Shown here: positions 1 through 64,000 of the stretch, one piece after another
How the letters are laid out: every line of letters starts with the position of its first letter
How positions within the stretch are numbered: position 1 is the first letter of the stretch
Source of the DNA: an uncultured Acetatifactor sp.
GTDB lineage: Bacteria; Bacillota; Clostridia; Lachnospirales; Lachnospiraceae
Direction of reading: 5' to 3'
DNA: 64,000 nt
Assembly (NCBI GenBank): GCA_944384205.1
Contig: CALWSL010000009.1
Coordinates: 62,001-126,000, forward strand
Translations under genes and position numbers: made by a program
The notes under the pieces: model-generated
Told to the model about the DNA's origin: nothing
Database searches by the model: none
Seen by the model: the letters and a program-made list of their open reading frames with translations, nothing else

Positions 1-185
1 TCTACAATATAGTCTACTGTGGTGTGGAAATAATCAGCGAAATCTTTGAGTGTGCGGATGCTTGGTTCAGCGAGATTATTTTCATATTTGTAAATGGTTT
101 GCTGGCTCAGGTTAAACATATCTGCAAGAGCCTGCTGGCTACAGTGGCAGTCTGCTCGATGTATTTATGATATAAGTTAATTTCA
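1..185 (-). pseudogene. XRE-family helix-turn-helix regulator, frame-disrupted and cut by window edge
   Basis: Read on the minus strand, bases about 1-165 encode a clear Cro/XRE HTH core: SQQALADMFNLSQQTIYKY, then ENNLAEPSIRTLKDFADYF, then a Val-Asp-Tyr-Ile, the usual Pfam HTH_3 pattern. This frame has no plausible start; going upstream it runs into a TAA at about 165-167. An ATG at 185-183 starts MKLTYII in another frame. Removing one A from the AAA run near 164-166 joins MKLTYII directly to the HTH frame, giving a normal-looking XRE N-terminus. I infer a one-base frameshift or a small deletion. The rest of the gene lies outside the window, so it may be real decay or a sequencing error. Confidence 0.6.
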
Positions 186-295
186 TCGCGAAAAAAACAA
201 ACTTTATAAAAATAATCTAAAATGTTACACAAAGTGTTGATAACGTGCGCACAAATGAATCTAATATAATTAGAAAAGATAGGAGGATGAGGAAT

Positions 296-595
296 ATGGC
301 AAAGACAGCAAATATTAATATCCGTATTGACCCTGAAACCAAAACCAAGGCGGAAAAGCTTTTTGCAAGTTTTGGTATAACAATAACAGATGCGATTAAT
401 ATTTTTTTGCGAAAATCTATTATGGAGGGTGGTTTGCCTTTTGAAGTAAAACAACCTAAATACAATGAGGAAACAGAAGCGGCAATGGAAGAAACACGAG
501 CTATTATGCAGGGAAAAGTTGATGCAAAAAAATATTCTTCGGCACAGGAATTGTTTGAAGAACTGGATGCGGAAATGGATGGTGAAGAATGTTAG
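296..595 (+). CDS. RelB/DinJ-family antitoxin
   Basis: This encodes a 99-residue protein. The N-terminus (NINIRIDPETKTKAEKLFAS, then GITITDAINIFLRKS) is the ribbon-helix-helix region of RelB/DinJ antitoxins, which bind their own operator and neutralise a RelE/YafQ mRNA interferase through an acidic C-terminal tail (here ELFEELDAEMDGEEC). The GLPFEV segment after the RHH is also typical. The start at 296 is chosen because AGGAGG at 281-286 sits 9 bases upstream; longer in-frame starts have no such site. Its stop overlaps the start of a truncated toxin (589), the usual translational coupling of such pairs. The antitoxin seems intact although its partner is not. Confidence 0.85.
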   Translation: MAKTANINIRIDPETKTKAEKLFASFGITITDAINIFLRKSIMEGGLPFEVKQPKYNEETEAAMEETRAIMQGKVDAKKYSSAQELFEELDAEMDGEEC

Positions 596-756
596 AGTTG
601 GAAGTTACCGGACAATTCCGGAAGGATTACAAACGTATTAAGAAACGCGGATATAATATGGAGTTACTAGAAAGGGTGATTGATACCTTGCCTGCAGAGA
701 AAATTCTGATTGATTCAATAAATTTCTGGAATTATTTAAGAAAAATTCCCGATTAG
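589..756 (+). pseudogene. YafQ/RelE-family toxin remnant (truncated)
   Basis: The ATG overlaps the antitoxin stop. The 55-residue product begins MLELEVTGQFRKDYKRIKKR and continues with NMELLERVIDTLP, matching the first half of YafQ-type toxins (usually about 90 residues). After LPAEK the sequence departs from the family and reaches a stop at 756. The expected second half with the catalytic His/Asp/Trp residues and the ECHI...DWLLIY-like strand is absent. I see no remnant of it in other frames within the next 100 bases. The toxin is therefore very probably inactive, leaving an orphan antitoxin. Confidence 0.65.
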
Positions 757-937
757 AATGAAAATATTACAAGTCCTGCGCAACCACAGCAAGGAATAAC
801 ATATGTATTATATACCAAAATTATATGAAGATAACTGAGAAATTTTTGTAGATTTTATTTCATTCTGTTTTCTGTAAATCAAGTGTTTTAATGATATATG
901 CTTGAAAAAGAGTCTGCTACATTTTTTTATATTAATC

Positions 938-966
938 TTGAAAGTTCTGTGATATAATGCTGTAAT
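938..966 (+). promoter_or_regulatory. Probable sigma-A promoter of the AAA ATPase pair
   Basis: TTGAAA at 938-943 and TGTAAT at 961-966 are separated by 17 bases. An overlapping TATAAT lies at 953-958 but has no good -35. The element is 44 bases upstream of the ATPase start in an otherwise featureless gap (757-1009). Confidence 0.4.
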
Positions 967-1009
967 ACGGACTGAGATATATTTGCATTGGAAAGAAAGA
1001 GGAATAGGA

Positions 1010-2119
1010 ATGGCAATTAAATCAATAAAAATTTTAAATGTTATGGCATTTCAAAGGCAATGGAGAAAAAATAATGGAGATTGCAGTATCTTTGATGTCA
1101 AAGCTGGCGATAAAATTGGTGAGGCATTTGAACTGCAATTTGGCGATGGAATTAATGTAATTATAGGAGAAAATGGTGTAGGAAAGACTACTATATTAAA
1201 AATGATTTATGCAGCGACGCAATGGTCCTTCCTAAAGACTGAAGCAGGAAAAACACAAAAGTTGATACATTTCTTTTCCAACAATCTTTCTAATATGGAC
1301 TTATTACAAAATAAAAGTGATGGAGGATTTTCTTATTTTGAGGTATCGGACGGAACGCATACGTTTACGAATAATCTGTCCCAAAACAGTATAATAGATT
1401 TTGACGATTGGTTAGGATTGAATATTCAGTCTGTTTTTATACCAACAACAGAAATGTTATCCCATTCCAAGGGCTTTCTTGCATTGAATCAGAAGTATAA
1501 GCTGCCATTTGACGGAACGCAAATTGATATTATAGTCAATGCGTCCTTGCCGGAAGTGAGAGAATTACCGGATTATATGGAGGCAATTTTGGAGAAAATC
1601 AGTCGTGCCATTGACGGGGCTGTAATTATGGAAAATGATACTTTTTATGTGCTGAAAAAGGATGGGAGAAAAATTGATTTTTCACTGGAAGCGGAAGGAT
1701 TAAGAAAGTTAGGCTTGCTTTGGAAACTGATACGCAACGGTTTATTGGAAAAAGGAGCAGTGCTATTATGGGATGAACCGGAAGCAAATTTGAATCCGGA
1801 ATTATTTCCACTTGTTGTAGATATTTTGTTGGAGTTGGAGAAGGCAGGAATCCAAGTGTTTGTTGCGACACATAGCTATAATCTTGCAAAGTACTTTGAA
1901 GTTAAGCGAAATAGTAAGGAGCAGGTGCAATATCATAATTTATATAAAGCGTCATCGGAGGTAGCGCCGGAATATCACTTGCCGGATGATTCATTCGTAG
2001 AAGAAAGTGGTATTTTTGGAGAGTCAGCGTACTATTTAAGCGAGTTAAGGGAAAATAAGATAATTGATGCAGACGACAAGCTGTTGGATGAAACGCTAAA
2101 GAGAAATTTGGGGGATTAA
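1010..2119 (+). CDS. AAA family ATPase (OLD/AAA_15-AAA_21 type, no TOPRIM)
   Basis: The product is a 369-residue ABC/SMC-like P-loop ATPase of the type found in OLD-like and defence proteins. Walker A is GENGVGKTT (G53-T61). A signature-like EGLRKLG lies at about 229-235, Walker B is LLWDEPEANLNP with D255 and E256, and the H-loop histidine is VATHS (H288). The stretch between Walker A and the signature is a family-variable lid. There is no C-terminal TOPRIM domain, unlike OLD proteins, so any nuclease must come from a partner; the next gene, 13 bases downstream, is a candidate. I chose ATG 1010 over an in-frame upstream codon because AGAGGA ends about 7 bases before it. The ATPase class is secure; the biological role is not known. 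Confidence 0.8.
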   Translation: MAIKSIKILNVMAFQRQWRKNNGDCSIFDVKAGDKIGEAFELQFGDGINVIIGENGVGKTTILKMIYAATQWSFLKTEAGKTQKLIHFFSNNLSNMDLLQNKSDGGFSYFEVSDGTHTFTNNLSQNSIIDFDDWLGLNIQSVFIPTTEMLSHSKGFLALNQKYKLPFDGTQIDIIVNASLPEVRELPDYMEAILEKISRAIDGAVIMENDTFYVLKKDGRKIDFSLEAEGLRKLGLLWKLIRNGLLEKGAVLLWDEPEANLNPELFPLVVDILLELEKAGIQVFVATHSYNLAKYFEVKRNSKEQVQYHNLYKASSEVAPEYHLPDDSFVEESGIFGESAYYLSELRENKIIDADDKLLDETLKRNLGD

Positions 2120-2132
2120 GGCGGTATCATAT

Positions 2133-2675
2133 ATGCAGAATGAAAAAATATTGCAGGATGAAAATCAAAAAGTTCAATTTGATTTTTCTAATTCATTAAA
2201 TGTGTTTGAACCACATGAATTAGCCAATATGTATTCGGAATATTTATCAGATGTGGATTTTGTTGTGGAAGGAAATGAAAGGCTGTTTTGTGTGGAATAT
2301 AAAAATGCAAATATAGAGGGCGCTGAGAATCCACAGGCTTTAACAGATAAACTTAATACAGAGGCATTTTGGAAAAAGATAGCCAAAAAGTTTTATGGGA
2401 CAATGTTTTTGGTATGGGCGTGTAATCAGAATCCGCAAGATAAGCCAGTGCAATATATTTTGTTAATTGAAACAAATCCTTGTATAGATGCTGTAATAAA
2501 AAAGCGCTTTATGTTAAAAATGCAGTCTCGTTTGCCGTTCAAATATAAGGAAAACGAACAAATAAAGCGTCATGTAATAGACTACGATTTTCTCATTATG
2601 GATATAAATGAATGGAATGAAAAATTCCCTGCATATCCGGTGGAACAGATTAAAAACAAAGTGGAGCAGTTGTGA
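2133..2675 (+). CDS. Hypothetical protein with PD-(D/E)XK-like motif, partner of AAA ATPase
   Basis: This is a 180-residue protein of no family I recognise by name. Residues about 39-60 read SDVDFVVEGNERLFCVEYKN: an Asp (D42) in one hydrophobic strand and E55-x-K57 at the end of the next, the spacing expected of a PD-(D/E)XK nuclease core. The rest is mixed alpha/beta with a later strand-rich part (YILLIETNP at about 110; DYDFLIMDINEW near the end). No signal peptide or membrane segment is visible. It follows the ATPase by 13 bases with AAGGCGG about 8 bases upstream of the ATG, so the two are almost certainly co-transcribed. A nuclease role is inference from the motif and from analogous ATPase-nuclease defence pairs. 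Confidence 0.6.
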   Translation: MQNEKILQDENQKVQFDFSNSLNVFEPHELANMYSEYLSDVDFVVEGNERLFCVEYKNANIEGAENPQALTDKLNTEAFWKKIAKKFYGTMFLVWACNQNPQDKPVQYILLIETNPCIDAVIKKRFMLKMQSRLPFKYKENEQIKRHVIDYDFLIMDINEWNEKFPAYPVEQIKNKVEQL

Positions 2676-2684
2676 GACTGCTCC
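2663..2684. terminator. Hairpin between convergent units, likely bidirectional terminator
   Basis: GGAGCAG at 2663-2669 pairs with CTGCTCC at 2678-2684 around an 8-base loop, overlapping the stop of the upstream + strand gene. On the minus strand the stem is followed by CACTTTGTTTTT, so it should terminate pyrBI. On the + strand the tail (GTTATTT) is weaker. Confidence 0.55.
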
Positions 2685-2706
2685 GTTATTTAGGAAAGAG
2701 TTACAT

Positions 2707-3141
2707 TTATTTCGCAGATTCCGCATATTTCTCTTCGCAGTACTTACAGCGGTACACTTCTTTCTGCTCATCAGCCAGAACGAAGATGTGGGGCAGACCC
2801 TGCTCAATAGAAGTGATACATCTGGGGTTACGGCATTTGATGACGTTTTTAATCTGCCTGGGAAGCACCAGGTCCTTTTTTGCCACGATTTCGCCGTTTT
2901 TGATAACGTTGACGGTGATGCTGTGGTCGATGAACGCCAGTACATCCAGGTCGAGCATATCAATGTCGCATTCCACCTTCAGAATGTCCTTTTTGCCCAT
3001 TTTGTTGCTGCGGGCGTTTTTGATGATTGCCACGGTACAATCTAATTTATCTAGTTGAAGATGCTCGTAAATAGCGAGGCTTTTGCCGGCTTTGATATGG
3101 TCTAATACGAAGCCCTCTTCGATTTTTCCAACATTTAACAT
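2707..3141 (-). CDS. pyrI: Aspartate carbamoyltransferase regulatory subunit
   Basis: This is the regulatory chain of aspartate transcarbamoylase. It binds nucleotide effectors in its N-terminal domain and contacts the PyrB catalytic trimer through a C-terminal zinc domain. The 144-residue product has the usual order: an allosteric alpha/beta domain (about 1-95, including GKSLAIY and DKLDCTVAIIKNA), then a zinc ribbon with CRNPRC and, after a short insert, CKYC, giving four cysteines. Length is normal for the family (about 150). It follows pyrB on the same strand by 50 bases. The start has GAGGG just upstream. A separate PyrI implies an allosterically regulated ATCase. Confidence 0.96.
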   Translation of the reverse strand: MLNVGKIEEGFVLDHIKAGKSLAIYEHLQLDKLDCTVAIIKNARSNKMGKKDILKVECDIDMLDLDVLAFIDHSITVNVIKNGEIVAKKDLVLPRQIKNVIKCRNPRCITSIEQGLPHIFVLADEQKEVYRCKYCEEKYAESAK

Positions 3142-3191
3142 AATTCCCTCATTTCTGCACGGCAGTGCGGTTTATTGTTTTGAAGTAAAAG

Positions 3192-4106
3192 TTATACATT
3201 GATTCCCAAAAGAGTCAGAATCAAAGCCATTCTCACATAGACGCCGTATTGCGCCTGTTTGAAATAAGCAGCCCTTGGGTCGTCGTCCACTTCCACAGAG
3301 ATTTCGTTGACGCGGGGCAGGGGATGCAGCACCAGCATGTTTTTATTGGCAAGCTCCATTTTGGAAGCGTTCAGGATATAGAAGTCTTTCAGACGCACAT
3401 AATCCTCTTCATTGAAGAAGCGTTCCTTCTGTACGCGGGTCATATACAGCAAGTCCAGTTGGGAGATAACACTTTCTAAGCGGATAACCTCCTCGTAGGG
3501 AATATTTTTCTCCTTCAGCATGTCGGTAATATAATCGGGAACCTTCAGTTCTTCGGGAGAAATGAAGATAAAACGGATTCCTTCATAGCGCACCAGCGCA
3601 TGAATCAGGGAGTGGACGGTACGTCCGAATTTCAAATCACCGCAAAGACCGATGGTAAAGTTGTTCAGCTTTCCGTGCAGACTTCTGATAGTCATAAGGT
3701 CTGTGAGGGTCTGTGTGGGATGCTGGTGTCCGCCGTCACCGGCATTGATTACGGGGATGCCTGATTTTTCGGCGGCTACCATGGGCGCGCCCTCCTTGGG
3801 ATGACGCATGGCGCAGATATCCGCATAGCAGGAGATAATGCGGATGGTATCGGATACGCTTTCCCCTTTGGAAGCGGAGGAGGAAGCGGCGTCGGAGAAA
3901 CCGATGATGCGCCCTCCCAGTCTTGTCATAGCGGATTCAAAGCTTAAACGGGTGCGCGTGCTGGGTTCATAAAAGCAGGTGGCAAGGATTTTGCCATCGC
4001 AGGCATGCGCGTATTTTTGCGGGTCTTTCTCGATGGAAGCGGCAAGGTCAAAGAGCTTGTCCAGTTCCTCGGTGGTGAAGTCCAGCGGACTCATCAGATG
4101 TCTCAT
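3192..4106 (-). CDS. pyrB: Aspartate carbamoyltransferase catalytic subunit
   Basis: PyrB condenses carbamoyl phosphate and aspartate, the committed step of pyrimidine synthesis in the cytoplasm. The carbamoyl-phosphate motif STRTRLSFE, the mobile-loop SSASKGES, the HPTQTLTDL strand and the HPLPR motif near the C-terminus are all present. I place the start at 4106 ([10 protein letters not shown]) because GGAGG (reverse complement of 4116-4120) lies 9 bases upstream, whereas a longer in-frame start would include the Shine-Dalgarno site. The product is 304 residues, normal for bacterial PyrB. pyrI follows, so this is a two-gene pyrBI unit. I see no clear PyrR attenuator or pyrimidine-box upstream. 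Confidence 0.96.
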
Positions 4107-4170
4107 GATATAATTCCTCCATTTTAGCATACTCATAAGAGAGCTTCTTCAAAAAGCGCTCCGGGCATAG

Positions 4171-4198
4171 AAAAGTCGAAGAGAAGAATCTCTTCGAC
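4171..4198 (-). terminator. Rho-independent terminator of the nitroreductase gene
   Basis: A perfect 9-bp stem, GTCGAAGAG (4175-4183) with CTCTTCGAC (4190-4198), has a 6-base loop. On the minus strand it is followed by TTTTC. It begins 8 bases after the nitroreductase stop and isolates that gene from pyrB. Confidence 0.8.
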
Positions 4199-4205
4199 AG
4201 GTTAG

Positions 4206-4742
4206 TTATTTATAGGATAGTAATTCCTCAACGCTCTTACGTTTGGGAGCAATGGGGGATTCTGCGGGATAACCGATGGGAATTAAAGCAATAAGCTCTC
4301 TTTCTTCGGGAATCTCTAATAAATCAGAAGCTTCTTTCTGATCGAAAATCCCCATGATAACGGTTCCCAGTCCCTGTTCATAAGCAGCGAGACAAAAAGC
4401 TTCGCTGGCAACTCCGGCATCAAACATTTGCCAGGAATCACCCCTCTCGGTGGTGTAGGAACCGTCTCTCTCGAAACCGCAGCGACCTTTGATAACAGTA
4501 ACGGCAATTACCATAGGGGCGTTTTCCATAATTTTTCCATTGTTAGGATAAGCAGAAGTGCACTGTGCCAGTTTTTGTTTCGTTTCGCCTTCTACAGCGA
4601 TGTAGCGGACAATCTGTGTATGTTTCCAACTGGGAGCATAGGATGCGGTCTCAACAATCTGACTGAGCAGTTCATGAGATACCGGTTTGTCCAAAAATTG
4701 ACGGATACTTCTACGCCCTGTAATACATTCCTTTGCAGTCAT
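4206..4742 (-). CDS. Nitroreductase-family FMN oxidoreductase
   Basis: This is a 178-residue cytoplasmic flavoprotein of the nitroreductase superfamily, which uses NAD(P)H and bound FMN to reduce nitro groups, quinones or flavins. The FMN-phosphate motif RRSIRQF is at about 10-16, followed by the TASYAPSWKHTQ region. FDAGVASEAFCLAAYEQGLGT is the family helix and loop, and the C-terminus has the IPIGYPAESP strand. Length is typical of the short clade. AGGAGG-like sequence lies about 9 bases upstream, with its own promoter and terminator, so it is monocistronic. The physiological substrate cannot be read from the sequence. Confidence 0.88.
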   Translation of the reverse strand: MTAKECITGRRSIRQFLDKPVSHELLSQIVETASYAPSWKHTQIVRYIAVEGETKQKLAQCTSAYPNNGKIMENAPMVIAVTVIKGRCGFERDGSYTTERGDSWQMFDAGVASEAFCLAAYEQGLGTVIMGIFDQKEASDLLEIPEERELIALIPIGYPAESPIAPKRKSVEELLSYK

Positions 4743-4767
4743 TATTATACCCTCCTGAATTTATTTT

Positions 4768-4796
4768 ATGATACCACGTCTGAAGAGGAGTTGCAA
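4768..4796 (-). promoter_or_regulatory. Sigma-A promoter of the nitroreductase gene
   Basis: On the minus strand TTGCAA (4796-4791) and TATCAT (4773-4768) are separated by exactly 17 bases, about 25 bases upstream of the start codon. Confidence 0.6.
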
Positions 4797-4827
4797 TGAA
4801 TTATTTTGCAAAAACTTACAAAATGTT

Positions 4828-4856
4828 TTGCATATAGGATATATTTCTACTATAAT
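4828..4856 (+). promoter_or_regulatory. Sigma-A promoter of the PH-domain gene
   Basis: TTGCAT (4828-4833), a 17-base spacer and a consensus TATAAT (4851-4856) lie 40 bases upstream of the ATG. It is divergent from the nitroreductase promoter. Confidence 0.75.
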
Positions 4857-4896
4857 GATAGGGAGTACAGGCGTAACAACAGAAAGGGATGAAGTT

Positions 4897-5271
4897 ATGG
4901 TAGAATTTGTTGAAAGAAAGCGCTGGCTGTTCTTAGGATTGCCTTTTACCTTTACAAAGTACAGAATAAAAGAGGATATGATTACGATAGAAGCAGGACT
5001 GCTTAAGACGATAGAAGATGACTGCTATATGTATAAGGTGCAGGATGTAACGCATTCTGCGAGCCTGCTGGAAAAAATGTTCCGGTTGGGTACGGTTGTA
5101 TGCCATACAGGGGATACAACGCATCCAATATTAAAGCTTGAGCATATCCGTAACTCCAAGACCGTCAAGGATTTTATTTTAAAGGAATCCGAGGAGGCAA
5201 GGTTAAAGAGGCGCACTGTAAATATGCTCGACATCGGTTCTGGCGATATGGAAGAGGCAGAAGAAGTATAA
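4897..5271 (+). CDS. PH-domain protein (bPH/YdbS-like)
   Basis: The 124-residue protein resembles bacterial PH domain (bPH_2) proteins: TKYRIKEDMITIEAGLLKTIEDDCYMYKVQDVT is the characteristic pattern of two strands, a turn and a strand carrying a ...V.DV. motif, followed by LGTVVCHTGDTTHPILKLEHI and a helical tail rich in Glu/Arg. No membrane segment or signal peptide is visible, unlike the larger YdbS/YdbT proteins, so it may be a free cytoplasmic PH domain. ATG 4897 is chosen because AAGGGATG lies just upstream and a consensus promoter is at 4828. A terminator follows at 5305. Function of this short class is unknown to me. Confidence 0.7.
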   Translation: MVEFVERKRWLFLGLPFTFTKYRIKEDMITIEAGLLKTIEDDCYMYKVQDVTHSASLLEKMFRLGTVVCHTGDTTHPILKLEHIRNSKTVKDFILKESEEARLKRRTVNMLDIGSGDMEEAEEV

Positions 5272-5304
5272 AATATAAAAAATAGTAGTGAAATAAGGAA
5301 AATG

Positions 5305-5327
5305 GGACCTGTGAAGGTCCTGTTTTT
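5305..5327 (+). terminator. Rho-independent terminator of the PH-domain gene
   Basis: GGACCT (5305-5310), GTGA loop, AGGTCC (5315-5320), then TGTTTTT. It lies between the PH-domain stop and the MATE ribosome site, which argues against the longer MATE start that would span it. Confidence 0.8.
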
Positions 5328-5343
5328 AAGGAGTGTAATTTTT

Positions 5344-6750
5344 ATGGAATTGGACATGACAAAGGGAAAACCTGCGGGATTGATTGCACGGTTTGTGATT
5401 CCGATTATTATCGGAAATATTTTTCAGCAGTTTTACAGTATGGCGGATACCATTATTGTGGGACGTTTTGTAGGTGTGGATGCACTGGCGGCGGTAGGCG
5501 CTACCGGTTCTGTGACGTTTCTGATACTGGGCTTTACCCAGGGTCTGACAACAGGCTTTACGGTACTGACCGCCCAGCGGTTTGGCGCGGGCGACAGGGA
5601 GGGAATGCGTAAAAGTATCGGCAGTGCGGCAGTGCTTTCCGTCATTGTGACGGCAGTGATGACGTTTCTCAGTATGGCGTGCATGGATAAGCTGCTTCGT
5701 CTGATGAATACACCTGAAAATATTTTTGACATGACGAAGTCGTACATTATGATTATCTGCGCGGGCATCTGCTGCAGTGTGTTATACAACCTGCTTGCAA
5801 GTATTCTGCGGGCTATCGGTAACAGTGTGGTACCGTTGGTGCTTTTGGTGATATCCGCCGTGGTAAATATTGTATTGGACTATGTATTCATTGTCTATGG
5901 CAGGATGGGGGTGGAAGGCGCTGCCTATGCTACCATTATTTCCCAGGGCTTATCAGGAGTTTTGTGTCTGATTTACATTATCGTTAAGGTGCCGGCTCTG
6001 CATGTGGAAAAACGGCATTTTATATTGGAGGCGCATTGCGTAAAAAATCAGATGGGTGTGGGGATTCCCATGGCGCTGCAGTTTTCCATCACGGCGGTTG
6101 GGACGATTCTGGTGCAGGCAGCATTGAATCTGTTGGGTTCCGATGTTGTGGCGTCTTATTCGGTATCCTGCAAGGTGGAGCAGCTCGTAACACAGGCGTT
6201 TAATGCGATGGGCGTCACGATGGCGACATATTGTGCACAGAACAGAGGTATTAATGATTTGAACCGTATCAAAGCGGGAGTAAAAGTGGCAAATGTGATG
6301 TCCGCTGTCTATGCGGTAGTTGTCTATGCGCTGCTGTTTCCGATTCTGCCATATGCTGTCAGGATGTTTGTGACGGAAAATGTTGATATGGTATATGGCT
6401 ATGCCAGAACTTATATTACTATTTGCGGTTTATTCTTTATCCCGTTGGGAATGATATTTATTTTCCGCAATGCCCTGCAGGGCTGCGGGTATGGTTTTAT
6501 GCCCATGATGGGCGGCGTGGTAGAGCTGCTGAGCCGTTGCGCGGCGGCGTTTGTCGCGGCAAAGTTCTTAAGCTATGAAGGCGTCTGCTTTGCCAATGCG
6601 GGCGCATGGCTGACCGCCGGAATTTTCCTGTGGATTGCCTACCATATTATCTTTAAGAAAATGGTCAGGGACAAAAAGGTTCACGAGGATTTGGGAGGAA
6701 GCAGCACCTTCTCAAACAACAGTCCGGCGCCGAACCAGAACGGGGCGTAA
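5344..6750 (+). CDS. MATE family multidrug/cation antiporter
   Basis: This is a 468-residue polytopic membrane protein of the MATE family, exporting organic cations or drugs in exchange for Na+ or H+. The repeat signatures are visible: PIIIGNIFQQFYSMADTIIVG at about 20-40 in the first half and the matching PMALQFSITAVGTILVQAALN in the second, with about 12 hydrophobic segments. ATG 5344 is chosen because AAGGAG (5328-5333) lies 10 bases upstream; a start at 5302 would overlap the terminator. The last 23 codons overlap the convergent gene on the other strand, and the tail (SSTFSNNSPAPNQNGA) looks non-conserved, possibly an extension after loss of an earlier stop. Confidence 0.92.
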   Translation: MELDMTKGKPAGLIARFVIPIIIGNIFQQFYSMADTIIVGRFVGVDALAAVGATGSVTFLILGFTQGLTTGFTVLTAQRFGAGDREGMRKSIGSAAVLSVIVTAVMTFLSMACMDKLLRLMNTPENIFDMTKSYIMIICAGICCSVLYNLLASILRAIGNSVVPLVLLVISAVVNIVLDYVFIVYGRMGVEGAAYATIISQGLSGVLCLIYIIVKVPALHVEKRHFILEAHCVKNQMGVGIPMALQFSITAVGTILVQAALNLLGSDVVASYSVSCKVEQLVTQAFNAMGVTMATYCAQNRGINDLNRIKAGVKVANVMSAVYAVVVYALLFPILPYAVRMFVTENVDMVYGYARTYITICGLFFIPLGMIFIFRNALQGCGYGFMPMMGGVVELLSRCAAAFVAAKFLSYEGVCFANAGAWLTAGIFLWIAYHIIFKKMVRDKKVHEDLGGSSTFSNNSPAPNQNGA

Positions 6751-7094
6751 TCAAGGCGTATCACACGTTTAATATTCCAACGGCTTTTGCCGTAATCCCA
6801 GGGACATATTTGGCGCAGAGAAAGCAATCTGCCGCTCAGATATTCACCTGAAAAAATCAGGGACATATAGGTAAGACCCCGTACCCAGAAGGGCTTGTGG
6901 CGGAGCAGACGGTATATGGGAGCCAAAAAAGCGGCGCAGCCGTAGATGGGAAACATCCATATGGAAGTGTTCCCTTTTAAGTGGAAGTCTCTGCGGCGAA
7001 GGGAATCAAGGGAAGTAAAAAGGATTTCCATGCACCAGCCCGTGACTCCGCAGCGCAGAAAGTTATATAAGAAATTGGATAATGTTTTTTTCAT
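6681..7094 (-). CDS. Putative CmpB-type ABC transporter permease-like membrane protein
   Basis: This 137-residue membrane protein resembles Pfam ABC_trans_CmpB (PF06541). CGVTGWCMEILFTSLDSL near residue 14 corresponds to the G-W-x-x-E motif. RRRDFHLKGNTSIWMFPIYG corresponds to the ...RG.L.G..cP.YG motif, and about four hydrophobic segments follow. The start at 7094 has AGGAG 6 bases upstream; longer upstream frames do not. The gene runs convergent to the MATE gene and overlaps its 3' end by 70 bases, with no terminator between. Despite the family name, a transport role for these small proteins is unproven. Confidence 0.7.
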   Translation of the reverse strand: MKKTLSNFLYNFLRCGVTGWCMEILFTSLDSLRRRDFHLKGNTSIWMFPIYGCAAFLAPIYRLLRHKPFWVRGLTYMSLIFSGEYLSGRLLSLRQICPWDYGKSRWNIKRVIRLDYAPFWFGAGLLFEKVLLPPKSS

Positions 7095-7241
7095 AATATA
7101 CTCCTGACTTTTATTTTGTGGGTCGGATACCCTGTAAATGATTTTGCAGGTGATGCTACGCATTACAGTATTTACAGATATTTCGGATATTATGTGCCTG
7201 ATTATTGTTTTTTGATTTGGGATGAGGGAGAAGCGTATTGT

Positions 7242-8528
7242 ATGAACTATAAAGAGACCATGGAATATTTGGAGTCCATACAGTCTTACGGTATTGTGCC
7301 GGGACTGGAAAGTATCAGGGAATTGTGCCGCAGACTTAAAAGTCCGCAGGATTCCCTGCGATTCGTGCATATAGCAGGTACAAATGGAAAGGGTTCCACG
7401 CTGGCGTATGTATCTACGATTTTGAAAAGTGCAGGTTACAGAGTAGGCAGATATATTTCTCCTGCCATTTTTGAATACCGGGAGCGGATACAGGTAAACG
7501 GCAGACCTATCACAAAAACGGCTTTGTGCCGGGGTGTGGAGCTGGTGCGGCAGTACTGCGACGAAATGGCGGCGGAGGGGTTTCACCATCCTACGCCTTT
7601 TGAAGTGGAAACGGCGCTTGCTTTTTGGTATTTCAGGGAGCAGAAATGTGATATTGTGGTGCTGGAGGCGGGAATGGGCGGACTTACCGACGCCACTAAC
7701 TTAATTACCACAACCATGGTTGCAGTGCTGGCATCCATCAGTATGGACCATATGAAATTTTTGGGAAACACGCTGGAGGAAATTGCTGCCCAGAAGGCAG
7801 GTATCATTAAAACAGGCTGCAGGGTGGTGAGCATGAAACAAAGTCCGCCTGCGATGGAAGTAATCCGCAAGGCGGCGGAGAAAAAGGGGTGTTCCCTGCA
7901 AATTGCAGACCGGGAGAGGGCAGCTCACATCAGGTATGGTGTGGAAAAGCAGCGTTTTGATTATCAGGGCATGAAGGGACTGGAAATCCGGCTTGCAGGA
8001 AAATTTCAGATTGATAATGCCGTTTTGGCGATAGAGACAGTGAACGCGTTGCAGGAGCTGGGATTTCAGATTACGGAAAAGGCTCTGCGCAAGGGTCTGG
8101 CTGATACCGTGTGGCAGGGGCGCTTTTCAGTGCTTTCTAAGAACCCCTATTTTATTGTGGATGGGGCGCATAATGAGGACGCGGCGCGGAAACTTGCTAA
8201 TTCGATTGAATTCTATTTTACAAATAAGAGAATTATCTATATAATGGGAATATTGAAGGATAAGGAATATGAGAAAATCATTGGTCTGACCCATCAGTAT
8301 GCGGATCAGATTATTACGGTCACGCCGCCGGACAATCCGCGGGCAATGCACGCTTATGAGCTTGCGCAGGAGATTGTGAAGGTGCATCCGCAGGTTACTG
8401 CGGCGGACAGTCTGGAGGAAGCGGTGGAGATGAGCTGTCTGCTGGCAGGGAAGGATGATGTAATCATAGCATTCGGTTCCCTGTCCTATTTGGGCAGGCT
8501 GATAAAAATTGTGGAGAACCGTTTGTAG
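7242..8528 (+). CDS. folC: Folylpolyglutamate synthase / dihydrofolate synthase
   Basis: FolC is a Mur-ligase family enzyme that adds glutamate to dihydropteroate and/or to reduced folates using ATP in the cytoplasm. The P-loop is [14 protein letters not shown] near residue 45. [14 protein letters not shown] carries the family's Mg/ATP-binding acidic region, and a C-terminal domain with [13 protein letters not shown] is typical. ATG 7242 ([17 protein letters not shown]) matches the usual FolC start, and GAGGGAG lies about 11 bases upstream. At 428 residues it is normal length. It leads a folate operon with folE 14 bases downstream. Confidence 0.94.
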
Positions 8529-8542
8529 GAAAGGCATTTACT

Positions 8543-9100
8543 ATGGTAGATCAGGAAAAGATAAAAGCGGCGGTGAAGCTGCTGTTAGAAGGAATCGGCG
8601 AAGATATTAACCGGGAAGGACTGCGGGAGACGCCGGACAGGATTGCGAGAATGTATGAGGAAATCTGCGGCGGTATGGACGAGGACGCACAGGAGCATCT
8701 GTCAAAGGTCTTTACGGTAGAAAAAAACGAGCTGGTTCTGGAGAAGGATATAGTGTTTTATTCTCTGTGTGAGCATCATATGATGCCTTTTTATGGAAAA
8801 GCCCATGTGGCATATATACCAGACGGCAAGGTGGTAGGCTTAAGTAAGCTTGCAAGAACTGTGGAAGTATATGCGAAGCGATTGCAGATACAGGAGCAGA
8901 TGACGGGACAGATAGCGGATGCGATTATGCGGTATTTAGCGCCCCAGGGAGTAATGGTGCTGGTGGAGGCAGAGCATATGTGTATGACCATGCGCGGCGT
9001 AAAAAAGCCGGGAAGCAAGACCGTCAGTATTGCGGCGAGAGGCGTTTTTCAGGATAATCAGTTATTGCAGAATCAGGTTTTTCAGATGATCAGGAGTTAG
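8543..9100 (+). CDS. folE: GTP cyclohydrolase I
   Basis: FolE converts GTP to 7,8-dihydroneopterin triphosphate, the first step of folate synthesis. The 185-residue protein has the zinc site in [10 protein letters not shown] and a second cysteine in EHMCMTMRG, the [13 protein letters not shown] segment at the N-terminus, and the VGLSKLAR motif. These identify the classical type IA enzyme (folE, not folE2). It lies between folC and an HD-domain gene in a tightly packed operon; AGGAAAGG precedes the ATG. Confidence 0.97.
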
Positions 9101-9121
9101 AGAAACGGAGGGAATAGAAGT

Positions 9122-9604
9122 ATGGAGCGAATTGACAAAATATTAAATCACGAATTGTTTTTATTTCACCTGCATGAAAATGAAGCGGCAGAAGCGCAGA
9201 GGCGCTTCTGCCGTCATAGTATGGTGCATTTTCTGGATGTGGCAAGGATTGGCATGATTGTCAATCTGGAAGAAAATATCGGGATAGACAGGGAATGGAT
9301 TTATGCGGCGGCATTGTTACATGATATGGGAAAGCATATTCAATATGAGGATGGTACGCCCCATGAGCTTGCCAGTGCGAAAATTGCAGGCGTAATTTTA
9401 AAAGAATGCGGATTCAATGATAAAGAAACGGGTGTTATTATAGATGCAATCCGCAGCCACAGGGATGCTTCCGTGATAGGGGAAAAGAATCTGAGAGGGG
9501 TTCTGTATCGGGCGGACAAGTCAAGCAGAGCCTGCTTTGCCTGTGAGGCGGAAGAAGGGTGTAACTGGAAGGAAGGTAAGAAAAATCTGCAAATCAAATA
9601 TTAA
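9122..9604 (+). CDS. HD-domain phosphohydrolase in folate operon
   Basis: This is a 160-residue soluble HD-superfamily protein. Metal ligands are visible as the histidines at 32 and 36 (RRFCRHSMVHF), the HD pair at 67-68 (AAALLHDMGKH), PHELA at about 81 and AIRSHRD at about 113. A short Cys-rich stretch (CFACEAEEGC) near the C-terminus is unusual. It is co-directional between folE and folP with short gaps and its own GGAGGG site. The pathway needs removal of pyrophosphate from dihydroneopterin triphosphate between the FolE and FolB steps, usually by a Nudix enzyme, and none is encoded in this operon. That this HD protein performs that step is my inference from position. Confidence 0.8.
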   Translation: MERIDKILNHELFLFHLHENEAAEAQRRFCRHSMVHFLDVARIGMIVNLEENIGIDREWIYAAALLHDMGKHIQYEDGTPHELASAKIAGVILKECGFNDKETGVIIDAIRSHRDASVIGEKNLRGVLYRADKSSRACFACEAEEGCNWKEGKKNLQIKY

Positions 9605-9642
9605 AAAATATTGAAAGAGACTGATAGGAGGAGGCACAGGAT

Positions 9643-10461
9643 ATGAAAATTGGCAACAGGGAGTTTCAGAATTCAGGACATACCTATGTGATGGGGATTT
9701 TGAATGTAACACCGGATTCCTTTTCCGACGGAGGAAAATGGAATGACAGGGATAAGGCGCTTCGCCATGTGGAGGAGATGCTTGCTGACGGAATGGATAT
9801 TGTGGATATCGGCGGAGAGTCTACAAGACCCGGCTATACCATGCTTTCAGATGAGGAAGAGATAGCGAGGGTGACACCGGTTATTGAAGCTGTCAAGGCG
9901 AATTTCGATGTGCCGGTTTCGCTGGACACCTATAAGGCGCAGGTGGCGCTGGCGGGGATTCAGGCAGGGGCGGATTTGATTAATAATATCTGGGGATTAA
10001 AGTACGATGATAAAATAGCAAGTGTTATCGCAGAGAGCGGCTTGCCCTGCTGTCTTATGCACAACCGGAATGACACGAATTATCAGAATTTTATGCAGGA
10101 GGTAGCATCTGACCTTGCAGAGAGCCTGCAGCTTGCACAAAAGGCAGGGATTGCTGATGAGAAGATTATCTTAGACCCCGGCGTGGGATTCGGAAAGAAC
10201 TATGAGCAGAATCTGGAGGTGATTAACTGTCTGGAGGAGCTTAAGGTGTTTGGTTATCCGCTTCTTTTAGGATGCAGCCGCAAGTCGGTTATCGGTCTGA
10301 CCCTTGATCTTCCCGCAAATGAGAGAGTGGAGGGAACCTTGGTAACAACTGTTATCGGAGTGATGAAGGGATGCAGCTTTGTGCGCGTGCATGACGTAAA
10401 GGAAAATGTGAGAGCTGTGAAAATGACGGAGGCGATTCTGTACGGCGCAAGCCGCGGTTAG
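9643..10461 (+). CDS. folP: Dihydropteroate synthase
   Basis: FolP condenses 6-hydroxymethyl-7,8-dihydropterin pyrophosphate with p-aminobenzoate and is the sulfonamide target. The 272-residue TIM-barrel protein shows all family motifs: GILNVTPDSFSDGG near the N-terminus, DIVDIGGESTRPG, VPVSLDTYKAQVA, ILDPGVGFGK and GCSRKSVIG. AGGAGG lies upstream of ATG 9643. Its 3' end is 14 bases from the folB-folK fusion. Confidence 0.97.
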   Translation: MKIGNREFQNSGHTYVMGILNVTPDSFSDGGKWNDRDKALRHVEEMLADGMDIVDIGGESTRPGYTMLSDEEEIARVTPVIEAVKANFDVPVSLDTYKAQVALAGIQAGADLINNIWGLKYDDKIASVIAESGLPCCLMHNRNDTNYQNFMQEVASDLAESLQLAQKAGIADEKIILDPGVGFGKNYEQNLEVINCLEELKVFGYPLLLGCSRKSVIGLTLDLPANERVEGTLVTTVIGVMKGCSFVRVHDVKENVRAVKMTEAILYGASRG

Positions 10462-10475
10462 AGGTTGGAGAAGCA

Positions 10476-11297
10476 ATGGATGAAATCAGAATTGAGAATT
10501 TAGAGATATATGCGTATCATGGGGTTTATCCTGAGGAAAATGAGCAGGGACAGAAATTCTATGTGAATGCGGTTCTTTATACCGAAACAAGAGCGGCAGG
10601 GTTGGCTGATAATTTGGAGTTGTCCACCAATTATGGAGAGGTGTGCCACTTTATTACCAGGTGGATGCAGGAGCATACCTGTAAATTGATTGAAGCGGCA
10701 GCGGAGAGACTGGCAGCGGAGATTTTATTACAGTTTGATTTGATAAAGCGCATTGCCTTGGAGATTCGCAAGCCGGAAGCGCCGATAGGACTTCCCTTTG
10801 AAAGCGTGTCCGTACGCATTGAAAGAGGCTGGCACAGGGTATATCTCTCGGCAGGCTCTAATATGGGTGATAAGGAGCGGTATATCCGCGAAGGAATTGC
10901 AGCTTTGCAAAAGCACCCTCAAATTATCGTAAAAAGGGTGTCTAATCTGCTTGTGACAGAACCCTATGGCGGCGTGGAGCAGGATGAATTTTTAAACGGA
11001 GCCTTGGAGATAAGCACATTGCTTCCCGCGGGAGAACTGTTGGAGGAACTGCATCGGATTGAAGCTGCGGCAGGCAGAGAACGTATCCTGCGATGGGGAC
11101 CCAGAACGCTTGACCTGGATATTATTTTTTATGACAAAGCGGTTTACGAGGAGGATGACCTGATAATTCCCCATGTGGATATGCAGAATCGTTATTTTGT
11201 GTTAAAACCGCTATGCGAAATTGCGCCTAATTATCGTCACCCTCTTTTGGGGAAGACTGTAAGCGAGCTGTTAGCGGCAGTAGATACTTCAAGGTAA
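10476..11297 (+). CDS. folK: Bifunctional dihydroneopterin aldolase / HPPK (FolB-FolK fusion)
   Basis: This 273-residue protein fuses two consecutive folate enzymes. Residues about 1-118 are dihydroneopterin aldolase (FolB): IYAYHGVYPEENEQGQKF carries the active-site region and LEIRKPEAPI the conserved lysine. Residues about 120-273 are HPPK (FolK): VYLSAGSNMGDKERYI, VSNLLVTEPYGGVEQDEFLN and RWGPRTLDLDIIFY are its ATP- and pterin-binding motifs. The fusion is common in Firmicutes. The last 71 bases overlap the 3' end of a convergent minus-strand gene. Confidence 0.95.
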   Translation: MDEIRIENLEIYAYHGVYPEENEQGQKFYVNAVLYTETRAAGLADNLELSTNYGEVCHFITRWMQEHTCKLIEAAAERLAAEILLQFDLIKRIALEIRKPEAPIGLPFESVSVRIERGWHRVYLSAGSNMGDKERYIREGIAALQKHPQIIVKRVSNLLVTEPYGGVEQDEFLNGALEISTLLPAGELLEELHRIEAAAGRERILRWGPRTLDLDIIFYDKAVYEEDDLIIPHVDMQNRYFVLKPLCEIAPNYRHPLLGKTVSELLAAVDTSR

Positions 11298-11760
11298 ACT
11301 GTGCGCACAGACCGGTGAACAGTCCTGTGAGAATGCCGCTGAGCAGCAAAAAAGGCAGATATGCCAGTACGCCGGGTACAGAAGTGAGCAGATATGCTAC
11401 CAGAAGCTGCCCAAGATTATGGAAGAGTGCGCCGATAATACTGGTCAGATACAGAAAATGCCTTTGCAGGAGACGATTTACCAGATACATAGCGATAAAA
11501 CAGCAGATACCGCCGGCAAGACTGTACAGCAGACTCATAGCCTGCCCGAAAAGCAGAGTGGACAGAAGGATTCGCGTCAAAAGAACGAAAAAAGCATCTT
11601 TTGGCGGAAAAGATTGCAAAATAACGAGTGTTATTATATTTGCCAAGCCTAATTTGGCGCCGGGAATGGGTACTAACGGCGGAATTGCATTTTCTATGGT
11701 GAAGATAATGAGTGCCAGTGTAGTAAACATGGCAAGTGTGGTTAATTTGCGGATGGACAA
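11227..11760 (-). CDS. Gx transporter family protein (Hpre_diP_synt_I / EetB-like)
   Basis: The 177-residue integral membrane protein has about five hydrophobic segments. The N-terminal pattern ENAIPPLVPIPGAKLGLANI is diagnostic of the family often named heptaprenyl diphosphate synthase component I (PF07456) or Gx transporter, which resembles small-molecule (ECF S-type) transport subunits. It starts with TTG at 11760 with AAAGGAG about 8 bases upstream. It is downstream of a NusG-II-domain gene, and the divergent neighbour is apbE. The same three families co-occur in flavin-based extracellular electron transfer and Rnf-linked loci, which suggests a flavin or quinone role here; that is inference. 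Its 3' end overlaps folBK by 71 bases. Confidence 0.8.
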   Translation of the reverse strand: MSIRKLTTLAMFTTLALIIFTIENAIPPLVPIPGAKLGLANIITLVILQSFPPKDAFFVLLTRILLSTLLFGQAMSLLYSLAGGICCFIAMYLVNRLLQRHFLYLTSIIGALFHNLGQLLVAYLLTSVPGVLAYLPFLLLSGILTGLFTGLCAQFTLKYLLPLTARLQSSPKEGDDN

Positions 11761-11827
11761 GCGGATTCTCCTTTCCTGATGCCCTGATAAAAATGTATTT
11801 TGGCAGTCATATAAAAAACAGTGAATT

Positions 11828-12238
11828 TTAGTAGGTTATTATATCCGGCGTAATATCCTCTGTACGAATCTGTATCACCAGATGGTTTGGCAGACAGGTG
11901 ATGGGAAGCAGTGAAGTGTCAATAAAACCCTGATGCACGCAAAGTTTGTCGGGGCAATCGGCAGAAATGATACCGATGCTTCCGGGACGAACTTCTATTT
12001 CATTGCGGCAGTCGTTGTCTCCTGTGACTGTGAATGTGTAGGGTTCCTCTACGGAGTCCAGAGAAATGCTTTGAATCAGCCTGCCGTTTTGATAAATATC
12101 GGCTGTTAATTTTCCTGAATTGTCATTTGTTCCCTGCCAAATCCAGAGCAGGCAGCATAATGCGAGGATGGACAGGGCAATTATCAGCAATAATGCGGTT
12201 TTTTGATAGCGTTTTGGGTTTGTATCGGTTAAATTCAA
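11828..12238 (-). CDS. NusG domain II-containing membrane-anchored protein (EetA-like)
   Basis: A 136-residue protein with one N-terminal membrane segment (ALLLIIALSILALCCLLWIW, about 14-33) and an extracytoplasmic NusG domain II (PF07009). The domain is recognised by a beta-rich stretch ending in SIGIISADCPDKLCVHQGFI and then LPITCLPNHLVIQI, the conserved C-P-D-K-x-C...C-L-P-N pattern. A TTG start at 12238 is preceded by AAAGGAG. It precedes the Gx-transporter gene and is divergent from apbE across a 60-base gap. The conserved cysteine pair and P-N motif suggest a redox or binding role, but none is established. Confidence 0.85.
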   Translation of the reverse strand: MNLTDTNPKRYQKTALLLIIALSILALCCLLWIWQGTNDNSGKLTADIYQNGRLIQSISLDSVEEPYTFTVTGDNDCRNEIEVRPGSIGIISADCPDKLCVHQGFIDTSLLPITCLPNHLVIQIRTEDITPDIITY

Positions 12239-12250
12239 TGGAATGCTCCT

Positions 12251-12279
12251 TTGCCGGTATGTTTTATCAAATGTAGTAT
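12251..12279 (+). promoter_or_regulatory. Possible promoter of apbE
   Basis: TTGCCG (12251-12256), 17-base spacer, TAGTAT (12274-12279), 20 bases before the apbE start, in the short gap shared with the divergent NusG-II gene. The match is moderate. Confidence 0.35.
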
Positions 12280-12298
12280 AACAAAAAGGATGGGTAAA

Positions 12299-13360
12299 AT
12301 GAAGAGATTTTTGCCGAAAAATATATATGGAAAAAGAGCTTTGACAGTGGGAGGGGTTATCGGAGCGGTAATTCTTTGCTGCGGCTGTGGTGAGTATTCG
12401 GATACCGGGGAAAAGGAGCCGAGACAGAGCATAGATACGGCGATGGGAACCATTATATCACAGACTGTATATACGGAAGATGAAAAGATAACCGATGATA
12501 TCTTGCAGGAAATAAAAGATTTGGAAGAACAGGAGTTATCTTGGAGAATAGATACATCGGAACTATACCATATCAATGAAAGAGCAGGAGAAGAGAGCGG
12601 AATTCTTTTGTCTGCAAAAATGGCGGAAGTGATAGGGGATTGTCTGACAGTTTCCGAAGCTTCGGAGGGAGCCTTTGATATTACCATCGGTCAGGTAGTG
12701 CGGTTATGGGATATTGACAGTTGGGCAGGACGGAAGGAAAGTGAGGGATTTGTGCTTCCTGCGGAGACGGAATTAAAGGAGGAGCTTTCTCATGTGGGCT
12801 ATGAGAAGCTGCAGTTAAAAGATTCTGTATTGTTTCTGCCGGATGGGATGCAGCTTGATATGGGAGCTGTGGGAAAAGGGATTGCGCTTGACAGGGTGCG
12901 GGAGTACATGGAGCAGCGGGACGATATTACGGCGGCAGTTATTTCCGTGGGAGGAAGTATTCTGACCTATGGAAGCAAGCCTGACGGCAGTGAGTGGAGG
13001 GTAGGAATTGTAAATCCACAGGACACTTCTGCGAATCTGGGATATTTGTCGCTGTCAGGTCAGTGGTGCGTATCAACCTCCGGTGATTACGAGCGGTTTG
13101 TGGAGGTTGACGGTGTCAGATATCATCATATTATCGACCCTGCAACGGGCTATCCCGCAGACAGCGACTTGCGCAGTGTAACCATATTGACGAAGGATGG
13201 TTTTTTGAGCGACGCCCTTTCCACAGCCTGTTTTATTCTGGGACTGGAGAAGGGAAGCCGTCTGGCGGAGCAGCTTGGAGCGGAGGCATTGTTTGTTGAC
13301 TGTAAAGGGAACATTTTTATGACGGACGGCATGCGGCAATATGTTGATTTGTATCGGTAG
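12299..13360 (+). CDS. apbE: FAD:protein FMN transferase (ApbE family lipoprotein)
   Basis: ApbE transfers FMN from FAD to a Thr/Ser of exported proteins such as Rnf or Nqr subunits and EET flavoproteins. The 353-residue product has an N-terminal hydrophobic segment ending in a Cys-rich lipobox-like ILCCGCG. The catalytic domain follows, with IDTAMGTIISQTVY, GAFDITIGQVVRLW, LDMGAVGKGIALD, ISVGGSILTYG and HIIDPATGYPA, plus LSDALSTACFILG near the end (Mg/FAD site). ATG 12299 is favoured by AAGGATGGG 8 bases upstream. It is divergent from the NusG-II/Gx genes, which fits a flavinylation-linked unit. No flavinylation target gene lies in the window. Confidence 0.93.
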   Translation: MKRFLPKNIYGKRALTVGGVIGAVILCCGCGEYSDTGEKEPRQSIDTAMGTIISQTVYTEDEKITDDILQEIKDLEEQELSWRIDTSELYHINERAGEESGILLSAKMAEVIGDCLTVSEASEGAFDITIGQVVRLWDIDSWAGRKESEGFVLPAETELKEELSHVGYEKLQLKDSVLFLPDGMQLDMGAVGKGIALDRVREYMEQRDDITAAVISVGGSILTYGSKPDGSEWRVGIVNPQDTSANLGYLSLSGQWCVSTSGDYERFVEVDGVRYHHIIDPATGYPADSDLRSVTILTKDGFLSDALSTACFILGLEKGSRLAEQLGAEALFVDCKGNIFMTDGMRQYVDLYR

Positions 13361-13366
13361 GCTGGC

Positions 13367-13395
13367 TTGTTTACACGGAAAAAAAGGAGTAAAAT
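13367..13395 (+). promoter_or_regulatory. Promoter of the ArsR-family gene
   Basis: TTGTTT (13367-13372), 17 bases, TAAAAT (13390-13395), 42 bases upstream of the start codon at 13437. ArsR proteins normally repress their own promoter, so the operator is probably near here, though I see no long palindrome. Confidence 0.5.
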
Positions 13396-13436
13396 AAAGT
13401 CAGGATAAAGGTTTGATAAAGAAATGGAGATGCCAT

Positions 13437-13781
13437 ATGGAAGAAAATACCTATATTTATTTACAGCAGGATATCATTCAAAAAGTGGATGAGATGATGC
13501 CGCCGGAGGAGGAACTGCAGGAACTGGCGGATTTTTTCAAGGTGTTTGGCGACGTCACCAGATTGAAAATCCTTAATACATTGTTGTGTTCGGAGATGTG
13601 TGTATATGATATTGCCACGCTGCTGGGCATTTCGCAGTCTGCTATTTCCCATCAGCTCCGCGTGTTGAAGCAGATGGGACTGGTTAAGAACCGCAGGGAA
13701 GGCAAGACTATTTTTTATGAGCTTGCGGATTCCCATATTATTACGATTTTAAGTCAGGGACTTGACCATATCGAAGAATAA
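13437..13781 (+). CDS. ArsR/SmtB-family metal-responsive repressor (zinc-type alpha-5 site)
   Basis: A 114-residue winged-helix repressor. FKVFGDVTRLKILNTLL and the recognition helix ISQSAISHQLRVLKQMGLV are classic ArsR/SmtB, followed by the RREGKTIFYELAD wing. Near the C-terminus D-S-H, ten residues, then H-I-E matches the D-x-H-(10)-H-x-x-E alpha-5 site that binds Zn(II) or Co(II) in SmtB/CzrA-like sensors. The ELCVCD-type cysteine box is reduced to MCVYD, so a cadmium/arsenic alpha-3 site is unlikely. ATG 13437 has GGAG 7 bases upstream. No metal transporter is adjacent, so the regulated gene is not evident. Confidence 0.85.
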   Translation: MEENTYIYLQQDIIQKVDEMMPPEEELQELADFFKVFGDVTRLKILNTLLCSEMCVYDIATLLGISQSAISHQLRVLKQMGLVKNRREGKTIFYELADSHIITILSQGLDHIEE

Positions 13782-13784
13782 AAC

Positions 13785-13833
13785 GAAAAAAAAGACCTTC
13801 TAAATCTGCATAATACACAGATTAGGAAGGTCT
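13785..13833 (-). terminator. Terminator of the DUF5050-like gene
   Basis: AGACCTTC...ATCTG (13793-13808) pairs with CAGAT...GAAGGTCT (13818-13833) with a 2-base internal mismatch. On the minus strand the stem is followed by CTTTTTTTTCG. It lies between convergent ends and may also slow + strand transcription from arsR. Confidence 0.7.
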
Positions 13834-13846
13834 ATGTTCGCGCACT

Positions 13847-14848
13847 TTAATATGGAATAAACACATCATATCCATCCGCGCCTATATAGGAGTGGAAGAA
13901 AGAGGTCTCATTGCCATACTGTTGAAAATATACATATTGTGAGGTCATATTGATGTTGGTGAAATTACCTTCTGCAATGACTTTCGCTTCGGTGCCATCC
14001 GTCCGCATACAGATAAGCTGAGGGGTGTCGCCGTTTTTTTGATAATAAATATAACCGTTTCCAACGTTGTAGCAATCCACTCTGTCATTTGTCAGTACTT
14101 CTACCGCATTCTGAGACAGGGAATAGCGGCAAAGGCGGTAGTTCCCGGATACATCCATGTAATAAACATAGTCCCCCTGCAAAATGGGATACCACAAATT
14201 ACCCTGCCAGATTTCGCCGGAGGTATCGGTTGCGGTGTCCCATGAATAGAGATAATGGTTGCTCTGTGTGCCGTTATAGTAAATGATGCCGTTTTCTGCA
14301 CAGGCAGGATTAATCTCGTAATCAGCCAGTTCGACAGTTTCTGACTGGTCTATTTTTGTTTTATAGAAGAGAGGACCGTCAGTGGTGGAGGTCAATATAT
14401 ACACATAATTATCTACCAGTTGTGCAGTGATTACCACATCCCTTACGAGTTCTTTCGCATTTTTTCCATCCAGGTCGCAACGGTTAAAGGATTTGGAAGC
14501 AAGACCGTTACCCGGATTTTCAGAGCCGGAGCTGCTGGTCTGAAAATAATAGAGATAGTTGCCTGCAGCCAGAATATTCTGCACATGCAGATCATTCAGC
14601 TTGCGGACATTGCTCTCGTCCGGGTTCATTGCATACAGACGGTTATTGTCCGACGCATTGGAAAAATATACCGTGCCATTGTATTCACAGAAGAGCCCGC
14701 TGTTGTTCAGATTACCGGCAGTGTTTCCGACGGTGCCCGGGGGATTTGGCTTTACGCGGTTCGTTAAAAGTGATGCAGCGAAAAGAATAATAAGTATTAT
14801 AAGAATCCCAATGATAATAAGTAAGTTTCTTAATTTTTTTGCTCTCAT
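13847..14848 (-). CDS. DUF5050-like membrane-anchored beta-propeller-like protein
   Basis: A 333-residue protein with one N-terminal membrane segment (LLIIIGILIILIILFAASLL, about 9-28) and a large extracytoplasmic part. The part consists of repeated strands of the type GNYLYYFQT, DNYVYILTS, NGIIYYNGT, GDYVYYMDVSGNYRLCRYS, NGYIYYQKNG and SQYVYFQQYG. These spaced aromatic Y-x-Y units are those of DUF5050/TolB-like propellers, which are probably involved in cell-surface recognition. I count about six repeats. It is monocistronic between its own promoter (14890-14919) and terminator. The ligand or role is unknown. Confidence 0.7.
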   Translation of the reverse strand: MRAKKLRNLLIIIGILIILIILFAASLLTNRVKPNPPGTVGNTAGNLNNSGLFCEYNGTVYFSNASDNNRLYAMNPDESNVRKLNDLHVQNILAAGNYLYYFQTSSSGSENPGNGLASKSFNRCDLDGKNAKELVRDVVITAQLVDNYVYILTSTTDGPLFYKTKIDQSETVELADYEINPACAENGIIYYNGTQSNHYLYSWDTATDTSGEIWQGNLWYPILQGDYVYYMDVSGNYRLCRYSLSQNAVEVLTNDRVDCYNVGNGYIYYQKNGDTPQLICMRTDGTEAKVIAEGNFTNINMTSQYVYFQQYGNETSFFHSYIGADGYDVFIPY

Positions 14849-14880
14849 AAAAAGTACCTCTTTTAATTTGGTTTTGCAGA

Positions 14881-14919
14881 TATACTTCTAGTATATGCCA
14901 AATCCCCCTCCGCTGACAA
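14881..14919 (-). promoter_or_regulatory. Promoter of the DUF5050-like gene with overlapping palindrome
   Basis: On the minus strand TTGTCA (14919-14914), 18 bases, TATACT (14895-14890). The -10 is one arm of a perfect inverted repeat, TATACT-TCT-AGTATA (14881-14895), which could be an operator. Confidence 0.5.
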
Positions 14920-14935
14920 GTTTGATTTATTCCCA

Positions 14936-14964
14936 TTGTAAAAAAGATGCAAAAATGATAAAAT
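14936..14964 (+). promoter_or_regulatory. Promoter of pheA
   Basis: TTGTAA (14936-14941), 17-base spacer, TAAAAT (14959-14964). There are 79 bases of leader before the ATG at 15044. I see no T-box or leader peptide with Phe codons. Confidence 0.6.
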
Positions 14965-15043
14965 CAAACAGATAAAGATAATTTTGAAAAAGCGCAGATT
15001 ACAGTGCAGACCGCAGCGCGATTTGCACGGAAAAGAGGAAAGT

Positions 15044-16168
15044 ATGGATTTGGTAAGCTTAAGAGACAAGATAGATAGCATAGATTCCCAGATTGTCTCC
15101 CTGTATGAGGACAGAATGGATATCTGCCGTCAGGTTGCCGAGTACAAAATTGAGACAGGCAAAAAGGTTTTTGATAAACAGAGGGAGCAGGAAAAAATAG
15201 CAAAGGTAAAATCCCTGACCCATAATGAGTTTAACAGCCATGGCATTGAAGAACTGTTCGAGCAGATTATGTCCATGAGCCGTAAGCTGCAATATCAGCT
15301 TCTGGCAGAGCACGGAAGCCTGGGAAAGCTTCCCTTTATCGGTGTGGACGAACTGGAGACAAAGAAAGCCCGTGTGGTATTCCAGGGAGCGGACGGTGCC
15401 TATTCCCAGGCGGCGATGATGCAGTACTTCGGGGAAGAGGTGAACAGCTTTCATGTGGATACTTTCCGGGATGCCATGAGTGCCATTGATGAAGGCAGTG
15501 CAGATTTTGCGGTGCTTCCCATTGAGAATTCCACGGCGGGAATTGTCAATGAGATTTATGACCTGTTAGTAGAGTTTGAGAATTACATTGTAGGGGAGCA
15601 GATTATTAAAATTGAGCATTGCCTGCTGGGTGTGCCGGGAGCCCGGATAGAGGATATCCGGACTGTCTATTCCCATCCCCAGTCCCTGATGCAGAGTGCG
15701 AAATTTCTGGATAATCATGAATGGCGGCAGATTAGTATGCAGAATAATGCCTTTGCCGCAAAAAAGGTCGCGGATGAGAAAAATAAGACCCAGGCAGCCA
15801 TCGCCAGCGAACATGCCGGTAAGCTTTATGGTTTGGAGGTGCTGAAAAAGGGCGTAAACAACTCCGGTACGAATTCCACCCGTTTTATCATTGTAACCAA
15901 TCAGAAGATTTTCAGGAAGGACGCCCACAAAATCAGCATATGTCTTGAGGTGCCTCATGAGAGCGGTTCTCTTTATCATATGCTGTCCCACTTTATTTAC
16001 AACAATCTGAACATGACGAAGATTGAGAGCCGTCCTATCGAGGACCGGAACTGGGAATACCGGTTTTTTATTGATTTTGAGGGGAATCTGGCGGACAGTT
16101 CTGTGAAGAACGCCCTGCGCGGACTTCGGGATGAAGCGAGAAACATGAAGATTTTGGGAAATTATTAA
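15044..16168 (+). CDS. pheA: Bifunctional chorismate mutase / prephenate dehydratase
   Basis: PheA converts chorismate to prephenate and on to phenylpyruvate for phenylalanine synthesis. The 374-residue protein has an AroQ chorismate mutase domain (about 1-90: LRDKIDSIDSQIVSLYEDRM). A prephenate dehydratase domain follows (about 108-290: VVFQGADGAYSQAAM, PIENSTAGIVNEIYD, and GTNSTRFIIV with the catalytic T-R-F). A C-terminal ACT domain has the phenylalanine-binding KIESRP. ATG 15044 follows AAAAGAGG and matches the usual start of the mutase domain. The ACT motif implies feedback inhibition by Phe. A DUF815 gene follows after 18 bases. Confidence 0.96.
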   Translation: MDLVSLRDKIDSIDSQIVSLYEDRMDICRQVAEYKIETGKKVFDKQREQEKIAKVKSLTHNEFNSHGIEELFEQIMSMSRKLQYQLLAEHGSLGKLPFIGVDELETKKARVVFQGADGAYSQAAMMQYFGEEVNSFHVDTFRDAMSAIDEGSADFAVLPIENSTAGIVNEIYDLLVEFENYIVGEQIIKIEHCLLGVPGARIEDIRTVYSHPQSLMQSAKFLDNHEWRQISMQNNAFAAKKVADEKNKTQAAIASEHAGKLYGLEVLKKGVNNSGTNSTRFIIVTNQKIFRKDAHKISICLEVPHESGSLYHMLSHFIYNNLNMTKIESRPIEDRNWEYRFFIDFEGNLADSSVKNALRGLRDEARNMKILGNY

Positions 16169-16186
16169 GCAAAGAAGGCAGACAAA

Positions 16187-17473
16187 ATGAGAGAACAGGA
16201 ACTGATTGTATACAGAAATTTTGAGGACGGAGAGCTTTTGTATGATATGGCATGGCTGATGTCCCATTATGAGGATGAATATTATAATGAAGAGGATATG
16301 GCGGCGCTTTTCTATGACTGTATTCACCGTCTGATAGATTTGGCGGGAAATTACGGCTTCCACGGCAATCTGTGGCACTGCTATCTGGCAAATCTGCTTG
16401 TGAATAATGAAAACAGCTATAGCTGCGGCTGTGAGATTCGAGGTGAGATAGAGGGAACCATCAATCAGGCGGCGTTGCACGATATTGTAATTTTTAAGGA
16501 GTTTTATGATTTTGATTTTAAACCTGTTATGGAGAGACTTCATGTGCCGGAGTTTTCGCTGATTGAAAACTATGAGAGCAGCAGGCAGGAGAGCAAGGTC
16601 TATAATACCAGAATCTGCGCAAGAATCTGTGAGCTGGCAGAAAAATTTTGTATGGATCATACGCCGGAGGAAATGAAGGGTACGCTGACACAGTTTTATA
16701 AAGAATACGGTGTGGGAAAATTCGGTCTGCACAAATCCTTCCGCATCGCTCATGATGAAAACGGCGTACATATAGAGCCGATTTTAAACATTGCCCATGT
16801 CCGTCTGGATGATTTAGTGGGATACGAGCTGCCCAAAAAGAAGCTGATAGAGAATACCGAGGCGTTTGTAAACGGAAAAAAGGCGAACAACTGCCTGCTG
16901 TTTGGCGATGCCGGAACAGGGAAGTCCTCCTCCATCAAAGCCATTGCCAACGAATACTATGACAGGGGACTTCGCATTATTGAGGTATATAAGCATCAGT
17001 TCCAGGATTTGAATGAGGTAATCGCTCAGATTAAGAAGCGCAATTATAAGTTTATTATCTATATGGACGACTTAAGCTTTGAGGAATTTGAAATTGAGTA
17101 CAAATACCTGAAAGCGGTTATTGAAGGGGGACTGGAGAAAAAGCCGGAAAATGTGCTGATTTATGCCACCTCCAACCGCCGCCATCTGATTCGTGAGAAC
17201 TACAGCGATAAGGAGGAGGTAAGGCAGGATATGCACACCAGTGATACCGTACAGGAGAAGCTTTCACTGGTATATCGTTTTGGTGTAACTATTTACTTTG
17301 GAGCGCCCAACAAGAAGGAGTTCCAGAACATTGTGAAGGTCCTGGCAGAGCGGCATGGCGTCACAATGCCCGAAGAGGAGCTTTTGCTGGAGGCTAACAG
17401 ATGGGAGCTTTCCCACGGCGGACTGTCAGGAAGAAGCGCACAGCAGTTCATTGATTATCTGCTGGGGAAATAA
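16187..17473 (+). CDS. DUF815 family ATP-binding protein (AAA+)
   Basis: A 428-residue AAA+-like ATPase. The C-terminal half is DUF815: NAHVRLDD-like LVGYELPKKKLIENTEAFVNG, Walker A LLFGDAGTGKSSSIKAI, Walker B KFIIYMDDLSFEEFE, a sensor ATSNRRHLI, and a final GLSGRSAQQFIDYL. The N-terminal 190 residues are a helical extension typical of the clostridial members. It lies 18 bases downstream of pheA and 23 bases upstream of ppx, so it is likely co-transcribed. The cellular function of DUF815 proteins is not established to my knowledge. Confidence 0.88.
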   Translation: MREQELIVYRNFEDGELLYDMAWLMSHYEDEYYNEEDMAALFYDCIHRLIDLAGNYGFHGNLWHCYLANLLVNNENSYSCGCEIRGEIEGTINQAALHDIVIFKEFYDFDFKPVMERLHVPEFSLIENYESSRQESKVYNTRICARICELAEKFCMDHTPEEMKGTLTQFYKEYGVGKFGLHKSFRIAHDENGVHIEPILNIAHVRLDDLVGYELPKKKLIENTEAFVNGKKANNCLLFGDAGTGKSSSIKAIANEYYDRGLRIIEVYKHQFQDLNEVIAQIKKRNYKFIIYMDDLSFEEFEIEYKYLKAVIEGGLEKKPENVLIYATSNRRHLIRENYSDKEEVRQDMHTSDTVQEKLSLVYRFGVTIYFGAPNKKEFQNIVKVLAERHGVTMPEEELLLEANRWELSHGGLSGRSAQQFIDYLLGK

Positions 17474-17496
17474 ATTGAGAGGAATGGAGTGAGCGT

Positions 17497-19038
17497 ATGA
17501 GTATCAAAACCTTTGCAGCGATTGATGTGGGCAGTTTTGAACTGTCGATGAAAATATTTGAATTTTCCGGAAAAAACAATATGCGTGAGATTGATTATAT
17601 CAAACAGCGTCTTGACCTGGGCAGCGATACTTATGCAGCCGGAAAAATCAGCAACGAGAAGGTGGATGAGCTGTGCAGAACCCTGAAGGAGTTTGCTGCC
17701 GTTATGGCTTCTTATAAGGTGGAAGCCTATCGTGCTTATGGTACCAGTGCGATACGGGAGACAGAGAACTCGGCAATTCTGCTTGACCAGATTGCACAGA
17801 GAACAGGTATTCGTGTGGAGGTGTTAAGCAACTCCGAACAGCGTTTCTTAGATTACAAATCCATTGCTTCACAGGGGGAGAGCTTCCGCAAGTTTATCGA
17901 GCAGAATACGGCGATTGTAGATATCGGCGGCGGCAGTATTCAGCTATCCCTGTTTGAGAATGACACGCTGGTATCCACCCAGAATCTGCGTCTCGGTGTG
18001 CTCCGGATTCAGGAGCTGCTGCACCATGCCAGTACCAGAAACGGCAGGACAGAGGATTTAATTGACGAGATGGCGACGGCACAGCTTGCTACCTATAAGA
18101 AGCTGTATTTGAAGGAACATGAGATACAGAATATTATTGTCGTGGATGATTATATTTCGCCATGGGCACGGAAAAGAGCCGGAAAGTCCGGTGCGCAGGC
18201 AATGATTAATGTAGGAGATTTTGAGACCCTTTTACAGATGCTTCGCAGCAAAAGCACAACGGAGATTGCAAAGCTTATGGATATCATGGAGGAAAAGGTT
18301 CCTCTTGTGTTAATCAGCGCAGTGCTGACCAGAAGAATTGCGCTTCTTATGGGGGCTGACTGTATCTGGGCGCCGGGAGTGACGTTGTGTGACGGTATCG
18401 CCTATGAATATGCTGAAAAAAATAAGATGTTCAAGGGAGAGCATGATTTTGAGAAGGATATTATCGCCTGTGCGGTGAATATCAGCAAGCGGTATATGGG
18501 AAGCAAGAAAAGAGCGGAGACGCTCGAGAAACTGTCGACCACAATTTTTGACAGCATGAAAAAGGTGCACGGATTGGGAAAAAGGGAGAGACTTTACCTG
18601 AGAATTGCGGCGATTCTTCACGACTGCGGAAAATATGTCAGTATGGTAAATATAGGAGAGACCTCTTATAATATTATTATGGCAACGGAAATGATTGGCT
18701 TGTCCCATATGGAACGGGAAATTGTAGCCAATATTGTCCGCTTTAATCACAGTAGCTTTCAGTATTACGGACAGCCGGGAATGAGCGGAATTGACAGGGA
18801 TTCCTATCTGGTGGTGGCAAAGCTGACAGCTATTTTGCGCCTGGCAAACAGCTTAGACCGCAGCCACAAGCAGAAATTAAAGGGCTTAAAGGCGAGCCTG
18901 CAGGAAAACGAACTGATTCTGAATGTGGAGACACAGGAGGATATCACATTGGAAACATGTTTCTTTGACCAAAGATGCGAGTTCTTTACCGAGGTATTCA
19001 GTATTACGCCGGTATTGAAGCAGAAAAAGAATTTTTAG
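17497..19038 (+). CDS. ppx: Ppx/GppA family exopolyphosphatase with HD domain
   Basis: Ppx/GppA enzymes hydrolyse inorganic polyphosphate or convert pppGpp to ppGpp. The 513-residue protein begins with the actin-like ATPase fold (AAIDVGSFELSMKIFEF, then AYGTSAIRETENS, then TAIVDIGGGSIQLSLF, the phosphate loops). It ends with an HD-type domain (RIAAILHDCGKYVS ... FNHSSF) as in long Ppx proteins. It lies 11 bases upstream of ppk, so polyphosphate synthesis and breakdown are encoded together; this supports Ppx over GppA. GGAG lies upstream of ATG 17497. Confidence 0.92.
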   Translation: MSIKTFAAIDVGSFELSMKIFEFSGKNNMREIDYIKQRLDLGSDTYAAGKISNEKVDELCRTLKEFAAVMASYKVEAYRAYGTSAIRETENSAILLDQIAQRTGIRVEVLSNSEQRFLDYKSIASQGESFRKFIEQNTAIVDIGGGSIQLSLFENDTLVSTQNLRLGVLRIQELLHHASTRNGRTEDLIDEMATAQLATYKKLYLKEHEIQNIIVVDDYISPWARKRAGKSGAQAMINVGDFETLLQMLRSKSTTEIAKLMDIMEEKVPLVLISAVLTRRIALLMGADCIWAPGVTLCDGIAYEYAEKNKMFKGEHDFEKDIIACAVNISKRYMGSKKRAETLEKLSTTIFDSMKKVHGLGKRERLYLRIAAILHDCGKYVSMVNIGETSYNIIMATEMIGLSHMEREIVANIVRFNHSSFQYYGQPGMSGIDRDSYLVVAKLTAILRLANSLDRSHKQKLKGLKASLQENELILNVETQEDITLETCFFDQRCEFFTEVFSITPVLKQKKNF

Positions 19039-19049
19039 GAGGCGGAAAT

Positions 19050-21176
19050 ATGGCAGAGAAAGAATTTAAGAATCCGGAATATTATGTAAACAGAGAATTA
19101 AGCTGGGTATTATTTAATCATAGAGTATTAAATGAAGCAAGGGACAGAAATATCCCTTTGTTTGAGCGTTTAAAATTTTTAAGCATTACTGCTTCCAATC
19201 TGGATGAGTTTTTTATGATAAGGGTGGCATCCTTAAAGGATATGGTAAACGCAGGATATGAGAAGCCCGATATTGCAGGGCTAACGCCTACTGAGCAGTT
19301 AAAGAGGCTGCATTTGGCGATTCATGAGCTGGTGGAGCTGCAGTATTCCACCTATAACCGCTCTCTGCTGCCTTTGCTTGAAAAGAACGGGCTTCATATT
19401 ATCAGGCATCATGAGCATCTGACGGAGGAAGAGGCGGAATATGTAGACCGTTATTTTGAGGATAATGTATATCCCGTGCTTACCCCTATGGCGGTGGATT
19501 CCTCCAGACCGTTTCCTCTGATTCGCAATAAATCACTGAATATCGGCGCTATGGTGCGGAAAAAGAATAATGAGGAGGAATTGGAATTTGCAACGGTGCA
19601 GGTGCCCAGCGTGCTTGCCCGTGTGGTAGAGATTCCTTCCGAGGGAGATATCAGGAAGGTAATTCTGCTGGAGGAAATTATTGAGCGCAATATTCAGAAA
19701 TTATTCCTGAATTATCATATTGTGTGCGCCCATCCTTTCCGTATCATGAGAAATGCGGATTTAACTATCGAGGAGGATGAGGCGGCGGATTTATTAAAGG
19801 AGATTGAGAAACAGATAAAGAAACGTCAGTGGGGAGAAGCCATCCGCCTTGAAGTGGAGGAGAACATTGACAGTCATCTTCTGAAAATAATTAAAAAAGA
19901 GCTTCGGATAGAAGAACAGAATATTTACGAGATCGACGGTCCCCTTGATTTAACTGTTTTAATGAAGCTGTATGGTTTGGACGGCTTTCACCATTTAAAG
20001 ACACCAAAATTTGAACCCCAGCAGGTGCCTGAGCTGCCTACGGGCTGCGATATTTTTGAGGAAATCAGAAAAGGGGATATCCTGCTGCATCATCCGTATC
20101 AGTCCTTTACTCCCGTGGTAGACTTTATCAGACAGGCGGCAAGGAACCCGGAGGTGTTGGCAATCAAGCAGACCCTTTACCGTGTCAGCGGCAATTCTCC
20201 GATTATTGCCGCATTGGCGCAGGCAGCGGAGAACGGCAAGCAGGTTACGGTTCTGGTGGAATTAAAGGCTCGTTTTGATGAGGAAAATAATATCGTATGG
20301 GCAAGAATGCTGGAAAAAGCAGGCTGTCACGTTATTTACGGTCTGGTGGGCTTAAAGACCCACAGTAAGATTACGCTGGTAGTCAGAAGAGAGGAGGACG
20401 GCATCCGCAGATATGTACATCTGGGAACGGGCAACTATAATGACGCCACGGCAAAGCTGTACACCGATGTGGGTATGCTGACCTGCTCCGAGCCTATCGG
20501 CGAGGATGCAACCGCTGTATTTAACATGCTGTCAGGGTATTCCGAGCCGCTATTCTGGAATAAGCTTTCACTGGCACCGCTGTGGCTGAAGGATAAGTTC
20601 CTGTATCTGATTGGAAGGGAGAAAAAGTATGCGGAGGAGGGGCGTCCCGCGCATATCATTGCAAAGATGAATTCCCTTTGCGACAGAGATATTATAGCGG
20701 CGCTTTATGAGGCAAGTGCGGCAGGCGTTAAGATTGATTTGATTGTGCGCGGTATCTGTTGTCTGCGGGTCGGCATTCCCGGTGTCAGCGAAAATATTAC
20801 CGTGCGTTCCATTGTGGGAAATTTTCTGGAGCACAGTCGTATTTTCTACTTTGAAAATGACGAGCATTACGAGATTTACTGCGGCAGTGCAGACTGGATG
20901 CCCCGTAATCTGGAACGCCGCGTGGAAATTCTCTTCCCTGTGGACAGACCGGAACTGAAGGAAGAGCTGTTTCACATTCTGCAGAACCAGTTAAAGGATA
21001 CGGTCAAGGCGTCCGTTCTGCAGCCTGACGGCACCTACAGTAAGGTAAAGAAGAGAGGAAAACAGGTATTTAATTCTCAGGATGCGTTCTGTGAAGAGGC
21101 AAAACGGAAGGCGATGGCGCTGAAGGAAGAGTCTGCTTTGGACACCAGAACGTTTAAGCCGGAGATGCACCAATAA
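19050..21176 (+). CDS. ppk1: Polyphosphate kinase 1
   Basis: PPK1 reversibly polymerises the ATP gamma-phosphate into polyphosphate. The 708-residue protein shows the N-terminal domain (YYVNRELSWVLFNHRVLNEA and SITASNLDEFFMIRVASLKDM), the head domain, and two phospholipase-D-like catalytic domains. The autophosphorylated histidine lies in GLKTHSKITLVVRRE, a second conserved His in LEHSRIFYFEND, and the ATP site in KQTLYRVSGNSPI. ATG 19050 has AGGAGG about 8 bases upstream; a longer open frame into ppx is not used. Length is typical (about 690-720). Confidence 0.96.
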   Translation: MAEKEFKNPEYYVNRELSWVLFNHRVLNEARDRNIPLFERLKFLSITASNLDEFFMIRVASLKDMVNAGYEKPDIAGLTPTEQLKRLHLAIHELVELQYSTYNRSLLPLLEKNGLHIIRHHEHLTEEEAEYVDRYFEDNVYPVLTPMAVDSSRPFPLIRNKSLNIGAMVRKKNNEEELEFATVQVPSVLARVVEIPSEGDIRKVILLEEIIERNIQKLFLNYHIVCAHPFRIMRNADLTIEEDEAADLLKEIEKQIKKRQWGEAIRLEVEENIDSHLLKIIKKELRIEEQNIYEIDGPLDLTVLMKLYGLDGFHHLKTPKFEPQQVPELPTGCDIFEEIRKGDILLHHPYQSFTPVVDFIRQAARNPEVLAIKQTLYRVSGNSPIIAALAQAAENGKQVTVLVELKARFDEENNIVWARMLEKAGCHVIYGLVGLKTHSKITLVVRREEDGIRRYVHLGTGNYNDATAKLYTDVGMLTCSEPIGEDATAVFNMLSGYSEPLFWNKLSLAPLWLKDKFLYLIGREKKYAEEGRPAHIIAKMNSLCDRDIIAALYEASAAGVKIDLIVRGICCLRVGIPGVSENITVRSIVGNFLEHSRIFYFENDEHYEIYCGSADWMPRNLERRVEILFPVDRPELKEELFHILQNQLKDTVKASVLQPDGTYSKVKKRGKQVFNSQDAFCEEAKRKAMALKEESALDTRTFKPEMHQ

Positions 21177-21203
21177 TTCATTCAGGAAAGGTAGAAAAGT
21201 CAA

Positions 21204-21731
21204 ATGGAGATTATATTGGCGTCTGCGTCACCCCGCAGAAAGGAGCTGCTTGCGCAGATTGGTCTGGAATTTCAGATTCAAGTCAGTCATGTGGAGGAGA
21301 AGATTACCGCCACGCTGCCCCAACGTATCGTGGAGGAGTTGTCCTCCCAGAAAGCGGAAGCAGTGCTGCAGAGTATTCCTGCAGGTAAGGAAGTGCTGGT
21401 GATTGGTGCGGATACGATTGTGGCGTTGGGACACAGGATTCTTGGAAAACCTGTCAGCGAGGCAGATGCCGTAAACATGTTAGGCATACTCCAGGGACAG
21501 ACTCATGAGGTATATACCGGTGTAACCTTATTGCACCGAAGCGCAGCGGCTTGGGGCGGAAACGTGGAGCGGAAGGTTTTTCATGAGGTTACGAAGGTTT
21601 ATTTTTATCCGATGACGGAGCAGGAAATTGCTGAATATGTGTCCACGGGGGACCCGCTGGACAAGGCGGGAGCTTACGGCATTCAGGGGTTATGTGCAAG
21701 ATATATTAAAGGGATTTGGGGGGGATTATAA
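21204..21731 (+). CDS. maf: Maf family nucleoside-triphosphate pyrophosphatase, 3' end frameshifted
   Basis: Maf proteins hydrolyse non-canonical or excess NTPs (dTTP/UTP class) and affect septation. ILASASPRRKELL at the N-terminus, the VIGADTIVALGHRILGKP core and the STGDPLDKAGAYGIQG motif are all present. The frame then reads KGIWGGL and stops at 21731. If the run of seven G at 21718-21724 had six, the frame would continue GDYNNVVGLPVGRLYQEAKE and stop at 21787-21789, directly against the next ATG at 21790, which is exactly the conserved Maf C-terminus. I therefore see a one-base frameshift in a homopolymer, either real or a sequencing error. Catalytic residues lie upstream of the shift. 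Confidence 0.88.
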   Translation: MEIILASASPRRKELLAQIGLEFQIQVSHVEEKITATLPQRIVEELSSQKAEAVLQSIPAGKEVLVIGADTIVALGHRILGKPVSEADAVNMLGILQGQTHEVYTGVTLLHRSAAAWGGNVERKVFHEVTKVYFYPMTEQEIAEYVSTGDPLDKAGAYGIQGLCARYIKGIWGGL

Positions 21732-21789
21732 TAATGTGGTAGGTCTGCCGGTGGGCAGGCTTTATCAGGAAGCAAAGGAATGGTTATAA

Positions 21790-22440
21790 ATGAAAAAGGC
21801 AGTAATCTTTGATTTGGACGGAACCCTTTCCGATTCCATTCAGAGCATAAAACGTTGCGGAGACGAGACGGTGGCAGTCTGGGGATATGGTCCGTTTGAC
21901 GTGGAGCAGTATAAATATTTTGTAGGGGACGGTGCGGCAAATCTGGTGAAGAGAATGCTTTTGGCAGCAGGGGATAAGGAACTGGTGCATTTTGAAGAGG
22001 CATTTGCACGTTATAAAGAGTTGTTTCGCGAGGGCTGTATGTACAAAGTGAAGCCCTATGACGGAATTCCGGAGCTTCTGGCTGCTCTTAAGGAGAAGGG
22101 CATCCGCATTGCCGTTTTGTCAAATAAGCCTCATGCAGAGACTGTCAATGTAATAGAAACTTTGTTTGGAACAGGCTACTTTGATGTGATTCAGGGGCAA
22201 AAGGAGAATGTGGCAATCAAGCCCAGTGCGGAAGGGGTATTTCAGATTTTGAAGCAGCTTAACCTGTCTGCGTCGGATATTCTTTATCTGGGTGATACCT
22301 CCACGGATATGCAGACCGGAAAAAATGCCGGAGCTTTTACGGTAGGAGCGCTTTGGGGATTTCGGGATCGCAAGGAGCTGGAAGAGAATCATGCGGACGC
22401 GGTGATAGAGCACCCGTTACAGCTCTTAAAATATTTGTAA
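21790..22440 (+). CDS. HAD hydrolase, phosphoglycolate-phosphatase-like
   Basis: A 216-residue HAD-superfamily phosphatase of the Gph/PGMB group. Motif I is FDLDGTLSDSI with the nucleophile D9 and acid D11, motif II VLSNKP, motif III the lysine of AIKPSAEGV, and motif IV LYLGDTSTDMQTGKNAG. The cap is the helical C1 type. Such enzymes dephosphorylate 2-phosphoglycolate or related small phosphates; the substrate cannot be assigned here. It abuts the repaired maf frame with no gap and uses a ribosome site inside the maf 3' end, so it is co-expressed with maf. Confidence 0.88.
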   Translation: MKKAVIFDLDGTLSDSIQSIKRCGDETVAVWGYGPFDVEQYKYFVGDGAANLVKRMLLAAGDKELVHFEEAFARYKELFREGCMYKVKPYDGIPELLAALKEKGIRIAVLSNKPHAETVNVIETLFGTGYFDVIQGQKENVAIKPSAEGVFQILKQLNLSASDILYLGDTSTDMQTGKNAGAFTVGALWGFRDRKELEENHADAVIEHPLQLLKYL

Positions 22441-22447
22441 GATGCTA

Positions 22448-22476
22448 TTGACGGGATGTGATAATCCTAATATGAT
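22448..22476 (+). promoter_or_regulatory. Promoter of the small acidic protein gene
   Basis: TTGACG (22448-22453), exactly 17 bases, TATGAT (22471-22476), 45 bases before the start codon. Confidence 0.6.
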
Positions 22477-22520
22477 GAGTGTAAGAAAAGTTATAATATT
22501 TGTCATAAGGAGGATTGCTT

Positions 22521-22784
22521 ATGAATGAATTTGATGATGCGGTACTGGAATGTTTTCTGGAAAATCAGTTACAGTTATTCCCGGAGACGGTTGCTGATTC
22601 CTTGGATGAGGCAGAGGAATTTCTGGAGGATTGCATGGCTGTCGTGGTAAATTCGGTAAACGAAGTGATTGCATTTTTTGAGGAGGAAGGCATTGATATG
22701 GAAGGCGCGTCAGGCGAGGAGATATTGGATGCTGATGAAGTGTTTGATGTGGGCGACGGCAGATACCTGATTGTAGAAGGTTAA
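22521..22784 (+). CDS. Small acidic conserved protein, function unknown
   Basis: An 87-residue, very acidic protein (many Glu/Asp) without membrane segments, signal peptide or cysteine clusters. It has the form FLENQLQLFPETVADSLDEA, EEFLEDCMAVVVNSVNEV, and an ending DVGDGRYLIVEG. I have the impression that similar short proteins are widespread in Lachnospiraceae and have sometimes been labelled glyoxalase, but I see no glyoxalase metal-binding motif and do not support that name. AAGGAGG lies 7 bases before ATG 22521. It has its own promoter (22448) and terminator (22795), consistent with a free-standing, well-expressed gene. Confidence 0.75.
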   Translation: MNEFDDAVLECFLENQLQLFPETVADSLDEAEEFLEDCMAVVVNSVNEVIAFFEEEGIDMEGASGEEILDADEVFDVGDGRYLIVEG

Positions 22785-22794
22785 GAAAAGACAA

Positions 22795-22826
22795 GGAATG
22801 AGATTTGGGTGTCTCATTCCTTTTTT
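22795..22826 (+). terminator. Rho-independent terminator of the small acidic protein gene
   Basis: GGAATGAGA (22795-22803) and TCTCATTCC (22812-22820) form a perfect 9-bp stem followed by six T. It lies between convergent genes. On the minus strand the tail is CTTGTCTTTTC, so it may also serve the PHP-HAD gene. Confidence 0.88.
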
Positions 22827-22839
22827 GCCGCATGGGCTA

Positions 22840-24525
22840 TTAGAAATACTTTCGCAGTATTTCCAGTAGCCCATCGTTATTGTTGTCTAGAGAGGTCACA
22901 ATGTCAGCGTTTTCCTTCACTTTCTCAGAAGCATTCTGCATGGCAATTCCAATGTGAGCGGTCTTAAGCATGGAGATGTCATTCTCGGCGTCTCCGGCGG
23001 CATAGGTATGGGCGCGGGAGAACGGAACAGTGTCGGTAAGAAAACGGATGGCGTTTCCTTTTCCGGCTTGAGCGGGTAAAATTTCCAAATACTGTTCGTT
23101 GGAAAAAATCATCTGGATACGGTCACCGCAGTAGGGGAGCAGACTGTCACGGAAACGTACCAGCGCTTCGTGGTCTGTCAGGTGGATAACCTGCAGTTTA
23201 TAGCTTCCCTGAGACAGCGTGGCGGCAATGTCCTGTACGTATTTTACCGGCATATGAATTCGTCTTGTATAGTAGCGCAGCTCTTCATTCATGGATCGGC
23301 ATACAATCTGGGACTTGGTGTAGCCGTGGATGTGGATGCCTGCTTCCTGTGCCCTGGATACGATATAGGCGATATCCTCCTGAGAGAGCAGGTGTTCCAA
23401 AATGGGTCTGTCCTCGTCGCAGTCATAAATTAATCCGCCGTTATTGGCAACGATAATCATGCCGGGATAAGAAATTTCGGCCTGCTCGCATACTTCCAGA
23501 ATGGCGGGCAGCGGTCTGCCGGAGGTCAGAATCAAATGGTGCCCGGCATCCGTTATCCGGTCTAATTCTCTTTTCATGGCGTCGCTTATAGTATTGTCAT
23601 CCCGAAGAAGCGTACCGTCCATATCCGTAAAAAGCAGCTTGCTCCGGCTTCGCTTGATATCACTTAACACGCCGCCCTGAACAATCAGGTTGCCGCGTCC
23701 CTTCGCCAAATCAAAACCGGGTTTATTGTCGCCGTGGAAATCGGAACCGCCGCTGAGAAGCAGGTGATATTTCTGGGCAAGATAACGCATCTGTCGTTCC
23801 TCGGTGGCAACATAAGTACTGTAAAGCGCTTCAATGCCCATAAGTCCGGCTTCCTTCAATTCTGCAACCAGCTTTTCCAGTTTGTCATCCGGCAGGCGGT
23901 AAAGAGCAGGATGTGCCAGAACGGGAATCCCATCCGCTGACAGTATCAACTCGATTGCCTGAAAGGGAGTAACCTTTTCACGGGGGACATAGCAGCTGCA
24001 GTGCTCCCCTACATAGCGGTCAAAGGCTTCCTTTATGCTTTTGACATAGCCGTGCCTAAGCATATACTGGGCATAATGGGCACGGGTAATTACCGAGCCG
24101 GGAAATTCCTCTGACAGCTTTTCATAGGTGACATCTATGCCCGCCTCCTGCAGTTTTGCGCACATTTTCTCGTTGCGCAGTGTGCGGGAATCGACAAAGC
24201 TTTGCAGCCGGGCGACAAAATCGGGATTTTTGTAATCAATATACAATCCCAGAATGTGAATATCTTTTCCTTCGTATTCCGTCGAAAATTCAATGCCGGG
24301 TACAACTTCAGGAACGGGATTGCGGGCAGAGACTTTTCCTGCCGCTTTGGCTTCCCGTCTCATTTTTTCTGCGTATTCTATGGCTTCCTCTAATCCGTCG
24401 ATGGTGTCATGATCCGTCAGTGCAAAAGCATAAAGTCTTTTTTGTCTGGCGTAATCCACCAGCTGGGTGGGAGTAAAGGTGCCGTCTGATTTTGTGGAGT
24501 GTACGTGTAAATCTATTATACTCAT
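22840..24525 (-). CDS. PHP phosphoesterase - Cof-type HAD phosphatase fusion
   Basis: A 561-residue two-domain protein. Residues about 1-285 are a PHP domain of the TrpH/YciV (RNase AM) type: IDLHVHSTKSDGTF (H7, H9), ALTDHDTIDGL, VPGIEFSTEY, VLAHPALYR and GGSDFHGDNKPG supply the metal ligands. Residues about 293-561 are a Cof-like HAD phosphatase: LLFTDMDGTLLRDDNTIS, ILTSGRPLPA, a C2 cap, and AAGDAENDISMLKTAHIGIAM. PHP enzymes of this class act on 3',5'-bisphosphonucleotides or short RNA 5' ends, and Cof enzymes on sugar phosphates or nucleotide-derived phosphates. Its ATG overlaps the stop of the upstream ABC-F gene by one base (TAATG), so translation is coupled. Confidence 0.9.
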   Translation of the reverse strand: MSIIDLHVHSTKSDGTFTPTQLVDYARQKRLYAFALTDHDTIDGLEEAIEYAEKMRREAKAAGKVSARNPVPEVVPGIEFSTEYEGKDIHILGLYIDYKNPDFVARLQSFVDSRTLRNEKMCAKLQEAGIDVTYEKLSEEFPGSVITRAHYAQYMLRHGYVKSIKEAFDRYVGEHCSCYVPREKVTPFQAIELILSADGIPVLAHPALYRLPDDKLEKLVAELKEAGLMGIEALYSTYVATEERQMRYLAQKYHLLLSGGSDFHGDNKPGFDLAKGRGNLIVQGGVLSDIKRSRSKLLFTDMDGTLLRDDNTISDAMKRELDRITDAGHHLILTSGRPLPAILEVCEQAEISYPGMIIVANNGGLIYDCDEDRPILEHLLSQEDIAYIVSRAQEAGIHIHGYTKSQIVCRSMNEELRYYTRRIHMPVKYVQDIAATLSQGSYKLQVIHLTDHEALVRFRDSLLPYCGDRIQMIFSNEQYLEILPAQAGKGNAIRFLTDTVPFSRAHTYAAGDAENDISMLKTAHIGIAMQNASEKVKENADIVTSLDNNNDGLLEILRKYF

Positions 24526-26162
24526 TAGTTCTCATCTTCTTCCTTATTTGCAGTAAAAACAGTACGTTTTCTTGCCATTTCATCACTGGCAAGATATTCG
24601 TCGTAGGTAGTAATTTTATCAATCAGTCCGCCGTTTGGAAGGATTTCCATAATGCGGTTTGCAGTGGTTTGCACAAACTGATGGTCGTGGCAGGAAAACA
24701 GCGCAACGCCCGGGAATTTAATTAAGCCGTTGTTCAGGGCGGTGATGGATTCCATATCCAGATGGTTGGTAGGTTCGTCCAGAATAAGGCAGTTGGCGCC
24801 GCTGATCATCATTTTGGAAAGGAGACAGCGGACCTTCTCACCACCGGAGAGAACCTTAACCTTTTTCACACCGTCTTCGCCGGCAAACAGCATGCGTCCC
24901 AGAAAACCCCGCACATAAGTGACATCCTTAACGGGGGAATAGCCGGTGAGCCAATCCACGATAGTCAAATCGTTGTCAAACTCCTCCGTGTTGTCCTTGG
25001 GAAAATATGCCTGAGACGTAGTGACGCCCCATTTGTAGGTGCCTTCATCCGGCTCCAGTTCTCCGACCAGAATCTTAAAGAGAGTTGTTTTTGCAATTTC
25101 ATTGCTTCCGACGAATGCAATCTTGTCGTCGTGTCCTACCACAAAAGAGATATCATCCAGCACCTTCTCACCGTTAATCGTCTTGGACAGGTGTTCCACG
25201 GTCAGAACCTCGTTTCCGATTTCACGTTCAGGACGGAAGTCGATATAAGGATATTTTCTGCTGGAGGGCTTGATTTCTTCCAGCTCTATTTTTTCCAGGG
25301 CACGTTTTCGGGAGGTAGCCTGTTTGGATTTGGAAGCGTTTGCGGAGAAACGGGAGATAAACTCCTGCAACTCCTTGATTTTTTCTTCTTTTTTCTTGTT
25401 TGCTTCCTTCATCTGTTTTATCAGAAGCTGGCTTGATTCATACCAGAAATCATAGTTGCCGGCATAGAGCTGAATTTTGCCGTAATCAATATCGGCGGTA
25501 TGCGTACATACTTTGTTTAAGAAATAACGGTCATGGGATACCACAATGACAGTGTTTTCAAAATTAATCAGGAATTCCTCCAGCCATGCAATCGCATCCA
25601 GGTCCAAGTGGTTGGTAGGCTCGTCGAGGAGCAGAATGTCGGGATTACCAAACAGCGCCTTGGCGAGCAGCACCTTCACTTTGATGTTGCTGTCCAAATC
25701 CTTCATGAGAGCGTAGTGAAATTCGGTGTCAATGCCCAGACCGTTTAAGAGCATGGCGGCATTGGATTCCGCCTCCCAGCCGTCCATCTCGGCAAATTCA
25801 GCTTCCAGCTCGCTGGCGCGGATACCGTCCTCATCGCTGAAATCTTCCTTTGCATAAATGGCGTCTTTTTCCTTCATAATGTCATAAAGACGTTTGTTTC
25901 CCATGATAACAGTGTCCATTACGATGTTGTCGTCGTATTTAAAGTGGTCCTGCTCCAGCACGGAGAGACGCTGTCCGGGCGTAATGGTTATTTCACCTTT
26001 GGTGGTTTCCAGCTGACCCGACAAAATCTTTAAAAAAGTAGATTTTCCAGCGCCGTTTGCACCAATCAGACCATAGCAGTTTCCCTCCGTGAATTTGATA
26101 TTTACGTCTTCAAATAACGCTTTTTTGCCGATTCGCAGGGTTACATTGTTTGCACTTATCAT
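24525..26162 (-). CDS. ABC-F family ATPase (YbiT-like)
   Basis: A 545-residue soluble protein with two ABC domains and no membrane domain, the ABC-F architecture; members bind the ribosomal E site and influence translation. Domain 1 has Walker A GANGAGKSTFLK and LLLDEPTNHLDLDAI but a degenerate signature (KDLDSNIKVKVLLAKAL), as in E. coli YbiT. The linker is the charged helical arm. Domain 2 has LSGGEKVRCLLSKMM and LILDEPTNHLDMESI, while its Walker A reads GSNEIAKTTLF, with Ala in place of the usual Gly before the Lys. It heads a two-gene unit with the PHP-HAD gene. No antibiotic-resistance context is seen. Confidence 0.92.
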   Translation of the reverse strand: MISANNVTLRIGKKALFEDVNIKFTEGNCYGLIGANGAGKSTFLKILSGQLETTKGEITITPGQRLSVLEQDHFKYDDNIVMDTVIMGNKRLYDIMKEKDAIYAKEDFSDEDGIRASELEAEFAEMDGWEAESNAAMLLNGLGIDTEFHYALMKDLDSNIKVKVLLAKALFGNPDILLLDEPTNHLDLDAIAWLEEFLINFENTVIVVSHDRYFLNKVCTHTADIDYGKIQLYAGNYDFWYESSQLLIKQMKEANKKKEEKIKELQEFISRFSANASKSKQATSRKRALEKIELEEIKPSSRKYPYIDFRPEREIGNEVLTVEHLSKTINGEKVLDDISFVVGHDDKIAFVGSNEIAKTTLFKILVGELEPDEGTYKWGVTTSQAYFPKDNTEEFDNDLTIVDWLTGYSPVKDVTYVRGFLGRMLFAGEDGVKKVKVLSGGEKVRCLLSKMMISGANCLILDEPTNHLDMESITALNNGLIKFPGVALFSCHDHQFVQTTANRIMEILPNGGLIDKITTYDEYLASDEMARKRTVFTANKEEDEN

Positions 26163-26207
26163 TTTTATAACCTTTCTCCTAGTACTAAAATCACATCATC
26201 CTTTTTT

Positions 26208-26235
26208 ATTTTACAGAAATCGAAGGAAAATGCAA
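26208..26235 (-). promoter_or_regulatory. Promoter of the ABC-F / PHP-HAD unit
   Basis: On the minus strand TTGCAT (26235-26230), 16 bases, TAAAAT (26213-26208). It lies 46 bases upstream of the ABC-F start and back-to-back with the GDPD promoter. Confidence 0.55.
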
Positions 26236-26254
26236 GGGGAATAATTATAAATAA

Positions 26255-26283
26255 TTGTAAGAAACGAAAAAATTTGTTAAAAT
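26255..26283 (+). promoter_or_regulatory. Promoter of the GDPD gene
   Basis: TTGTAA (26255-26260), 17-base spacer, TAAAAT (26278-26283), divergent from the ABC-F promoter. Confidence 0.6.
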
Positions 26284-26324
26284 GTATCAGTACGGAAGAA
26301 ATATTTGGAGGCATCACGAAAGAG

Positions 26325-27152
26325 ATGAATATTTTATTGTTAGTTTTATTATGCTGTATGACCATGGCTGCGCTGTATTTACTGATGATTATGCCGGGGA
26401 TGGCGAGAAAGCCGGATACGGAGGTCTTCAAACGCTGGCTATATGCCCACAGGGGATTGCATGACAATAATTCGGACGCACCGGAAAATTCCCTGAAAGC
26501 CTTTCAGCGGGCGGTGGATGCAGGCTATGGAATGGAAATGGATATCCAGTTGACGAAGGACAAGGTTCCTGTAGTATTTCATGATTTTACACTGAAAAGA
26601 ATTTGCGGCGTGGAAGGAAAGGTATCTGACTACACATATAAGGAATTGCAGCGTTTTCCGTTGTGCAGGTCCAAGGAGCGGATTCCGAGACTGAAGGATG
26701 TGCTCCGGCTTGTAGATGGAAAAGTGCCGTTAATTGTGGAATTCAAAATAGAATTTAAAGACCTTTCCCTCTGTCCCATAGCGGACGGGCTGCTTCGGGA
26801 ATATAAGGGACTGTACTGTATGGAATCCTTTAACCCGCTTTGCCTGGTTTGGTACCGCAGGCACCATAAGGAGGTGGTGCGCGGGCAGCTTTCGGATGGA
26901 TTTCTGCGGGAGGGAAATTATAAGGGCATACTGTCTTTTGTGCTGCAGAACTTGTTGACAAATTTTTTGACAAAACCGGATTTTATTGCCTATAATCACA
27001 AATATGCCAACGTTCTTTCCAGAAGGATCTGCCGTGGACTTTATCGAAATATGGCGGCGGCGTGGACCATCAAAAGTGAGGAAGAACTGGAGGAGGAGCG
27101 GAAGAATTTTGATGTTTTTATTTTTGACAGCTTTCTTCCAAAAGAAAATTAA
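26325..27152 (+). CDS. Glycerophosphodiester phosphodiesterase family protein, membrane-anchored
   Basis: GDPD enzymes cleave glycerophosphodiesters to glycerol-3-phosphate and an alcohol. The 275-residue product has an N-terminal membrane segment (LLLVLLCCMTMAALYLLMIM) followed by the TIM-barrel: YAHRGLHDNNSDAPENSLKAF with the H-R-G catalytic motif, GMEMDIQLTKDKVPVVFHDFTL with metal-binding Glu/Asp and the second catalytic His, then VPLIVEFKIE. The C-terminal TIKSEEELEE resembles the usual WTV.. segment. ATG 26325 lacks a close Shine-Dalgarno (GGAGG is 13 bases upstream), so a nearby alternative start is possible. The catalytic domain faces outside or the membrane surface depending on anchor topology, which I cannot decide. 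Confidence 0.86.
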   Translation: MNILLLVLLCCMTMAALYLLMIMPGMARKPDTEVFKRWLYAHRGLHDNNSDAPENSLKAFQRAVDAGYGMEMDIQLTKDKVPVVFHDFTLKRICGVEGKVSDYTYKELQRFPLCRSKERIPRLKDVLRLVDGKVPLIVEFKIEFKDLSLCPIADGLLREYKGLYCMESFNPLCLVWYRRHHKEVVRGQLSDGFLREGNYKGILSFVLQNLLTNFLTKPDFIAYNHKYANVLSRRICRGLYRNMAAAWTIKSEEELEEERKNFDVFIFDSFLPKEN

Positions 27153-27160
27153 ATTTTTTG

Positions 27161-27188
27161 TTGCCTTTTAGCTATTTTGTGATATGAT
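27161..27188 (+). promoter_or_regulatory. Promoter of ppdK
   Basis: TTGCCT (27161-27166), 16 bases, TATGAT (27183-27188), leaving a leader of about 160 bases before the ppdK start. Confidence 0.5.
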
Positions 27189-27227
27189 TAATGTGTGCGC
27201 TCTTGTGTGCGCATATCAATGTAAGTA

Positions 27228-27255
27228 GTAAGGAACCTGTATTTTGGGTTCTTAC
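27228..27255 (+). promoter_or_regulatory. Stem-loop in the ppdK 5' leader
   Basis: GTAAGGAACC (27228-27237) pairs with GGTTCTTAC (27247-27255), with one bulged G and a 9-base loop. There is no U-tract directly after it (next bases ATATTTTATATG), so it is more likely an mRNA leader structure than a terminator. Upstream, an 8-base direct repeat GTGTGCGC occurs twice near 27193-27212. I recognise no known riboswitch. Confidence 0.35.
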
Positions 27256-27355
27256 ATATTTTATATGCGGGCTGCGCCGGGACGCCATCTCCGGTGGGGA
27301 TTCAGGGGCACCGCGATAAAAGCTTAGAACATTATATTTTAGGAGGAAGTAACAA

Positions 27356-29983
27356 ATGGCGAAAAAATGGGTATATTTGTTTACCGAAGGTAATGCAAAC
27401 ATGCGCGAGCTTCTCGGTGGTAAAGGTGCAAACCTGGCAGAGATGACCAACATCGGTCTTCCGGTACCACAGGGCTTTACAATCACAACTGAGGCATGTA
27501 CACAGTATTATGAAGACGGTCGTGAGATTAACGACGAGATTCAGGGACAGATTAATGAGTACATTGCCAAAATGGAAGAGATTACAGGAAAGAAATTCGG
27601 TGACAAGGAGAACCCTCTGTTGGTTTCCGTTCGTTCCGGCGCAAGAGCATCTATGCCCGGTATGATGGATACCATTCTGAATCTTGGTCTGAACGAAGAC
27701 GTAGTAAATGTTATTGCTGAGAAATCCAACAATCCCCGTTGGGCCTGGGACTGCTACAGAAGATTTATCCAGATGTATTCCGATGTAGTTATGGAAGTTG
27801 GCAAGAAATACTTCGAGCAGTTAATTGATGCTATGAAAGAAAAGAAGGGTGTTACCCAGGACGTTGAGCTTACCGCTGACGACTTAAAAGAGCTGGCTGG
27901 TCAGTTTAAGGCTGAGTACAAAGCTAAAATCGGCAGCGACTTCCCTGATGATCCCAAGGAGCAGTTGATGGGCGCTATCAAGGCTGTATTCCGTTCCTGG
28001 GACAACCCTCGGGCTAACGTATATCGTCGTGACAACGATATCCCTTATTCCTGGGGTACCGCTGTAAACGTACAGTCTATGGCATTCGGTAACATGGGTG
28101 ATGACTGTGGTACCGGCGTTGCATTTACCCGCGATCCCGCTACCGGCGCTAAGGGTCTTTTCGGTGAGTTCCTTACCAACGCACAGGGCGAGGACGTAGT
28201 TGCAGGTGTTCGTACACCTATGAAGATTGCTGAAATGGCAGACAAGTTCCCTGAGGCATTTGCTCAGTTTGAAGAGGTTTGCAAGACTCTGGAGAATCAC
28301 TACAGAGATATGCAGGATATGGAGTTTACTGTTGAGCATGGTAAACTGTACATGCTGCAGACCAGAAACGGTAAGAGAACCGCACAGGCAGCTCTTAAGA
28401 TTGCCTGTGATTTAGTAGATGAAGGTATGAGAACAGAGGAAGAGGCAGTTGCTATGATCGATCCTCGTAACCTTGATACCTTGCTTCATCCTCAGTTTGA
28501 CGCTGCTGCACTTAAGGCTGCTACTCCTATCGGCAAAGGTCTTGGCGCTTCTCCCGGAGCTGCCTGCGGTAAGGTTGTATTCACTGCAGAAGATGCTGAA
28601 AGCTGGAATGCAAGAGGAGAGAAGGTTGTTCTGGTTCGTCTGGAGACCTCTCCCGAAGATATCACCGGTATGAAAGCTTCCCAGGGTATCTTAACCGTTC
28701 GCGGCGGTATGACCTCTCACGCAGCAGTAGTTGCTCGTGGTATGGGTACCTGCTGTGTATCCGGTTGCGGCGATATCGCTATGGACGAAGAGAATAAGAA
28801 ATTCACCTTAGCCGGCAAAGAGTTCCATGAGGGAGACTGGATTTCCATCGATGGTTCTACCGGTAACATCTATGACGGTGAGATTAAGACTGTTGACGCT
28901 ACCATCGCCGGTGAGTTCGGCAGAGTAATGGCATGGGCTGACAAGTACAGAACCCTTAAGGTTCGTACCAATGCAGATACTCCGGCAGACGCTAAGAAGG
29001 CTCGTGAGCTGGGTGCAGAAGGTATCGGTCTTTGCCGTACCGAGCATATGTTCTTTGAAGAGGACAGAATTGCAGCATTCCGTGAGATGATTTGTTCCGA
29101 TACGGTAGAAGAGAGAGAAGCAGCGCTTGAGAAGATTCTTCCTTATCAGCAGGGAGACTTTGAGGCACTGTACGAGGCTCTGGAGGGTAACCCTGTTACC
29201 ATTCGTTTCCTTGATCCGCCTCTTCATGAGTTCGTTCCTACTGAGGAAGCTGACATTGAGAAGCTTGCTAAGGCTCAGGGTAAATCCGTTGAGACTATCA
29301 GGAACATCATCACTTCCTTACATGAGTTTAACCCTATGATGGGTCACAGAGGATGCCGTCTTGCTGTAACTTATCCTGAAATTGCCAGGATGCAGACCAA
29401 GGCTGTTATCCGTGCAGCTATCAACGTACAGAAGAAGCATGCTGACTGGGTTGTAAAACCTGAAATCATGATTCCTCTTGTATGTGAAATCAAAGAGTTA
29501 AAATTCGTTAAGAAGGTAGTTGTTGAGACCGCTGACGCTGAAATCGCAGCATCAGGCATCAAGCTTGAGTACGAAGTAGGTACCATGATTGAGATTCCGA
29601 GAGCAGCGCTTACCGCTGACGAAATCGCAACAGAGGCTGACTTCTTCTGCTTCGGTACTAACGATTTAACGCAGATGACCTTCGGATTCTCTCGTGATGA
29701 TGCAGGTAAGTTCTTAGATGCTTACTATGACACCAAGATTTTCGAGAACGATCCGTTTGCTAAGCTGGATCAGACCGGTGTCGGCAAGTTAATGGAGATG
29801 GCTATCAAGCTTGGTAAGCCTGTAAATCCTAAGCTTCACATTGGTATCTGTGGTGAGCACGGCGGAGATCCTTCTTCCGTAGAGTTCTGCCATAAGATTG
29901 GTTTGGATTACGTTTCCTGTTCTCCTTTCCGTGTGCCTATCGCCAGACTGGCAGCAGCACAGGCAGCGATTGCAAATAAATAA
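27356..29983 (+). CDS. ppdK: Pyruvate, phosphate dikinase
   Basis: PPDK interconverts pyruvate + ATP + Pi with PEP + AMP + PPi; in anaerobes it is used in PPi-linked glycolysis or gluconeogenesis. The 875-residue protein has the N-terminal nucleotide-binding domain (LLGGKGANLAEMTNIGLPVPQGFTI, then SVRSGARASMPGMMDTILNLG). The central phosphohistidine domain contains GGMTSHAAVVARGMG, and the C-terminal PEP/pyruvate domain has GLCRTEHMFF, MGHRGCRL, GTNDLTQMTFGFSRDD and ICGEHGGDP. Length is full. The codon profile differs from neighbours (many GGT, CGT, GTT and CTT codons), consistent with very high expression. AGGAGG precedes the ATG; a strong terminator follows. Confidence 0.98.
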   Translation: MAKKWVYLFTEGNANMRELLGGKGANLAEMTNIGLPVPQGFTITTEACTQYYEDGREINDEIQGQINEYIAKMEEITGKKFGDKENPLLVSVRSGARASMPGMMDTILNLGLNEDVVNVIAEKSNNPRWAWDCYRRFIQMYSDVVMEVGKKYFEQLIDAMKEKKGVTQDVELTADDLKELAGQFKAEYKAKIGSDFPDDPKEQLMGAIKAVFRSWDNPRANVYRRDNDIPYSWGTAVNVQSMAFGNMGDDCGTGVAFTRDPATGAKGLFGEFLTNAQGEDVVAGVRTPMKIAEMADKFPEAFAQFEEVCKTLENHYRDMQDMEFTVEHGKLYMLQTRNGKRTAQAALKIACDLVDEGMRTEEEAVAMIDPRNLDTLLHPQFDAAALKAATPIGKGLGASPGAACGKVVFTAEDAESWNARGEKVVLVRLETSPEDITGMKASQGILTVRGGMTSHAAVVARGMGTCCVSGCGDIAMDEENKKFTLAGKEFHEGDWISIDGSTGNIYDGEIKTVDATIAGEFGRVMAWADKYRTLKVRTNADTPADAKKARELGAEGIGLCRTEHMFFEEDRIAAFREMICSDTVEEREAALEKILPYQQGDFEALYEALEGNPVTIRFLDPPLHEFVPTEEADIEKLAKAQGKSVETIRNIITSLHEFNPMMGHRGCRLAVTYPEIARMQTKAVIRAAINVQKKHADWVVKPEIMIPLVCEIKELKFVKKVVVETADAEIAASGIKLEYEVGTMIEIPRAALTADEIATEADFFCFGTNDLTQMTFGFSRDDAGKFLDAYYDTKIFENDPFAKLDQTGVGKLMEMAIKLGKPVNPKLHIGICGEHGGDPSSVEFCHKIGLDYVSCSPFRVPIARLAAAQAAIANK

Positions 29984-30026
29984 CACACCGGCAGAATTGG
30001 TATTGCAATAATATTAAAATCAACAA

Positions 30027-30062
30027 ACTGCTCTTTATGCTTCGGCATAAAGGGCAGTTTTT
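30027..30062 (+). terminator. Rho-independent terminator of ppdK
   Basis: ACTGCTCTTTATGC (30027-30040), a TTCG tetraloop, then GCATAAAGGGCAGT (30045-30058) and a T run. The 14-bp stem has one G-U pair. Confidence 0.92.
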
Positions 30063-30120
30063 ATCGCAAGTAATAAGAAAAGAGTAAATAAAAGAACGAT
30101 ATAATTCCTTTGAAATCGGG

Positions 30121-30149
30121 TTGATATTATAGGAATATTATGATATGAT
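30121..30149 (+). promoter_or_regulatory. Promoter of the Phd/RelE module
   Basis: TTGATA (30121-30126), 17 bases, TATGAT (30144-30149), 31 bases upstream of the antitoxin start. A second -10-like TATAAT lies at 30155-30160. Confidence 0.6.
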
Positions 30150-30179
30150 TTGTCTATAATATAAGCGGAGGTGTTTTGT

Positions 30180-30458
30180 ATGGATGCGATTATCAGACCA
30201 TCAGCTGATTTGAGAAATCATTATAATGAAATTTCAAAACAGTGCAGGGAAGAAAGAACTCCTGTGATTATTACGGTAAATGGCAGAGGCGATACAGCGG
30301 TTTTAGGACTTCAGGATTATTATCAGATGAAATCCGAACTGGAACTTTTGAGAAATCTTGCAGAAGCAGAAAACGATGTAAGGGAAGGACGAGTTACACC
30401 AATGCAGAAAACATTTGATGATATCCGTGCCGCGCTTATGGCGAGGAAGAATGGATGA
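30180..30458 (+). CDS. Phd/YefM-family antitoxin
   Basis: A 92-residue antitoxin. IIRPSADLRNHYNEISKQCR then TPVIITVNGRGDTAVLGLQDYYQM is the Phd/YefM DNA-binding fold, and the C-terminal part (EAENDVREGRVTPMQKTFDD) is the toxin-neutralising tail. ATG 30180 has GGAGG 8 bases upstream. Its stop overlaps the toxin start by 4 bases (ATGA), standard for a coupled type II module, which would autoregulate from the promoter at 30121. Confidence 0.9.
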   Translation: MDAIIRPSADLRNHYNEISKQCREERTPVIITVNGRGDTAVLGLQDYYQMKSELELLRNLAEAENDVREGRVTPMQKTFDDIRAALMARKNG

Positions 30459-30766
30459 AGTACAGCGTCGTGAGAACGGATAAAACAGAGGAGCAGTTAA
30501 GAGATATTATCTTCTATATTGCAGAGGATTCAGGCAGTGTGGATGTAGCACTTGGTTATCTGGATAAATTGGAAAAAGCCATTATGAATTTAGAGGATTT
30601 TCCATACACCGGAGTGAAACCAGGATATTCCATACTGCGAAAGCAGGGGTATTTTGTATTGATCGTGGAAAAGCATCTTGTCTTTTACAAGGTCGATGAG
30701 GAAAAGAAGTTCGTTACCATTTATTCTGTCATGGACAGCAGAAGGGAATACCAGAACTTAATATAA
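30455..30766 (+). CDS. RelE/ParE-family toxin
   Basis: A 103-residue toxin of the RelE/ParE superfamily: KYSVVRTDKTEEQLRDIIFYIAEDSGS at the N-terminus, the two-helix stretch ALGYLDKLEKAIMNLEDFPYTG, then strands GYFVLIVEKHLVFYKVDE and the terminal VTIYSVMDSRREYQNLI, a full-length pattern. RelE proteins cut mRNA in the ribosome while ParE proteins poison gyrase; the sequence does not settle which. It overlaps the antitoxin by 4 bases. It appears intact, unlike the toxin at 589. Confidence 0.88.
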   Translation: MKYSVVRTDKTEEQLRDIIFYIAEDSGSVDVALGYLDKLEKAIMNLEDFPYTGVKPGYSILRKQGYFVLIVEKHLVFYKVDEEKKFVTIYSVMDSRREYQNLI

Positions 30767-30790
30767 TTATGGGAAATTATACGAAGTTTT

Positions 30791-30819
30791 TTTACAAACA
30801 TGGGAATAGATGGTATAAT
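30791..30819 (+). promoter_or_regulatory. Promoter of the CbiT-like / FNT pair
   Basis: TTTACA (30791-30796), exactly 17 bases, consensus TATAAT (30814-30819), 57 bases upstream of the ATG at 30877. Confidence 0.65.
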
Positions 30820-30876
30820 AAATAAAAAACTACTGCGGATTTTACACAACAGTCAGATAATTAAGGGGGTTCATCT

Positions 30877-31782
30877 ATGGAACAGCAGATTTTTACGAAT
30901 GAAGTAATTTTATCATGGCTTCAATACTATGCAAAAAATACCACGCTGGATTTAGAGCATGTAAAGATTATCGACATTACCAAAAAGAACAAAAATGTGA
31001 TTCCCACTGTTGAGGCGCATAAAACTACACTGGTATTTACCAACGCCGGCATAGATGATATTTTCTATCGTCTGTGGAATGCCGGATTAGGCGAATGCAA
31101 CGTCTGGTATAATGAAGGTTCCGATCCTTCCGGTGAGATTCTGAACCAGAAAGTAAAGGATATGATTGACCGTGGGATTAATGCTTCCGCAGGTATGCTG
31201 ATTATTAATCCCAATGCCAGAAATACGGCAAAAATCGGACTGAGCAATGAAATGTTCGAGCGCGGTTCCATCCGGTATGTGGGCAGCGAGATTCGTGCAA
31301 TTATCTTAAATAAAATGATGGTGGCGCCTCAGGACGATATTTGTGTAATCGGAGGAGAGAGTATTGCCATTGAGGCAGCGCTGATGGCGCCGGAGGGCAC
31401 TGTGATTGCCGTTGAATACAGCCGTCAGGATCGCGCCACGCTGGAAGATAATGTAGCACACTTTGATTTGCACAATATAAAAATCATTGACCATATAGAT
31501 GCTGACAGCATGAAGGATTGTCCTGTGCCTTCTCTGGTATTTTTAGTGGCGTCTGCCAGCACAGATCAGGAGCTTACATATCTTACCGGCATAAATCCGA
31601 ATATTAATGTTGTCATATATACCTTGGATTTTAAGGTTGCAGCAGGCATCGCAAACACCCTGCAGGATTTGGGCTTGACGGATATTGATACCATACAGGT
31701 ATCCGTATCCAAGCTGGGAAGCAATAATACATTCAAGCAGGAGCCTGCTCCATGGATTATCACAGCCAGAACCCGCAGCTAG
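30877..31782 (+). CDS. CbiE/CbiT-like (precorrin methylase-like) protein, function unknown
   Basis: A 301-residue soluble protein. The C-terminal half resembles the class I SAM methyltransferase fold of CbiT (precorrin-6B / cobalt-precorrin methylase): DDICVIGGESIAIEAALMAPEGTVIAVEYS, then LEDNVAHFDLHNIKIIDH. The first glycine motif reads V-I-G-G-E-S, not the usual G-x-G-x-G, so SAM binding is uncertain. The middle part (TNAGIDDIFYRLWNAGLGECNVWYNEG) recalls the CbiE side. No other cobalamin genes are near; instead a formate/nitrite transporter follows after 32 bases, probably in the same transcript. I do not assign a reaction. Confidence 0.6.
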   Translation: MEQQIFTNEVILSWLQYYAKNTTLDLEHVKIIDITKKNKNVIPTVEAHKTTLVFTNAGIDDIFYRLWNAGLGECNVWYNEGSDPSGEILNQKVKDMIDRGINASAGMLIINPNARNTAKIGLSNEMFERGSIRYVGSEIRAIILNKMMVAPQDDICVIGGESIAIEAALMAPEGTVIAVEYSRQDRATLEDNVAHFDLHNIKIIDHIDADSMKDCPVPSLVFLVASASTDQELTYLTGINPNINVVIYTLDFKVAAGIANTLQDLGLTDIDTIQVSVSKLGSNNTFKQEPAPWIITARTRS

Positions 31783-31814
31783 AAGAGTAAAAAATAGAGA
31801 TAGGAGCTTTTAAG

Positions 31815-32660
31815 ATGCACTCACCTTTGGAAATTGCAAGAAATTATGTGGAAATCGGAATACATAAGGTAAAGCTGTCCGCCTTTAAGATGGTAATATT
31901 GGGTATTTTTGCAGGCATGTTTATCGGATTCGCAGGGATATCCGCAACAACGGGCGGCGCAACAGTGGATAATGCTTCCCTGTCGCGTCTGATTAGCGCG
32001 TGCCTGTTTCCTGCCGGTATGGCAATGGTTATTGTTGCAGGCAGCGAGTTGTTTACCGGCAATAATCTGATTATTATTGCTCTTTTGGAAAAAAAGATAA
32101 AGCTCCACGAAATGTTGAAGAACTGGTTTTTTGTCTTTATCGGAAACTTTACAGGCGCGGTGATTGTCGCTGCGCTGGTAGTATACGGGCATATACCTGA
32201 CCTGTTCGGGGGAAAGCTGGCAGAAAGTATCGTAAATTCCGCATTGCATCGTGTGAATCTTTCTTTTGGAGATTCTTTCATTAGAGGGATTCTTTGCAAT
32301 GTATTAGTGTGTATTGCGATTTGGGCGGCTTTTGCCGCAAAAACGGTTTCCGGTAAGCTGCTGATGACCTTCTGGCCTGTTATGACCTTTGTGCTTTGCG
32401 GCTTTGAGCATAGTATTGCAGATATTTATTTCTGTATGGCAGGTATTTTTACGGCGGGCGAGTATGGGATTGCAGCAGAAGGGCTGACGATAGGAAGCTT
32501 TTTATTCAAAAATCTGCTTCCGGTTACGCTGGGAAATATTGTTGGAGGTGCGGGTATTGTAGGTACGGGATACTGGCTGATGTATCTGCGTCATACGCCG
32601 CTTTACAGTATGCCGATTGAAGCAGAACAGGAAGAGATTGATATTGCGGAAGAGTATTAA
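31815..32660 (+). CDS. Formate/nitrite transporter (FNT) family protein
   Basis: A 281-residue pentameric-channel type membrane protein with six hydrophobic segments. Both FNT signatures are present: VIVAGSELFTGNN near residue 80 and GILCNVLVCIAIWAAF near 155, with the FEHSIADIYF segment carrying the conserved central histidine. FNT proteins move formate, nitrite, hydrosulfide or small acids; in a fermenting anaerobe formate is the most likely substrate, but no pyruvate formate-lyase gene is adjacent. It probably shares the promoter at 30791 with the CbiT-like gene. Confidence 0.92.
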   Translation: MHSPLEIARNYVEIGIHKVKLSAFKMVILGIFAGMFIGFAGISATTGGATVDNASLSRLISACLFPAGMAMVIVAGSELFTGNNLIIIALLEKKIKLHEMLKNWFFVFIGNFTGAVIVAALVVYGHIPDLFGGKLAESIVNSALHRVNLSFGDSFIRGILCNVLVCIAIWAAFAAKTVSGKLLMTFWPVMTFVLCGFEHSIADIYFCMAGIFTAGEYGIAAEGLTIGSFLFKNLLPVTLGNIVGGAGIVGTGYWLMYLRHTPLYSMPIEAEQEEIDIAEEY

Positions 32661-32716
32661 ATGCAGGGGGTATTTTTTAATCTGACTGTACGATAATATT
32701 AATATAAGCTATGGAA

Positions 32717-32758
32717 AGCGACTGTCAAACCAAAGGAATGGTGATGAAGTCGCTTTTT
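32717..32758 (+). terminator. Likely terminator after the FNT gene
   Basis: AGCGACT (32717-32723) pairs with AGTCGCT (32748-32754), followed by T5G. The loop is long (24 bases), which lowers confidence. Confidence 0.5.
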
Positions 32759-32887
32759 GTCTGTGATTTTGAGCGCAACCGACTTACCCCTGGAGAGGTA
32801 AGCAATAAAAAAGATTGTATAACAATTGCGTTATACGAAGGTGAAAGTCTTGTGTTCATATTCAAAAAGGGGCGGCAACAGGCGTGA
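32744..32887 (+). CDS. Possible 47-residue small protein
   Basis: ATG 32744 is preceded by AAAGGA 6 bases upstream. The product runs MKSLFVCDFERNRLTPGEVS, then NKKDCITIALYEGESLVFIF, then KKGRQQA. It has no signal peptide, and I recognise no family. Its stop lies inside the perfect hairpin GGCGTGA-TT-TCACGCC. The start overlaps the right arm of the hairpin at 32748, so both cannot function simply. It may be a real small gene or a chance frame in a degraded region. Confidence 0.3.
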   Translation: MKSLFVCDFERNRLTPGEVSNKKDCITIALYEGESLVFIFKKGRQQA

Positions 32888-33011
32888 TTTCACGCCAATT
32901 TTGTGGTATTTGGCGCCATAACATCAGAAGGGCTTCGATGTCGGACGATAAATAAATATATGGTGATGCAATCAATGGTTATAAGTACATAAAAGAGAGG
33001 TTCTAATAAAA

Positions 33012-33737
33012 GTGAAAATTGCGGTTTGTGATGACAATAAAACGGCAAGAGACAATATTGTTTCTCTGATAAAAAAACAGGTATCCGATGCCGATATTAC
33101 GACTTTTCCATCGGGAAAAGAAATGATTTGTTTCGGAAAACATTTTGACATTTGTTTTCTTGATATCGCCATGGAAACGGTGTCCGGAATGGAGGTTGCA
33201 AAGCATATCAGGGAAGAGCAGGAAAAGGGAAGCAGTACAAAAAGCATTTTGATTTTTATAACAGGTTATCGGGAATATATGGAGGAAGCCTTTGACGTAA
33301 ATGCGTTTCATTATCTTGTAAAGCCCATTGATGAGAAGAAGTTTGCAGAGGTTTTCAGGCGTGCACGAAGGGAAGTGTCTGCTGCAGAAGCACAGAACAA
33401 AAAATATGTCATCGTAAAAAGCTCCGGCATACAGCAGAAAATATTTCTGAAGGATATTTACTACATTGAGAGCAGCAATAAAAAAGTTATTTTTCGTACA
33501 AAAGGCGGGAAGCTGGATACCTATGGAAAAATAGAAGAGTGGGAACAGGAGCTGGGCGATACCTTTTATCGGTGCCACCGGTGCTATCTTGTGAATATGG
33601 AAAAAATTTCTGCGTACAGCGCAGACACGATTTGGGTAATAAGCGGGGACAAGCTGATTCTTGCGAAAAAGAGATATTCCGGTTTTATAAGACAGTATAT
33701 GCGATATGCAAAGGACGGAGGAATTGTGAATGTTTGA
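33012..33737 (+). CDS. LytTR-family response regulator (AgrA/VirR-like)
   Basis: A 241-residue response regulator. The receiver domain (about 1-120) has the acidic pair in AVCDDNKTA (D7, D8), the phospho-acceptor D51 in CFLDIAME, T84 and K104 (YLVKPID). The C-terminal half (about 132-236) is a LytTR DNA-binding domain: YVIVKSSGIQQKIFLKDIYYIES, VIFRTKGGKLDTYGKIEEWE, FYRCHRCYLVNMEKISAYS, a normal full-length pattern. Translation starts with GTG at 33012. It overlaps the kinase gene by 8 bases. Unlike true agr loci there is no agrB or agrD beside it. Confidence 0.92.
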   Translation: MKIAVCDDNKTARDNIVSLIKKQVSDADITTFPSGKEMICFGKHFDICFLDIAMETVSGMEVAKHIREEQEKGSSTKSILIFITGYREYMEEAFDVNAFHYLVKPIDEKKFAEVFRRARREVSAAEAQNKKYVIVKSSGIQQKIFLKDIYYIESSNKKVIFRTKGGKLDTYGKIEEWEQELGDTFYRCHRCYLVNMEKISAYSADTIWVISGDKLILAKKRYSGFIRQYMRYAKDGGIVNV

Positions 33738-35175
33738 GATGACGTTGCTTTCCGTTTTGATTCATCTGATAAACAGTATATCCGGCGGCATTTATACAGA
33801 AAGCTTTTTGAAGGAAAAGTACCGGAAAAATATAACTTTGGCAATATGGATAAGCATACACTCCTTAAGTCAGATTGTAATATTTGAAATACTAAGCAGC
33901 AAGTACCCGGTAAATGACATTGCCGGAGTAGTTGTGAATATCGTAGTTCTGTATTTTCTGCAATTCCTGTTGTTTGAGAAAGATTTGTCAAAACAGTTTT
34001 TTGTTATTTGCAGCTTCATGGCAGGAAAGGAAGTTGTGAAATATATCGCCAGTGTATTCAGCATTGTGCTAAGTGGATTATGGGGCAGGATTTTTAATTT
34101 CCTGATTTTAAAAGAAAAAATAAATACGTTGGAAGAGGTTACAATATGGGGAAATATTGCTGCTGTGGTAATTTGCATGATATGTGCCCTGTTTTATGCC
34201 CTGCTGTTTGCTGTCTATTTGCGGCTGATTAGCAGAAAATTTATTAAAAAAGAGTACCCTTTGCAGATACGGGAAAGTATCTTTTTAGTTTTGCCAGGCA
34301 TCGCGGCGCTGTGTATTTCCATAGCGATTAAAATGATGATAGTGTCCGTTGAAAATGGAATGACTATCATCATTTATGATACCGTTCCGGCAACAAAATT
34401 CTGGATACCCGTAATCTGTATTCTGCTGCTTTCCACAATCGTTGCCAATGTAATGCTGTTTCAGAAATTGGTGCAATATCATGAAGAAACCGCAAAGCGC
34501 GTTATGCTGGAAAATCAGGTACGGCAAATGCAGAAACAGGTTACGGAAATACAGGATATTTACGCGGATATGCGAGGACTTCGGCATGACATGAGAAGCC
34601 ATTTGTCCAATATTTCACTGTATGTACAAAACAGAATCGGTGCAGACAGTGAAGAATTAAAAAGCTATATCGGGAAAATGGAAGAAACAGTGGGCAGGCT
34701 GGATTTTACTTATCAGACGGGCAATCCGATTACGGATATCATAATTTATCAAAAAAGTAAGGAAGCGGGGAAAAAGCAGATAAAATTGGATGTTGAGTTC
34801 CGATATCCTTCGGAGCTGAAAATAGATGTTTATGATATTGGGATTATTTTAAATAACGCATTGGAAAACGCCGTAGAAGCGTGCAGCAAAGTGGAGGGCG
34901 AAAAGCGGATTTCTTTACATTCTTATGTGAAAGGAAACTTGTTTTTTATAGAAATTGAGAACAACTTTTCAGGGCAAATCACGATTGATAAAGAAACGGG
35001 ACTGCCGGCGAGCCGTAAGAAGGATAGAAAAATGCACGGACTTGGAATGTCCAATATCCGGAGATGTGCGAAGAAGTATATGGGCGATATTGACTTTGTT
35101 ATCAGTGATGCGGACAATCAAAAGATATTTAATCTTACAGTTATGATGTATGGGAATATTTCGCGTCCGGATTAA
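33730..35175 (+). CDS. GHKL-domain sensor histidine kinase (AgrC-like)
   Basis: A 481-residue membrane sensor. The first 240 residues hold about six or seven hydrophobic segments, as in AgrC-type receptors for peptide signals. A coiled linker (VMLENQVRQMQKQVTEIQDIYADM) leads to the phospho-acceptor box GLRHDMRSHLSN with H286, and the C-terminal GHKL ATPase has NNALENAVEAC (N box) and HGLGMSNIR (G box). It overlaps the LytTR regulator by 8 bases and so forms a two-component pair. The signal is unknown. The cluster of unrecognised proteins starts 111 bases downstream. Confidence 0.92.
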   Translation: MFEMTLLSVLIHLINSISGGIYTESFLKEKYRKNITLAIWISIHSLSQIVIFEILSSKYPVNDIAGVVVNIVVLYFLQFLLFEKDLSKQFFVICSFMAGKEVVKYIASVFSIVLSGLWGRIFNFLILKEKINTLEEVTIWGNIAAVVICMICALFYALLFAVYLRLISRKFIKKEYPLQIRESIFLVLPGIAALCISIAIKMMIVSVENGMTIIIYDTVPATKFWIPVICILLLSTIVANVMLFQKLVQYHEETAKRVMLENQVRQMQKQVTEIQDIYADMRGLRHDMRSHLSNISLYVQNRIGADSEELKSYIGKMEETVGRLDFTYQTGNPITDIIIYQKSKEAGKKQIKLDVEFRYPSELKIDVYDIGIILNNALENAVEACSKVEGEKRISLHSYVKGNLFFIEIENNFSGQITIDKETGLPASRKKDRKMHGLGMSNIRRCAKKYMGDIDFVISDADNQKIFNLTVMMYGNISRPD

Positions 35176-35286
35176 AGTAGTTCGCGCCTTTTGTGTGAAG
35201 TCATAGTTTTACAGTTCCGATAAACAAAATAGGAACCTGATTGATACGAAACACTTAAATTACACAAAAAAGGAAGGGTGATTATA

Positions 35287-35997
35287 ATGTCAATGGAAAT
35301 TAACAATACTTATAGCGGTTATGCAGTAGCGAATGATACCGGTGCAACGCAGACGAAAGCGTGCAGTAAGGTGGAAGCAGATAACAGGAGCTATTCAAAT
35401 GTGGCGGAGTACACACAGTATTTGCAGCAGAAATATAGCTATATGAACACAGGAACGACTTCTATGCAGGGGGTTCCGACAACAGTGTCAGTATCAGGTG
35501 CATTTTTGAAGAAATGTATGAATGACCCGGAAAAAGCAAAATATCTGGAAGAAAATTTAAAAGCAATTCCCGATTGTATGAAAAGTCTGGTCAATTACAC
35601 AAGAACCATGCCGGGAAGTCCTGTTATGACTTATTCCAGTTATACAATTGATGAAAATGGAAATATTACCTGGATGGGTGGCTGCACGAATGACCCGGAC
35701 GGTAAAATCGCCAGAGAAAATGCGAAAAGAAAAGCAGAGGAGAAAAAGGCGGCAGAGGAAAAGACAGCTAAAAAGCGGGCAGAGAAGAAAGCAGAGGAAG
35801 AAATAGCTGCTGAGAGAAGGATAGAAAAACAGGCAGCAAAACGAGAAGCTGCCGGAAGAATAACCGAAGGCAGAAATGCAGGAGAGTATATTGTAACGAT
35901 TACAGGTACTAATATGAAAAATATTATGCGGAGTGTGACTGCCAGAGTATCCGGTATCCCTACATCTTCAACATCAGGCTTTGATATAAAGGCATAG
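35287..35997 (+). CDS. Unrecognised protein with Lys/Glu/Ala-rich helical region (possible DUF6033 relative)
   Basis: A 236-residue protein with no signal peptide or membrane segment. N-terminus MSMEINNTYSGYAV, then a domain with VAEYTQYLQQKYSYMNTG and YTIDENGNITWMGGC. Residues about 145-200 are an uninterrupted stretch of Ala, Lys, Glu and Arg, predicted to be one long helix, followed by a short compact end (GEYIVTITGTNMKNIMRSV). It vaguely recalls Lachnospiraceae DUF6033 proteins, from memory only. ATG 35287 has AAGGAAGGG about 9 bases upstream. It lies directly after the LytTR/GHKL pair and has its own terminator at 36018. Confidence 0.7.
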   Translation: MSMEINNTYSGYAVANDTGATQTKACSKVEADNRSYSNVAEYTQYLQQKYSYMNTGTTSMQGVPTTVSVSGAFLKKCMNDPEKAKYLEENLKAIPDCMKSLVNYTRTMPGSPVMTYSSYTIDENGNITWMGGCTNDPDGKIARENAKRKAEEKKAAEEKTAKKRAEKKAEEEIAAERRIEKQAAKREAAGRITEGRNAGEYIVTITGTNMKNIMRSVTARVSGIPTSSTSGFDIKA

Positions 35998-36017
35998 GAA
36001 AAAAGTGTAAGTAAATT

Positions 36018-36055
36018 ACTCACTATTTGCAGAAATGTAGATAGTGGGTTTTGTT
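36018..36055 (+). terminator. Terminator after the Lys/Glu-rich protein gene
   Basis: ACTCACTAT (36018-36026) pairs with ATAGTGGGT (36041-36049) with one G-U pair, followed by TTTTGTTTG. The gap from here to 36279 shows no recognisable gene. Confidence 0.65.
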
Positions 36056-36278
36056 TGTTCAAAGAAGTTGTACTTACTTCATAGTATGGAAGGCTGCTTA
36101 TAACTAATGGTTATTTGGTGCAAAGCAATAGTCGATGGGTGAAAGGTTTCTATAAAGAAAAAAGGTATCAACCGATATATTCCATGTAGTGAATGGTTAG
36201 AAAAATATAATATGCAAGTAGAGCTGAATAGTTGCCAGTTTGAAACAGCTATTCGGTAAGGAGAGTAGGAGAAAATAT

Positions 36279-37229
36279 ATGGCAATCAATATTTCAGATA
36301 AGACTTCCGCATATCAGATACAATATTTACAAAGCACGCATAGAACAATGTCAGCGCAGGGTGCTTTGAAAATATTATCGGAAAGTGGAAAAAAGCAGGA
36401 TAGACTGAGTATTTCAAGAACTGCGCAGAGTTTTTCAAAAGAGTCCATAGCTGCACTGATAGACAAAAGTGCAAATGTATCTACGAGTGAATTATCCTAT
36501 TATTTTGCAAATTATAATAATCCGGGCGCGATTCTGAATGCAATCAATTTTGGGGAGAATGTTTCCTGCGGATACAATCCTGATTTTAAAGAGTATGGCG
36601 TAATTTCCTTTGATTATAACGGAAGCAGGCAGGTAGTGCCAAATTATGCGGTGCCCAAGATTAACACAAGCACACTGCCATATGTCCGTGCTGTAAACAA
36701 CTCTTTGGTTCTGAATAATAGAAGCTATTATTCATGGACAACATGTAGTGGCAGCAAATACACATGGACTGTCAATAACGGAAAGATAGGATGGGCAGCT
36801 TCAGAGTCTCTGCTTGCAGAGCATACAAACCGGAAAGGGACTAATGATAAGTGGGAGATGCGAAAAGCCAGCAATATATTGTCTGAGCTGGCACAGGGAA
36901 AAAGTCTGTGGGGATATATATACAGGAATGAGGAGGTATTATCCGTCTGTGAGAAAGTCGGAATTTCTCCGGGCTTCTTTTCCATAGATGCAGGAGCCGG
37001 AAAACATACTTATATACTGCAGGAGTCTGGTAAGACCATAAATTTTGACGCAAATATAAAACGGTTGAACGATATAAACTGGATAGAAATCGGCTATAGG
37101 GAAGGTGATACCTTTTCTGTTTATGGCAATGAGTATGTCATAGACCACACCGGACATATCAAGGTTTCACCTGACGATACCTTTACATCAACAGAAATTG
37201 TCTATCCAAGCCGTTCACAAAAGATATGA
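36279..37229 (+). CDS. Unrecognised protein with FlgM-like N-terminal motif
   Basis: A 316-residue protein without signal peptide or transmembrane helix. It starts MAINISDKTSAYQIQY and has QDRLSISRTAQSF at residues 40-52. This D-x-[LV]-x-[IL]-S unit about 40 residues in also occurs in two neighbours and is the pattern at the N-terminus of the exported anti-sigma factor FlgM. The body is rich in Ser, Asn, Tyr and Trp (SYYSWTTCSGSKYTWTVNNG, YFANYNNPGAILNAINFG), like secreted proteins. ATG 36279 is preceded by GGAG 7 bases upstream. I do not recognise a catalytic motif. It sits in a run of similar unknown genes downstream of a LytTR/GHKL pair. Confidence 0.65.
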   Translation: MAINISDKTSAYQIQYLQSTHRTMSAQGALKILSESGKKQDRLSISRTAQSFSKESIAALIDKSANVSTSELSYYFANYNNPGAILNAINFGENVSCGYNPDFKEYGVISFDYNGSRQVVPNYAVPKINTSTLPYVRAVNNSLVLNNRSYYSWTTCSGSKYTWTVNNGKIGWAASESLLAEHTNRKGTNDKWEMRKASNILSELAQGKSLWGYIYRNEEVLSVCEKVGISPGFFSIDAGAGKHTYILQESGKTINFDANIKRLNDINWIEIGYREGDTFSVYGNEYVIDHTGHIKVSPDDTFTSTEIVYPSRSQKI

Positions 37230-37312
37230 AGCCATTATTTTTTTCTCATGAAAGCGTGTCTGTCATGAGGAAGGTATCAATGAAAAAACGAGTTATTTAA
37301 GGAGAAATTTTT

Positions 37313-38407
37313 ATGTCAGTATCAGGAATCAGAACAGGCTATCAGCAGTATAAGCAGTCAGAGAATGGTGTCCTTTTCAGGACATATTCCTATCAAAATG
37401 GCAAGGGGCAGGAAAACGTATATTATAGGAAGGATTGTGTGGAGCTTTCCAAAGATTCCTACACCACCTGCGCAATACCGACTGGTTCAGATAATTATGA
37501 AGAAATAAAAAATATGCTGAAAACGCAAAGCAGCGGGAAAATCGCGTTTCCCGGCAATCAGATGTTTTATGAAACTTACGAAGTAATGAAGGATTATTAC
37601 AGTGGAAAGCTGAATTGTGATGAAGTGAAAAATATCTTTAAGGAATACTTTTATCATTCCATGGGAACGACCCTGGAGCTTCGGGAAGAGGGCGGCATGG
37701 AAGAAGCAAGGCAAAATAACAACTATGTAAAACAATTTGCCACAAGTTATCTGGCAGGGCTTTATGAATATTTCAGCAGAGCGAATACCAGAAATGCCTG
37801 TACACAGAATATGCAGGAAGGAAAAGAGCTGATGGAAAGTAATGAGATGAACTGGAATGGAACCTATTACTATAATTCAGACTGGTACTACGCCTGTGAA
37901 GAGATGCAGGAGCTGTTCCGGGAAACAGCAAATGAACTGGCGGATGAATATGGTGCAGAGCATGTGGATTTCAAGTATGTGGAGCAGAATACAAAATTTA
38001 CACTGGATGGCGGGATTACCTATAATGGTGTATGGGATTCTATGGAGTGGCAGATTAACCACGACAGGGCAATCGGCGGCAGTTTCCTTGATAAAAATAT
38101 GGCTCCGCCAAAGGGTTTTGTGTATTGCAGCACCGCGTATTGGGATGGGAGAGACAATTTGGAAGGAATTAGGGATAACATAAAGAATAGAAAAACAATA
38201 TATTCCTCCATGATGCTTCTTTTATCCGCTGCCCAAAATACGGATGTAAAGACAAGTCTGCTGCTTAACCAGAATAATTACAGCAGATTTAGCGACTGGG
38301 AGGAAAACGATACCTATAAGAGCGCAATGTCTTTTCTGAAAAATTTTAATATTAATTGGAGCTTTAGGGGAAATCGTCTGGAGTTTTTGTTTATGGGAAA
38401 GAATTAG
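37313..38407 (+). CDS. Unrecognised protein with FlgM-like N-terminal motif
   Basis: A 364-residue protein, no signal peptide or membrane helix. N-terminus MSVSGIRTGYQQYKQSE with KDCVELSKDSY at residues 40-50, the same D-x-[LV]-x-[IL]-S position (D41-S46) as the preceding protein. The body is rich in Tyr, Asn and Glu, with NWNGTYYYNSDWYYACEEMQ and DGGITYNGVWDSMEWQINHD in the second half. AAGGAG lies about 8 bases before ATG 37313. No domain of known function is recognised. Context suggests it is one member of a set of related accessory proteins. Confidence 0.65.
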   Translation: MSVSGIRTGYQQYKQSENGVLFRTYSYQNGKGQENVYYRKDCVELSKDSYTTCAIPTGSDNYEEIKNMLKTQSSGKIAFPGNQMFYETYEVMKDYYSGKLNCDEVKNIFKEYFYHSMGTTLELREEGGMEEARQNNNYVKQFATSYLAGLYEYFSRANTRNACTQNMQEGKELMESNEMNWNGTYYYNSDWYYACEEMQELFRETANELADEYGAEHVDFKYVEQNTKFTLDGGITYNGVWDSMEWQINHDRAIGGSFLDKNMAPPKGFVYCSTAYWDGRDNLEGIRDNIKNRKTIYSSMMLLLSAAQNTDVKTSLLLNQNNYSRFSDWEENDTYKSAMSFLKNFNINWSFRGNRLEFLFMGKN

Positions 38408-38429
38408 CAAGTGAAGGAGGCAACACAAC

Positions 38430-38753
38430 GTGATAAGCACAGGATATCATACATACACTTGCACCATTCCATATCAAAAGCCGCAATCCCAAATGAAGGA
38501 TTTCGGCAGCACTGTGGTTCTGACAGAAAAGAACGATGCAGACAACAATGTTTATCGCAATGCGGTCACAAAATAATGCAGAGAGCACGAATCAGTTTTA
38601 TGATTATAAACAAATGCTGTATAGTATCTTGGAATAGGAGAAGGTGCATGTCGAGATACCGCAATACCATCTGGATTTTGGCTGGAATGGACATACGCTG
38701 CAATGTGAATGAGACAAGTTGTGGCACACATGGTATGAAAATAAATTTTTAAA
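38430..38753 (+). pseudogene. Decayed member of the unknown-protein cluster
   Basis: A strong AAGGAGG (38414-38420) and GTG at 38430 start MISTGYHTYTCTIPYQKPQS, whose opening resembles its neighbour's (SGIRTGYQQY). The frame stops at 38574-38576. Dropping one A from the A-run at 38570-38573 opens the continuation NNAESTNQFYDYKQMLYSIL. That continuation meets an in-frame TAG, then EKVHVEIPQYHLDFGWNGHT, an in-frame TGA (probably a former Trp codon), and DKLWHTWYENKFLKR. One frameshift and two stops indicate a decaying gene. Alternatively only the 48-residue opening peptide is made. Confidence 0.55.
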
Positions 38754-38765
38754 GAGGGTAAAGTT

Positions 38766-39455
38766 ATGGTAATAGCAGAAGTAAAAATTCAGGCAATGGT
38801 AAAGGCTGCAAAACCGGAAAAAGACACAGTAAGTGTGCACAAGCTTGATAGAGAATATCTGAGGTCGCAGGAAAGTCAGAATGCAGACCGGAAAGTGTTT
38901 CACAGGGACACATTGGAAATATCCCAATTATCGGAAAATGTGGAAGACATAAGAGAACGGATGAAGCATACAGTTTTACAATCGGCTGCATTATTCAGCG
39001 ATACAAGGGCTGGAATCTTAGAAAAAGTCAGAGAGGAAAAAGGGCAATATAGTTATTCTGATGTTGTGAATGTCGTTGGACTTAGTTATGCCAGGCTTTA
39101 TTCGGAAATGGAGGAACGCTATGAGAACCAGAATGAGCAATATTATAAGATAGATGGAACGCCGCTGACAAAGGAAGATGAGATAGAATGGCTGAATAAG
39201 GAATATGAAAATGAAGTAGAATGGCAGAAGGCTTGTGCCAAAGCAGCCGCTCAAAGAGAGGTTTTTCTGGGGCATATTTCATCGGTGCCAACGAAAGAAA
39301 TTGATGAATTGGAAGATAGCTTTTATCAGGCAAGGGATACCTATATGAAATTGCATCAGGAAAATAAGCAGGTGGGGAAGCCGCTGACTTTGCAGAATAA
39401 TGTGTTTGGTAATACGCAAATGTATGAAAAGCTGGATAAATTAAGAAATTTATAG
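38766..39455 (+). CDS. Unrecognised helical protein with FlgM-like N-terminal motif
   Basis: A 229-residue, mostly helical, charged protein with no signal peptide. The N-terminus is MVIAEVKIQAMVKAAKPEKD, and HRDTLEISQLSENVEDIRER at residues 46-65 again carries D-x-L-x-I-S, strikingly like the D-K-I-E-I-S of FlgM. The rest (SYSDVVNVVGLSYARLYSEM; EEDEIEWLNKEYENEVEWQK-like helix) suggests coiled or helical packing. GAGGG lies upstream of ATG 38766. No enzymatic motif is recognised. It ends the cluster before a 190-base gap and a toxin-antitoxin pair. Confidence 0.65.
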   Translation: MVIAEVKIQAMVKAAKPEKDTVSVHKLDREYLRSQESQNADRKVFHRDTLEISQLSENVEDIRERMKHTVLQSAALFSDTRAGILEKVREEKGQYSYSDVVNVVGLSYARLYSEMEERYENQNEQYYKIDGTPLTKEDEIEWLNKEYENEVEWQKACAKAAAQREVFLGHISSVPTKEIDELEDSFYQARDTYMKLHQENKQVGKPLTLQNNVFGNTQMYEKLDKLRNL

Positions 39456-39557
39456 GGGAGGCATTAGAATAATACCTGTGCTGAAGATGGTTATTTTATT
39501 AAGAGGAAATATTGGAATCAGGGTATCAACACAAAGGTATTAAGGGCAGTTTTCCTA

Positions 39558-39586
39558 TTGATAAAATATCCTTCTCGGCATATAAT
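39558..39586 (+). promoter_or_regulatory. Promoter of the RelB/PIN module
   Basis: TTGATA (39558-39563), exactly 17 bases, consensus TATAAT (39581-39586), 59 bases before the antitoxin start. Confidence 0.7.
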
Positions 39587-39644
39587 AACATTACAGACAC
39601 ATGCAAAACAAATATAATAGATTCATAGGAGAGGAGGAAGCATT

Positions 39645-39941
39645 ATGGCAGAACAGGTATTGATTCAATTTCGTGCAGATAAAGAATTGAAACAGGAAGT
39701 CGCAGAGATTTACGAGTCTCTGGGGATGGATTTACCAACAGCATTTCGTATGTTCATGACTAGAAGTAAGATGGTGAGAGGACTCCCTTTTGAAGCTACT
39801 TTACCGGAAACAACAGTTACAAGAGAAGAGGCTAAAAGAGCTTTTTATGCCTTAAGAGAACAAGCAGCCGATGTTCCTGCAATGACGCTTGATGAAATCA
39901 ATGAAGAAATTGCTGCTGCCAGGGCAGAAAGAAAAAGGTAA
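39645..39941 (+). CDS. RelB/DinJ-family antitoxin
   Basis: A 98-residue protein: VLIQFRADKELKQEVAEIYE then GMDLPTAFRMFMTRSKMVRG, LPFEATLP is the RelB/DinJ ribbon-helix-helix region with the conserved G-L-P-F-E; the C-terminus (MTLDEINEEIAAARAERKR) is the flexible tail. It is distantly similar to the antitoxin at 296. AGGAGGAAGC precedes the ATG. The partner is a PIN-domain protein starting 6 bases after the stop, an unusual combination compared with RelE/YafQ. Confidence 0.88.
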   Translation: MAEQVLIQFRADKELKQEVAEIYESLGMDLPTAFRMFMTRSKMVRGLPFEATLPETTVTREEAKRAFYALREQAADVPAMTLDEINEEIAAARAERKR

Positions 39942-39947
39942 GTGTTT

Positions 39948-40361
39948 ATGAAATATTATGCTGTTATAGATACAAATGTTTTCATTTCTGCGTTGCTTTC
40001 CAAAAGAGCAGATGCAGCTACCGTAAGAGTATTGAATGCTGTGTTAGATGGTATAATTATACCGTTGTATCATGAGGAAATTTTGACGGAATACGAGGAA
40101 GTACTTCACAGAAGCAAGTTTCATTTTAAAGATGAGACAATTCAACTGGTTATTAATGCTGTGAAACAATATGGTGTAGAAGTATTTCCACAACCTACGG
40201 GTGAAGTGTTGGTAGATATGGATGATTTGATATTTTATGAAGTCGCAATGGAGAAGCAGGATAATGATGCTTATCTGGTGACAGATAATCAGAAACATTA
40301 TCCGTCAAGACATTTTATTGTAACACCGACAGAGATGATGGAAATTATTGAGAAAAAATAA
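39948..40361 (+). CDS. PIN-domain toxin (putative toxin-antitoxin PIN family)
   Basis: A 137-residue PIN-domain ribonuclease-type toxin. The acidic metal site is visible: AVIDTNVFISALL (D8), HEEILTEYEEVLHRSKF in the middle, DMDDLIFYEVAMEKQDNDAYLVTDN near the C-terminus with the conserved D-A-Y-L-V-T-D-N, and HYP. ATG 39948 is preferred over GTG 39942 because AAAGG lies at the correct distance. PIN toxins of this group cleave RNA and normally pair with small DNA-binding antitoxins; the RelB-like gene immediately upstream serves that role here. Confidence 0.88.
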   Translation: MKYYAVIDTNVFISALLSKRADAATVRVLNAVLDGIIIPLYHEEILTEYEEVLHRSKFHFKDETIQLVINAVKQYGVEVFPQPTGEVLVDMDDLIFYEVAMEKQDNDAYLVTDNQKHYPSRHFIVTPTEMMEIIEKK

Positions 40362-40397
40362 AATAAATATTCGTGGAAAAACAAGGAGGAACAAAAC

Positions 40398-40739
40398 ATG
40401 CCGTTTATCGATTCAAAAATCACAGTACCGGTACCACAGGAGAAGAGAGAGCTTTTAAAAGCAGAGCTGGGAAAGGCTGTATCCATCTTAGGAAAGCCGG
40501 AAAGCTTCCTGATGGTAGGATTTGAGGATAACTATGACCTTTATATGGGCGGAAAGAAATTGGAAAAAGGAGCTTATGTTGCGGTAAGCTTATTCGGAAA
40601 TGCGTCAAAAACTGCCTATGAAAAAATGACTGCAAAGATTTGTGAGCTTTATGAGAAAGAGCTTGGCATTCCGGGCAATGCGGTCTATGTAACATATCAG
40701 GGCATCAGCGACTGGGGATGGAACGGCAGTAACTTTTAA
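40398..40739 (+). CDS. MIF/phenylpyruvate tautomerase-family protein
   Basis: A 113-residue member of the macrophage migration inhibitory factor / tautomerase superfamily. Pro2 directly after the initiator Met (MPFIDSKITVPVP) is the catalytic base of the family. AELGKAVSILGKPESFLMVGFEDNYDLYMGG and GIPGNAVYVTYQGISDWGWNGSNF match the MIF pattern, including the C-terminal W-G-W-N-G-x-x-F. It probably forms a cytoplasmic trimer. Bacterial substrates are uncertain. AAGGAGG lies upstream; the S1-domain gene begins 36 bases downstream. Confidence 0.9.
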   Translation: MPFIDSKITVPVPQEKRELLKAELGKAVSILGKPESFLMVGFEDNYDLYMGGKKLEKGAYVAVSLFGNASKTAYEKMTAKICELYEKELGIPGNAVYVTYQGISDWGWNGSNF

Positions 40740-40775
40740 ACAGACTATTTAAGTATTTATGGAGGAAGCAAATTT

Positions 40776-41714
40776 ATGTGTATGGATAAGGAACAGATGA
40801 CTTCGGAAGTAACAGAGACCATGGCGGATTATGAAAGAGAGCTGGAAGCATCCTTTCGTAAGATTGCAGAAGGGGATATTATTTCCGGTACGGTAATTGA
40901 TGTCAATGAAGAAGGGGTTACTTTGGATTTGCGGTATTATACGCAGGGCGTAATCAAGGCGGAGGATATGAGCGACGACCCCGGTTTCTCTATTTTGAAG
41001 GATGTAAAGCTTGGAGATACGGTTGAAGCAACGGTGGTTCGCATGGACGACGGACAGGGCAATATCCAGCTTTCCAAAAAGTCGGCAAATCATGTGCTGG
41101 CATGGGAAAAACTGAAAGCCTATCAGGAGGAAAACACGGATTTAACGGTAAAAATCGGCGGCATAACCAATGGCGGCGTAATTGTTTATGTGGAGGGAAT
41201 CAGGGGCTTTATTCCGGCATCACAGCTTTCCATGGATTATGTAGAGGATACGAATCCCTGGCTGGGCAAAACAGTGAAAGTAAGAGTGATTACTGTGGAT
41301 GAAAAACAGGAGAAGCTGGTGTTGTCCGCCAAGGTTATTTTGAAGGAAGAGGCGGCACAGGAACATGCGCGCAAGATTGCGATGGTAATTCCGGGAAGCG
41401 TATTGGAGGGAACGGTGGAAAACCTGACCGCTTACGGTGCGTTTATCAATTTGGGTGACGGACTTAGCGGATTGGTACATATTTCACAAATCAGTCAGAA
41501 AAGAATTAAAAAGCCGTCTGAGGTACTAAGTGTGGGCGATAAGGTAAAAGTGAAAGTACTCAATACAAATGACGGTAAAATTTCCCTGAGCATGAAAGCA
41601 TTGCAGGAGGATATGGAAGCGGATACCATTGAGGAATTTGATTATCAATCCGAGGGAGAAGCAACCACCAGCCTTGGAAGTCTTTTTGCCAATATGAAGC
41701 TGGATTTGGAATAG
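40776..41714 (+). CDS. S1 RNA-binding domain protein (RpsA-like, three S1 domains)
   Basis: A 312-residue protein with three S1 domains: about 32-100 (GDIISGTVIDVNEEGVTLDL), about 120-185 (IGGITNGGVIVYVEGIRGFIPASQLS) and about 202-272 (GSVLEGTVENLTAYGAFINLG, GLSGLVHISQIS, GDKVKVKVL). The last is the canonical RNA-binding type. This is the short Firmicute RpsA-like protein, which has fewer S1 repeats than E. coli ribosomal protein S1. It may aid translation of selected mRNAs. GGAGG lies 10 bases before ATG 40776; terminator at 41730. Confidence 0.88.
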   Translation: MCMDKEQMTSEVTETMADYERELEASFRKIAEGDIISGTVIDVNEEGVTLDLRYYTQGVIKAEDMSDDPGFSILKDVKLGDTVEATVVRMDDGQGNIQLSKKSANHVLAWEKLKAYQEENTDLTVKIGGITNGGVIVYVEGIRGFIPASQLSMDYVEDTNPWLGKTVKVRVITVDEKQEKLVLSAKVILKEEAAQEHARKIAMVIPGSVLEGTVENLTAYGAFINLGDGLSGLVHISQISQKRIKKPSEVLSVGDKVKVKVLNTNDGKISLSMKALQEDMEADTIEEFDYQSEGEATTSLGSLFANMKLDLE

Positions 41715-41729
41715 TATAATGAAATAGCA

Positions 41730-41770
41730 AGTGTCGTAAAGCTTCGTTTACAGGCTTTCCGGCACTTTTT
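41730..41770 (+). terminator. Rho-independent terminator after the S1 protein gene
   Basis: AGTGTCGTAAAGC (41730-41742) pairs with GCTTTCCGGCACT (41754-41766), with one mismatch and one G-U pair, followed by T4. Confidence 0.8.
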
Positions 41771-41906
41771 ATTTTCATTATTCTATAATAAGACAAAAAT
41801 TACTAAAAAAATTATAAAATAACTGTTAAATTTCTAACAATTAGTCGGTTTTTTTTTAAAGAGAAGGGGTGTAAAATAGGCACATATTTAAAAGGAGGTA
41901 AAAACG

Positions 41907-43256
41907 ATGGCAAATATACCACTTTGGTTATGTATTCCTTTTGCAGGGCTCCTGCTCAGTATTGCCATCTTCCCGCTCGTAAAGGGGGAGTGGTGGGAGA
42001 AAAACCGTCCGTGGGCGGTTCTTGTATGGTCCCTGCTTTTTGTGATTCCGTTTGCAGTGAAATATGGAGCCGGAGAGGCTGCGGAAACAGTGTTGGAGTG
42101 TATGGTTAACGATTATCTGACATTTATCGTTTTGCTGTTTGGTCTCTTCTGTGTATCCGGTAATATCAATTTGGAAGGAGACCTTGTTGGATCGCCGAGG
42201 CTGAATACGGGACTGTTGTGTATCGGAACCCTTCTTTCCAGCTGTATTGGTACAACCGGAGCCAGTATGCTTTTGGTACGTCCGATGATTCAGATGAATT
42301 CATGGCGCAAACATAAGAGCCATATTATGGTATTCTTTATCTTTTTGATTTCCAATATGGGCGGATGTCTGACACCGATTGGTGATCCGCCGCTTTTGAT
42401 GGGATTTATGCGCGGTGTTCCGTTTACATGGAGTCTGAAGCTGATTCCGATATTACTCTTCAATATGGTAATTATGCTGACGGTATTTTATCATATAGAT
42501 CGCAAGGCATACCGCAGAGATATCGCACTGGGTATGCGCCCTGATATTTCAAAGCCCAATACCACCTTTAAGATTAACGGTTTCCACAACGTTATTTTTA
42601 TGGTTATGATTGTAACAGCAGTTATCTTAAGCGGAATTCTTCCGGGGCTTAAGATTTTTCAGGATGCGGAGGGAAATGGACGCGGTATCCCTATCTTCGG
42701 AGAAGTAACACTGGCGTATACGTCATTGATTGAGATTATAATTATTTTACTTGCGGCTTTTCTCTCGTTCAAGACGACAAAGTCTCAGATTCGTACCAAG
42801 AATCACTTTACGTGGAGTGCGATTCAGGAAGTTGCAGTCTTATTTGTCGGTATCTTTATTACAATGCAGCCGGCACTTATGATTCTGAAGGCTAACGGCG
42901 CCGAACTGGGACTTACACAACCGTGGCAGATGTTCTGGGCAAGCGGTGCGTTGTCCAGCTTCCTTGACAATACGCCGACCTATATGGTATTCCTGACAAT
43001 GGCAGGAACATTGGGGTCGACAACCGGTATTGCCACAACTGTCGGAACCATCTCTACAAAGATGCTGATGGCAATTTCCTGTGGTGCGGTCTTTATGGGA
43101 GCAAACAGTTATATCGGAAATGCGCCAAACTTTATGGTAAAGTCCATATCCGATGAGAACGGTGTGAAGATGCCGTCATTCTTTGGATATATTCTATGCG
43201 CACTGAAGTATTTAATTCCGCTTTTTATTTTGGATACACTGGTATTCTTTTTGTAG
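41907..43256 (+). CDS. NhaD-type sodium:proton antiporter (ion transporter superfamily)
   Basis: A 449-residue membrane protein with about 12 hydrophobic segments. NMGGCLTPIGDPPLLMGFMRG (about 150-170) is the diagnostic NhaD/ArsB-CitM motif of the ion transporter superfamily, with a second re-entrant-like segment SGALSSFLDNTPTYMVFLTMAG and ANSYIGNAPNFMVKSI near the end. NhaD proteins exchange Na+ or Li+ for H+; citrate-like substrates are an alternative. AAAGGAGG precedes the ATG. A cytidylate-kinase-like gene follows 13 bases later and is probably co-transcribed. Confidence 0.87.
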   Translation: MANIPLWLCIPFAGLLLSIAIFPLVKGEWWEKNRPWAVLVWSLLFVIPFAVKYGAGEAAETVLECMVNDYLTFIVLLFGLFCVSGNINLEGDLVGSPRLNTGLLCIGTLLSSCIGTTGASMLLVRPMIQMNSWRKHKSHIMVFFIFLISNMGGCLTPIGDPPLLMGFMRGVPFTWSLKLIPILLFNMVIMLTVFYHIDRKAYRRDIALGMRPDISKPNTTFKINGFHNVIFMVMIVTAVILSGILPGLKIFQDAEGNGRGIPIFGEVTLAYTSLIEIIIILLAAFLSFKTTKSQIRTKNHFTWSAIQEVAVLFVGIFITMQPALMILKANGAELGLTQPWQMFWASGALSSFLDNTPTYMVFLTMAGTLGSTTGIATTVGTISTKMLMAISCGAVFMGANSYIGNAPNFMVKSISDENGVKMPSFFGYILCALKYLIPLFILDTLVFFL

Positions 43257-43269
43257 GAGGTAGAAAGCT

Positions 43270-44247
43270 ATGAATAACAAGCATGAAGAATATGTAAAGC
43301 TTGCCACCCGGATTTATGAATTGGATGCTAAGGTATATAAAGCCTCCGGGTCAGGATTAGGAAGTACGCTTTCCGGAAGTAAGAATCAGAATATTGAGAA
43401 TCTGGTAATTTTGATTATGTCCAGTCCCCAGGGGCATCTTTTGAGAAGTCAACTGGCGCTGATTGGCAATATGGCGAAAAGTATCCGTAATAAGCAGGTA
43501 CGCGATAATTTGCTCGGCGAGTACAACGATATTCTTGACGAGATAGCTTCTTTGCCGAAGAGTTTTGGCTCGGTAGATATCGTGGATAAAGATTTGGCAG
43601 ATTTGAATTCTTCCATTCTGAGCAAGAATTTCTCTGAGGAAGATCATTTGGTTATCTGTATCAGCCGTTCCCATGGAAGTGCGGGAACAGATATTGGTTT
43701 TGAACTTGCAGAAGCACTTCGTATTAATTATTATGACGAGGAAGTACTGAACCGGCTTCTTTCCCAAAGAGATGCCCAGGAGTTTGGAGCCGAAGGAACG
43801 AAGGTCAGTGATTTCAGCAGATACCATGGACTTTCCAAAGCGGATGCTTTGTTTTTCCGCCAAAGTGCACTTATTTGTGAATTGGCAAAGAAGGAGGATA
43901 TGATTGTCATAGGGCGTTGTGCCGATGTTGTTTTGACGGGACAGCATATTCCTCATATCAGCATCTATATTACGGCGCCGTTTGCAATTCGTGTACGTCA
44001 TATGATGGAAGTCAAAAATATAGAACTGAAGCAGGCAATCAATATGATTCGCAAGATGGATCATAAGCACCAGAATTATTATCATGCGTACACGGGAAGA
44101 CGCTGGGGGGATGCAAGTAATTACGATTTGTGTATCAACAGCGCATGTTATGGTATTGAGGAGTCTGTGGAATTGATTGAACGACTGATTAACCGTCAGG
44201 GAAAAATAATCAGACATAAGAGAGAGGTCCTCAGTAAGCAGGAGTAA
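43270..44247 (+). CDS. Cytidylate kinase-like family protein
   Basis: A 325-residue protein. The first 120 residues form a helical extension (LATRIYELDAKVYKASGSGLG, then LLRSQLALIGNMAKSIRNKQ). The rest is a cytidylate-kinase-like P-loop domain (PF13189): LVICISRSHGSAGTDIGFELAEALRINYYDEEVL, DMIVIGRCADVVLTGQHIPHISIYITAPFAIRVRHMM, then NMIRKMDHKHQNYYHAYTGRRWGDASNYDLCIN. The P-loop is atypical (SHGSAGTD in place of the kinase G-K-S/T), as in many members, so CMP kinase activity is doubtful. It is linked to the NhaD-type gene by a 13-base gap, a pairing whose meaning I do not know. Confidence 0.82.
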   Translation: MNNKHEEYVKLATRIYELDAKVYKASGSGLGSTLSGSKNQNIENLVILIMSSPQGHLLRSQLALIGNMAKSIRNKQVRDNLLGEYNDILDEIASLPKSFGSVDIVDKDLADLNSSILSKNFSEEDHLVICISRSHGSAGTDIGFELAEALRINYYDEEVLNRLLSQRDAQEFGAEGTKVSDFSRYHGLSKADALFFRQSALICELAKKEDMIVIGRCADVVLTGQHIPHISIYITAPFAIRVRHMMEVKNIELKQAINMIRKMDHKHQNYYHAYTGRRWGDASNYDLCINSACYGIEESVELIERLINRQGKIIRHKREVLSKQE

Positions 44248-44329
44248 GCATATAAAGGGAGTGCAGATCAATTATCAAAATAGATGACTGAGCTGCAAAC
44301 GAAACACAAAGGAAGATTTGTTAAAAAAA

Positions 44330-44356
44330 TTAGCACTCACCTCTTGACAGTGCTAA
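44330..44356 (+). promoter_or_regulatory. CIRCE operator (HrcA binding site)
   Basis: TTAGCACTC (44330-44338), 9-base spacer, CAGTGCTAA (44348-44356). This matches the CIRCE consensus TTAGCACTC-N9-GAGTGCTAA with a single change (C for G at the inner edge of the right arm). The right arm overlaps the -35 element at 44344-44349, so HrcA binding would block transcription of the downstream Hsp20 gene. Confidence 0.92.
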
Positions 44357-44372
44357 CAAAGAGTGGTATAAC
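44344..44372 (+). promoter_or_regulatory. Sigma-A promoter of hsp20 overlapped by CIRCE
   Basis: Perfect TTGACA (44344-44349), 17-base spacer, TATAAC (44367-44372). About 115 bases of untranslated leader follow before ATG 44489. Confidence 0.85.
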
Positions 44373-44488
44373 GTAGTTAGAACAAAGGAAAGGAAACCTT
44401 GAAAGCAAAAAACTTCCAATAGTTCCCCGAAACATCCCGGTTCCAAGAAACAAGGTGACAACTTATTTTAAGAAAAGGAGTGATTTTT

Positions 44489-44956
44489 ATGTTGATGCCT
44501 AGTATTTTTGGAGAGAACTTATTTGATGACTTTTTTGATTTTTCAGAATTACCGGATTTTGAGAAGATGGAACGTCAGATGGGAAAGAAACTGTATGGAC
44601 GTCATGCAAAGAATCTGATGAAGGTGGATATTAAAGACAAGGACAGTGAGTACGAGATGCTCATTGATTTGCCAGGATTTAAGAAAGATGAAATATCTGT
44701 CGAGTTACAGGACGGATATCTTACCATTTCTGCCGCCAAGGGTTTGGATCAGGACGAGCAGAAGAAAGGAACAGGCAGGTATATCAGGCGAGAACGGTAT
44801 GCAGGAGCGTGCCAGAGGAGTTTCTTTGTAGGTAAAGGAGTAAAGCAGGAGGATATCAAGGCAGAATTTAAGCATGGTATTTTGAAGCTGGTTATCCTGA
44901 AATCATCGCCAAAGATTGAGAAGAAGGACGATCGATATATAGCAATTGAAGGATAA
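44489..44956 (+). CDS. Small heat-shock protein Hsp20
   Basis: A 155-residue small heat-shock chaperone that holds unfolding proteins without ATP. The short N-terminal arm (MLMPSIFGENLFDDFFDF) precedes the alpha-crystallin domain: MKVDIKDKDSEYEMLIDLPG, FKKDEISVELQDGYLTISA, ... then CQRSFFVGKGVKQEDIKAEF and KHGILKLVILK with the conserved G-x-L motif. ATG 44489 is preceded by AAAGGAG 8 bases upstream. Repression by HrcA at a CIRCE element (44330) is very likely. Two terminators follow in tandem. Confidence 0.95.
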   Translation: MLMPSIFGENLFDDFFDFSELPDFEKMERQMGKKLYGRHAKNLMKVDIKDKDSEYEMLIDLPGFKKDEISVELQDGYLTISAAKGLDQDEQKKGTGRYIRRERYAGACQRSFFVGKGVKQEDIKAEFKHGILKLVILKSSPKIEKKDDRYIAIEG

Positions 44957-44962
44957 TGATTT

Positions 44963-45007
44963 AAGGTGGTTTGTCTGAGGTAATAGCAAGGCAAACCACC
45001 TTTATTT
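44963..45007 (+). terminator. Terminator 1 of hsp20
   Basis: AAGGTGGTTTG (44963-44973) pairs with CAAACCACCTT (44992-45002), an 11-bp perfect stem with an 18-base loop, followed by TATTTCG. Confidence 0.8.
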
Positions 45008-45013
45008 CGTAGT

Positions 45014-45039
45014 AACGGGTGGAATCCCCACCCGTTTTT
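45014..45039 (+). terminator. Terminator 2 of hsp20
   Basis: AACGGGTGG (45014-45022) pairs with CCACCCGTT (45028-45036) around a 5-base loop, followed by TTTC. It directly follows the first terminator, giving a tandem stop ahead of the convergent TrmH gene. Confidence 0.8.
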
Positions 45040-45066
45040 CGCTTGAAAGGATCAGAATAAAACGCT

Positions 45067-45894
45067 TTATTTGCTTCTAAGTTGCCAGAAAGCCACAGCG
45101 CTTGCGGCTGCCACATTCAAAGAGTCTACCCCGTGGGACATGGGAATGCGGACAATGTAATCGCAGTCTGCAATCGTGCCGTCGGATAGTCCATCCCCCT
45201 CTGTACCCAGCACAATGGCAAGCTTTACTTCTGCCAAAAGGCGTGGGTCATCTATGCTGATGGCATTGTCATTTAAAGCCATGGCAGCAGTCTTGAATCC
45301 CAGCTTTTGCAAAAGCCTGATACCGGATGGGGAACATTCTGAAGAAGTATTTCCAAGGAAAGTCCATGGTATTTGAAAAACGGTTCCCATGCTTACCCGT
45401 ATTGCACGGCGATACAGAGGATTACTGCATCCGGGAGTGAGAAGTACCGCGTCAATACCGAGTGCTGCGGCAGAACGGAAGATGGCGCCCACATTTGTGG
45501 GATTCATAATATTTTCCAATACTGCAATCCGGCGTGCGCCGGAGCATATTTCTTCAAAATCCGGGAGTGCCTGACGGTACATGGCGCATAGTGCGCCGCG
45601 GGTTAACGGAAAGCCTGTCAGTTGTGTCAATATTTCATAATCAGCAGTATAGACAGGGATTTCTCCGCAGCGGGCGATAATTTCCTTCGCTTCTCCCCCA
45701 ATATGTTTTCGTTCCAGCAAAAGGGAGACGGGAGTGTATCCGGCATCCAGGGCGCGATTAATTACTTTAGGGCTTTCTGCAATGAAAAGTCCCATTTCCG
45801 GTTCATGCAGATGAAACAGTTGACTCTCCGTAAGCCGGGTATAGATATCCAGTTCCGGTGCGGAAAAGTCTGTTATTTCAATAATGTTTGGCAT
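45067..45894 (-). CDS. TrmH/SpoU family rRNA/tRNA 2'-O-methyltransferase
   Basis: A 275-residue SPOUT-class RNA methyltransferase. An N-terminal substrate-binding domain (about 1-105) precedes the knotted SAM-binding domain with the three family motifs: LENIMNPTNVGAIFRSAAAL (motif 1), AIVLGTEGDGLSD (motif 2) and IPMSHGVDSLNVAAASAVAFW (motif 3). These enzymes methylate ribose 2'-OH in tRNA or 23S rRNA; the target is not decided by sequence alone. AAGGAG lies upstream of the ATG. It is monocistronic and convergent with hsp20. Confidence 0.92.
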   Translation of the reverse strand: MPNIIEITDFSAPELDIYTRLTESQLFHLHEPEMGLFIAESPKVINRALDAGYTPVSLLLERKHIGGEAKEIIARCGEIPVYTADYEILTQLTGFPLTRGALCAMYRQALPDFEEICSGARRIAVLENIMNPTNVGAIFRSAAALGIDAVLLTPGCSNPLYRRAIRVSMGTVFQIPWTFLGNTSSECSPSGIRLLQKLGFKTAAMALNDNAISIDDPRLLAEVKLAIVLGTEGDGLSDGTIADCDYIVRIPMSHGVDSLNVAAASAVAFWQLRSK

Positions 45895-46042
45895 TCCTTA
45901 AAATCTCCTTGAGGAAGTTTGTTTTCAGGGAATATTATAATGTCCCGCAGGATAGGTGTCAAACCGCTATTGATTTTTTTGTAATTTAAGGAGGAAAGTA
46001 TTGTATTGAATTACATTTTCATTTTTCCGATTTGTTTAGAAT

Positions 46043-46072
46043 TTGCAATTTTTATGTGCGCAGAGGTATATT
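46043..46072 (+). promoter_or_regulatory. Possible promoter of the coiled-coil gene pair
   Basis: TTGCAA (46043-46048), 18 bases, TATATT (46067-46072), 75 bases upstream of the start at 46147 in an AT-rich gap. Confidence 0.4.
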
Positions 46073-46146
46073 TTTAGAATAAAAATGACGATAAAACATA
46101 TATGAACAGCATTTGACAAATATCCGGAATGCCGGGAGGGATGATC

Positions 46147-46908
46147 ATGATTGTAGGTACGATTAAGAATACAGTGAAGTTACAGATGATGGATACGAAA
46201 TGGCAGCAGAAGAAAGTAAATCCGGGCAGGAAGCAGAGCGAAATGACCCAGGAAGAAAGGATGCTTCAGGAATTGCGGGAACAGGCGAAGGATATTCGTG
46301 AGGGGAATAAATATACGAAAATCAGTGTCAAAATCCAGGCGGGTGGAACCCTGACTGCGGAAGAATTGAAGTATCTAAAAGAAAATTATCCCCAGGCATT
46401 ACAAGACTATGAAGAAATAAAAAGAGAAAAAGAGGCTTATGAGAGACAGTTAAAGAACTGCAGAACCAAGGAAGAGGTCGAAAGGGTTAAGGTTCAAAAG
46501 CTGGGCAGTTTTATGGCGGAGGCAAAAAAGATTTCTTCCAATCCCAGTATTCCCGATGATAGGAAGAAGGCATTATTGGGAAAAATACTGGCAAAGGTGA
46601 TAAATGTTTCGGAGGTTCATTACGAGTTTACAAAGTCTCTCCTCTATCAAAATCTTCCAACGGAGGAAGAGAAGCAGGCGAAGGAGGATGCGGCTGAGAC
46701 CACTGTTATGGAGCAGCAGGAGAATGTTCAGGAAAAGAATGTTTTAAAAGAAAATGCGCAAGAGGAGAATCTCTCGGAAAAGACAGAAATAACAGCGGAT
46801 ATTGATATTGTGGCTGAAACAAAAACCTTTGAACAGGCTGAGGAGGAAATCAAAGATTACCTGAAAAAACAAGATGCCTGTTCTAAAAAAATTGATGTAA
46901 CCATATAG
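46147..46908 (+). CDS. Unrecognised helical / coiled-coil protein
   Basis: A 253-residue, highly charged, helical protein with no signal peptide or membrane segment. N-terminus MIVGTIKNTVKLQMMDTKWQ. The middle has TLTAEELKYLKENYPQALQD then YEEIKREKEAYERQLKNCRT, which reads like coiled-coil linkers, and the C-terminal third is Glu/Asn/Gln-rich low complexity (QENVQEKNVLKENAQEENLS). ATG 46147 is chosen because GGGAGGG ends 6 bases before it; ATG 46141 directly touches that site. It precedes a similarly built gene by 24 bases. No function is recognised; it may belong with the unknown proteins at 35287-39455. Confidence 0.65.
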   Translation: MIVGTIKNTVKLQMMDTKWQQKKVNPGRKQSEMTQEERMLQELREQAKDIREGNKYTKISVKIQAGGTLTAEELKYLKENYPQALQDYEEIKREKEAYERQLKNCRTKEEVERVKVQKLGSFMAEAKKISSNPSIPDDRKKALLGKILAKVINVSEVHYEFTKSLLYQNLPTEEEKQAKEDAAETTVMEQQENVQEKNVLKENAQEENLSEKTEITADIDIVAETKTFEQAEEEIKDYLKKQDACSKKIDVTI

Positions 46909-46932
46909 ACTGATTTATAAGGAGATGTGATT

Positions 46933-47712
46933 ATGAAGGTAAAAAATATTTCTGTTTATGCAGGATGGGACGAAGTAAGTTTACGGCACAGAGAAGAAAC
47001 TGCAGAACAGCAGAAAAACAGAAAAAGTATTTCGGCGGTCAGTCTGAATCAACAGGATGACAGTATTTTAATGAAAAAACAGATGGCACAGAAGAAGGCA
47101 ATGAAAATAGTAGGAGATACCTTTGCTGCCGATCATACGTTGGATGAGGAACAGAACAGCCGCAGGGAAAAGGTGAAAGAACTGCGGCAGCAATTAACGG
47201 AAATCAAAGAATACATAAACGCGCAGAAGGAAATTCCGGAGGAAGAAATGATCGAAGAGGATAGAGCGGCACGGCATGAAGCGCTAAAAGAGTATCAAAA
47301 ACAATATGATAATATTAAAAATGAAATCATGTTAGAAATAGGAACAATCCGTGCAACAAAAATAGAACGTTTAAAATCTTCTCCTATGTTAGAGGCGCAG
47401 AAGGAAGTTGAAAACATTATGGAAGCTGCAGGTGATGAAATCATCGGTATGCTGATACAGGAGGCAAAGGATCATATCGACGAGGAGAAGGAAGAGAGGG
47501 AAGAGCAGGCGGAAAAAATTGCAGAGAAGCGGGAAGAAGAGAAAGAACGGCTTGAGAAATCCGAGGAAAAGAGCGAGGAAGCAGAAGCCATAACAGAAAT
47601 GATAAGGCAGTCTTCGTCAAGCGATTTGCAGAGAGAGATAGAACAGATGCTGGATAAATTGAAGCTGATAGAAGAGGATATTAAGGGCGCAGCAGTAGAT
47701 ACGCAATTATAG
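46933..47712 (+). CDS. Unrecognised coiled-coil protein
   Basis: A 259-residue, almost wholly helical protein. N-terminus MKVKNISVYAGWDEVSLRHR, with no signal peptide. Residues about 60-130 and 190-235 have heptad-like Glu/Lys/Arg runs (REEQAEKIAEKREEEKERLE is typical). A segment EVENIMEAAGDEIIGMLIQEAKDHIDE lies between. AAGGAG lies 8 bases before ATG 46933. It appears to be co-transcribed with the upstream coiled-coil gene. Function unknown; the opening K-N-I-S-x-Y pattern recalls the proteins at 35287 and 37313. Confidence 0.65.
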   Translation: MKVKNISVYAGWDEVSLRHREETAEQQKNRKSISAVSLNQQDDSILMKKQMAQKKAMKIVGDTFAADHTLDEEQNSRREKVKELRQQLTEIKEYINAQKEIPEEEMIEEDRAARHEALKEYQKQYDNIKNEIMLEIGTIRATKIERLKSSPMLEAQKEVENIMEAAGDEIIGMLIQEAKDHIDEEKEEREEQAEKIAEKREEEKERLEKSEEKSEEAEAITEMIRQSSSSDLQREIEQMLDKLKLIEEDIKGAAVDTQL

Positions 47713-47729
47713 TTAAGAAATTTAACATT

Positions 47730-47810
47730 ATGGATAATCCCGTTGCATCTTACGCCAAAAAAGGATATGATAATATTAAAGGTGATACCACGAAAGGGAC
47801 GGAACATTGA
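47730..47810 (+). CDS. Possible 26-residue leader peptide
   Basis: ATG 47730 opens MDNPVASYAKKGYDNIKGDT and six more residues, ending with TGA at 47808-47810, which overlaps the TTG start of the next gene (TTGA). The overlap would fit translational coupling, but no good ribosome site precedes it, so it may be a chance frame. Confidence 0.2.
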   Translation: MDNPVASYAKKGYDNIKGDTTKGTEH

Positions 47811-49366
47811 AGATAATAAAGCGAATTTTGTATTCTATACTGGCATTGGTTATGTTGTTGTGTGCCTTGATTTTGATTTGTGCATTTAATCCTTCTCTGA
47901 CGGAAAGAATTGCGGAAAAGGTGGCGCAGGAGACGGAGGCACAGGGGGAAGCGGCACAAACACAGAGTGCCGGGACGGATAATTTGGAAAGCATCAGTGT
48001 ACAGACCGGAAACGGCGGCTATGTCCCTCCGGCACAGGAGAGTGTGGCGTCCCCCGAATCTGTAAGAGATAAAAATGGTTATGAACCGGTTCGGGAAGAC
48101 GGCGAACAGGTTGCAGACGAAGAGGCTGAGAGCATTCAGGAAGAGCTGGGAACCGGAGAGAGCGGCGAAGAGTTTACTTTTGATACGGAATTCTATCCTT
48201 ACTATGGAATGCTCGGCAGAGATATGAGAACTTTGTACAGACAGATTTATGCGAATGCCTTGGAACTGATAACATCATTTACCCCTGCGGTAACGGTGAC
48301 GGCGGATGAGGTCAGGGATGTATTCGAGGCGGTATACAATGACCACCCTGAGCTTTTCTGGCTGGAAACAAGTTATTCCTGTAAGTATCTGCAAAGCGGA
48401 CAATGTATTGAACTGACGCTGCGATATAATAAGGCGGCAAACGACTTGGAAGAGTCCAAGAGACAGTTTGAAGCTGCGGCAAATCAGATTCTTACAGAAG
48501 CGGAAGCGTTGTCCGACGATGCAGAAAAAGAAAGATATGTCCATGACGCCTTGATAGAAAAGGTGGATTATCATGCGGGAACCGATATGAATCAGAGCGC
48601 ATACAGCGCCTTGATAGAAGGCAGAAGCGTATGTGCCGGATATGCAAGGGCATTCCAGTATTTAATGATGGAATTAGGCATTCCCTGCTATTACTGTACG
48701 GGGTATTCCGGTGAGAATCACGCATGGAATATTGTGAAATTAGAGGATGATTATTATAATGTGGACGTCACATGGGATGATACCAATCCCGCCACCAGCG
48801 ATTACTTTAACAAGACGGATGCGGACTATGCGCAAACCCATATGCGTACAGGATTGTCGGTGAATCTGCCTGCATGTAACGGTGAAAAGTACCGCAGGGG
48901 AGGAGTGGGCAGCACTGTCTGGGACGAGATTGAGACGGACGGTGATTCCGCAGGGCAGGAAGATATTCTGAACGCTGAGACAGAGGATATTATTAATGAT
49001 AATCCCCAGAAGCCTCTTGAATGGACAGGGAACGATGCGGAAAAGGAGCTGGAAGCAGACTTGGAGGAGGCAGGTATTACAGAGGACGACGTGATGGAAA
49101 CGTTGGAGGAATATTATGCCGATTGTCTGGAACAAATGAAAAAAGTCGGTTCAGGGATGCAGCAGTTTACCAATGTGATTCCAAAAGACCTGTGGGATAC
49201 CATTGAGCAGGAATACAGTTCAGGCAAATACGAAGAGGGTTATGTGGATGAAGCGTTAAAGGAATTAAACATGGATCATTTTGCAATTCAGCTTCAGACA
49301 GTGCGGCTGAGTGGAAAGTATTACAGATTGTATCATAATGTTTCCACATGGGCAGATGAAGAATAA
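47807..49366 (+). CDS. Membrane-anchored transglutaminase-like protein
   Basis: A 519-residue protein with one N-terminal membrane segment (ILYSILALVMLLCALILICAF), a low-complexity acidic/Gln linker (to about 115) and a transglutaminase-like (papain-fold) domain. The triad is visible: C276 in GRSVCAGYARAFQYL, H305 in SGENHAWNIV and D320 in YYNVDVTWDD. This subfamily acts at the cell surface as a peptidase or binding module rather than a crosslinker. The C-terminal 150 residues are acidic and helical. Translation starts with TTG 47807 after AAAGGGACGG. A second protein of the same class is at 57614. Confidence 0.85.
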   Translation: MKIIKRILYSILALVMLLCALILICAFNPSLTERIAEKVAQETEAQGEAAQTQSAGTDNLESISVQTGNGGYVPPAQESVASPESVRDKNGYEPVREDGEQVADEEAESIQEELGTGESGEEFTFDTEFYPYYGMLGRDMRTLYRQIYANALELITSFTPAVTVTADEVRDVFEAVYNDHPELFWLETSYSCKYLQSGQCIELTLRYNKAANDLEESKRQFEAAANQILTEAEALSDDAEKERYVHDALIEKVDYHAGTDMNQSAYSALIEGRSVCAGYARAFQYLMMELGIPCYYCTGYSGENHAWNIVKLEDDYYNVDVTWDDTNPATSDYFNKTDADYAQTHMRTGLSVNLPACNGEKYRRGGVGSTVWDEIETDGDSAGQEDILNAETEDIINDNPQKPLEWTGNDAEKELEADLEEAGITEDDVMETLEEYYADCLEQMKKVGSGMQQFTNVIPKDLWDTIEQEYSSGKYEEGYVDEALKELNMDHFAIQLQTVRLSGKYYRLYHNVSTWADEE

Positions 49367-49389
49367 AGAATTAAAAAACGAATAAAAAA

Positions 49390-49446
49390 GGCTTTCCAAT
49401 CGGCAGACCGGTATCATCCGAATCTGCGATTGGGAAGTCTTTTTTG
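49390..49446 (+). terminator. Terminator after the transglutaminase-like gene
   Basis: GGCTTTCCAATCGGCAGA (49390-49407) pairs imperfectly with TCTGCGATTGGGAAGTC (49423-49439), followed by T6. An A-run precedes it. Confidence 0.85.
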
Positions 49447-49505
49447 TTAGCTGTATACAGGAAAAAATAATCAGTATGGGCATTGGGTCATTTTTGAAAT
49501 TTGAG

Positions 49506-49535
49506 GAATATCCTGAGGGAGAATTCATATATATT
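49506..49535 (+). promoter_or_regulatory. Sigma-E-like promoter of the spoIIIA operon
   Basis: GAATATC (49506-49512), 13 bases, CATATATATT (49526-49535) resemble the sporulation sigma-E elements (ATATT ... CATACAnT). It lies 39 bases before spoIIIAA, which is known to be sigma-E controlled in other spore formers. The spacer is about one base short of the usual 14. Confidence 0.45.
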
Positions 49536-49573
49536 GAGAAGAGGTTGTTTTAGACAGGAAGGCAGGTGGGAAC

Positions 49574-50572
49574 ATGCAGCAAGATTTATTGCAGTTATTT
49601 CCAATGGCACAAAGGAGCTTCTGGCAAAAGACTGCCGTAGAGCAGGAGCATATTCAGGAAATCCGTCTGCGAAAGGAACAGCCTGTGATTGTCCTTTGGA
49701 AGGGACAGGAATATTTTCTGGATTCAGAAGGAAATTTTACGGACAAGCTAAGCAGTGCGTATTGTATGGGAGAAAAAGAGATGGATGCGCTGTTAAATCA
49801 TATCTGTCACTATTCGCCCTATGCTTTTGAGGATGAAATCCGTCAGGGATTTGTGACGGTTGCGGGAGGGCATCGGGTGGGACTTGCAGGGCAGGTTGTG
49901 TTGGAAAAAGAGACAAGTGTACGAACAATAAAGCATATTTCCTATATGAATATCCGTGTATCACATCAGATAAAGGGTGCTGCAGACGAAGTTCTTCCGT
50001 TTGTCTATAAAAATGGCAGTCTGAAAAATACGTTGATTATCTCGCCGCCGGGATGCGGAAAAACAACATTGCTGCGGGATATGATACGACAGATATCGGA
50101 CGGAAATGCCTATGGGAGGGGAATGAGTGTAGGAGTTGTGGACGAGCGCTCAGAAATAACAGGTTCTTATCTGGGATGTCCCCAGAACGATGTGGGGATG
50201 CGGACGGATGTGCTGGACGCATGTCCGAAGGCGCTGGGAATGATGCTGCTTCTGCGCTCCATGTCTCCGCGTGTGATTGCGATTGACGAAATTGGCGGCA
50301 TTCAGGATATGAAAGCTTTGTATCAGGCCGCATCCTGCGGCAGCAGAGTTGTGGCAACCATACATGGGGACGGGCCATGGGACTTTATTCGGAAATTTTC
50401 GGACTGTGGAATGGAAAGAGAACAGCTTTTTGAGTGTTTTATTGTGCTTGGAAAAGTGAATGGGTGCCCCGGGGTACAAAAAATGATGGAGAGGGATGAG
50501 GTATATGCTTCGTTTGATAGGGGGGATTATGATTTTAAGCGGATGTCTGGGAATGGGTCTGTGGTATCGTGA
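49574..50572 (+). CDS. spoIIIAA: Stage III sporulation protein AA
   Basis: SpoIIIAA is the ATPase of the mother-cell SpoIIIA channel that, with SpoIIQ, connects mother cell and forespore. The 332-residue protein resembles type II/IV secretion ATPases: TVAGGHRVGLAGQVV, Walker A LIISPPGCGKTTLLRD (about 155-170), VVDERSEITGSY, and Walker B-like SPRVIAIDEIGG followed by ATIHGD. The C-terminal 22 residues (from DEVYASFDRG) are read through the start of spoIIIAB in another frame, so they are probably an unconserved extension. First gene of a complete AA-AH operon. Confidence 0.95.
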   Translation: MQQDLLQLFPMAQRSFWQKTAVEQEHIQEIRLRKEQPVIVLWKGQEYFLDSEGNFTDKLSSAYCMGEKEMDALLNHICHYSPYAFEDEIRQGFVTVAGGHRVGLAGQVVLEKETSVRTIKHISYMNIRVSHQIKGAADEVLPFVYKNGSLKNTLIISPPGCGKTTLLRDMIRQISDGNAYGRGMSVGVVDERSEITGSYLGCPQNDVGMRTDVLDACPKALGMMLLLRSMSPRVIAIDEIGGIQDMKALYQAASCGSRVVATIHGDGPWDFIRKFSDCGMEREQLFECFIVLGKVNGCPGVQKMMERDEVYASFDRGDYDFKRMSGNGSVVS

Positions 50573-51023
50573 AAGCTTTATCGGACGACTGGAAGCCTTG
50601 CGGAATCTGCAGAGAATTCAGGAGCTTTTAGTCAGTGAAATCAGATATGGAAAAGCCACGCTGCCGGAGTGCTGCAGTCATATCGCAGAGCGTGTTCCAG
50701 AACCCTACAGAAGCGGCTTTTTACATATTTATGAACGGATGAGAAAAAACATGGGCGAGATATTCGGGCAGGTATTTCGGGAAAATATGGAGGATTGTCT
50801 GAAAGACTTGCCGCTTACGGAGGAAGATAAAGTTAAGTTTCTTTCTCTTTTTTCGGATAACGGTTTCGAGGATGAGGGGATGCAGATCCGAAGCATTGAG
50901 CAAAGCAAGGAGCTTTTACAGCAGACAATCAGCAGACTGGAAAAGGAAAATACAGAAAAATGCCGTATGGCAGTGGGGCTTGGAGTAATGAGCGGTCTGC
51001 TGCTTGTGATAATACTGCTTTAA
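50505..51023 (+). CDS. spoIIIAB: Stage III sporulation protein AB
   Basis: SpoIIIAB is a membrane protein related to GspF-type secretion components. The 172-residue protein has an N-terminal hydrophobic segment (MLRLIGGIMILSGCLGMGLWY), a helical middle (LRNLQRIQELLVSEIRYGKATLPE) and a C-terminal membrane segment (AVGLGVMSGLLLVIILL). I choose ATG 50505, which matches the MLKL-like start of the family, over 50496; GGAGAGG lies 11 bases upstream. It overlaps spoIIIAA by 68 bases in a different frame. Confidence 0.93.
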   Translation: MLRLIGGIMILSGCLGMGLWYRESFIGRLEALRNLQRIQELLVSEIRYGKATLPECCSHIAERVPEPYRSGFLHIYERMRKNMGEIFGQVFRENMEDCLKDLPLTEEDKVKFLSLFSDNGFEDEGMQIRSIEQSKELLQQTISRLEKENTEKCRMAVGLGVMSGLLLVIILL

Positions 51024-51066
51024 AGGTGCAAGACAAGAAAGTTGAAACAGCGGAGAGTGAAGGATT

Positions 51067-51261
51067 ATGGGAGTAAGTCTGATTTTTAAAATAGCGGCAG
51101 TTGGCATTCTGGTAACCATATTGAGTCAGATTTTGAAGCACAGTGGTCGGGAAGAACATTCTTTTCTGGTCAGTCTTGCGGGACTGCTGCTGGTTCTTAG
51201 CTGGATAGTTCCTTATATCTATGATTTGTTTGTGACAATACAGGCGTTGTTTGAACTTTAG
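51067..51261 (+). CDS. spoIIIAC: Stage III sporulation protein AC
   Basis: A 64-residue protein with two membrane helices (LIFKIAAVGILVTILSQIL and FLVSLAGLLLVLSWIVPYIY), the expected size and pattern of SpoIIIAC, a small core membrane subunit of the SpoIIIA complex. The K-H-S-G-R-E-E/D loop between helices is typical. It follows spoIIIAB by 43 bases. Confidence 0.95.
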   Translation: MGVSLIFKIAAVGILVTILSQILKHSGREEHSFLVSLAGLLLVLSWIVPYIYDLFVTIQALFEL

Positions 51262-51279
51262 GGGAGGCGGACTTTCAAA

Positions 51280-51666
51280 ATGTCAGAAATCATTAAAGTA
51301 GGAATGATGGGAATTCTCGGGGTACTGCTTGCAGTGCAATTCAAGGCGAACAAACCTGAGTATGCTATGTATATTGGATTTGCAATCAGTATTCTGATAT
51401 TTTTCTATGGATTGAAGCAGGTACAGGCGGTGCTTGAGCAGTTTGATGTGATACGGGGAATTCTGGGAGATGCGGAAAAGTATCTGACAGTGCTGCTGAG
51501 GGTTATCGGAATTACCTATATCTGCGAGTTCAGTTCAGGAATCTGCAAGGATGCAGGATATGGTTCGGTGGCGGAGCAGATTGAAATATTGGGTAAGCTG
51601 TCCGTTATGTTTGCGGGAATTCCCATTTTGTTTGCAGTGATTGAGCAGATACAGAGTTTGATGTAG
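51280..51666 (+). CDS. spoIIIAD: Stage III sporulation protein AD
   Basis: A 128-residue membrane protein with about three to four hydrophobic segments. IIKVGMMGILGVLLAVQFKANKPEYAMYI and the ICEFSSGICKDAGYGSVAEQIEILGK segment are characteristic of SpoIIIAD, a homologue of SpoIIIAC with an extra C-terminal part. It lies 18 bases after spoIIIAC with AGGGGAGG upstream. Confidence 0.95.
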   Translation: MSEIIKVGMMGILGVLLAVQFKANKPEYAMYIGFAISILIFFYGLKQVQAVLEQFDVIRGILGDAEKYLTVLLRVIGITYICEFSSGICKDAGYGSVAEQIEILGKLSVMFAGIPILFAVIEQIQSLM

Positions 51667-51686
51667 AGCAATATGGGAGGAATGGC

Positions 51687-52748
51687 ATGGAGTTTGAACT
51701 GCAAACGATATGGCAGGATTACGGATTGGACAAACTGGAAGAAGGAATGCAGACTCTGTTCCCTGAATTTGATATTTCATTGGACGTGCTTTTTCAAACC
51801 ATTCTGGAGGGGGATATTCTGGGAGCGTTGGAATATCTTGTGCGCGGAAGCTTTGGAGGTATGGTGGGACAGCTTTTCGGAATGAAAAATATTCTGGTAT
51901 GGCTGCTGGTTTTGGGGGTGGTGTCTGCACTAATGACGCATTTTGTGGAAATTTTTGACAGACATCAGATAGCAGATTTGAGCTTTTATTATATCTATCT
52001 GCTGTTTTCGACGGTACTGCTGAAATGCTTTGGACAGGCGGTGGAAACGGCGGTTTCGGCAATCGAAAATATTATTTTATTTGTAAGGCTGCTTGTTCCC
52101 ACCTATCTGCTGGCAGTGGGAGTGTCGACGGGAACTACCACCGCAGGCGCCTGTTCCCAGCTTCTTGTACTGCTTATTTACGGCGTGGAGAAGATACTGC
52201 TTGGCTGTGTGATTCCGATGATATATTGTTTTATTGTATTATCAATTGTAAACTCCGTCTGGTCAGAGGAAAAGCTGGGGCTTATCATTGAGCTTGTGGA
52301 AAAAGCAATCGGCTGGATTTTAAAGGCGGCAATCGGAATCATAACGGGAGTCAGCATTTTTCAATCTGTCATTACGCCTATGGTTGACTCGGTGAAAAAG
52401 ACCGCTTTGCAAAAAACTATGTCTATGATACCGGGGATTGGCAATGCCGCAGACGGATTGGTAGAGCTGGCAGTGGGCTCTGCGGTGGTGATAAAGAACA
52501 GTATCGGAATTATCTTGTTAATCCTTCTGCTTGTGATGTGTGCGGCGCCGTTATTGCAGATTTTTCTGACGGCGCTGTTATTTAAAGGGGCAGCGGCTGT
52601 GATGGGAGTAGTCAGCGATAAGCGGATTACTGCCTGTGCGAACCGTGCGGGAGATGCAGGGATGCTTTTGTTTCGCACCGCAGGTACGGCGATGCTGCTG
52701 TTTCTGATTGTGATAGCAGTGGTGGCAACGTCAATCGGTAAAACATAA
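51687..52748 (+). CDS. spoIIIAE: Stage III sporulation protein AE
   Basis: A 353-residue polytopic membrane protein (about seven to eight hydrophobic segments). An N-terminal soluble part (FELQTIWQDYGLDKLEEGMQTL) is followed by the membrane domain with LLVPTYLLAVGVSTGTTTAG, VEKAIGWILKAAIGIITGVSIFQ and IPGIGNAADGLVELAVGSAVVIKNSIG, all recognisable in SpoIIIAE. It is part of the SpoIIIA-SpoIIQ channel. AGGAATGG precedes ATG 51687. Confidence 0.95.
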   Translation: MEFELQTIWQDYGLDKLEEGMQTLFPEFDISLDVLFQTILEGDILGALEYLVRGSFGGMVGQLFGMKNILVWLLVLGVVSALMTHFVEIFDRHQIADLSFYYIYLLFSTVLLKCFGQAVETAVSAIENIILFVRLLVPTYLLAVGVSTGTTTAGACSQLLVLLIYGVEKILLGCVIPMIYCFIVLSIVNSVWSEEKLGLIIELVEKAIGWILKAAIGIITGVSIFQSVITPMVDSVKKTALQKTMSMIPGIGNAADGLVELAVGSAVVIKNSIGIILLILLLVMCAAPLLQIFLTALLFKGAAAVMGVVSDKRITACANRAGDAGMLLFRTAGTAMLLFLIVIAVVATSIGKT

Positions 52749-52760
52749 AGGAGGTTTCTT

Positions 52761-53189
52761 ATGCTGTCGGGATTTGTAGGTATTATCTGCAGGGTGGCAA
52801 TTTTTATGATATGTGCTCAGGCAATTGTGCATTTCCGCCCGAAAGCTTCTTATGAAAAATATTTGAAAATGCTGATAAGTATCATGATTCTGATATTGCT
52901 GTTTCAGGCGGCGGAAAGTCTTTTTTCACCGGAGGAAAAAGGCAGGCTGGCGCAGCGGGCGCAGTGGTTTGCGGAAAGTCTGGACGAGAGTATGCAGGAG
53001 GCAGCGGCAAAATCTCTGTTTTCCGAAGAAGATTTGCAGATTACAGGACAGGATCCGCGGCAGACGACGAGTGGGGAAACGTTGCAGGAAGGAAGGGAAG
53101 GGGAGAGAAATGCGGCATCGGAAATTACGGTGCAGATTGCCCCGGTTGAACAGATTACAGTTGAGTCTGTGCAGGGAAATCCGGAATAG
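52761..53189 (+). CDS. spoIIIAF: Stage III sporulation protein AF
   Basis: A 142-residue protein with two N-terminal membrane helices (FVGIICRVAIFMICAQAIVH and LKMLISIMILILLFQAAESLF) and a soluble C-terminal part, the SpoIIIAF layout. The soluble part is shorter and more Gln/Glu/Thr-rich than in Bacillus. AAAGGAGG precedes the ATG; spoIIIAG follows after 15 bases. Confidence 0.9.
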   Translation: MLSGFVGIICRVAIFMICAQAIVHFRPKASYEKYLKMLISIMILILLFQAAESLFSPEEKGRLAQRAQWFAESLDESMQEAAAKSLFSEEDLQITGQDPRQTTSGETLQEGREGERNAASEITVQIAPVEQITVESVQGNPE

Positions 53190-53204
53190 AGAAGGAGGCG
53201 TTTG

Positions 53205-53813
53205 ATGGAAGGCGGAGAAAAGTGGAAAAAATGGTTTCGCAGAGACAATTTGCTGATTTTGATTCTGTCAGGGGTTCTTTTGTTTATTATTGCGCTGCCG
53301 ACAAAGGAGGATGACAAAGCGGCAGAAGAGAAGTCAGACAATGGGAATTCTCAGACACAAAACAGTGTATCGTGGGAGAGTTCACAGTCTGCCGCAGAGG
53401 AGGAGAGCAGGGATTTCACAAAAAAGCTGGAGGAACAGCTGGAGGAGATTCTGAGCGAAATGGCGGGCGTGGGAAAAGTGAAGGTCATGATTACTTTGAA
53501 ATCCTCAGAAGAGCTTGTGGTGGAGAAGGATGAACCGGTGACACGCTCTAATACCAACGAGAATGATTCGGCGGGAGGAAGCCGCATTGTCACACAGGTA
53601 GACAGCAGTGAGGCTACCGTGTACCGCACGACAGGAAGCGAAAGCGAACCGTATGTAATTAAGACCCTCTCTCCTCAGGTGGAGGGAGTTGTTGTGGTGG
53701 CGCAGGGAGCGGGAAGCGGAACCGTGAACCAGAATATTACGGAAATGGTGCAGGCATTGTTCGGCGTGGAAGCCCATAAAGTAAAAGTGGTAAAAATGGC
53801 AGCTTCAAAGTAG
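53205..53813 (+). CDS. spoIIIAG: Stage III sporulation protein AG
   Basis: A 202-residue protein with one N-terminal membrane anchor (LLILILSGVLLFIIALP) and an intermembrane ring-building (YscJ/FliF-like) domain: LEEQLEEILSEMAGVGKVKVMITLK, then a beta-rich insert, then KTLSPQVEGVVVVAQGAGSG and NITEMVQALFGVEAHKVKVVKM, all typical. SpoIIIAG forms the large ring between the two sporulation membranes. ATG 53205 has AAGGAGG 6 bases upstream and is preferred over TTG 53202. Confidence 0.95.
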   Translation: MEGGEKWKKWFRRDNLLILILSGVLLFIIALPTKEDDKAAEEKSDNGNSQTQNSVSWESSQSAAEEESRDFTKKLEEQLEEILSEMAGVGKVKVMITLKSSEELVVEKDEPVTRSNTNENDSAGGSRIVTQVDSSEATVYRTTGSESEPYVIKTLSPQVEGVVVVAQGAGSGTVNQNITEMVQALFGVEAHKVKVVKMAASK

Positions 53814-53925
53814 CATATATCTATTTGGGCATTCATAGAATAAAGTAATCAATGTAGCTGTCTGATATCTTCTGCGGAAACAGTGGATAAAAGCGTTACA
53901 GAAAAAAAGGAAAAGGGAGAGTACT

Positions 53926-54666
53926 GTGAAAAACTTAATCAAAAAAAATCAGCTTATGATTACTGCACTTGCGATTATGATTGCTATTGCAGGATATCTG
54001 CAATTTGCGGGGGACAATCTGGAGGAAGAATACCTGACGGTGAATGAAGAAGAAATCGCAGGTGTAGCGGATAATGGCGGAATTATAACAGAAAATTATA
54101 CGGCAGAGGGGATTTCAGAAGCGGCAAATCTGGATGGAATACTGGATTTATCGGAGGAAGATTTACTTTCGGCAGAACTGACAGAAATTGAAAGTCTGGA
54201 TTCCGAAGTGGATGTAATTATGGAGGATTATCTGGATGAGGATATGGAAGTGGCGGAGGCAACGCCTGAGGAGGGAGAAATTCCGGGAGAAGCAGTGTTT
54301 ACTTCTTCCACAGGCGTAACTGTTTTGTCCGAGGCAAAACTTTTGAAGGAACAGACAAGAGCAAAAAATAAAGAGACATTATTGGAGATTATAAACAGTA
54401 CGGGATTGACTGATGAGCAGAAGCAGGAGGCGGTTAACAGCATGGTGCAGATGACGGACTATGCGGAAAAAGAGGCAGCTGCGGAAATTCTGTTGGAAGC
54501 GAAGGGATTTACGGATGTTGTGGTAAGTATCAATTCCGATGCAGTGGATGTGGTAGTGAACGCTACAGAGCTGACGGATGCACAGCGGGCGCAGATTGAG
54601 GATATTGTAACACGGAAAACGGATATTGCTGCGGAAAATATTATAATCAGCACGGTAGTCCAGTAA
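53926..54666 (+). CDS. spoIIIAH: Stage III sporulation protein AH
   Basis: A 246-residue protein. One N-terminal membrane helix (LMITALAIMIAIAGYLQFAG), a long acidic linker (about 35-125), then the YscJ-like domain that binds SpoIIQ across the intermembrane space: EQTRAKNKETLLEIINSTGL, KQEAVNSMVQMTDYAEKEAA, AEILLEAKGFTDVVVSINSDAVDVVV. The start is GTG 53926, preceded by AGGGAG. It is separated from spoIIIAG by 112 bases that show no gene or clear terminator. Confidence 0.95.
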   Translation: MKNLIKKNQLMITALAIMIAIAGYLQFAGDNLEEEYLTVNEEEIAGVADNGGIITENYTAEGISEAANLDGILDLSEEDLLSAELTEIESLDSEVDVIMEDYLDEDMEVAEATPEEGEIPGEAVFTSSTGVTVLSEAKLLKEQTRAKNKETLLEIINSTGLTDEQKQEAVNSMVQMTDYAEKEAAAEILLEAKGFTDVVVSINSDAVDVVVNATELTDAQRAQIEDIVTRKTDIAAENIIISTVVQ

Positions 54667-54685
54667 ATTAAATTCAGTTTTTTTG

Positions 54686-54714
54686 TGTACAATACATAAA
54701 AAATGATGTATAAT
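54686..54714 (+). promoter_or_regulatory. Possible promoter of deoB
   Basis: TGTACA (54686-54691), 17 bases, consensus TATAAT (54709-54714), 75 bases before deoB. Confidence 0.45.
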
Positions 54715-54788
54715 ATAATACATTCGGCAATTTTGACCCCAAAAGCGTTTTATGTGCAAGAGGCACAGGAGAATAAAGGGTAAGTTAC

Positions 54789-55943
54789 ATGAAGAGAGTT
54801 TTTTTAATTGTATTGGATAGTTTTGGAATTGGAGAGATGGAGGATGCGGCTTCTTACGGAGATGTGAAGGTAAATACCATAAGAAGCGTATCCTCAAGCC
54901 CATTTTTTCGTATGCCGAATATGGCGGCATTAGGATTGTTTGAGATTGAAGGCGTGGAAGTGGGACCAAAAGGACTTGCGTTTCAGGCGACGGTGGCAAG
55001 AATGAAGGAAGCCTCCAGGGGAAAGGATACCACCATCGGTCATTGGGAGATTGCGGGAATCTGTTCCGAAAAACCCCTGCCCACGTATCCGGACGGTTTC
55101 CCGAAGGAGATACTGGAGGCGTTCTCTGCAAAAACCGGCAGAGGAGTTTTGTGCAACAAGCCATATTCAGGCACAGAGGTAATTCAGGATTACGGAGACG
55201 AACATCTGCGCACGGGTAATCTGATTGTCTACACCTCGGCAGACAGTGTGTTTCAGATTGCTGCCCATGAGGATATCGTCCCGGTGGAACAGTTGTATGA
55301 ATACTGCCATATTGCAAGGGGAATCCTGCGGGGGGAGCATGGTGTGGGAAGAGTGATTGCAAGACCCTTTACCGGAGAGAGCGGTCATTATGTAAGAACT
55401 GCCAAAAGACACGATTATTCCATTCTGCCGCCTGCTGATACCATGCTGGATTATCTTGTGCGCGCAGGCAAGGATGTGATTGCGGTAGGAAAGATTCAGG
55501 ATATCTTTGGCGGAAAAGGAATCACGGAGGCTGTTTATACCGGTGGAAATGAGGAAGGCATTGCGCGCACACTGGAATATCTGGACAAGGATTTTGAGGG
55601 TTTGTGCTTTATTAATCTTGTGGACTATGATATGCTTTACGGACACCGGCGGGATGTGGACGGTTATGCGGAGGCGCTTTCATATTTTGATGAGAAGCTG
55701 CCTGAGATCATGAGCAGACTGCGGGAAGAGGATATTCTGATGATTACGGCTGACCATGGCTGTGATCCTGCATATCAGGCGACAACCGACCATACCAGGG
55801 AATACACGCCGTTTCTGATGTATGGCGCAAAAGTACCCGCACGAAATTTAGGAACCAGAGACACCTTTGCGGATATTGCGGCGACGGTCCTGGACTATTT
55901 TGAGATTGAGACGAAAATTACAGGCGAATCCATGTTAAAGTGA
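54789..55943 (+). CDS. deoB: Phosphopentomutase
   Basis: DeoB interconverts ribose/deoxyribose 1-phosphate and 5-phosphate in nucleoside salvage. The 384-residue protein belongs to the alkaline-phosphatase/iPGM superfamily: VFLIVLDSFGIGEMEDA (metal-binding Asp), GKDTTIGHWEIAG with the phospho-Thr in D-T-T, VYTSADSVFQIAAHED, FINLVDYDMLYGHRRDV and LMITADHGCDP with metal ligands. Length is typical (about 390). It stands alone between spoIIIAH and prfC; no nucleoside phosphorylase gene is adjacent. Confidence 0.96.
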   Translation: MKRVFLIVLDSFGIGEMEDAASYGDVKVNTIRSVSSSPFFRMPNMAALGLFEIEGVEVGPKGLAFQATVARMKEASRGKDTTIGHWEIAGICSEKPLPTYPDGFPKEILEAFSAKTGRGVLCNKPYSGTEVIQDYGDEHLRTGNLIVYTSADSVFQIAAHEDIVPVEQLYEYCHIARGILRGEHGVGRVIARPFTGESGHYVRTAKRHDYSILPPADTMLDYLVRAGKDVIAVGKIQDIFGGKGITEAVYTGGNEEGIARTLEYLDKDFEGLCFINLVDYDMLYGHRRDVDGYAEALSYFDEKLPEIMSRLREEDILMITADHGCDPAYQATTDHTREYTPFLMYGAKVPARNLGTRDTFADIAATVLDYFEIETKITGESMLK

Positions 55944-55982
55944 TAAGCTGTCAAATATAAGCGATTTTAGGAGGAACTGAAA

Positions 55983-57578
55983 GTGAGTAATTATACAGAA
56001 GAAATTAACCGTCGCCGCACATTTGCGATTATTTCCCACCCCGATGCAGGTAAGACAACCCTGACCGAGAAATTTTTACTTTATGGCGGAGCCATTAATC
56101 TGGCGGGAAGTGTAAAGGGAAAGGCGACTGCAAGACATGCGGTGTCCGACTGGATGGAGATTGAGAAAGAAAGAGGTATTTCCGTTACGTCCTCCGTTTT
56201 GCAGTTTGAATATGACGGTTACTGCATTAATATACTGGATACTCCGGGACATCAGGATTTCTCCGAGGATACCTACCGCACCCTGATGGCGGCGGACTCT
56301 GCCGTGATGGTAATCGATGCTTCCAAAGGTGTGGAGGCACAGACGAGAAAGCTGTTCAAGGTCTGTGTGATGCGCAAGATTCCTATTTTTACGTTTATTA
56401 ACAAGATGGACCGTGATGCAAGGGATACCTTTGAGCTTTTGGATGATATCGAGAAGGAGCTTGGTATTGCAACCTGTCCCGTCAACTGGCCTATTGGCTC
56501 CGGTAAAGGCTTTAAGGGCGTTTATGACAGAGAAAAGAAATGCGTGATTGCCTATTCCGATACCGAGAAGGGTACGAAGGAGGGCATCGCCACAGAGATT
56601 CCGGTGAAGGACGAAGCACATCTTCGTGAAATCATCGGCGAGGAAGCGGCGGACAAGCTGTTGGAGGAGATAGAGCTTCTTGACGGCGCCAGCGCCGAAT
56701 TTGATTTGGAGGAGGTCCGCAAGGGTGAGTTAACTCCTGTATGCTTTGGTTCGGCACTGACGAATTTCGGCGTGGAAATTTTCCTGAAACATTTTCTGCA
56801 TATGACCACAGCGCCGCTTGCCAGAAAAGCGGATGTGGGTATGATTGAGCCGACAGAGCATGAGTTCAGCGCCTTTGTGTTTAAGATTCAGGCAAATATG
56901 AACAAAGCCCATCGTGACAGAGTGGCGTTTATGCGTATCTGTTCCGGCAAATTTGACGCCAGTATGGAAGTCCGTCATGTGCAGGGAAATAAGGTGATGA
57001 GACTTTCACAGCCCCAGCAGATTATGGCGGATGAACGTAAAATTTTGAGCGAGGCGTATGCAGGCGATATTATCGGTGTATTTGATCCCGGTATTTTCTC
57101 TATTGGAGACACCATCTGTATGCCTAAGGAGAAATTTTGCTATGAGGGAATTCCGACCTTTGCGCCGGAACACTTTGCAAGGGTACGGCAGGTGGATACC
57201 ATGAAGCGTAAGCAGTTTGTAAAAGGAATCGAGCAGATTGCCCAGGAAGGTGCGATTCAGATTTTCCAGGAGTTCAATACCGGCTTGGAGGAAATTATTG
57301 TGGGCGTTGTAGGCGTTCTGCAGTTTGAAGTTTTGAAATACAGACTGGAAAATGAGTATAATGTGGAGATTCGTCTGGAAAATTTACCCTATGAACATAT
57401 CCGGTGGATTGAGAATAAGGATGAGATTGATTTGGATAAGCTGACGGGTACTTCAGACATGAAGAAGGTAAAGGATATGAAAGGAAATCCCCTTCTTTTG
57501 TTTGTGAATTCCTGGAGTATCGGTATGACACTGGATCGTAATAAGGGACTGGTGCTTGCAGAGTTTAGCAAAAACTAA
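55983..57578 (+). CDS. prfC: Peptide chain release factor 3
   Basis: RF3 is the translational GTPase that removes RF1/RF2 from the ribosome. The 531-residue protein has the G motifs FAIISHPDAGKTTLTEK (G1), RGISVTSS (G2), LDTPGHQDFSEDTYR (G3) and FINKMDRDARD (G4), then RF3-specific domains (SAFVFKIQANMNKAHRDRVAF and the C-terminal VGVLQFEVLKYRLENEYNVE). The S-D-W-M-E-I-E-K-E-R segment distinguishes RF3 from EF-G. Translation starts with GTG 55983, with AGGAGG upstream. Confidence 0.96.
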   Translation: MSNYTEEINRRRTFAIISHPDAGKTTLTEKFLLYGGAINLAGSVKGKATARHAVSDWMEIEKERGISVTSSVLQFEYDGYCINILDTPGHQDFSEDTYRTLMAADSAVMVIDASKGVEAQTRKLFKVCVMRKIPIFTFINKMDRDARDTFELLDDIEKELGIATCPVNWPIGSGKGFKGVYDREKKCVIAYSDTEKGTKEGIATEIPVKDEAHLREIIGEEAADKLLEEIELLDGASAEFDLEEVRKGELTPVCFGSALTNFGVEIFLKHFLHMTTAPLARKADVGMIEPTEHEFSAFVFKIQANMNKAHRDRVAFMRICSGKFDASMEVRHVQGNKVMRLSQPQQIMADERKILSEAYAGDIIGVFDPGIFSIGDTICMPKEKFCYEGIPTFAPEHFARVRQVDTMKRKQFVKGIEQIAQEGAIQIFQEFNTGLEEIIVGVVGVLQFEVLKYRLENEYNVEIRLENLPYEHIRWIENKDEIDLDKLTGTSDMKKVKDMKGNPLLLFVNSWSIGMTLDRNKGLVLAEFSKN

Positions 57579-57613
57579 GTAAAAAAGCATCGGAAATAAG
57601 CCGGGAGAATGGA

Positions 57614-58846
57614 ATGGGAAAAAAATCATTCAGATATCATTACTGCATGATAGGATTGTTTGTGGCATTTTCCTTATGCGGATGCGCAGACAAAGAGATA
57701 CTGACAGAGAAATTGCAGACTGCTGTTATTGAAATTGAAGATATTGAAAAAGAGATGGAGCAGGAGAACCGGGAGAGCAAGACATCAGAGGATGCGGACG
57801 GTTTTCTGTATGAAGAAGCTTATTGCTATGCCTATGAGAACCTGAATGAGACGGAACGGCTATGGTATGAGAATATTGCGGAATGTCTTAGTACGATGCA
57901 GGAGGAGGTACGGCTGGATAAGAAGAGCATAGAGCAGGGAATGGATGAGACGGATATTGACAGGATTTTTCAGTGTGTGCTGATGGATCACCCGGAGCTG
58001 TTTTATGTGGAGGGATATACCTACACAAAATATAACCGCGGGGACAAGGTGGTTGCCATCCGTTTTTCGGGAACTTATAGTATGGGAGAAGAGCAGGCGC
58101 TTTTAAGAAAAACGGAGATTGATGAGGCGGTGCAGCTTTTGCTTGCAGGGGCAGCGGGACTTACAGACGATTATGACAAGGTGAAATATGTGTATGACAC
58201 CTTAATCCGCAGCACGGAGTATGATTTGGAGGCGCCGGACAACCAGAATATTTATTCCGTTTTTGTAAATCATAAGTCTGTGTGTCAGGGTTATGCCAAG
58301 GCAGTACAGTATCTGTTAGACCGGATGGGCGTGGAATGCACGCTGGTACAGGGAAGTGTGGATACAGGGGAGTCTCATGCGTGGAATCTGGTAAAGGTGA
58401 ATGGGAGCTTTTACTATGTGGATGCCACCTGGGGAGACGCTTCTTATCAGCCGGATGAGGTGGAGCCGGAGATGGGGTATGTGCCTGAGATTAATTATGA
58501 TTACCTGTGTGTCACCACCGAGCAGCTTCTTCGGACCCATATTCTCGGAGGCTATGTGCCGATGCCTGTCTGTGTGGATGAAAAGGACAACTACTATGTC
58601 AGGGAAGGCGCGCTGTTTGCCGCTTATGACAGGGAACAGATGCGGCAGTTGTTTGAAAAATGTATGGCGGAGAACCGTATGGATGTAACTGTGAAATGTG
58701 CGGATGCGGAATGCTTCCGGCAGATTTTGACGGCAATGGTGGAGGAACAGGAGATTTTTGATTATTTTGACACGACTGGAAAATCCATTGCCTATTCTCT
58801 CAATGAGAAACAGTTGTCAATGACATTTTGGGTGACAAATGAATAG
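57614..58846 (+). CDS. Transglutaminase-like lipoprotein
   Basis: A 410-residue exported lipoprotein. The signal segment IGLFVAFSLCGCADKE has the lipobox SLCGC with Cys about 24-26. The transglutaminase-like domain carries C224 (HKSVCQGYAKAVQYL), H255 (DTGESHAWNLVK) and D270 (YYVDATWGD). The region before it (LMDHPELFYVEGYTYTKYNR) is the usual strand-rich lead-in also seen in the protein at 47807 (DHPELFWLETSYSCKY), so the two are paralogues with different anchors. It stands alone downstream of prfC. The natural substrate is unknown. Confidence 0.86.
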   Translation: MGKKSFRYHYCMIGLFVAFSLCGCADKEILTEKLQTAVIEIEDIEKEMEQENRESKTSEDADGFLYEEAYCYAYENLNETERLWYENIAECLSTMQEEVRLDKKSIEQGMDETDIDRIFQCVLMDHPELFYVEGYTYTKYNRGDKVVAIRFSGTYSMGEEQALLRKTEIDEAVQLLLAGAAGLTDDYDKVKYVYDTLIRSTEYDLEAPDNQNIYSVFVNHKSVCQGYAKAVQYLLDRMGVECTLVQGSVDTGESHAWNLVKVNGSFYYVDATWGDASYQPDEVEPEMGYVPEINYDYLCVTTEQLLRTHILGGYVPMPVCVDEKDNYYVREGALFAAYDREQMRQLFEKCMAENRMDVTVKCADAECFRQILTAMVEEQEIFDYFDTTGKSIAYSLNEKQLSMTFWVTNE

Positions 58847-58861
58847 TGTTTATGCTATACT
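58832..58861 (+). promoter_or_regulatory. Promoter of the asp23-nusB-xse-isp-dxs cluster
   Basis: GTGACA (58832-58837), 18 bases, TATACT (58856-58861), 31 bases before the Asp23 gene. From here no terminator is visible to the window end, so the eight genes may be one transcript. Confidence 0.5.
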
Positions 58862-58892
58862 ATAAATAGTATTTTTATCAGGAGGAAACGAA

Positions 58893-59285
58893 ATGGAAAG
58901 AGAGATAGATAAGAACGCTGTTGTATTGAAAGAGGAAGATAATGTGGGGGTAGTACAGATCGCCGATGATGTTGTGGCAATGATTGCTTCCCTTGCAACC
59001 ACTGAGGTGGAAGGCGTTAGTGCAATGGCTGGAAATATCACCAATGAGCTTATGAGTAAGGTTGGAATGAAAAAGCTGACGAAGGGTGTAAAGGTTGATG
59101 TGCTCGAGAACAATGTAACGGTTGATCTGGCTGTTACGATGGAGTACGGTTATAATATTCCCGCTACCTGTCAGAAGGTACAGGCAAAGGTAAAGAGCGC
59201 CATTGAGAACATGACCGGACTGACCTGTACGGATGTTAACATCCGCATTGCAGGCGTGAATATGAAGAACGAAAAGAAAAACTAA
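58893..59285 (+). CDS. Asp23/Gls24 family envelope stress response protein
   Basis: A 130-residue protein: GVVQIADDVVAMIASLATTEVEGVSAM, then KGVKVDVLENNVTVDLAVTMEYGYNIP and VNIRIAGVNM are the Asp23/Gls24 (DUF322, YloU/YqhY-like) pattern. Members associate with the membrane and are linked to cell-envelope homeostasis or, for YqhY, fatty-acid synthesis. Position directly upstream of nusB is that of YqhY in Bacillus. AGGAGG lies upstream of the ATG; nusB follows after 14 bases. Confidence 0.93.
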   Translation: MEREIDKNAVVLKEEDNVGVVQIADDVVAMIASLATTEVEGVSAMAGNITNELMSKVGMKKLTKGVKVDVLENNVTVDLAVTMEYGYNIPATCQKVQAKVKSAIENMTGLTCTDVNIRIAGVNMKNEKKN

Positions 59286-59299
59286 GATAGGAAAGTACT

Positions 59300-59716
59300 A
59301 TGGGACGACGTGAGCAGAGAGAACAGATTTTTAAACTTTTATTTCGTGTAGAGTTCAATTCTCCGGAGGATATGCCGGAGCAGGTAAAGCTGTTCTTGGA
59401 GGATAAAGAAACAGTAGTATATGAGAAGGATGCTGTTTACATTTCCGGAAAGTTCGAGAAGATTCGGGAAAAGCTCCCTGAGATTGACAGGCTGATTAAT
59501 GACAATACCGAAGGCTGGGACACTACCCGTATGGGAAAGGTAGAGCTTACGGTGCTCAGACTGGCAGTTTACGAATTGCGTTTTGACGAAGATATCCCGG
59601 ACAGTGTTGCAATCAACGAGGCGGTGGAGATTGCCAAAACTTACGGACAGGAGAATTCCGGTGGATTTGTAAACGCTATTTTGGGAAGAATTGTAAAGCT
59701 GGGTGATAAAGATTAA
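59300..59716 (+). CDS. nusB: Transcription antitermination factor NusB
   Basis: A 138-residue all-helical RNA-binding protein of the rRNA antitermination complex (with NusE/S10). REQREQIFKLLFRVEFNS at the N-terminus, TRMGKVELTVLRLAVYELRF, DIPDSVAINEAVEIAKTYG and SGGFVNAILGRI are signature segments. Its 3' end overlaps xseA by 14 bases. The order asp23-nusB-xseA-xseB-ispA-dxs is conserved in Firmicutes. Confidence 0.97.
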   Translation: MGRREQREQIFKLLFRVEFNSPEDMPEQVKLFLEDKETVVYEKDAVYISGKFEKIREKLPEIDRLINDNTEGWDTTRMGKVELTVLRLAVYELRFDEDIPDSVAINEAVEIAKTYGQENSGGFVNAILGRIVKLGDKD

Positions 59717-60911
59717 GAACATTTATACTGTCGGACAACTGAATTCTTATATCAAAAATATGTTCACGCAGGATTATCTTTTGCAGGCGCTCTTTGTAAA
59801 AGGAGAGGTGAGCAACTGTAAATATCATTCCTCTGGACATATTTATTTTACGTTAAAGGACCCTAAGGGATGTGTGAACTGTGTTATGTTTGCCGGAAAC
59901 CGTTTGGGGCTTTCTTTTCGTCTGGCGGAAGGGCAGCAGGTAATTGTGGGCGGCACGGTGGACGTGTATGAGAGAGACGGCAAATATCAGCTCTATGCAA
60001 AGCAGATTGTGCTGGACGGTGCGGGTTTACTCTATGAAAAGTATGAACAGCTAAAGCGGGAGCTGGAAGAGCAGGGAATGTTTGCGCAGGAATATAAGCA
60101 GCCCATTCCGCGGTATATCAGGACGCTTGGCGTCGTTACCGCCGAGACGGGAGCCGCAGTGAGAGATATTATTCAGATTGCTTCAAGACGCAATCCCTAT
60201 GTGCAGATTATCCTGTATCCTGCCGTAGTGCAGGGAGAGTCGGCAGCGGAGAGCATTGTCCGCGGTATCCGCGCGTTGGAAAGACAGGGCGTGGATGTGA
60301 TGATTGTAGGCAGAGGCGGCGGCTCCATCGAGGATTTGTGGGCGTTTAATGAGCGCGTGGTGGCACAGGCGGTATTTGACTGTTCCGTGCCAATCATATC
60401 GGCGGTGGGACATGAGACGGATACTACTATTATAGATTACGTGTCGGATTTGCGGGCGCCTACCCCTTCAGCAGCGGCAGAGCTGGCAGTTACGGATATC
60501 AGGGAAATCCTGGGAGATATTTTAAATTACCGTGACAGAATGAACAAACTGATGCAGCGGCAGCTTCAAAATCAGAGAGAGATGCTGCGTCATTATGAGA
60601 TGCAGTTAAAATATTTAAGTCCTGCCGGCAGAATACGGGAAAAAAAGACCTACAGCCTACAGCTTGAGCAGCGCCTGCAGGAGCGGATGGAGAGCGTACT
60701 GAATCAGAAGCGGCATGCGCTGGCACTGTATATTGAGAAACTTAAAGGTTTATCTCCTTTGGAAAAGCTTAACAGTGGATTCTCCTATCTGGAGAATGCA
60801 CAGGGGAAAAATATACGCTCTGTTACACAGGTTTCGGTAGGAGAGAGGATGACAGTCCGGGTAAAGGACGGCACGATTCAGACAGAGGTTACCGGTACGG
60901 AATTGCTATAG
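59703..60911 (+). CDS. xseA: Exodeoxyribonuclease VII large subunit
   Basis: XseA is the catalytic subunit of exonuclease VII, which degrades single-stranded DNA. The 402-residue protein has an OB-fold N-terminus (YTVGQLNSYIKNMF, KGEVSNCKYHSSGHIYFTLKD), the catalytic core (GVVTAETGAAVRDIIQIASRRNP, VMIVGRGGGSIEDLWAFNE, PIISAVGHETDTTIIDYVSD, LRAPTPSAAAE), a coiled-coil stretch and a C-terminal barrel. The start is GTG 59703 inside the nusB end, giving the usual N-terminus. Confidence 0.97.
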   Translation: MIKIKNIYTVGQLNSYIKNMFTQDYLLQALFVKGEVSNCKYHSSGHIYFTLKDPKGCVNCVMFAGNRLGLSFRLAEGQQVIVGGTVDVYERDGKYQLYAKQIVLDGAGLLYEKYEQLKRELEEQGMFAQEYKQPIPRYIRTLGVVTAETGAAVRDIIQIASRRNPYVQIILYPAVVQGESAAESIVRGIRALERQGVDVMIVGRGGGSIEDLWAFNERVVAQAVFDCSVPIISAVGHETDTTIIDYVSDLRAPTPSAAAELAVTDIREILGDILNYRDRMNKLMQRQLQNQREMLRHYEMQLKYLSPAGRIREKKTYSLQLEQRLQERMESVLNQKRHALALYIEKLKGLSPLEKLNSGFSYLENAQGKNIRSVTQVSVGERMTVRVKDGTIQTEVTGTELL

Positions 60912-60926
60912 AACAGGGAGGAAAGT

Positions 60927-61145
60927 ATGGGAAAAGAAATCACCTTGGAAGAAAATTTTGCAAAGCTGGAGGAGACGATTGCCCGGCTGGAGGCAGAGGA
61001 TATCTCGCTGGAGGAAGCATTTGCGGCATACAGCAAAGGGATGGAACTTTTGAAGAACTGTAATGAGCAGATTGACCAGGTGGAAAAAAAGGTGCTGGTA
61101 CTCAGTGAGAACGGAGACCTGCAGGAAGCTTTTCCGGGGCAGTAG
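60927..61145 (+). CDS. xseB: Exodeoxyribonuclease VII small subunit
   Basis: A 72-residue helical protein, normal size for XseB. TLEENFAKLEETIARLEAED, then SLEEAFAAYSKGMELLKNCN and EQIDQVEKKVLVL is the conserved pattern. It binds the XseA coiled coil. AGGGAGG precedes the ATG; ispA follows after 10 bases. Confidence 0.96.
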   Translation: MGKEITLEENFAKLEETIARLEAEDISLEEAFAAYSKGMELLKNCNEQIDQVEKKVLVLSENGDLQEAFPGQ

Positions 61146-61155
61146 GGGGCAGGAT

Positions 61156-62067
61156 ATGGAAGAACAGACATTTCAGACAATGCTACAGGCAAAGACGGAA
61201 GAAATTGAACAAATTCTGCGCTCCTATCTTCCGAAGGAGAGCGGTTATCAGAAGACGGTGCTGGAAGCGATGAATTACAGTGTGCTGGCGGGAGGAAAGC
61301 GGCTGCGTCCCATGCTGATGCAGGAAACCTATCGCATGTTTGGCGGCAGTGGCGGAATCATAGAGCCTTTTATGGCGGCAATCGAAATGATACATACCTA
61401 TTCCCTGGTGCACGATGATTTACCGGCAATGGATAATGACGAATACCGCAGAGGTCGTAAGACCACCTGGGCAGTGTATGGGGAGGGCATGGGAATCCTT
61501 GCAGGGGACGGACTGTTAAATATGTCCTTTGAAACAGCGCTTCAGGCATTTTCTAAAGGGATGTCTTTGGAGGAAATGCGAAGAACTGCGGACGCTCTTA
61601 AGATTCTGGCGGGGAAATCCGGAGTCTATGGAATGATAGGCGGTCAGACAGCCGATATTGAGGCGGAGGAGCAGGAGAGCAGCATAAGCACGGAGCAGCT
61701 CTTGTTTATTCATGAGCACAAGACGGCGGCGTTGATGCAGTCCTCCATGATGATTGGAGCGGTACTTGCGGGTGCCGGAGAAAAAGACGTGAAAGCAATC
61801 GAAAAATGTGCCTATAATATCGGTATCGCATTCCAGATTCAGGATGATATTCTGGATGTCATCGGCGACAGTGCGGTGCTTGGCAAAACGGTGGGAAGCG
61901 ATGCGCGAAAATCCAAGCAGACTTATGTGACGATGAATGGTCTGGAGCAGTCCAAAGCAGATGTGGAAAGGCTTTCCGAAGAGGCGGTAACGATTTTAAA
62001 CAGCTTTGCGGGTGAGCATACCTTTTTGGAGCAGTTAATCCTGAATCTGGTTCACAGGGCAAAATGA
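61156..62067 (+). CDS. ispA: Farnesyl/geranyl diphosphate synthase
   Basis: A 303-residue all-helical prenyltransferase that condenses IPP with allylic diphosphates. The first Asp-rich motif is VHDDLPAMDND(E) (about 87-97), followed by YRRGRKTTWAVYG; the second is FQIQDDILDVIGD, and GGKRLRPML is the conserved IPP-binding part. ATG 61156 is preferred over a longer frame reading into xseB. It supplies farnesyl or geranyl diphosphate for undecaprenyl and quinone precursors; dxs lies downstream, so the unit is isoprenoid-related. Confidence 0.95.
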   Translation: MEEQTFQTMLQAKTEEIEQILRSYLPKESGYQKTVLEAMNYSVLAGGKRLRPMLMQETYRMFGGSGGIIEPFMAAIEMIHTYSLVHDDLPAMDNDEYRRGRKTTWAVYGEGMGILAGDGLLNMSFETALQAFSKGMSLEEMRRTADALKILAGKSGVYGMIGGQTADIEAEEQESSISTEQLLFIHEHKTAALMQSSMMIGAVLAGAGEKDVKAIEKCAYNIGIAFQIQDDILDVIGDSAVLGKTVGSDARKSKQTYVTMNGLEQSKADVERLSEEAVTILNSFAGEHTFLEQLILNLVHRAK

Positions 62068-62087
62068 TGTTTGCAGGGGATGAGTAT

Positions 62088-63959
62088 ATGTTGTTGAATA
62101 AAATCGAAAATCCGAATGACATAAAGAAAATAGCCAGAGAAGATTATGCGGAGCTGGCGCAGGAAATCAGGCAGTTTTTAATCGAAAAAGTCAGCGTGAC
62201 CGGCGGACATTTAGGCTCGAACTTAGGTGCGGTGGAGCTTACAATGGCGCTTCATCTTGCGTTGAACCTTCCCGAAGACAAAATTATCTGGGATGTGGGG
62301 CATCAGTCTTATACCCATAAGCTGCTGACCGGCAGAAAGGATGGTTTTGACGCTTTGCGTCAGTTTGGCGGTATGAGCGGTTTTCCCAAGAGAAAAGAAA
62401 GCCAGTACGACGCCTTTGATACGGGACACAGCTCAACTTCCATATCGGCGGGACTGGGACTTGTTAAGGCGAGAGATATCAGGGGAGAGAAAAATACCAT
62501 TGTCTCTGTCATCGGTGACGGTTCGCTTACCGGTGGTATGGCGTATGAGGCGATGAATAACGCGGCGAAGCTGGAAACGAATTTTATTATTATTCTGAAT
62601 GACAACAATATGTCCATCTCTGAAAATGTAGGCGGAGTTTCCAAGTATCTGAACAATATCCGCACGGCAAACAGCTATTTGGATTTAAAGGAAGGTATCT
62701 ACAATGCGCTGAGAGGCACCAAAGGCGGCGACAATATCGTGAACCGTATCCGCCGTGCCAAAAGCAGCGTAAAACAGCTTGTAATTCCGGGAATGCTTTT
62801 TGAGGATATGGGACTGACTTATCTCGGACCGGTGGACGGTCATGATATTGACAGTCTGATTCGGGTGATTCAGGAAGCAAAAAGGGTGAAAGGGGCTGTC
62901 ATGGTTCATGTCCTGACACAGAAGGGCAGGGGTTATGCTCCTGCGGAGAGACATCCGGCAAGATTTCATGGGGCGGACCCTTTTGATATCGAGACGGGGA
63001 TTCCCTCCCATCCGAGAACCGTGGCAAACTATACCGATATTTTTTCCACGGTTATGTGCAAGCTGGGACAGCGGGATGAACGGATCGTGGCGATTACGGC
63101 AGCTATGCCGGACGGTACGGGTCTAAAGCGATTCCGTAATATGTACCCTGAGCGTTTCTTTGATGTGGGCATTGCGGAGGAGCACGCCGTTACCTTTGCG
63201 GCAGGACTTGCGGCAGGGGGACTTAAGCCCGTGGTGGCGGTTTATTCCTCCTTTTTGCAGAGAGCATACGACCAGATTTTACATGATGTCTGTATCCAGA
63301 ATCTGCCGGTTATCTTCGCTGTGGACAGAGCCGGACTGGTGGGAAGCGACGGTGAGACCCATCAGGGAATCTTTGATTTTTCCTATCTGTCCTGCATTCC
63401 CAATATGAATATTTGTGCGCCCAAGAACAAGTGGGAACTGTCCGATATGATGAAATTTGCGGTAAAGCTGGAGAAGCCTGTCGCAATCCGTTATCCCAGA
63501 GGTACGGCGTATGCAGGACTAAAGGAGTATCGCGCTCCCATAGAATACGGCAGGGCGGAATGGATTTATACGGAGAGTGAAATTGCGCTTTTTGCGGTAG
63601 GCGGCATGGTAAAGACCGCTGAAAATGTGCGAAAATGCCTTAAGGAAAAGGGTTATCATGTCAGTCTCATTAATGCCCGTTTTGTAAAACCCATTGATGA
63701 GGATGCAGTGATAGCGGCATGTAAAAATCACGGCTTGATTGTGACGATGGAGGAGAACGTTGCCACCGGAGGATATGGTGAGAGGGTGCTGAGGTGTATG
63801 AATGAAAATCGCCTGTCCAATGAGTATCTGAATATCAGTCTTCCCGATGCCTATGTGGAACACGGCAATGTAGAAGTACTGAAAAAGGAAGTCGGCATTG
63901 ATGAAGACAGTATTGTCAGACGGATTTGTGAAAGGTTAGGCAGGAAAGGCACGGTATAG
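62088..63959 (+). CDS. dxs: 1-deoxy-D-xylulose-5-phosphate synthase
   Basis: DXS, the first enzyme of the MEP isoprenoid pathway, joins pyruvate and glyceraldehyde 3-phosphate using thiamine diphosphate. The 623-residue protein shows GGHLGSNLGAVELTMALH, WDVGHQSYTHKLLTGR, VIGDGSLTGGMAYEAMNN (ThDP/Mg site GDG...NN), the catalytic region DVGIAEEHAVTFAAGLA, and HQGIFDFSYL. ATG 62088 (MLLNKIENPNDIKKI) matches the usual DXS start, with AGGGGA 7 bases upstream, and is preferred over 62064, which would overlap ispA. Its TAG directly abuts the ATG of tlyA. Confidence 0.97.
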   Translation: MLLNKIENPNDIKKIAREDYAELAQEIRQFLIEKVSVTGGHLGSNLGAVELTMALHLALNLPEDKIIWDVGHQSYTHKLLTGRKDGFDALRQFGGMSGFPKRKESQYDAFDTGHSSTSISAGLGLVKARDIRGEKNTIVSVIGDGSLTGGMAYEAMNNAAKLETNFIIILNDNNMSISENVGGVSKYLNNIRTANSYLDLKEGIYNALRGTKGGDNIVNRIRRAKSSVKQLVIPGMLFEDMGLTYLGPVDGHDIDSLIRVIQEAKRVKGAVMVHVLTQKGRGYAPAERHPARFHGADPFDIETGIPSHPRTVANYTDIFSTVMCKLGQRDERIVAITAAMPDGTGLKRFRNMYPERFFDVGIAEEHAVTFAAGLAAGGLKPVVAVYSSFLQRAYDQILHDVCIQNLPVIFAVDRAGLVGSDGETHQGIFDFSYLSCIPNMNICAPKNKWELSDMMKFAVKLEKPVAIRYPRGTAYAGLKEYRAPIEYGRAEWIYTESEIALFAVGGMVKTAENVRKCLKEKGYHVSLINARFVKPIDEDAVIAACKNHGLIVTMEENVATGGYGERVLRCMNENRLSNEYLNISLPDAYVEHGNVEVLKKEVGIDEDSIVRRICERLGRKGTV

Positions 63960-64000
63960 ATGAAGGAACGTTTGGATGTAATTCTGGTGAATCAGGGCTA
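63960..64000 (+). CDS. tlyA: TlyA family rRNA methyltransferase / hemolysin, N-terminal fragment
   Basis: Only 13 complete codons are in the window: MKERLDVILVNQG, the start of the S4-domain of TlyA (family start M-K-x-R-L-D-V-x-L-V). Position directly after dxs is the usual location of tlyA in Firmicutes. TlyA methylates ribose 2'-OH in 16S/23S rRNA. The gene continues beyond the window edge. Confidence 0.75.
   Translation, partial: MKERLDVILVNQG

Follow-up and report, generated by a model that had tools for sequence, protein, structure and literature searches.

Downstream of a LytTR/GHKL regulatory pair lie four genes, here called A–D, which we lean towards reading as an accessory flagellar set under sigma28 control whose products are predicted to be exported, most likely, via the flagellar type III apparatus. 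A, B and C begin with a leader rich in Ser, Thr, Asn and Gln, and B, C and D share a conserved D-x-Phi-x-Phi-S element within residues 41–53. The first-pass annotation had proposed accessory proteins leaving the cell by a flagellar-type or other signal-peptide-independent route, possibly under control of the upstream pair. The flagellar link in that proposal held up: a flagellum-linked, signal-peptide-free set gains support from the sigma28-type promoters, the co-occurrence with FlhA, the FliD_C- and FlxA-like proteins of related islands, the absence of signal peptides, the recurring order of LytTR, GHKL and cargo genes, and the absence of an EssC match over cut-off in this genome.

Layout of the locus and gene identities

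The window is the whole stretch of DNA that was analysed, 64,000 nucleotides comprising bases 62001–126000 of contig C9 in a genome of 3.15 Mb. Open reading frames (ORFs) were taken as the longest non-overlapping frames with our own script. The cluster is GC-poor (0.397 vs 0.443 for the window), and the order on the plus strand is LytTR regulator, GHKL kinase, A, B, C, a remnant and D, as follows.

33012–33737, plus strand: LytTR response regulator with a receiver and a LytTR DNA-binding domain (PF00072, E 3.2e-16; PF04397, E 3.5e-17)
33730–35175, plus strand: GHKL histidine kinase (PF14501, E 2.2e-21)
35196–35223, plus strand: imperfect sigma28-type promoter, TGAA-N17-CCGATAA, 63 nt upstream of A (sequence, compared with the consensus excerpted from PMC3720852)
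35287–35997, plus strand: gene A, DUF6033 protein of 236 aa without signal peptide (PF19498; dN/dS 0.16)
36153–36178, plus strand: consensus sigma28 promoter, TAAA-N15-CCGATAT, 100 nt upstream of B (sequence match, genome-wide pattern scan)
36279–37229, plus strand: gene B, 316 aa, motif D41–S46 (relatives; dN/dS 0.20; no Pfam or NCBIfam match)
37313–38407, plus strand: gene C, 364 aa, motif D41–S46 (54 related loci; structure model; no Pfam or NCBIfam match)
38430–38576, plus strand: remnant, a 48-codon frame with its own ribosome site, then broken frames (sequence)
38766–39455, plus strand: gene D, 229 aa, motif D48–S53 (relatives; dN/dS 0.19; no Pfam match over cut-off)

The ORFs agree with the earlier description of four intact genes and one remnant behind the LytTR/GHKL pair, with two corrections. 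What had been called a decayed gene at 38430 is actually the 48-codon frame followed by broken frames, and the label "unknown" fits B, C and D, for which the profile scan at E≤1 returned no Pfam or NCBIfam family over cut-off, but not A, which is a DUF6033 member (PF19498, 38.1 bits vs a curated cut-off of 25, E 1.9e-9). The remnant pieces from 38430 on, searched separately, gave no useful match among the fetched ORFs. Measured against one homologue each, dN/dS was 0.10–0.20 (0.10 for C, the others as listed), and A–D hence behave as real genes. Rfam had no match within 32600–40500, and the repeat analysis showed no obvious array of regulator sites at the locus.

Promoters of the sigma28 type

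In excerpts of PMC3720852, the sigma28 consensus is given as TAAA(N15)CCGATAT in general and as TAAA(N16-17)MCGATAa for Butyrivibrio fibrisolvens. The pattern TAAAN{14,16}CCGATAT had 19 exact matches in the genome and the reversed pattern 7; by our own ORF calls, only two of the 19 were intergenic with a sense gene next, one before B and the other before a flagellin gene. Within the upstream gaps, a promoter of the form TAAA-N15-17-MCGATA was present for B and imperfect for A. No sigma28 site was seen directly upstream of C or D, and the sole candidate box of the window's LytTR gene was ACGATAA at 32945, which lacks a good -35; the missing sites of C and D and the poor site of the LytTR gene were counted against our reading.

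The first comparisons across loci were based on a set of related genes that comprised 67 seeds, selected by eye in the vicinity of LytTR/GHKL and DUF6033 hits, together with their BLAST relatives, 113 of 1,055 ORFs in total. Sense-strand sigma28 -10 boxes are enriched before related genes and before their LytTR genes in two locus sets. In 60 fetched stretches, CCGATAW lay upstream in the sense orientation for 19 of 74 related genes vs 21 of 437 others (which include some flagellar genes), and in the antisense orientation for 1 of 74 vs 27 of 437; before LytTR genes it occurred in 6 of 12 cases in sense and 3 of 12 in antisense. A second set, which omits 8 loci of the first and retains the near-duplicates L183/L184, L187/L188 and L175/L176, had the sense box before 15 of 82 related genes vs 8 of 271 others, and the antisense box before 5 of 82 and 11 of 271, respectively. 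For the LytTR genes of this set the counts were 9 of 13 in sense (one of the nine sites, in L210, falls at the start codon) and 1 of 13 in antisense. A two-box sigma28 score of at least 9 of 10 was reached by 14 of 92 related genes vs 2.4 expected from shuffles, and by 22 of 599 other genes vs 19 expected; the simpler -10 counts were adopted in its place.

Distribution and co-occurrence with FlhA

The host genome encodes both FlhA (E 9.3e-270) and FlgM. Among 117 genomes, the window genome included, B was carried by 6, C by 8 and D by 8, all of one genus, and some of the B, C and D copies contain internal stops. FlhA was found in 17 of 17 B/C/D carriers, a result that is not significant alone (p 0.057). 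Of the congeneric genomes, 62 had a strong FlhA match (E<1e-100, in some cases spread across contigs), and 50 of these carried DUF6033, the family of gene A; of the 11 others, 7 without any match and 4 whose matches were weak or fragmentary, 1 did (Fisher p 9e-6). At a completeness of at least 90%, the fractions were 27/31 and 0/6. The single DUF6033 carrier among the 11, G017 (87% complete), has FlgM, as does G020, so that FlhA may merely be absent from these two assemblies.

A scan of named genomes yielded 54 loci with relatives of C, mostly Lachnospiraceae by title. FlhA was encoded in 46 of 50 genomes with a C relative vs 124 of 250 genomes of the family (p 5e-9), where the 50 omit L223 and three loci judged by title to be repeat genomes and include several near relatives, and the 124 include one weak match (G344). 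DUF4885 occurred in 5 of the 250 family genomes, all five with FlhA (p 0.029). All of these co-occurrence p values are uncorrected for phylogeny and near-duplicates. The first-pass annotation had raised the case of homologues occurring mainly in genomes without flagella; for DUF6033 and for the C relatives the distribution was the opposite. The 4 of 50 C-relative genomes that lack FlhA were counted against our reading, as were the missing Ser/Asn-rich leader of D and the lack of any known flagellar domain in A–D in the profile scan.

N-termini, predicted folds and the shared element

The earlier remark that A–D have no signal peptide was confirmed by hydropathy: no 19-residue Kyte-Doolittle mean within the first 50 residues exceeds 0.26 in any of the four, and a Sec-type hydrophobic N-terminus is absent. 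In A, B and C the combined share of Ser, Thr, Asn and Gln over the first 35 residues is 0.38–0.41, but in D it is 0.15, other ORFs having 0.19. Over the first 35 residues of the 88 related proteins with a good ribosome site, this share was 35% vs 19% and that of Leu 3% vs 10%, and a hydrophobic N-terminal segment was found in none of the 88 vs 136 of 436 others. These contrasts in composition and hydropathy are partly circular, since the seeds were chosen by eye; N-termini played no part in the promoter and FlhA counts.

The AlphaFold model of C (mean pLDDT 74) has a helical body, with most of the first 80 residues at low confidence; that of B (mean 64), which comes from a thin alignment of 7 rows, is low over its first 83 residues. 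We counted the low-confidence first 80 residues of both predicted models in favor of our reading. A fold search of the PDB with the two models gave no match at E≤0.001. Against sequences of solved structures, the C profile matched telomerase reverse transcriptase (E 0.0016 and 0.0018), which was judged to be chance, and the B profile had no match below 0.3.

The element D-x-[LV]-x-[IL]-S lies where it had first been placed, as D41-R-L-S-I-S46 in B, D41-C-V-E-L-S46 in C and D48-T-L-E-I-S53 in D. It is commoner than chance among the related proteins: D.[VLIA].[ILVF]S within residues 16–115 was found in 32 of 236, vs 3.2% of the 1,201 remaining ORFs at these loci and 1.9% in shuffles. D41 is nearly invariant over the 26 rows of the C family (tool threshold 90%) and invariant over the 7 rows of the B family, two of which (L184 and L188) lack the rest of the motif. 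In the D alignment, all five rows complete at this point (the window D and four relatives) read R-D-x-[LF]-E-x-S, a sixth row truncated at the motif having been left out. Any member with the motif was found in only 7 of 21 related families, and gene A is without it; a universal motif was accordingly rejected. Narrower earlier counts were weaker, with 8 of 867 ORFs vs 4.0 in shuffles, 6 vs 0.9 when a following Ala or Gly was included, and 4.2 vs 2.5 when weighted by family over 20 families. The opening M-x-[IV]-x-x-[IS], also reported initially, is present in C and loosely in B, and absent from A and D.

Together, the element and the opening had been said to recall FlgM. Kinship to FlgM found no backing: the FlgM profile PF04316 had no match at E≤1 in A–D, and hhalign of 17 DUF6033 against 24 FlgM N-termini gave a probability of 6.9%. 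The likeness consists in a [DS]-x-[VL]-x-[IL]-S-like element after a short leader in the FlgM of relatives, where the 24 of 31 FlgM loci shown were chosen by a filter containing that element. A–D differ in having no profile match, and the genome has a separate FlgM of its own.

Related islands and known systems

Relatives of the locus repeat the order LytTR, GHKL and then several leaderless genes. A labelled LytTR or GHKL gene was present in 19 of the 44 C-relative loci of at least 10 kb, a figure that is descriptive because no background rate was computed. Pfam families over cut-off were found in 8 of 20 related-island proteins scanned, namely DUF3879, DUF4885 (2), DUF6033 (2), FlxA-like (E 1.4e-18) and FliD_C (E 1e-7 and 5.5e-8). 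Gene A belongs to one of these families and the others share its type of island, whereas none of the families includes B, C or D. Stand-alone FlhA_C-like matches were considered as a second export part and rejected; by eye, an XRE-type HTH stands at their start.

Bacillus subtilis has a DUF4885 protein, putatively YjcM. The Bacillus sigmaD regulon is similar to the present set in its genes of unknown function, such as yjcM, which is among the SigD-controlled genes in an excerpt of PMC5200910. A works-like analogue, alike in mode of regulation and not claimed as a homologue, is offered by the Fed, FspA, FlaC and Cia proteins of Campylobacter jejuni, which according to excerpts of PMC9856085 are non-flagellar proteins, several of them exported via the flagellar type III apparatus, with sigma28 promoters for the Feds and FspA. 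That system is Gram-negative and consists of single genes, whereas here gene islands stand beside LytTR/GHKL pairs in Lachnospiraceae. A literature search, with subscription journals mostly outside its scope, returned no paper on DUF6033, DUF3879 or DUF4885; in the portions of text covered, papers joining flagellar secretion and effectors, or LytTR/GHKL pairs and flagella, with Lachnospiraceae showed nothing on sets of this kind, and descriptions in subscription journals are possible.

Proposed mechanism and alternative explanations

According to our preferred reading, the release of sigma28 late in flagellar assembly would lead to A–D being made, with putative read-through from the B promoter into C and D. 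The leaders would direct the products to the type III export apparatus of the flagellum, and their site of action may then be the filament or the cell's surroundings. Judged by gene order only, the LytTR/GHKL pair may tune their production.

The promoter and FlhA evidence shows co-regulation and not export, which leaves room for A–D as cytoplasmic members of the sigma28 regulon, co-regulated with the flagellum, that regulate motility, help in assembly or bind flagellar parts. No export is known for FlxA and other sigma28 targets; in the excerpted text of PMC4183435, E. coli flxA depends on FliA and has no obvious flagellar function. We nonetheless consider a cytoplasmic role rather unlikely: a gene content this mosaic and fast-changing (6, 8 and 8 of 117 genomes for B, C and D, respectively, with stops in some copies) is unusual for core regulators, and the leaders of A–C and the FliD_C-like neighbours point outward.

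It is improbable that the locus is an Agr- or bacteriocin-like system for communication or competition, with the LytTR/GHKL pair as sensor of a signal, A–D as the products and no flagellar tie. Such a system would fit a pair that directly precedes fast-changing genes, an arrangement repeated in relatives, but the regulator scored 38 bits, far below the AgrA equivalog cut-off of 400. Moreover, no AgrB- or AgrD-like gene was recognised among the neighbours scanned (without a dedicated AgrB/AgrD profile), 25 of the 44 C-relative loci of at least 10 kb have no labelled LytTR or GHKL gene, and sigma28 sites precede the LytTR genes themselves. Export by another signal-peptide-free route, type VII/ESX, appears very improbable and is close to refuted for the window genome, which has no EssC (TIGR03928) match over cut-off. 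EssC exceeded the cut-off in only 3 of 17 B/C/D carriers, although DUF6033 was somewhat commoner with EssC (14 of 16 EssC-positive vs 37 of 57 EssC-negative congeneric genomes, p 0.12).

Implications for flagellated Lachnospiraceae

Flagellated Lachnospiraceae are gut commensals, and to our knowledge their exported proteins are little characterised. If flagella export A–D, gut commensals would have a new way to send proteins out. A broader proposal, which we regard as quite possible if short of probable, is that the Lachnospiraceae flagellum is a general route of protein delivery. In this view, sigma28 would drive mosaic islands, many of them equipped with a LytTR/GHKL switch of their own, and each strain would export its particular repertoire of non-structural proteins (B, C, D, DUF6033, DUF3879, DUF4885, FlxA-like and FliD_C-like) through the flagellar type III apparatus. 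The targets would be neighbours, mucus or host, and D-x-[LV]-x-[IL]-S would be an element at the border of the export leader that several families share. If flagella do carry such proteins, under regulation and differing between strains, a regulon, a likely route and a direct test would become available for several families whose function is unknown, and the commensals would have a possible means of acting on neighbours or host.

Individual islands differ in the genes that they combine. L172 and L173 have B, another gene and then C, and L186 has an A-like gene, B, another gene and a C relative in succession. GAM79 contains two LytTR/GHKL pairs and 14 related genes within 20.5 kb.

Gene sets related, or possibly related, to the main island

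Two further genes lie in the window outside the main island:

46129-47712, + strand: gene pair encoding charged proteins without signal peptide

The second gene of this pair (start 46927) is similar to three ORFs in loci of relatives (L109_15479, L119_1074 and L108_10741), and CCGATA boxes, the sigma28-type -10 boxes, were found upstream of the first two of these three look-alikes. The pair may form another small set like the main island.

In the Lachnospiraceae bacterium GAM79 (L095 / L199), an island of ~16 kb within a complete genome holds 14 related genes and two LytTR-GHKL pairs, making it a good bench model. In loci L097 and L108, relatives of genes C (37313) and B (36279) are preceded not by LytTR/GHKL but by what looks by eye like a gene for an ECF-type sigma factor and, probably, one for its anti-sigma factor.

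FlgM-like and FlhA-like proteins

FlgM-like matches (E 1e-12 to 1e-14) were obtained in the congeneric genomes G011, G018 and G046 (94-100% complete), and no FlhA match was found in these carriers.

Other relatives' loci encode proteins with an XRE-type HTH at the start (by eye), followed by a match to the C-terminal part of FlhA:

L115:8871-9797, L117:9261-10259, also L118-L128: HTH + FlhA-like proteins (PF00771 match and inspection by eye)

These would be transcription factors with an export-gate-like domain. In L115 and L117 their genes adjoin apparent fliD and fliS.

Genes downstream of the main island

39645-40361: RelB/PIN pair, directly before the MIF-family gene
40398-40739, + strand: MIF-family protein (PF01187, E 1.5e-8)

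The MIF-family protein has no leader and is cytokine-like by family.
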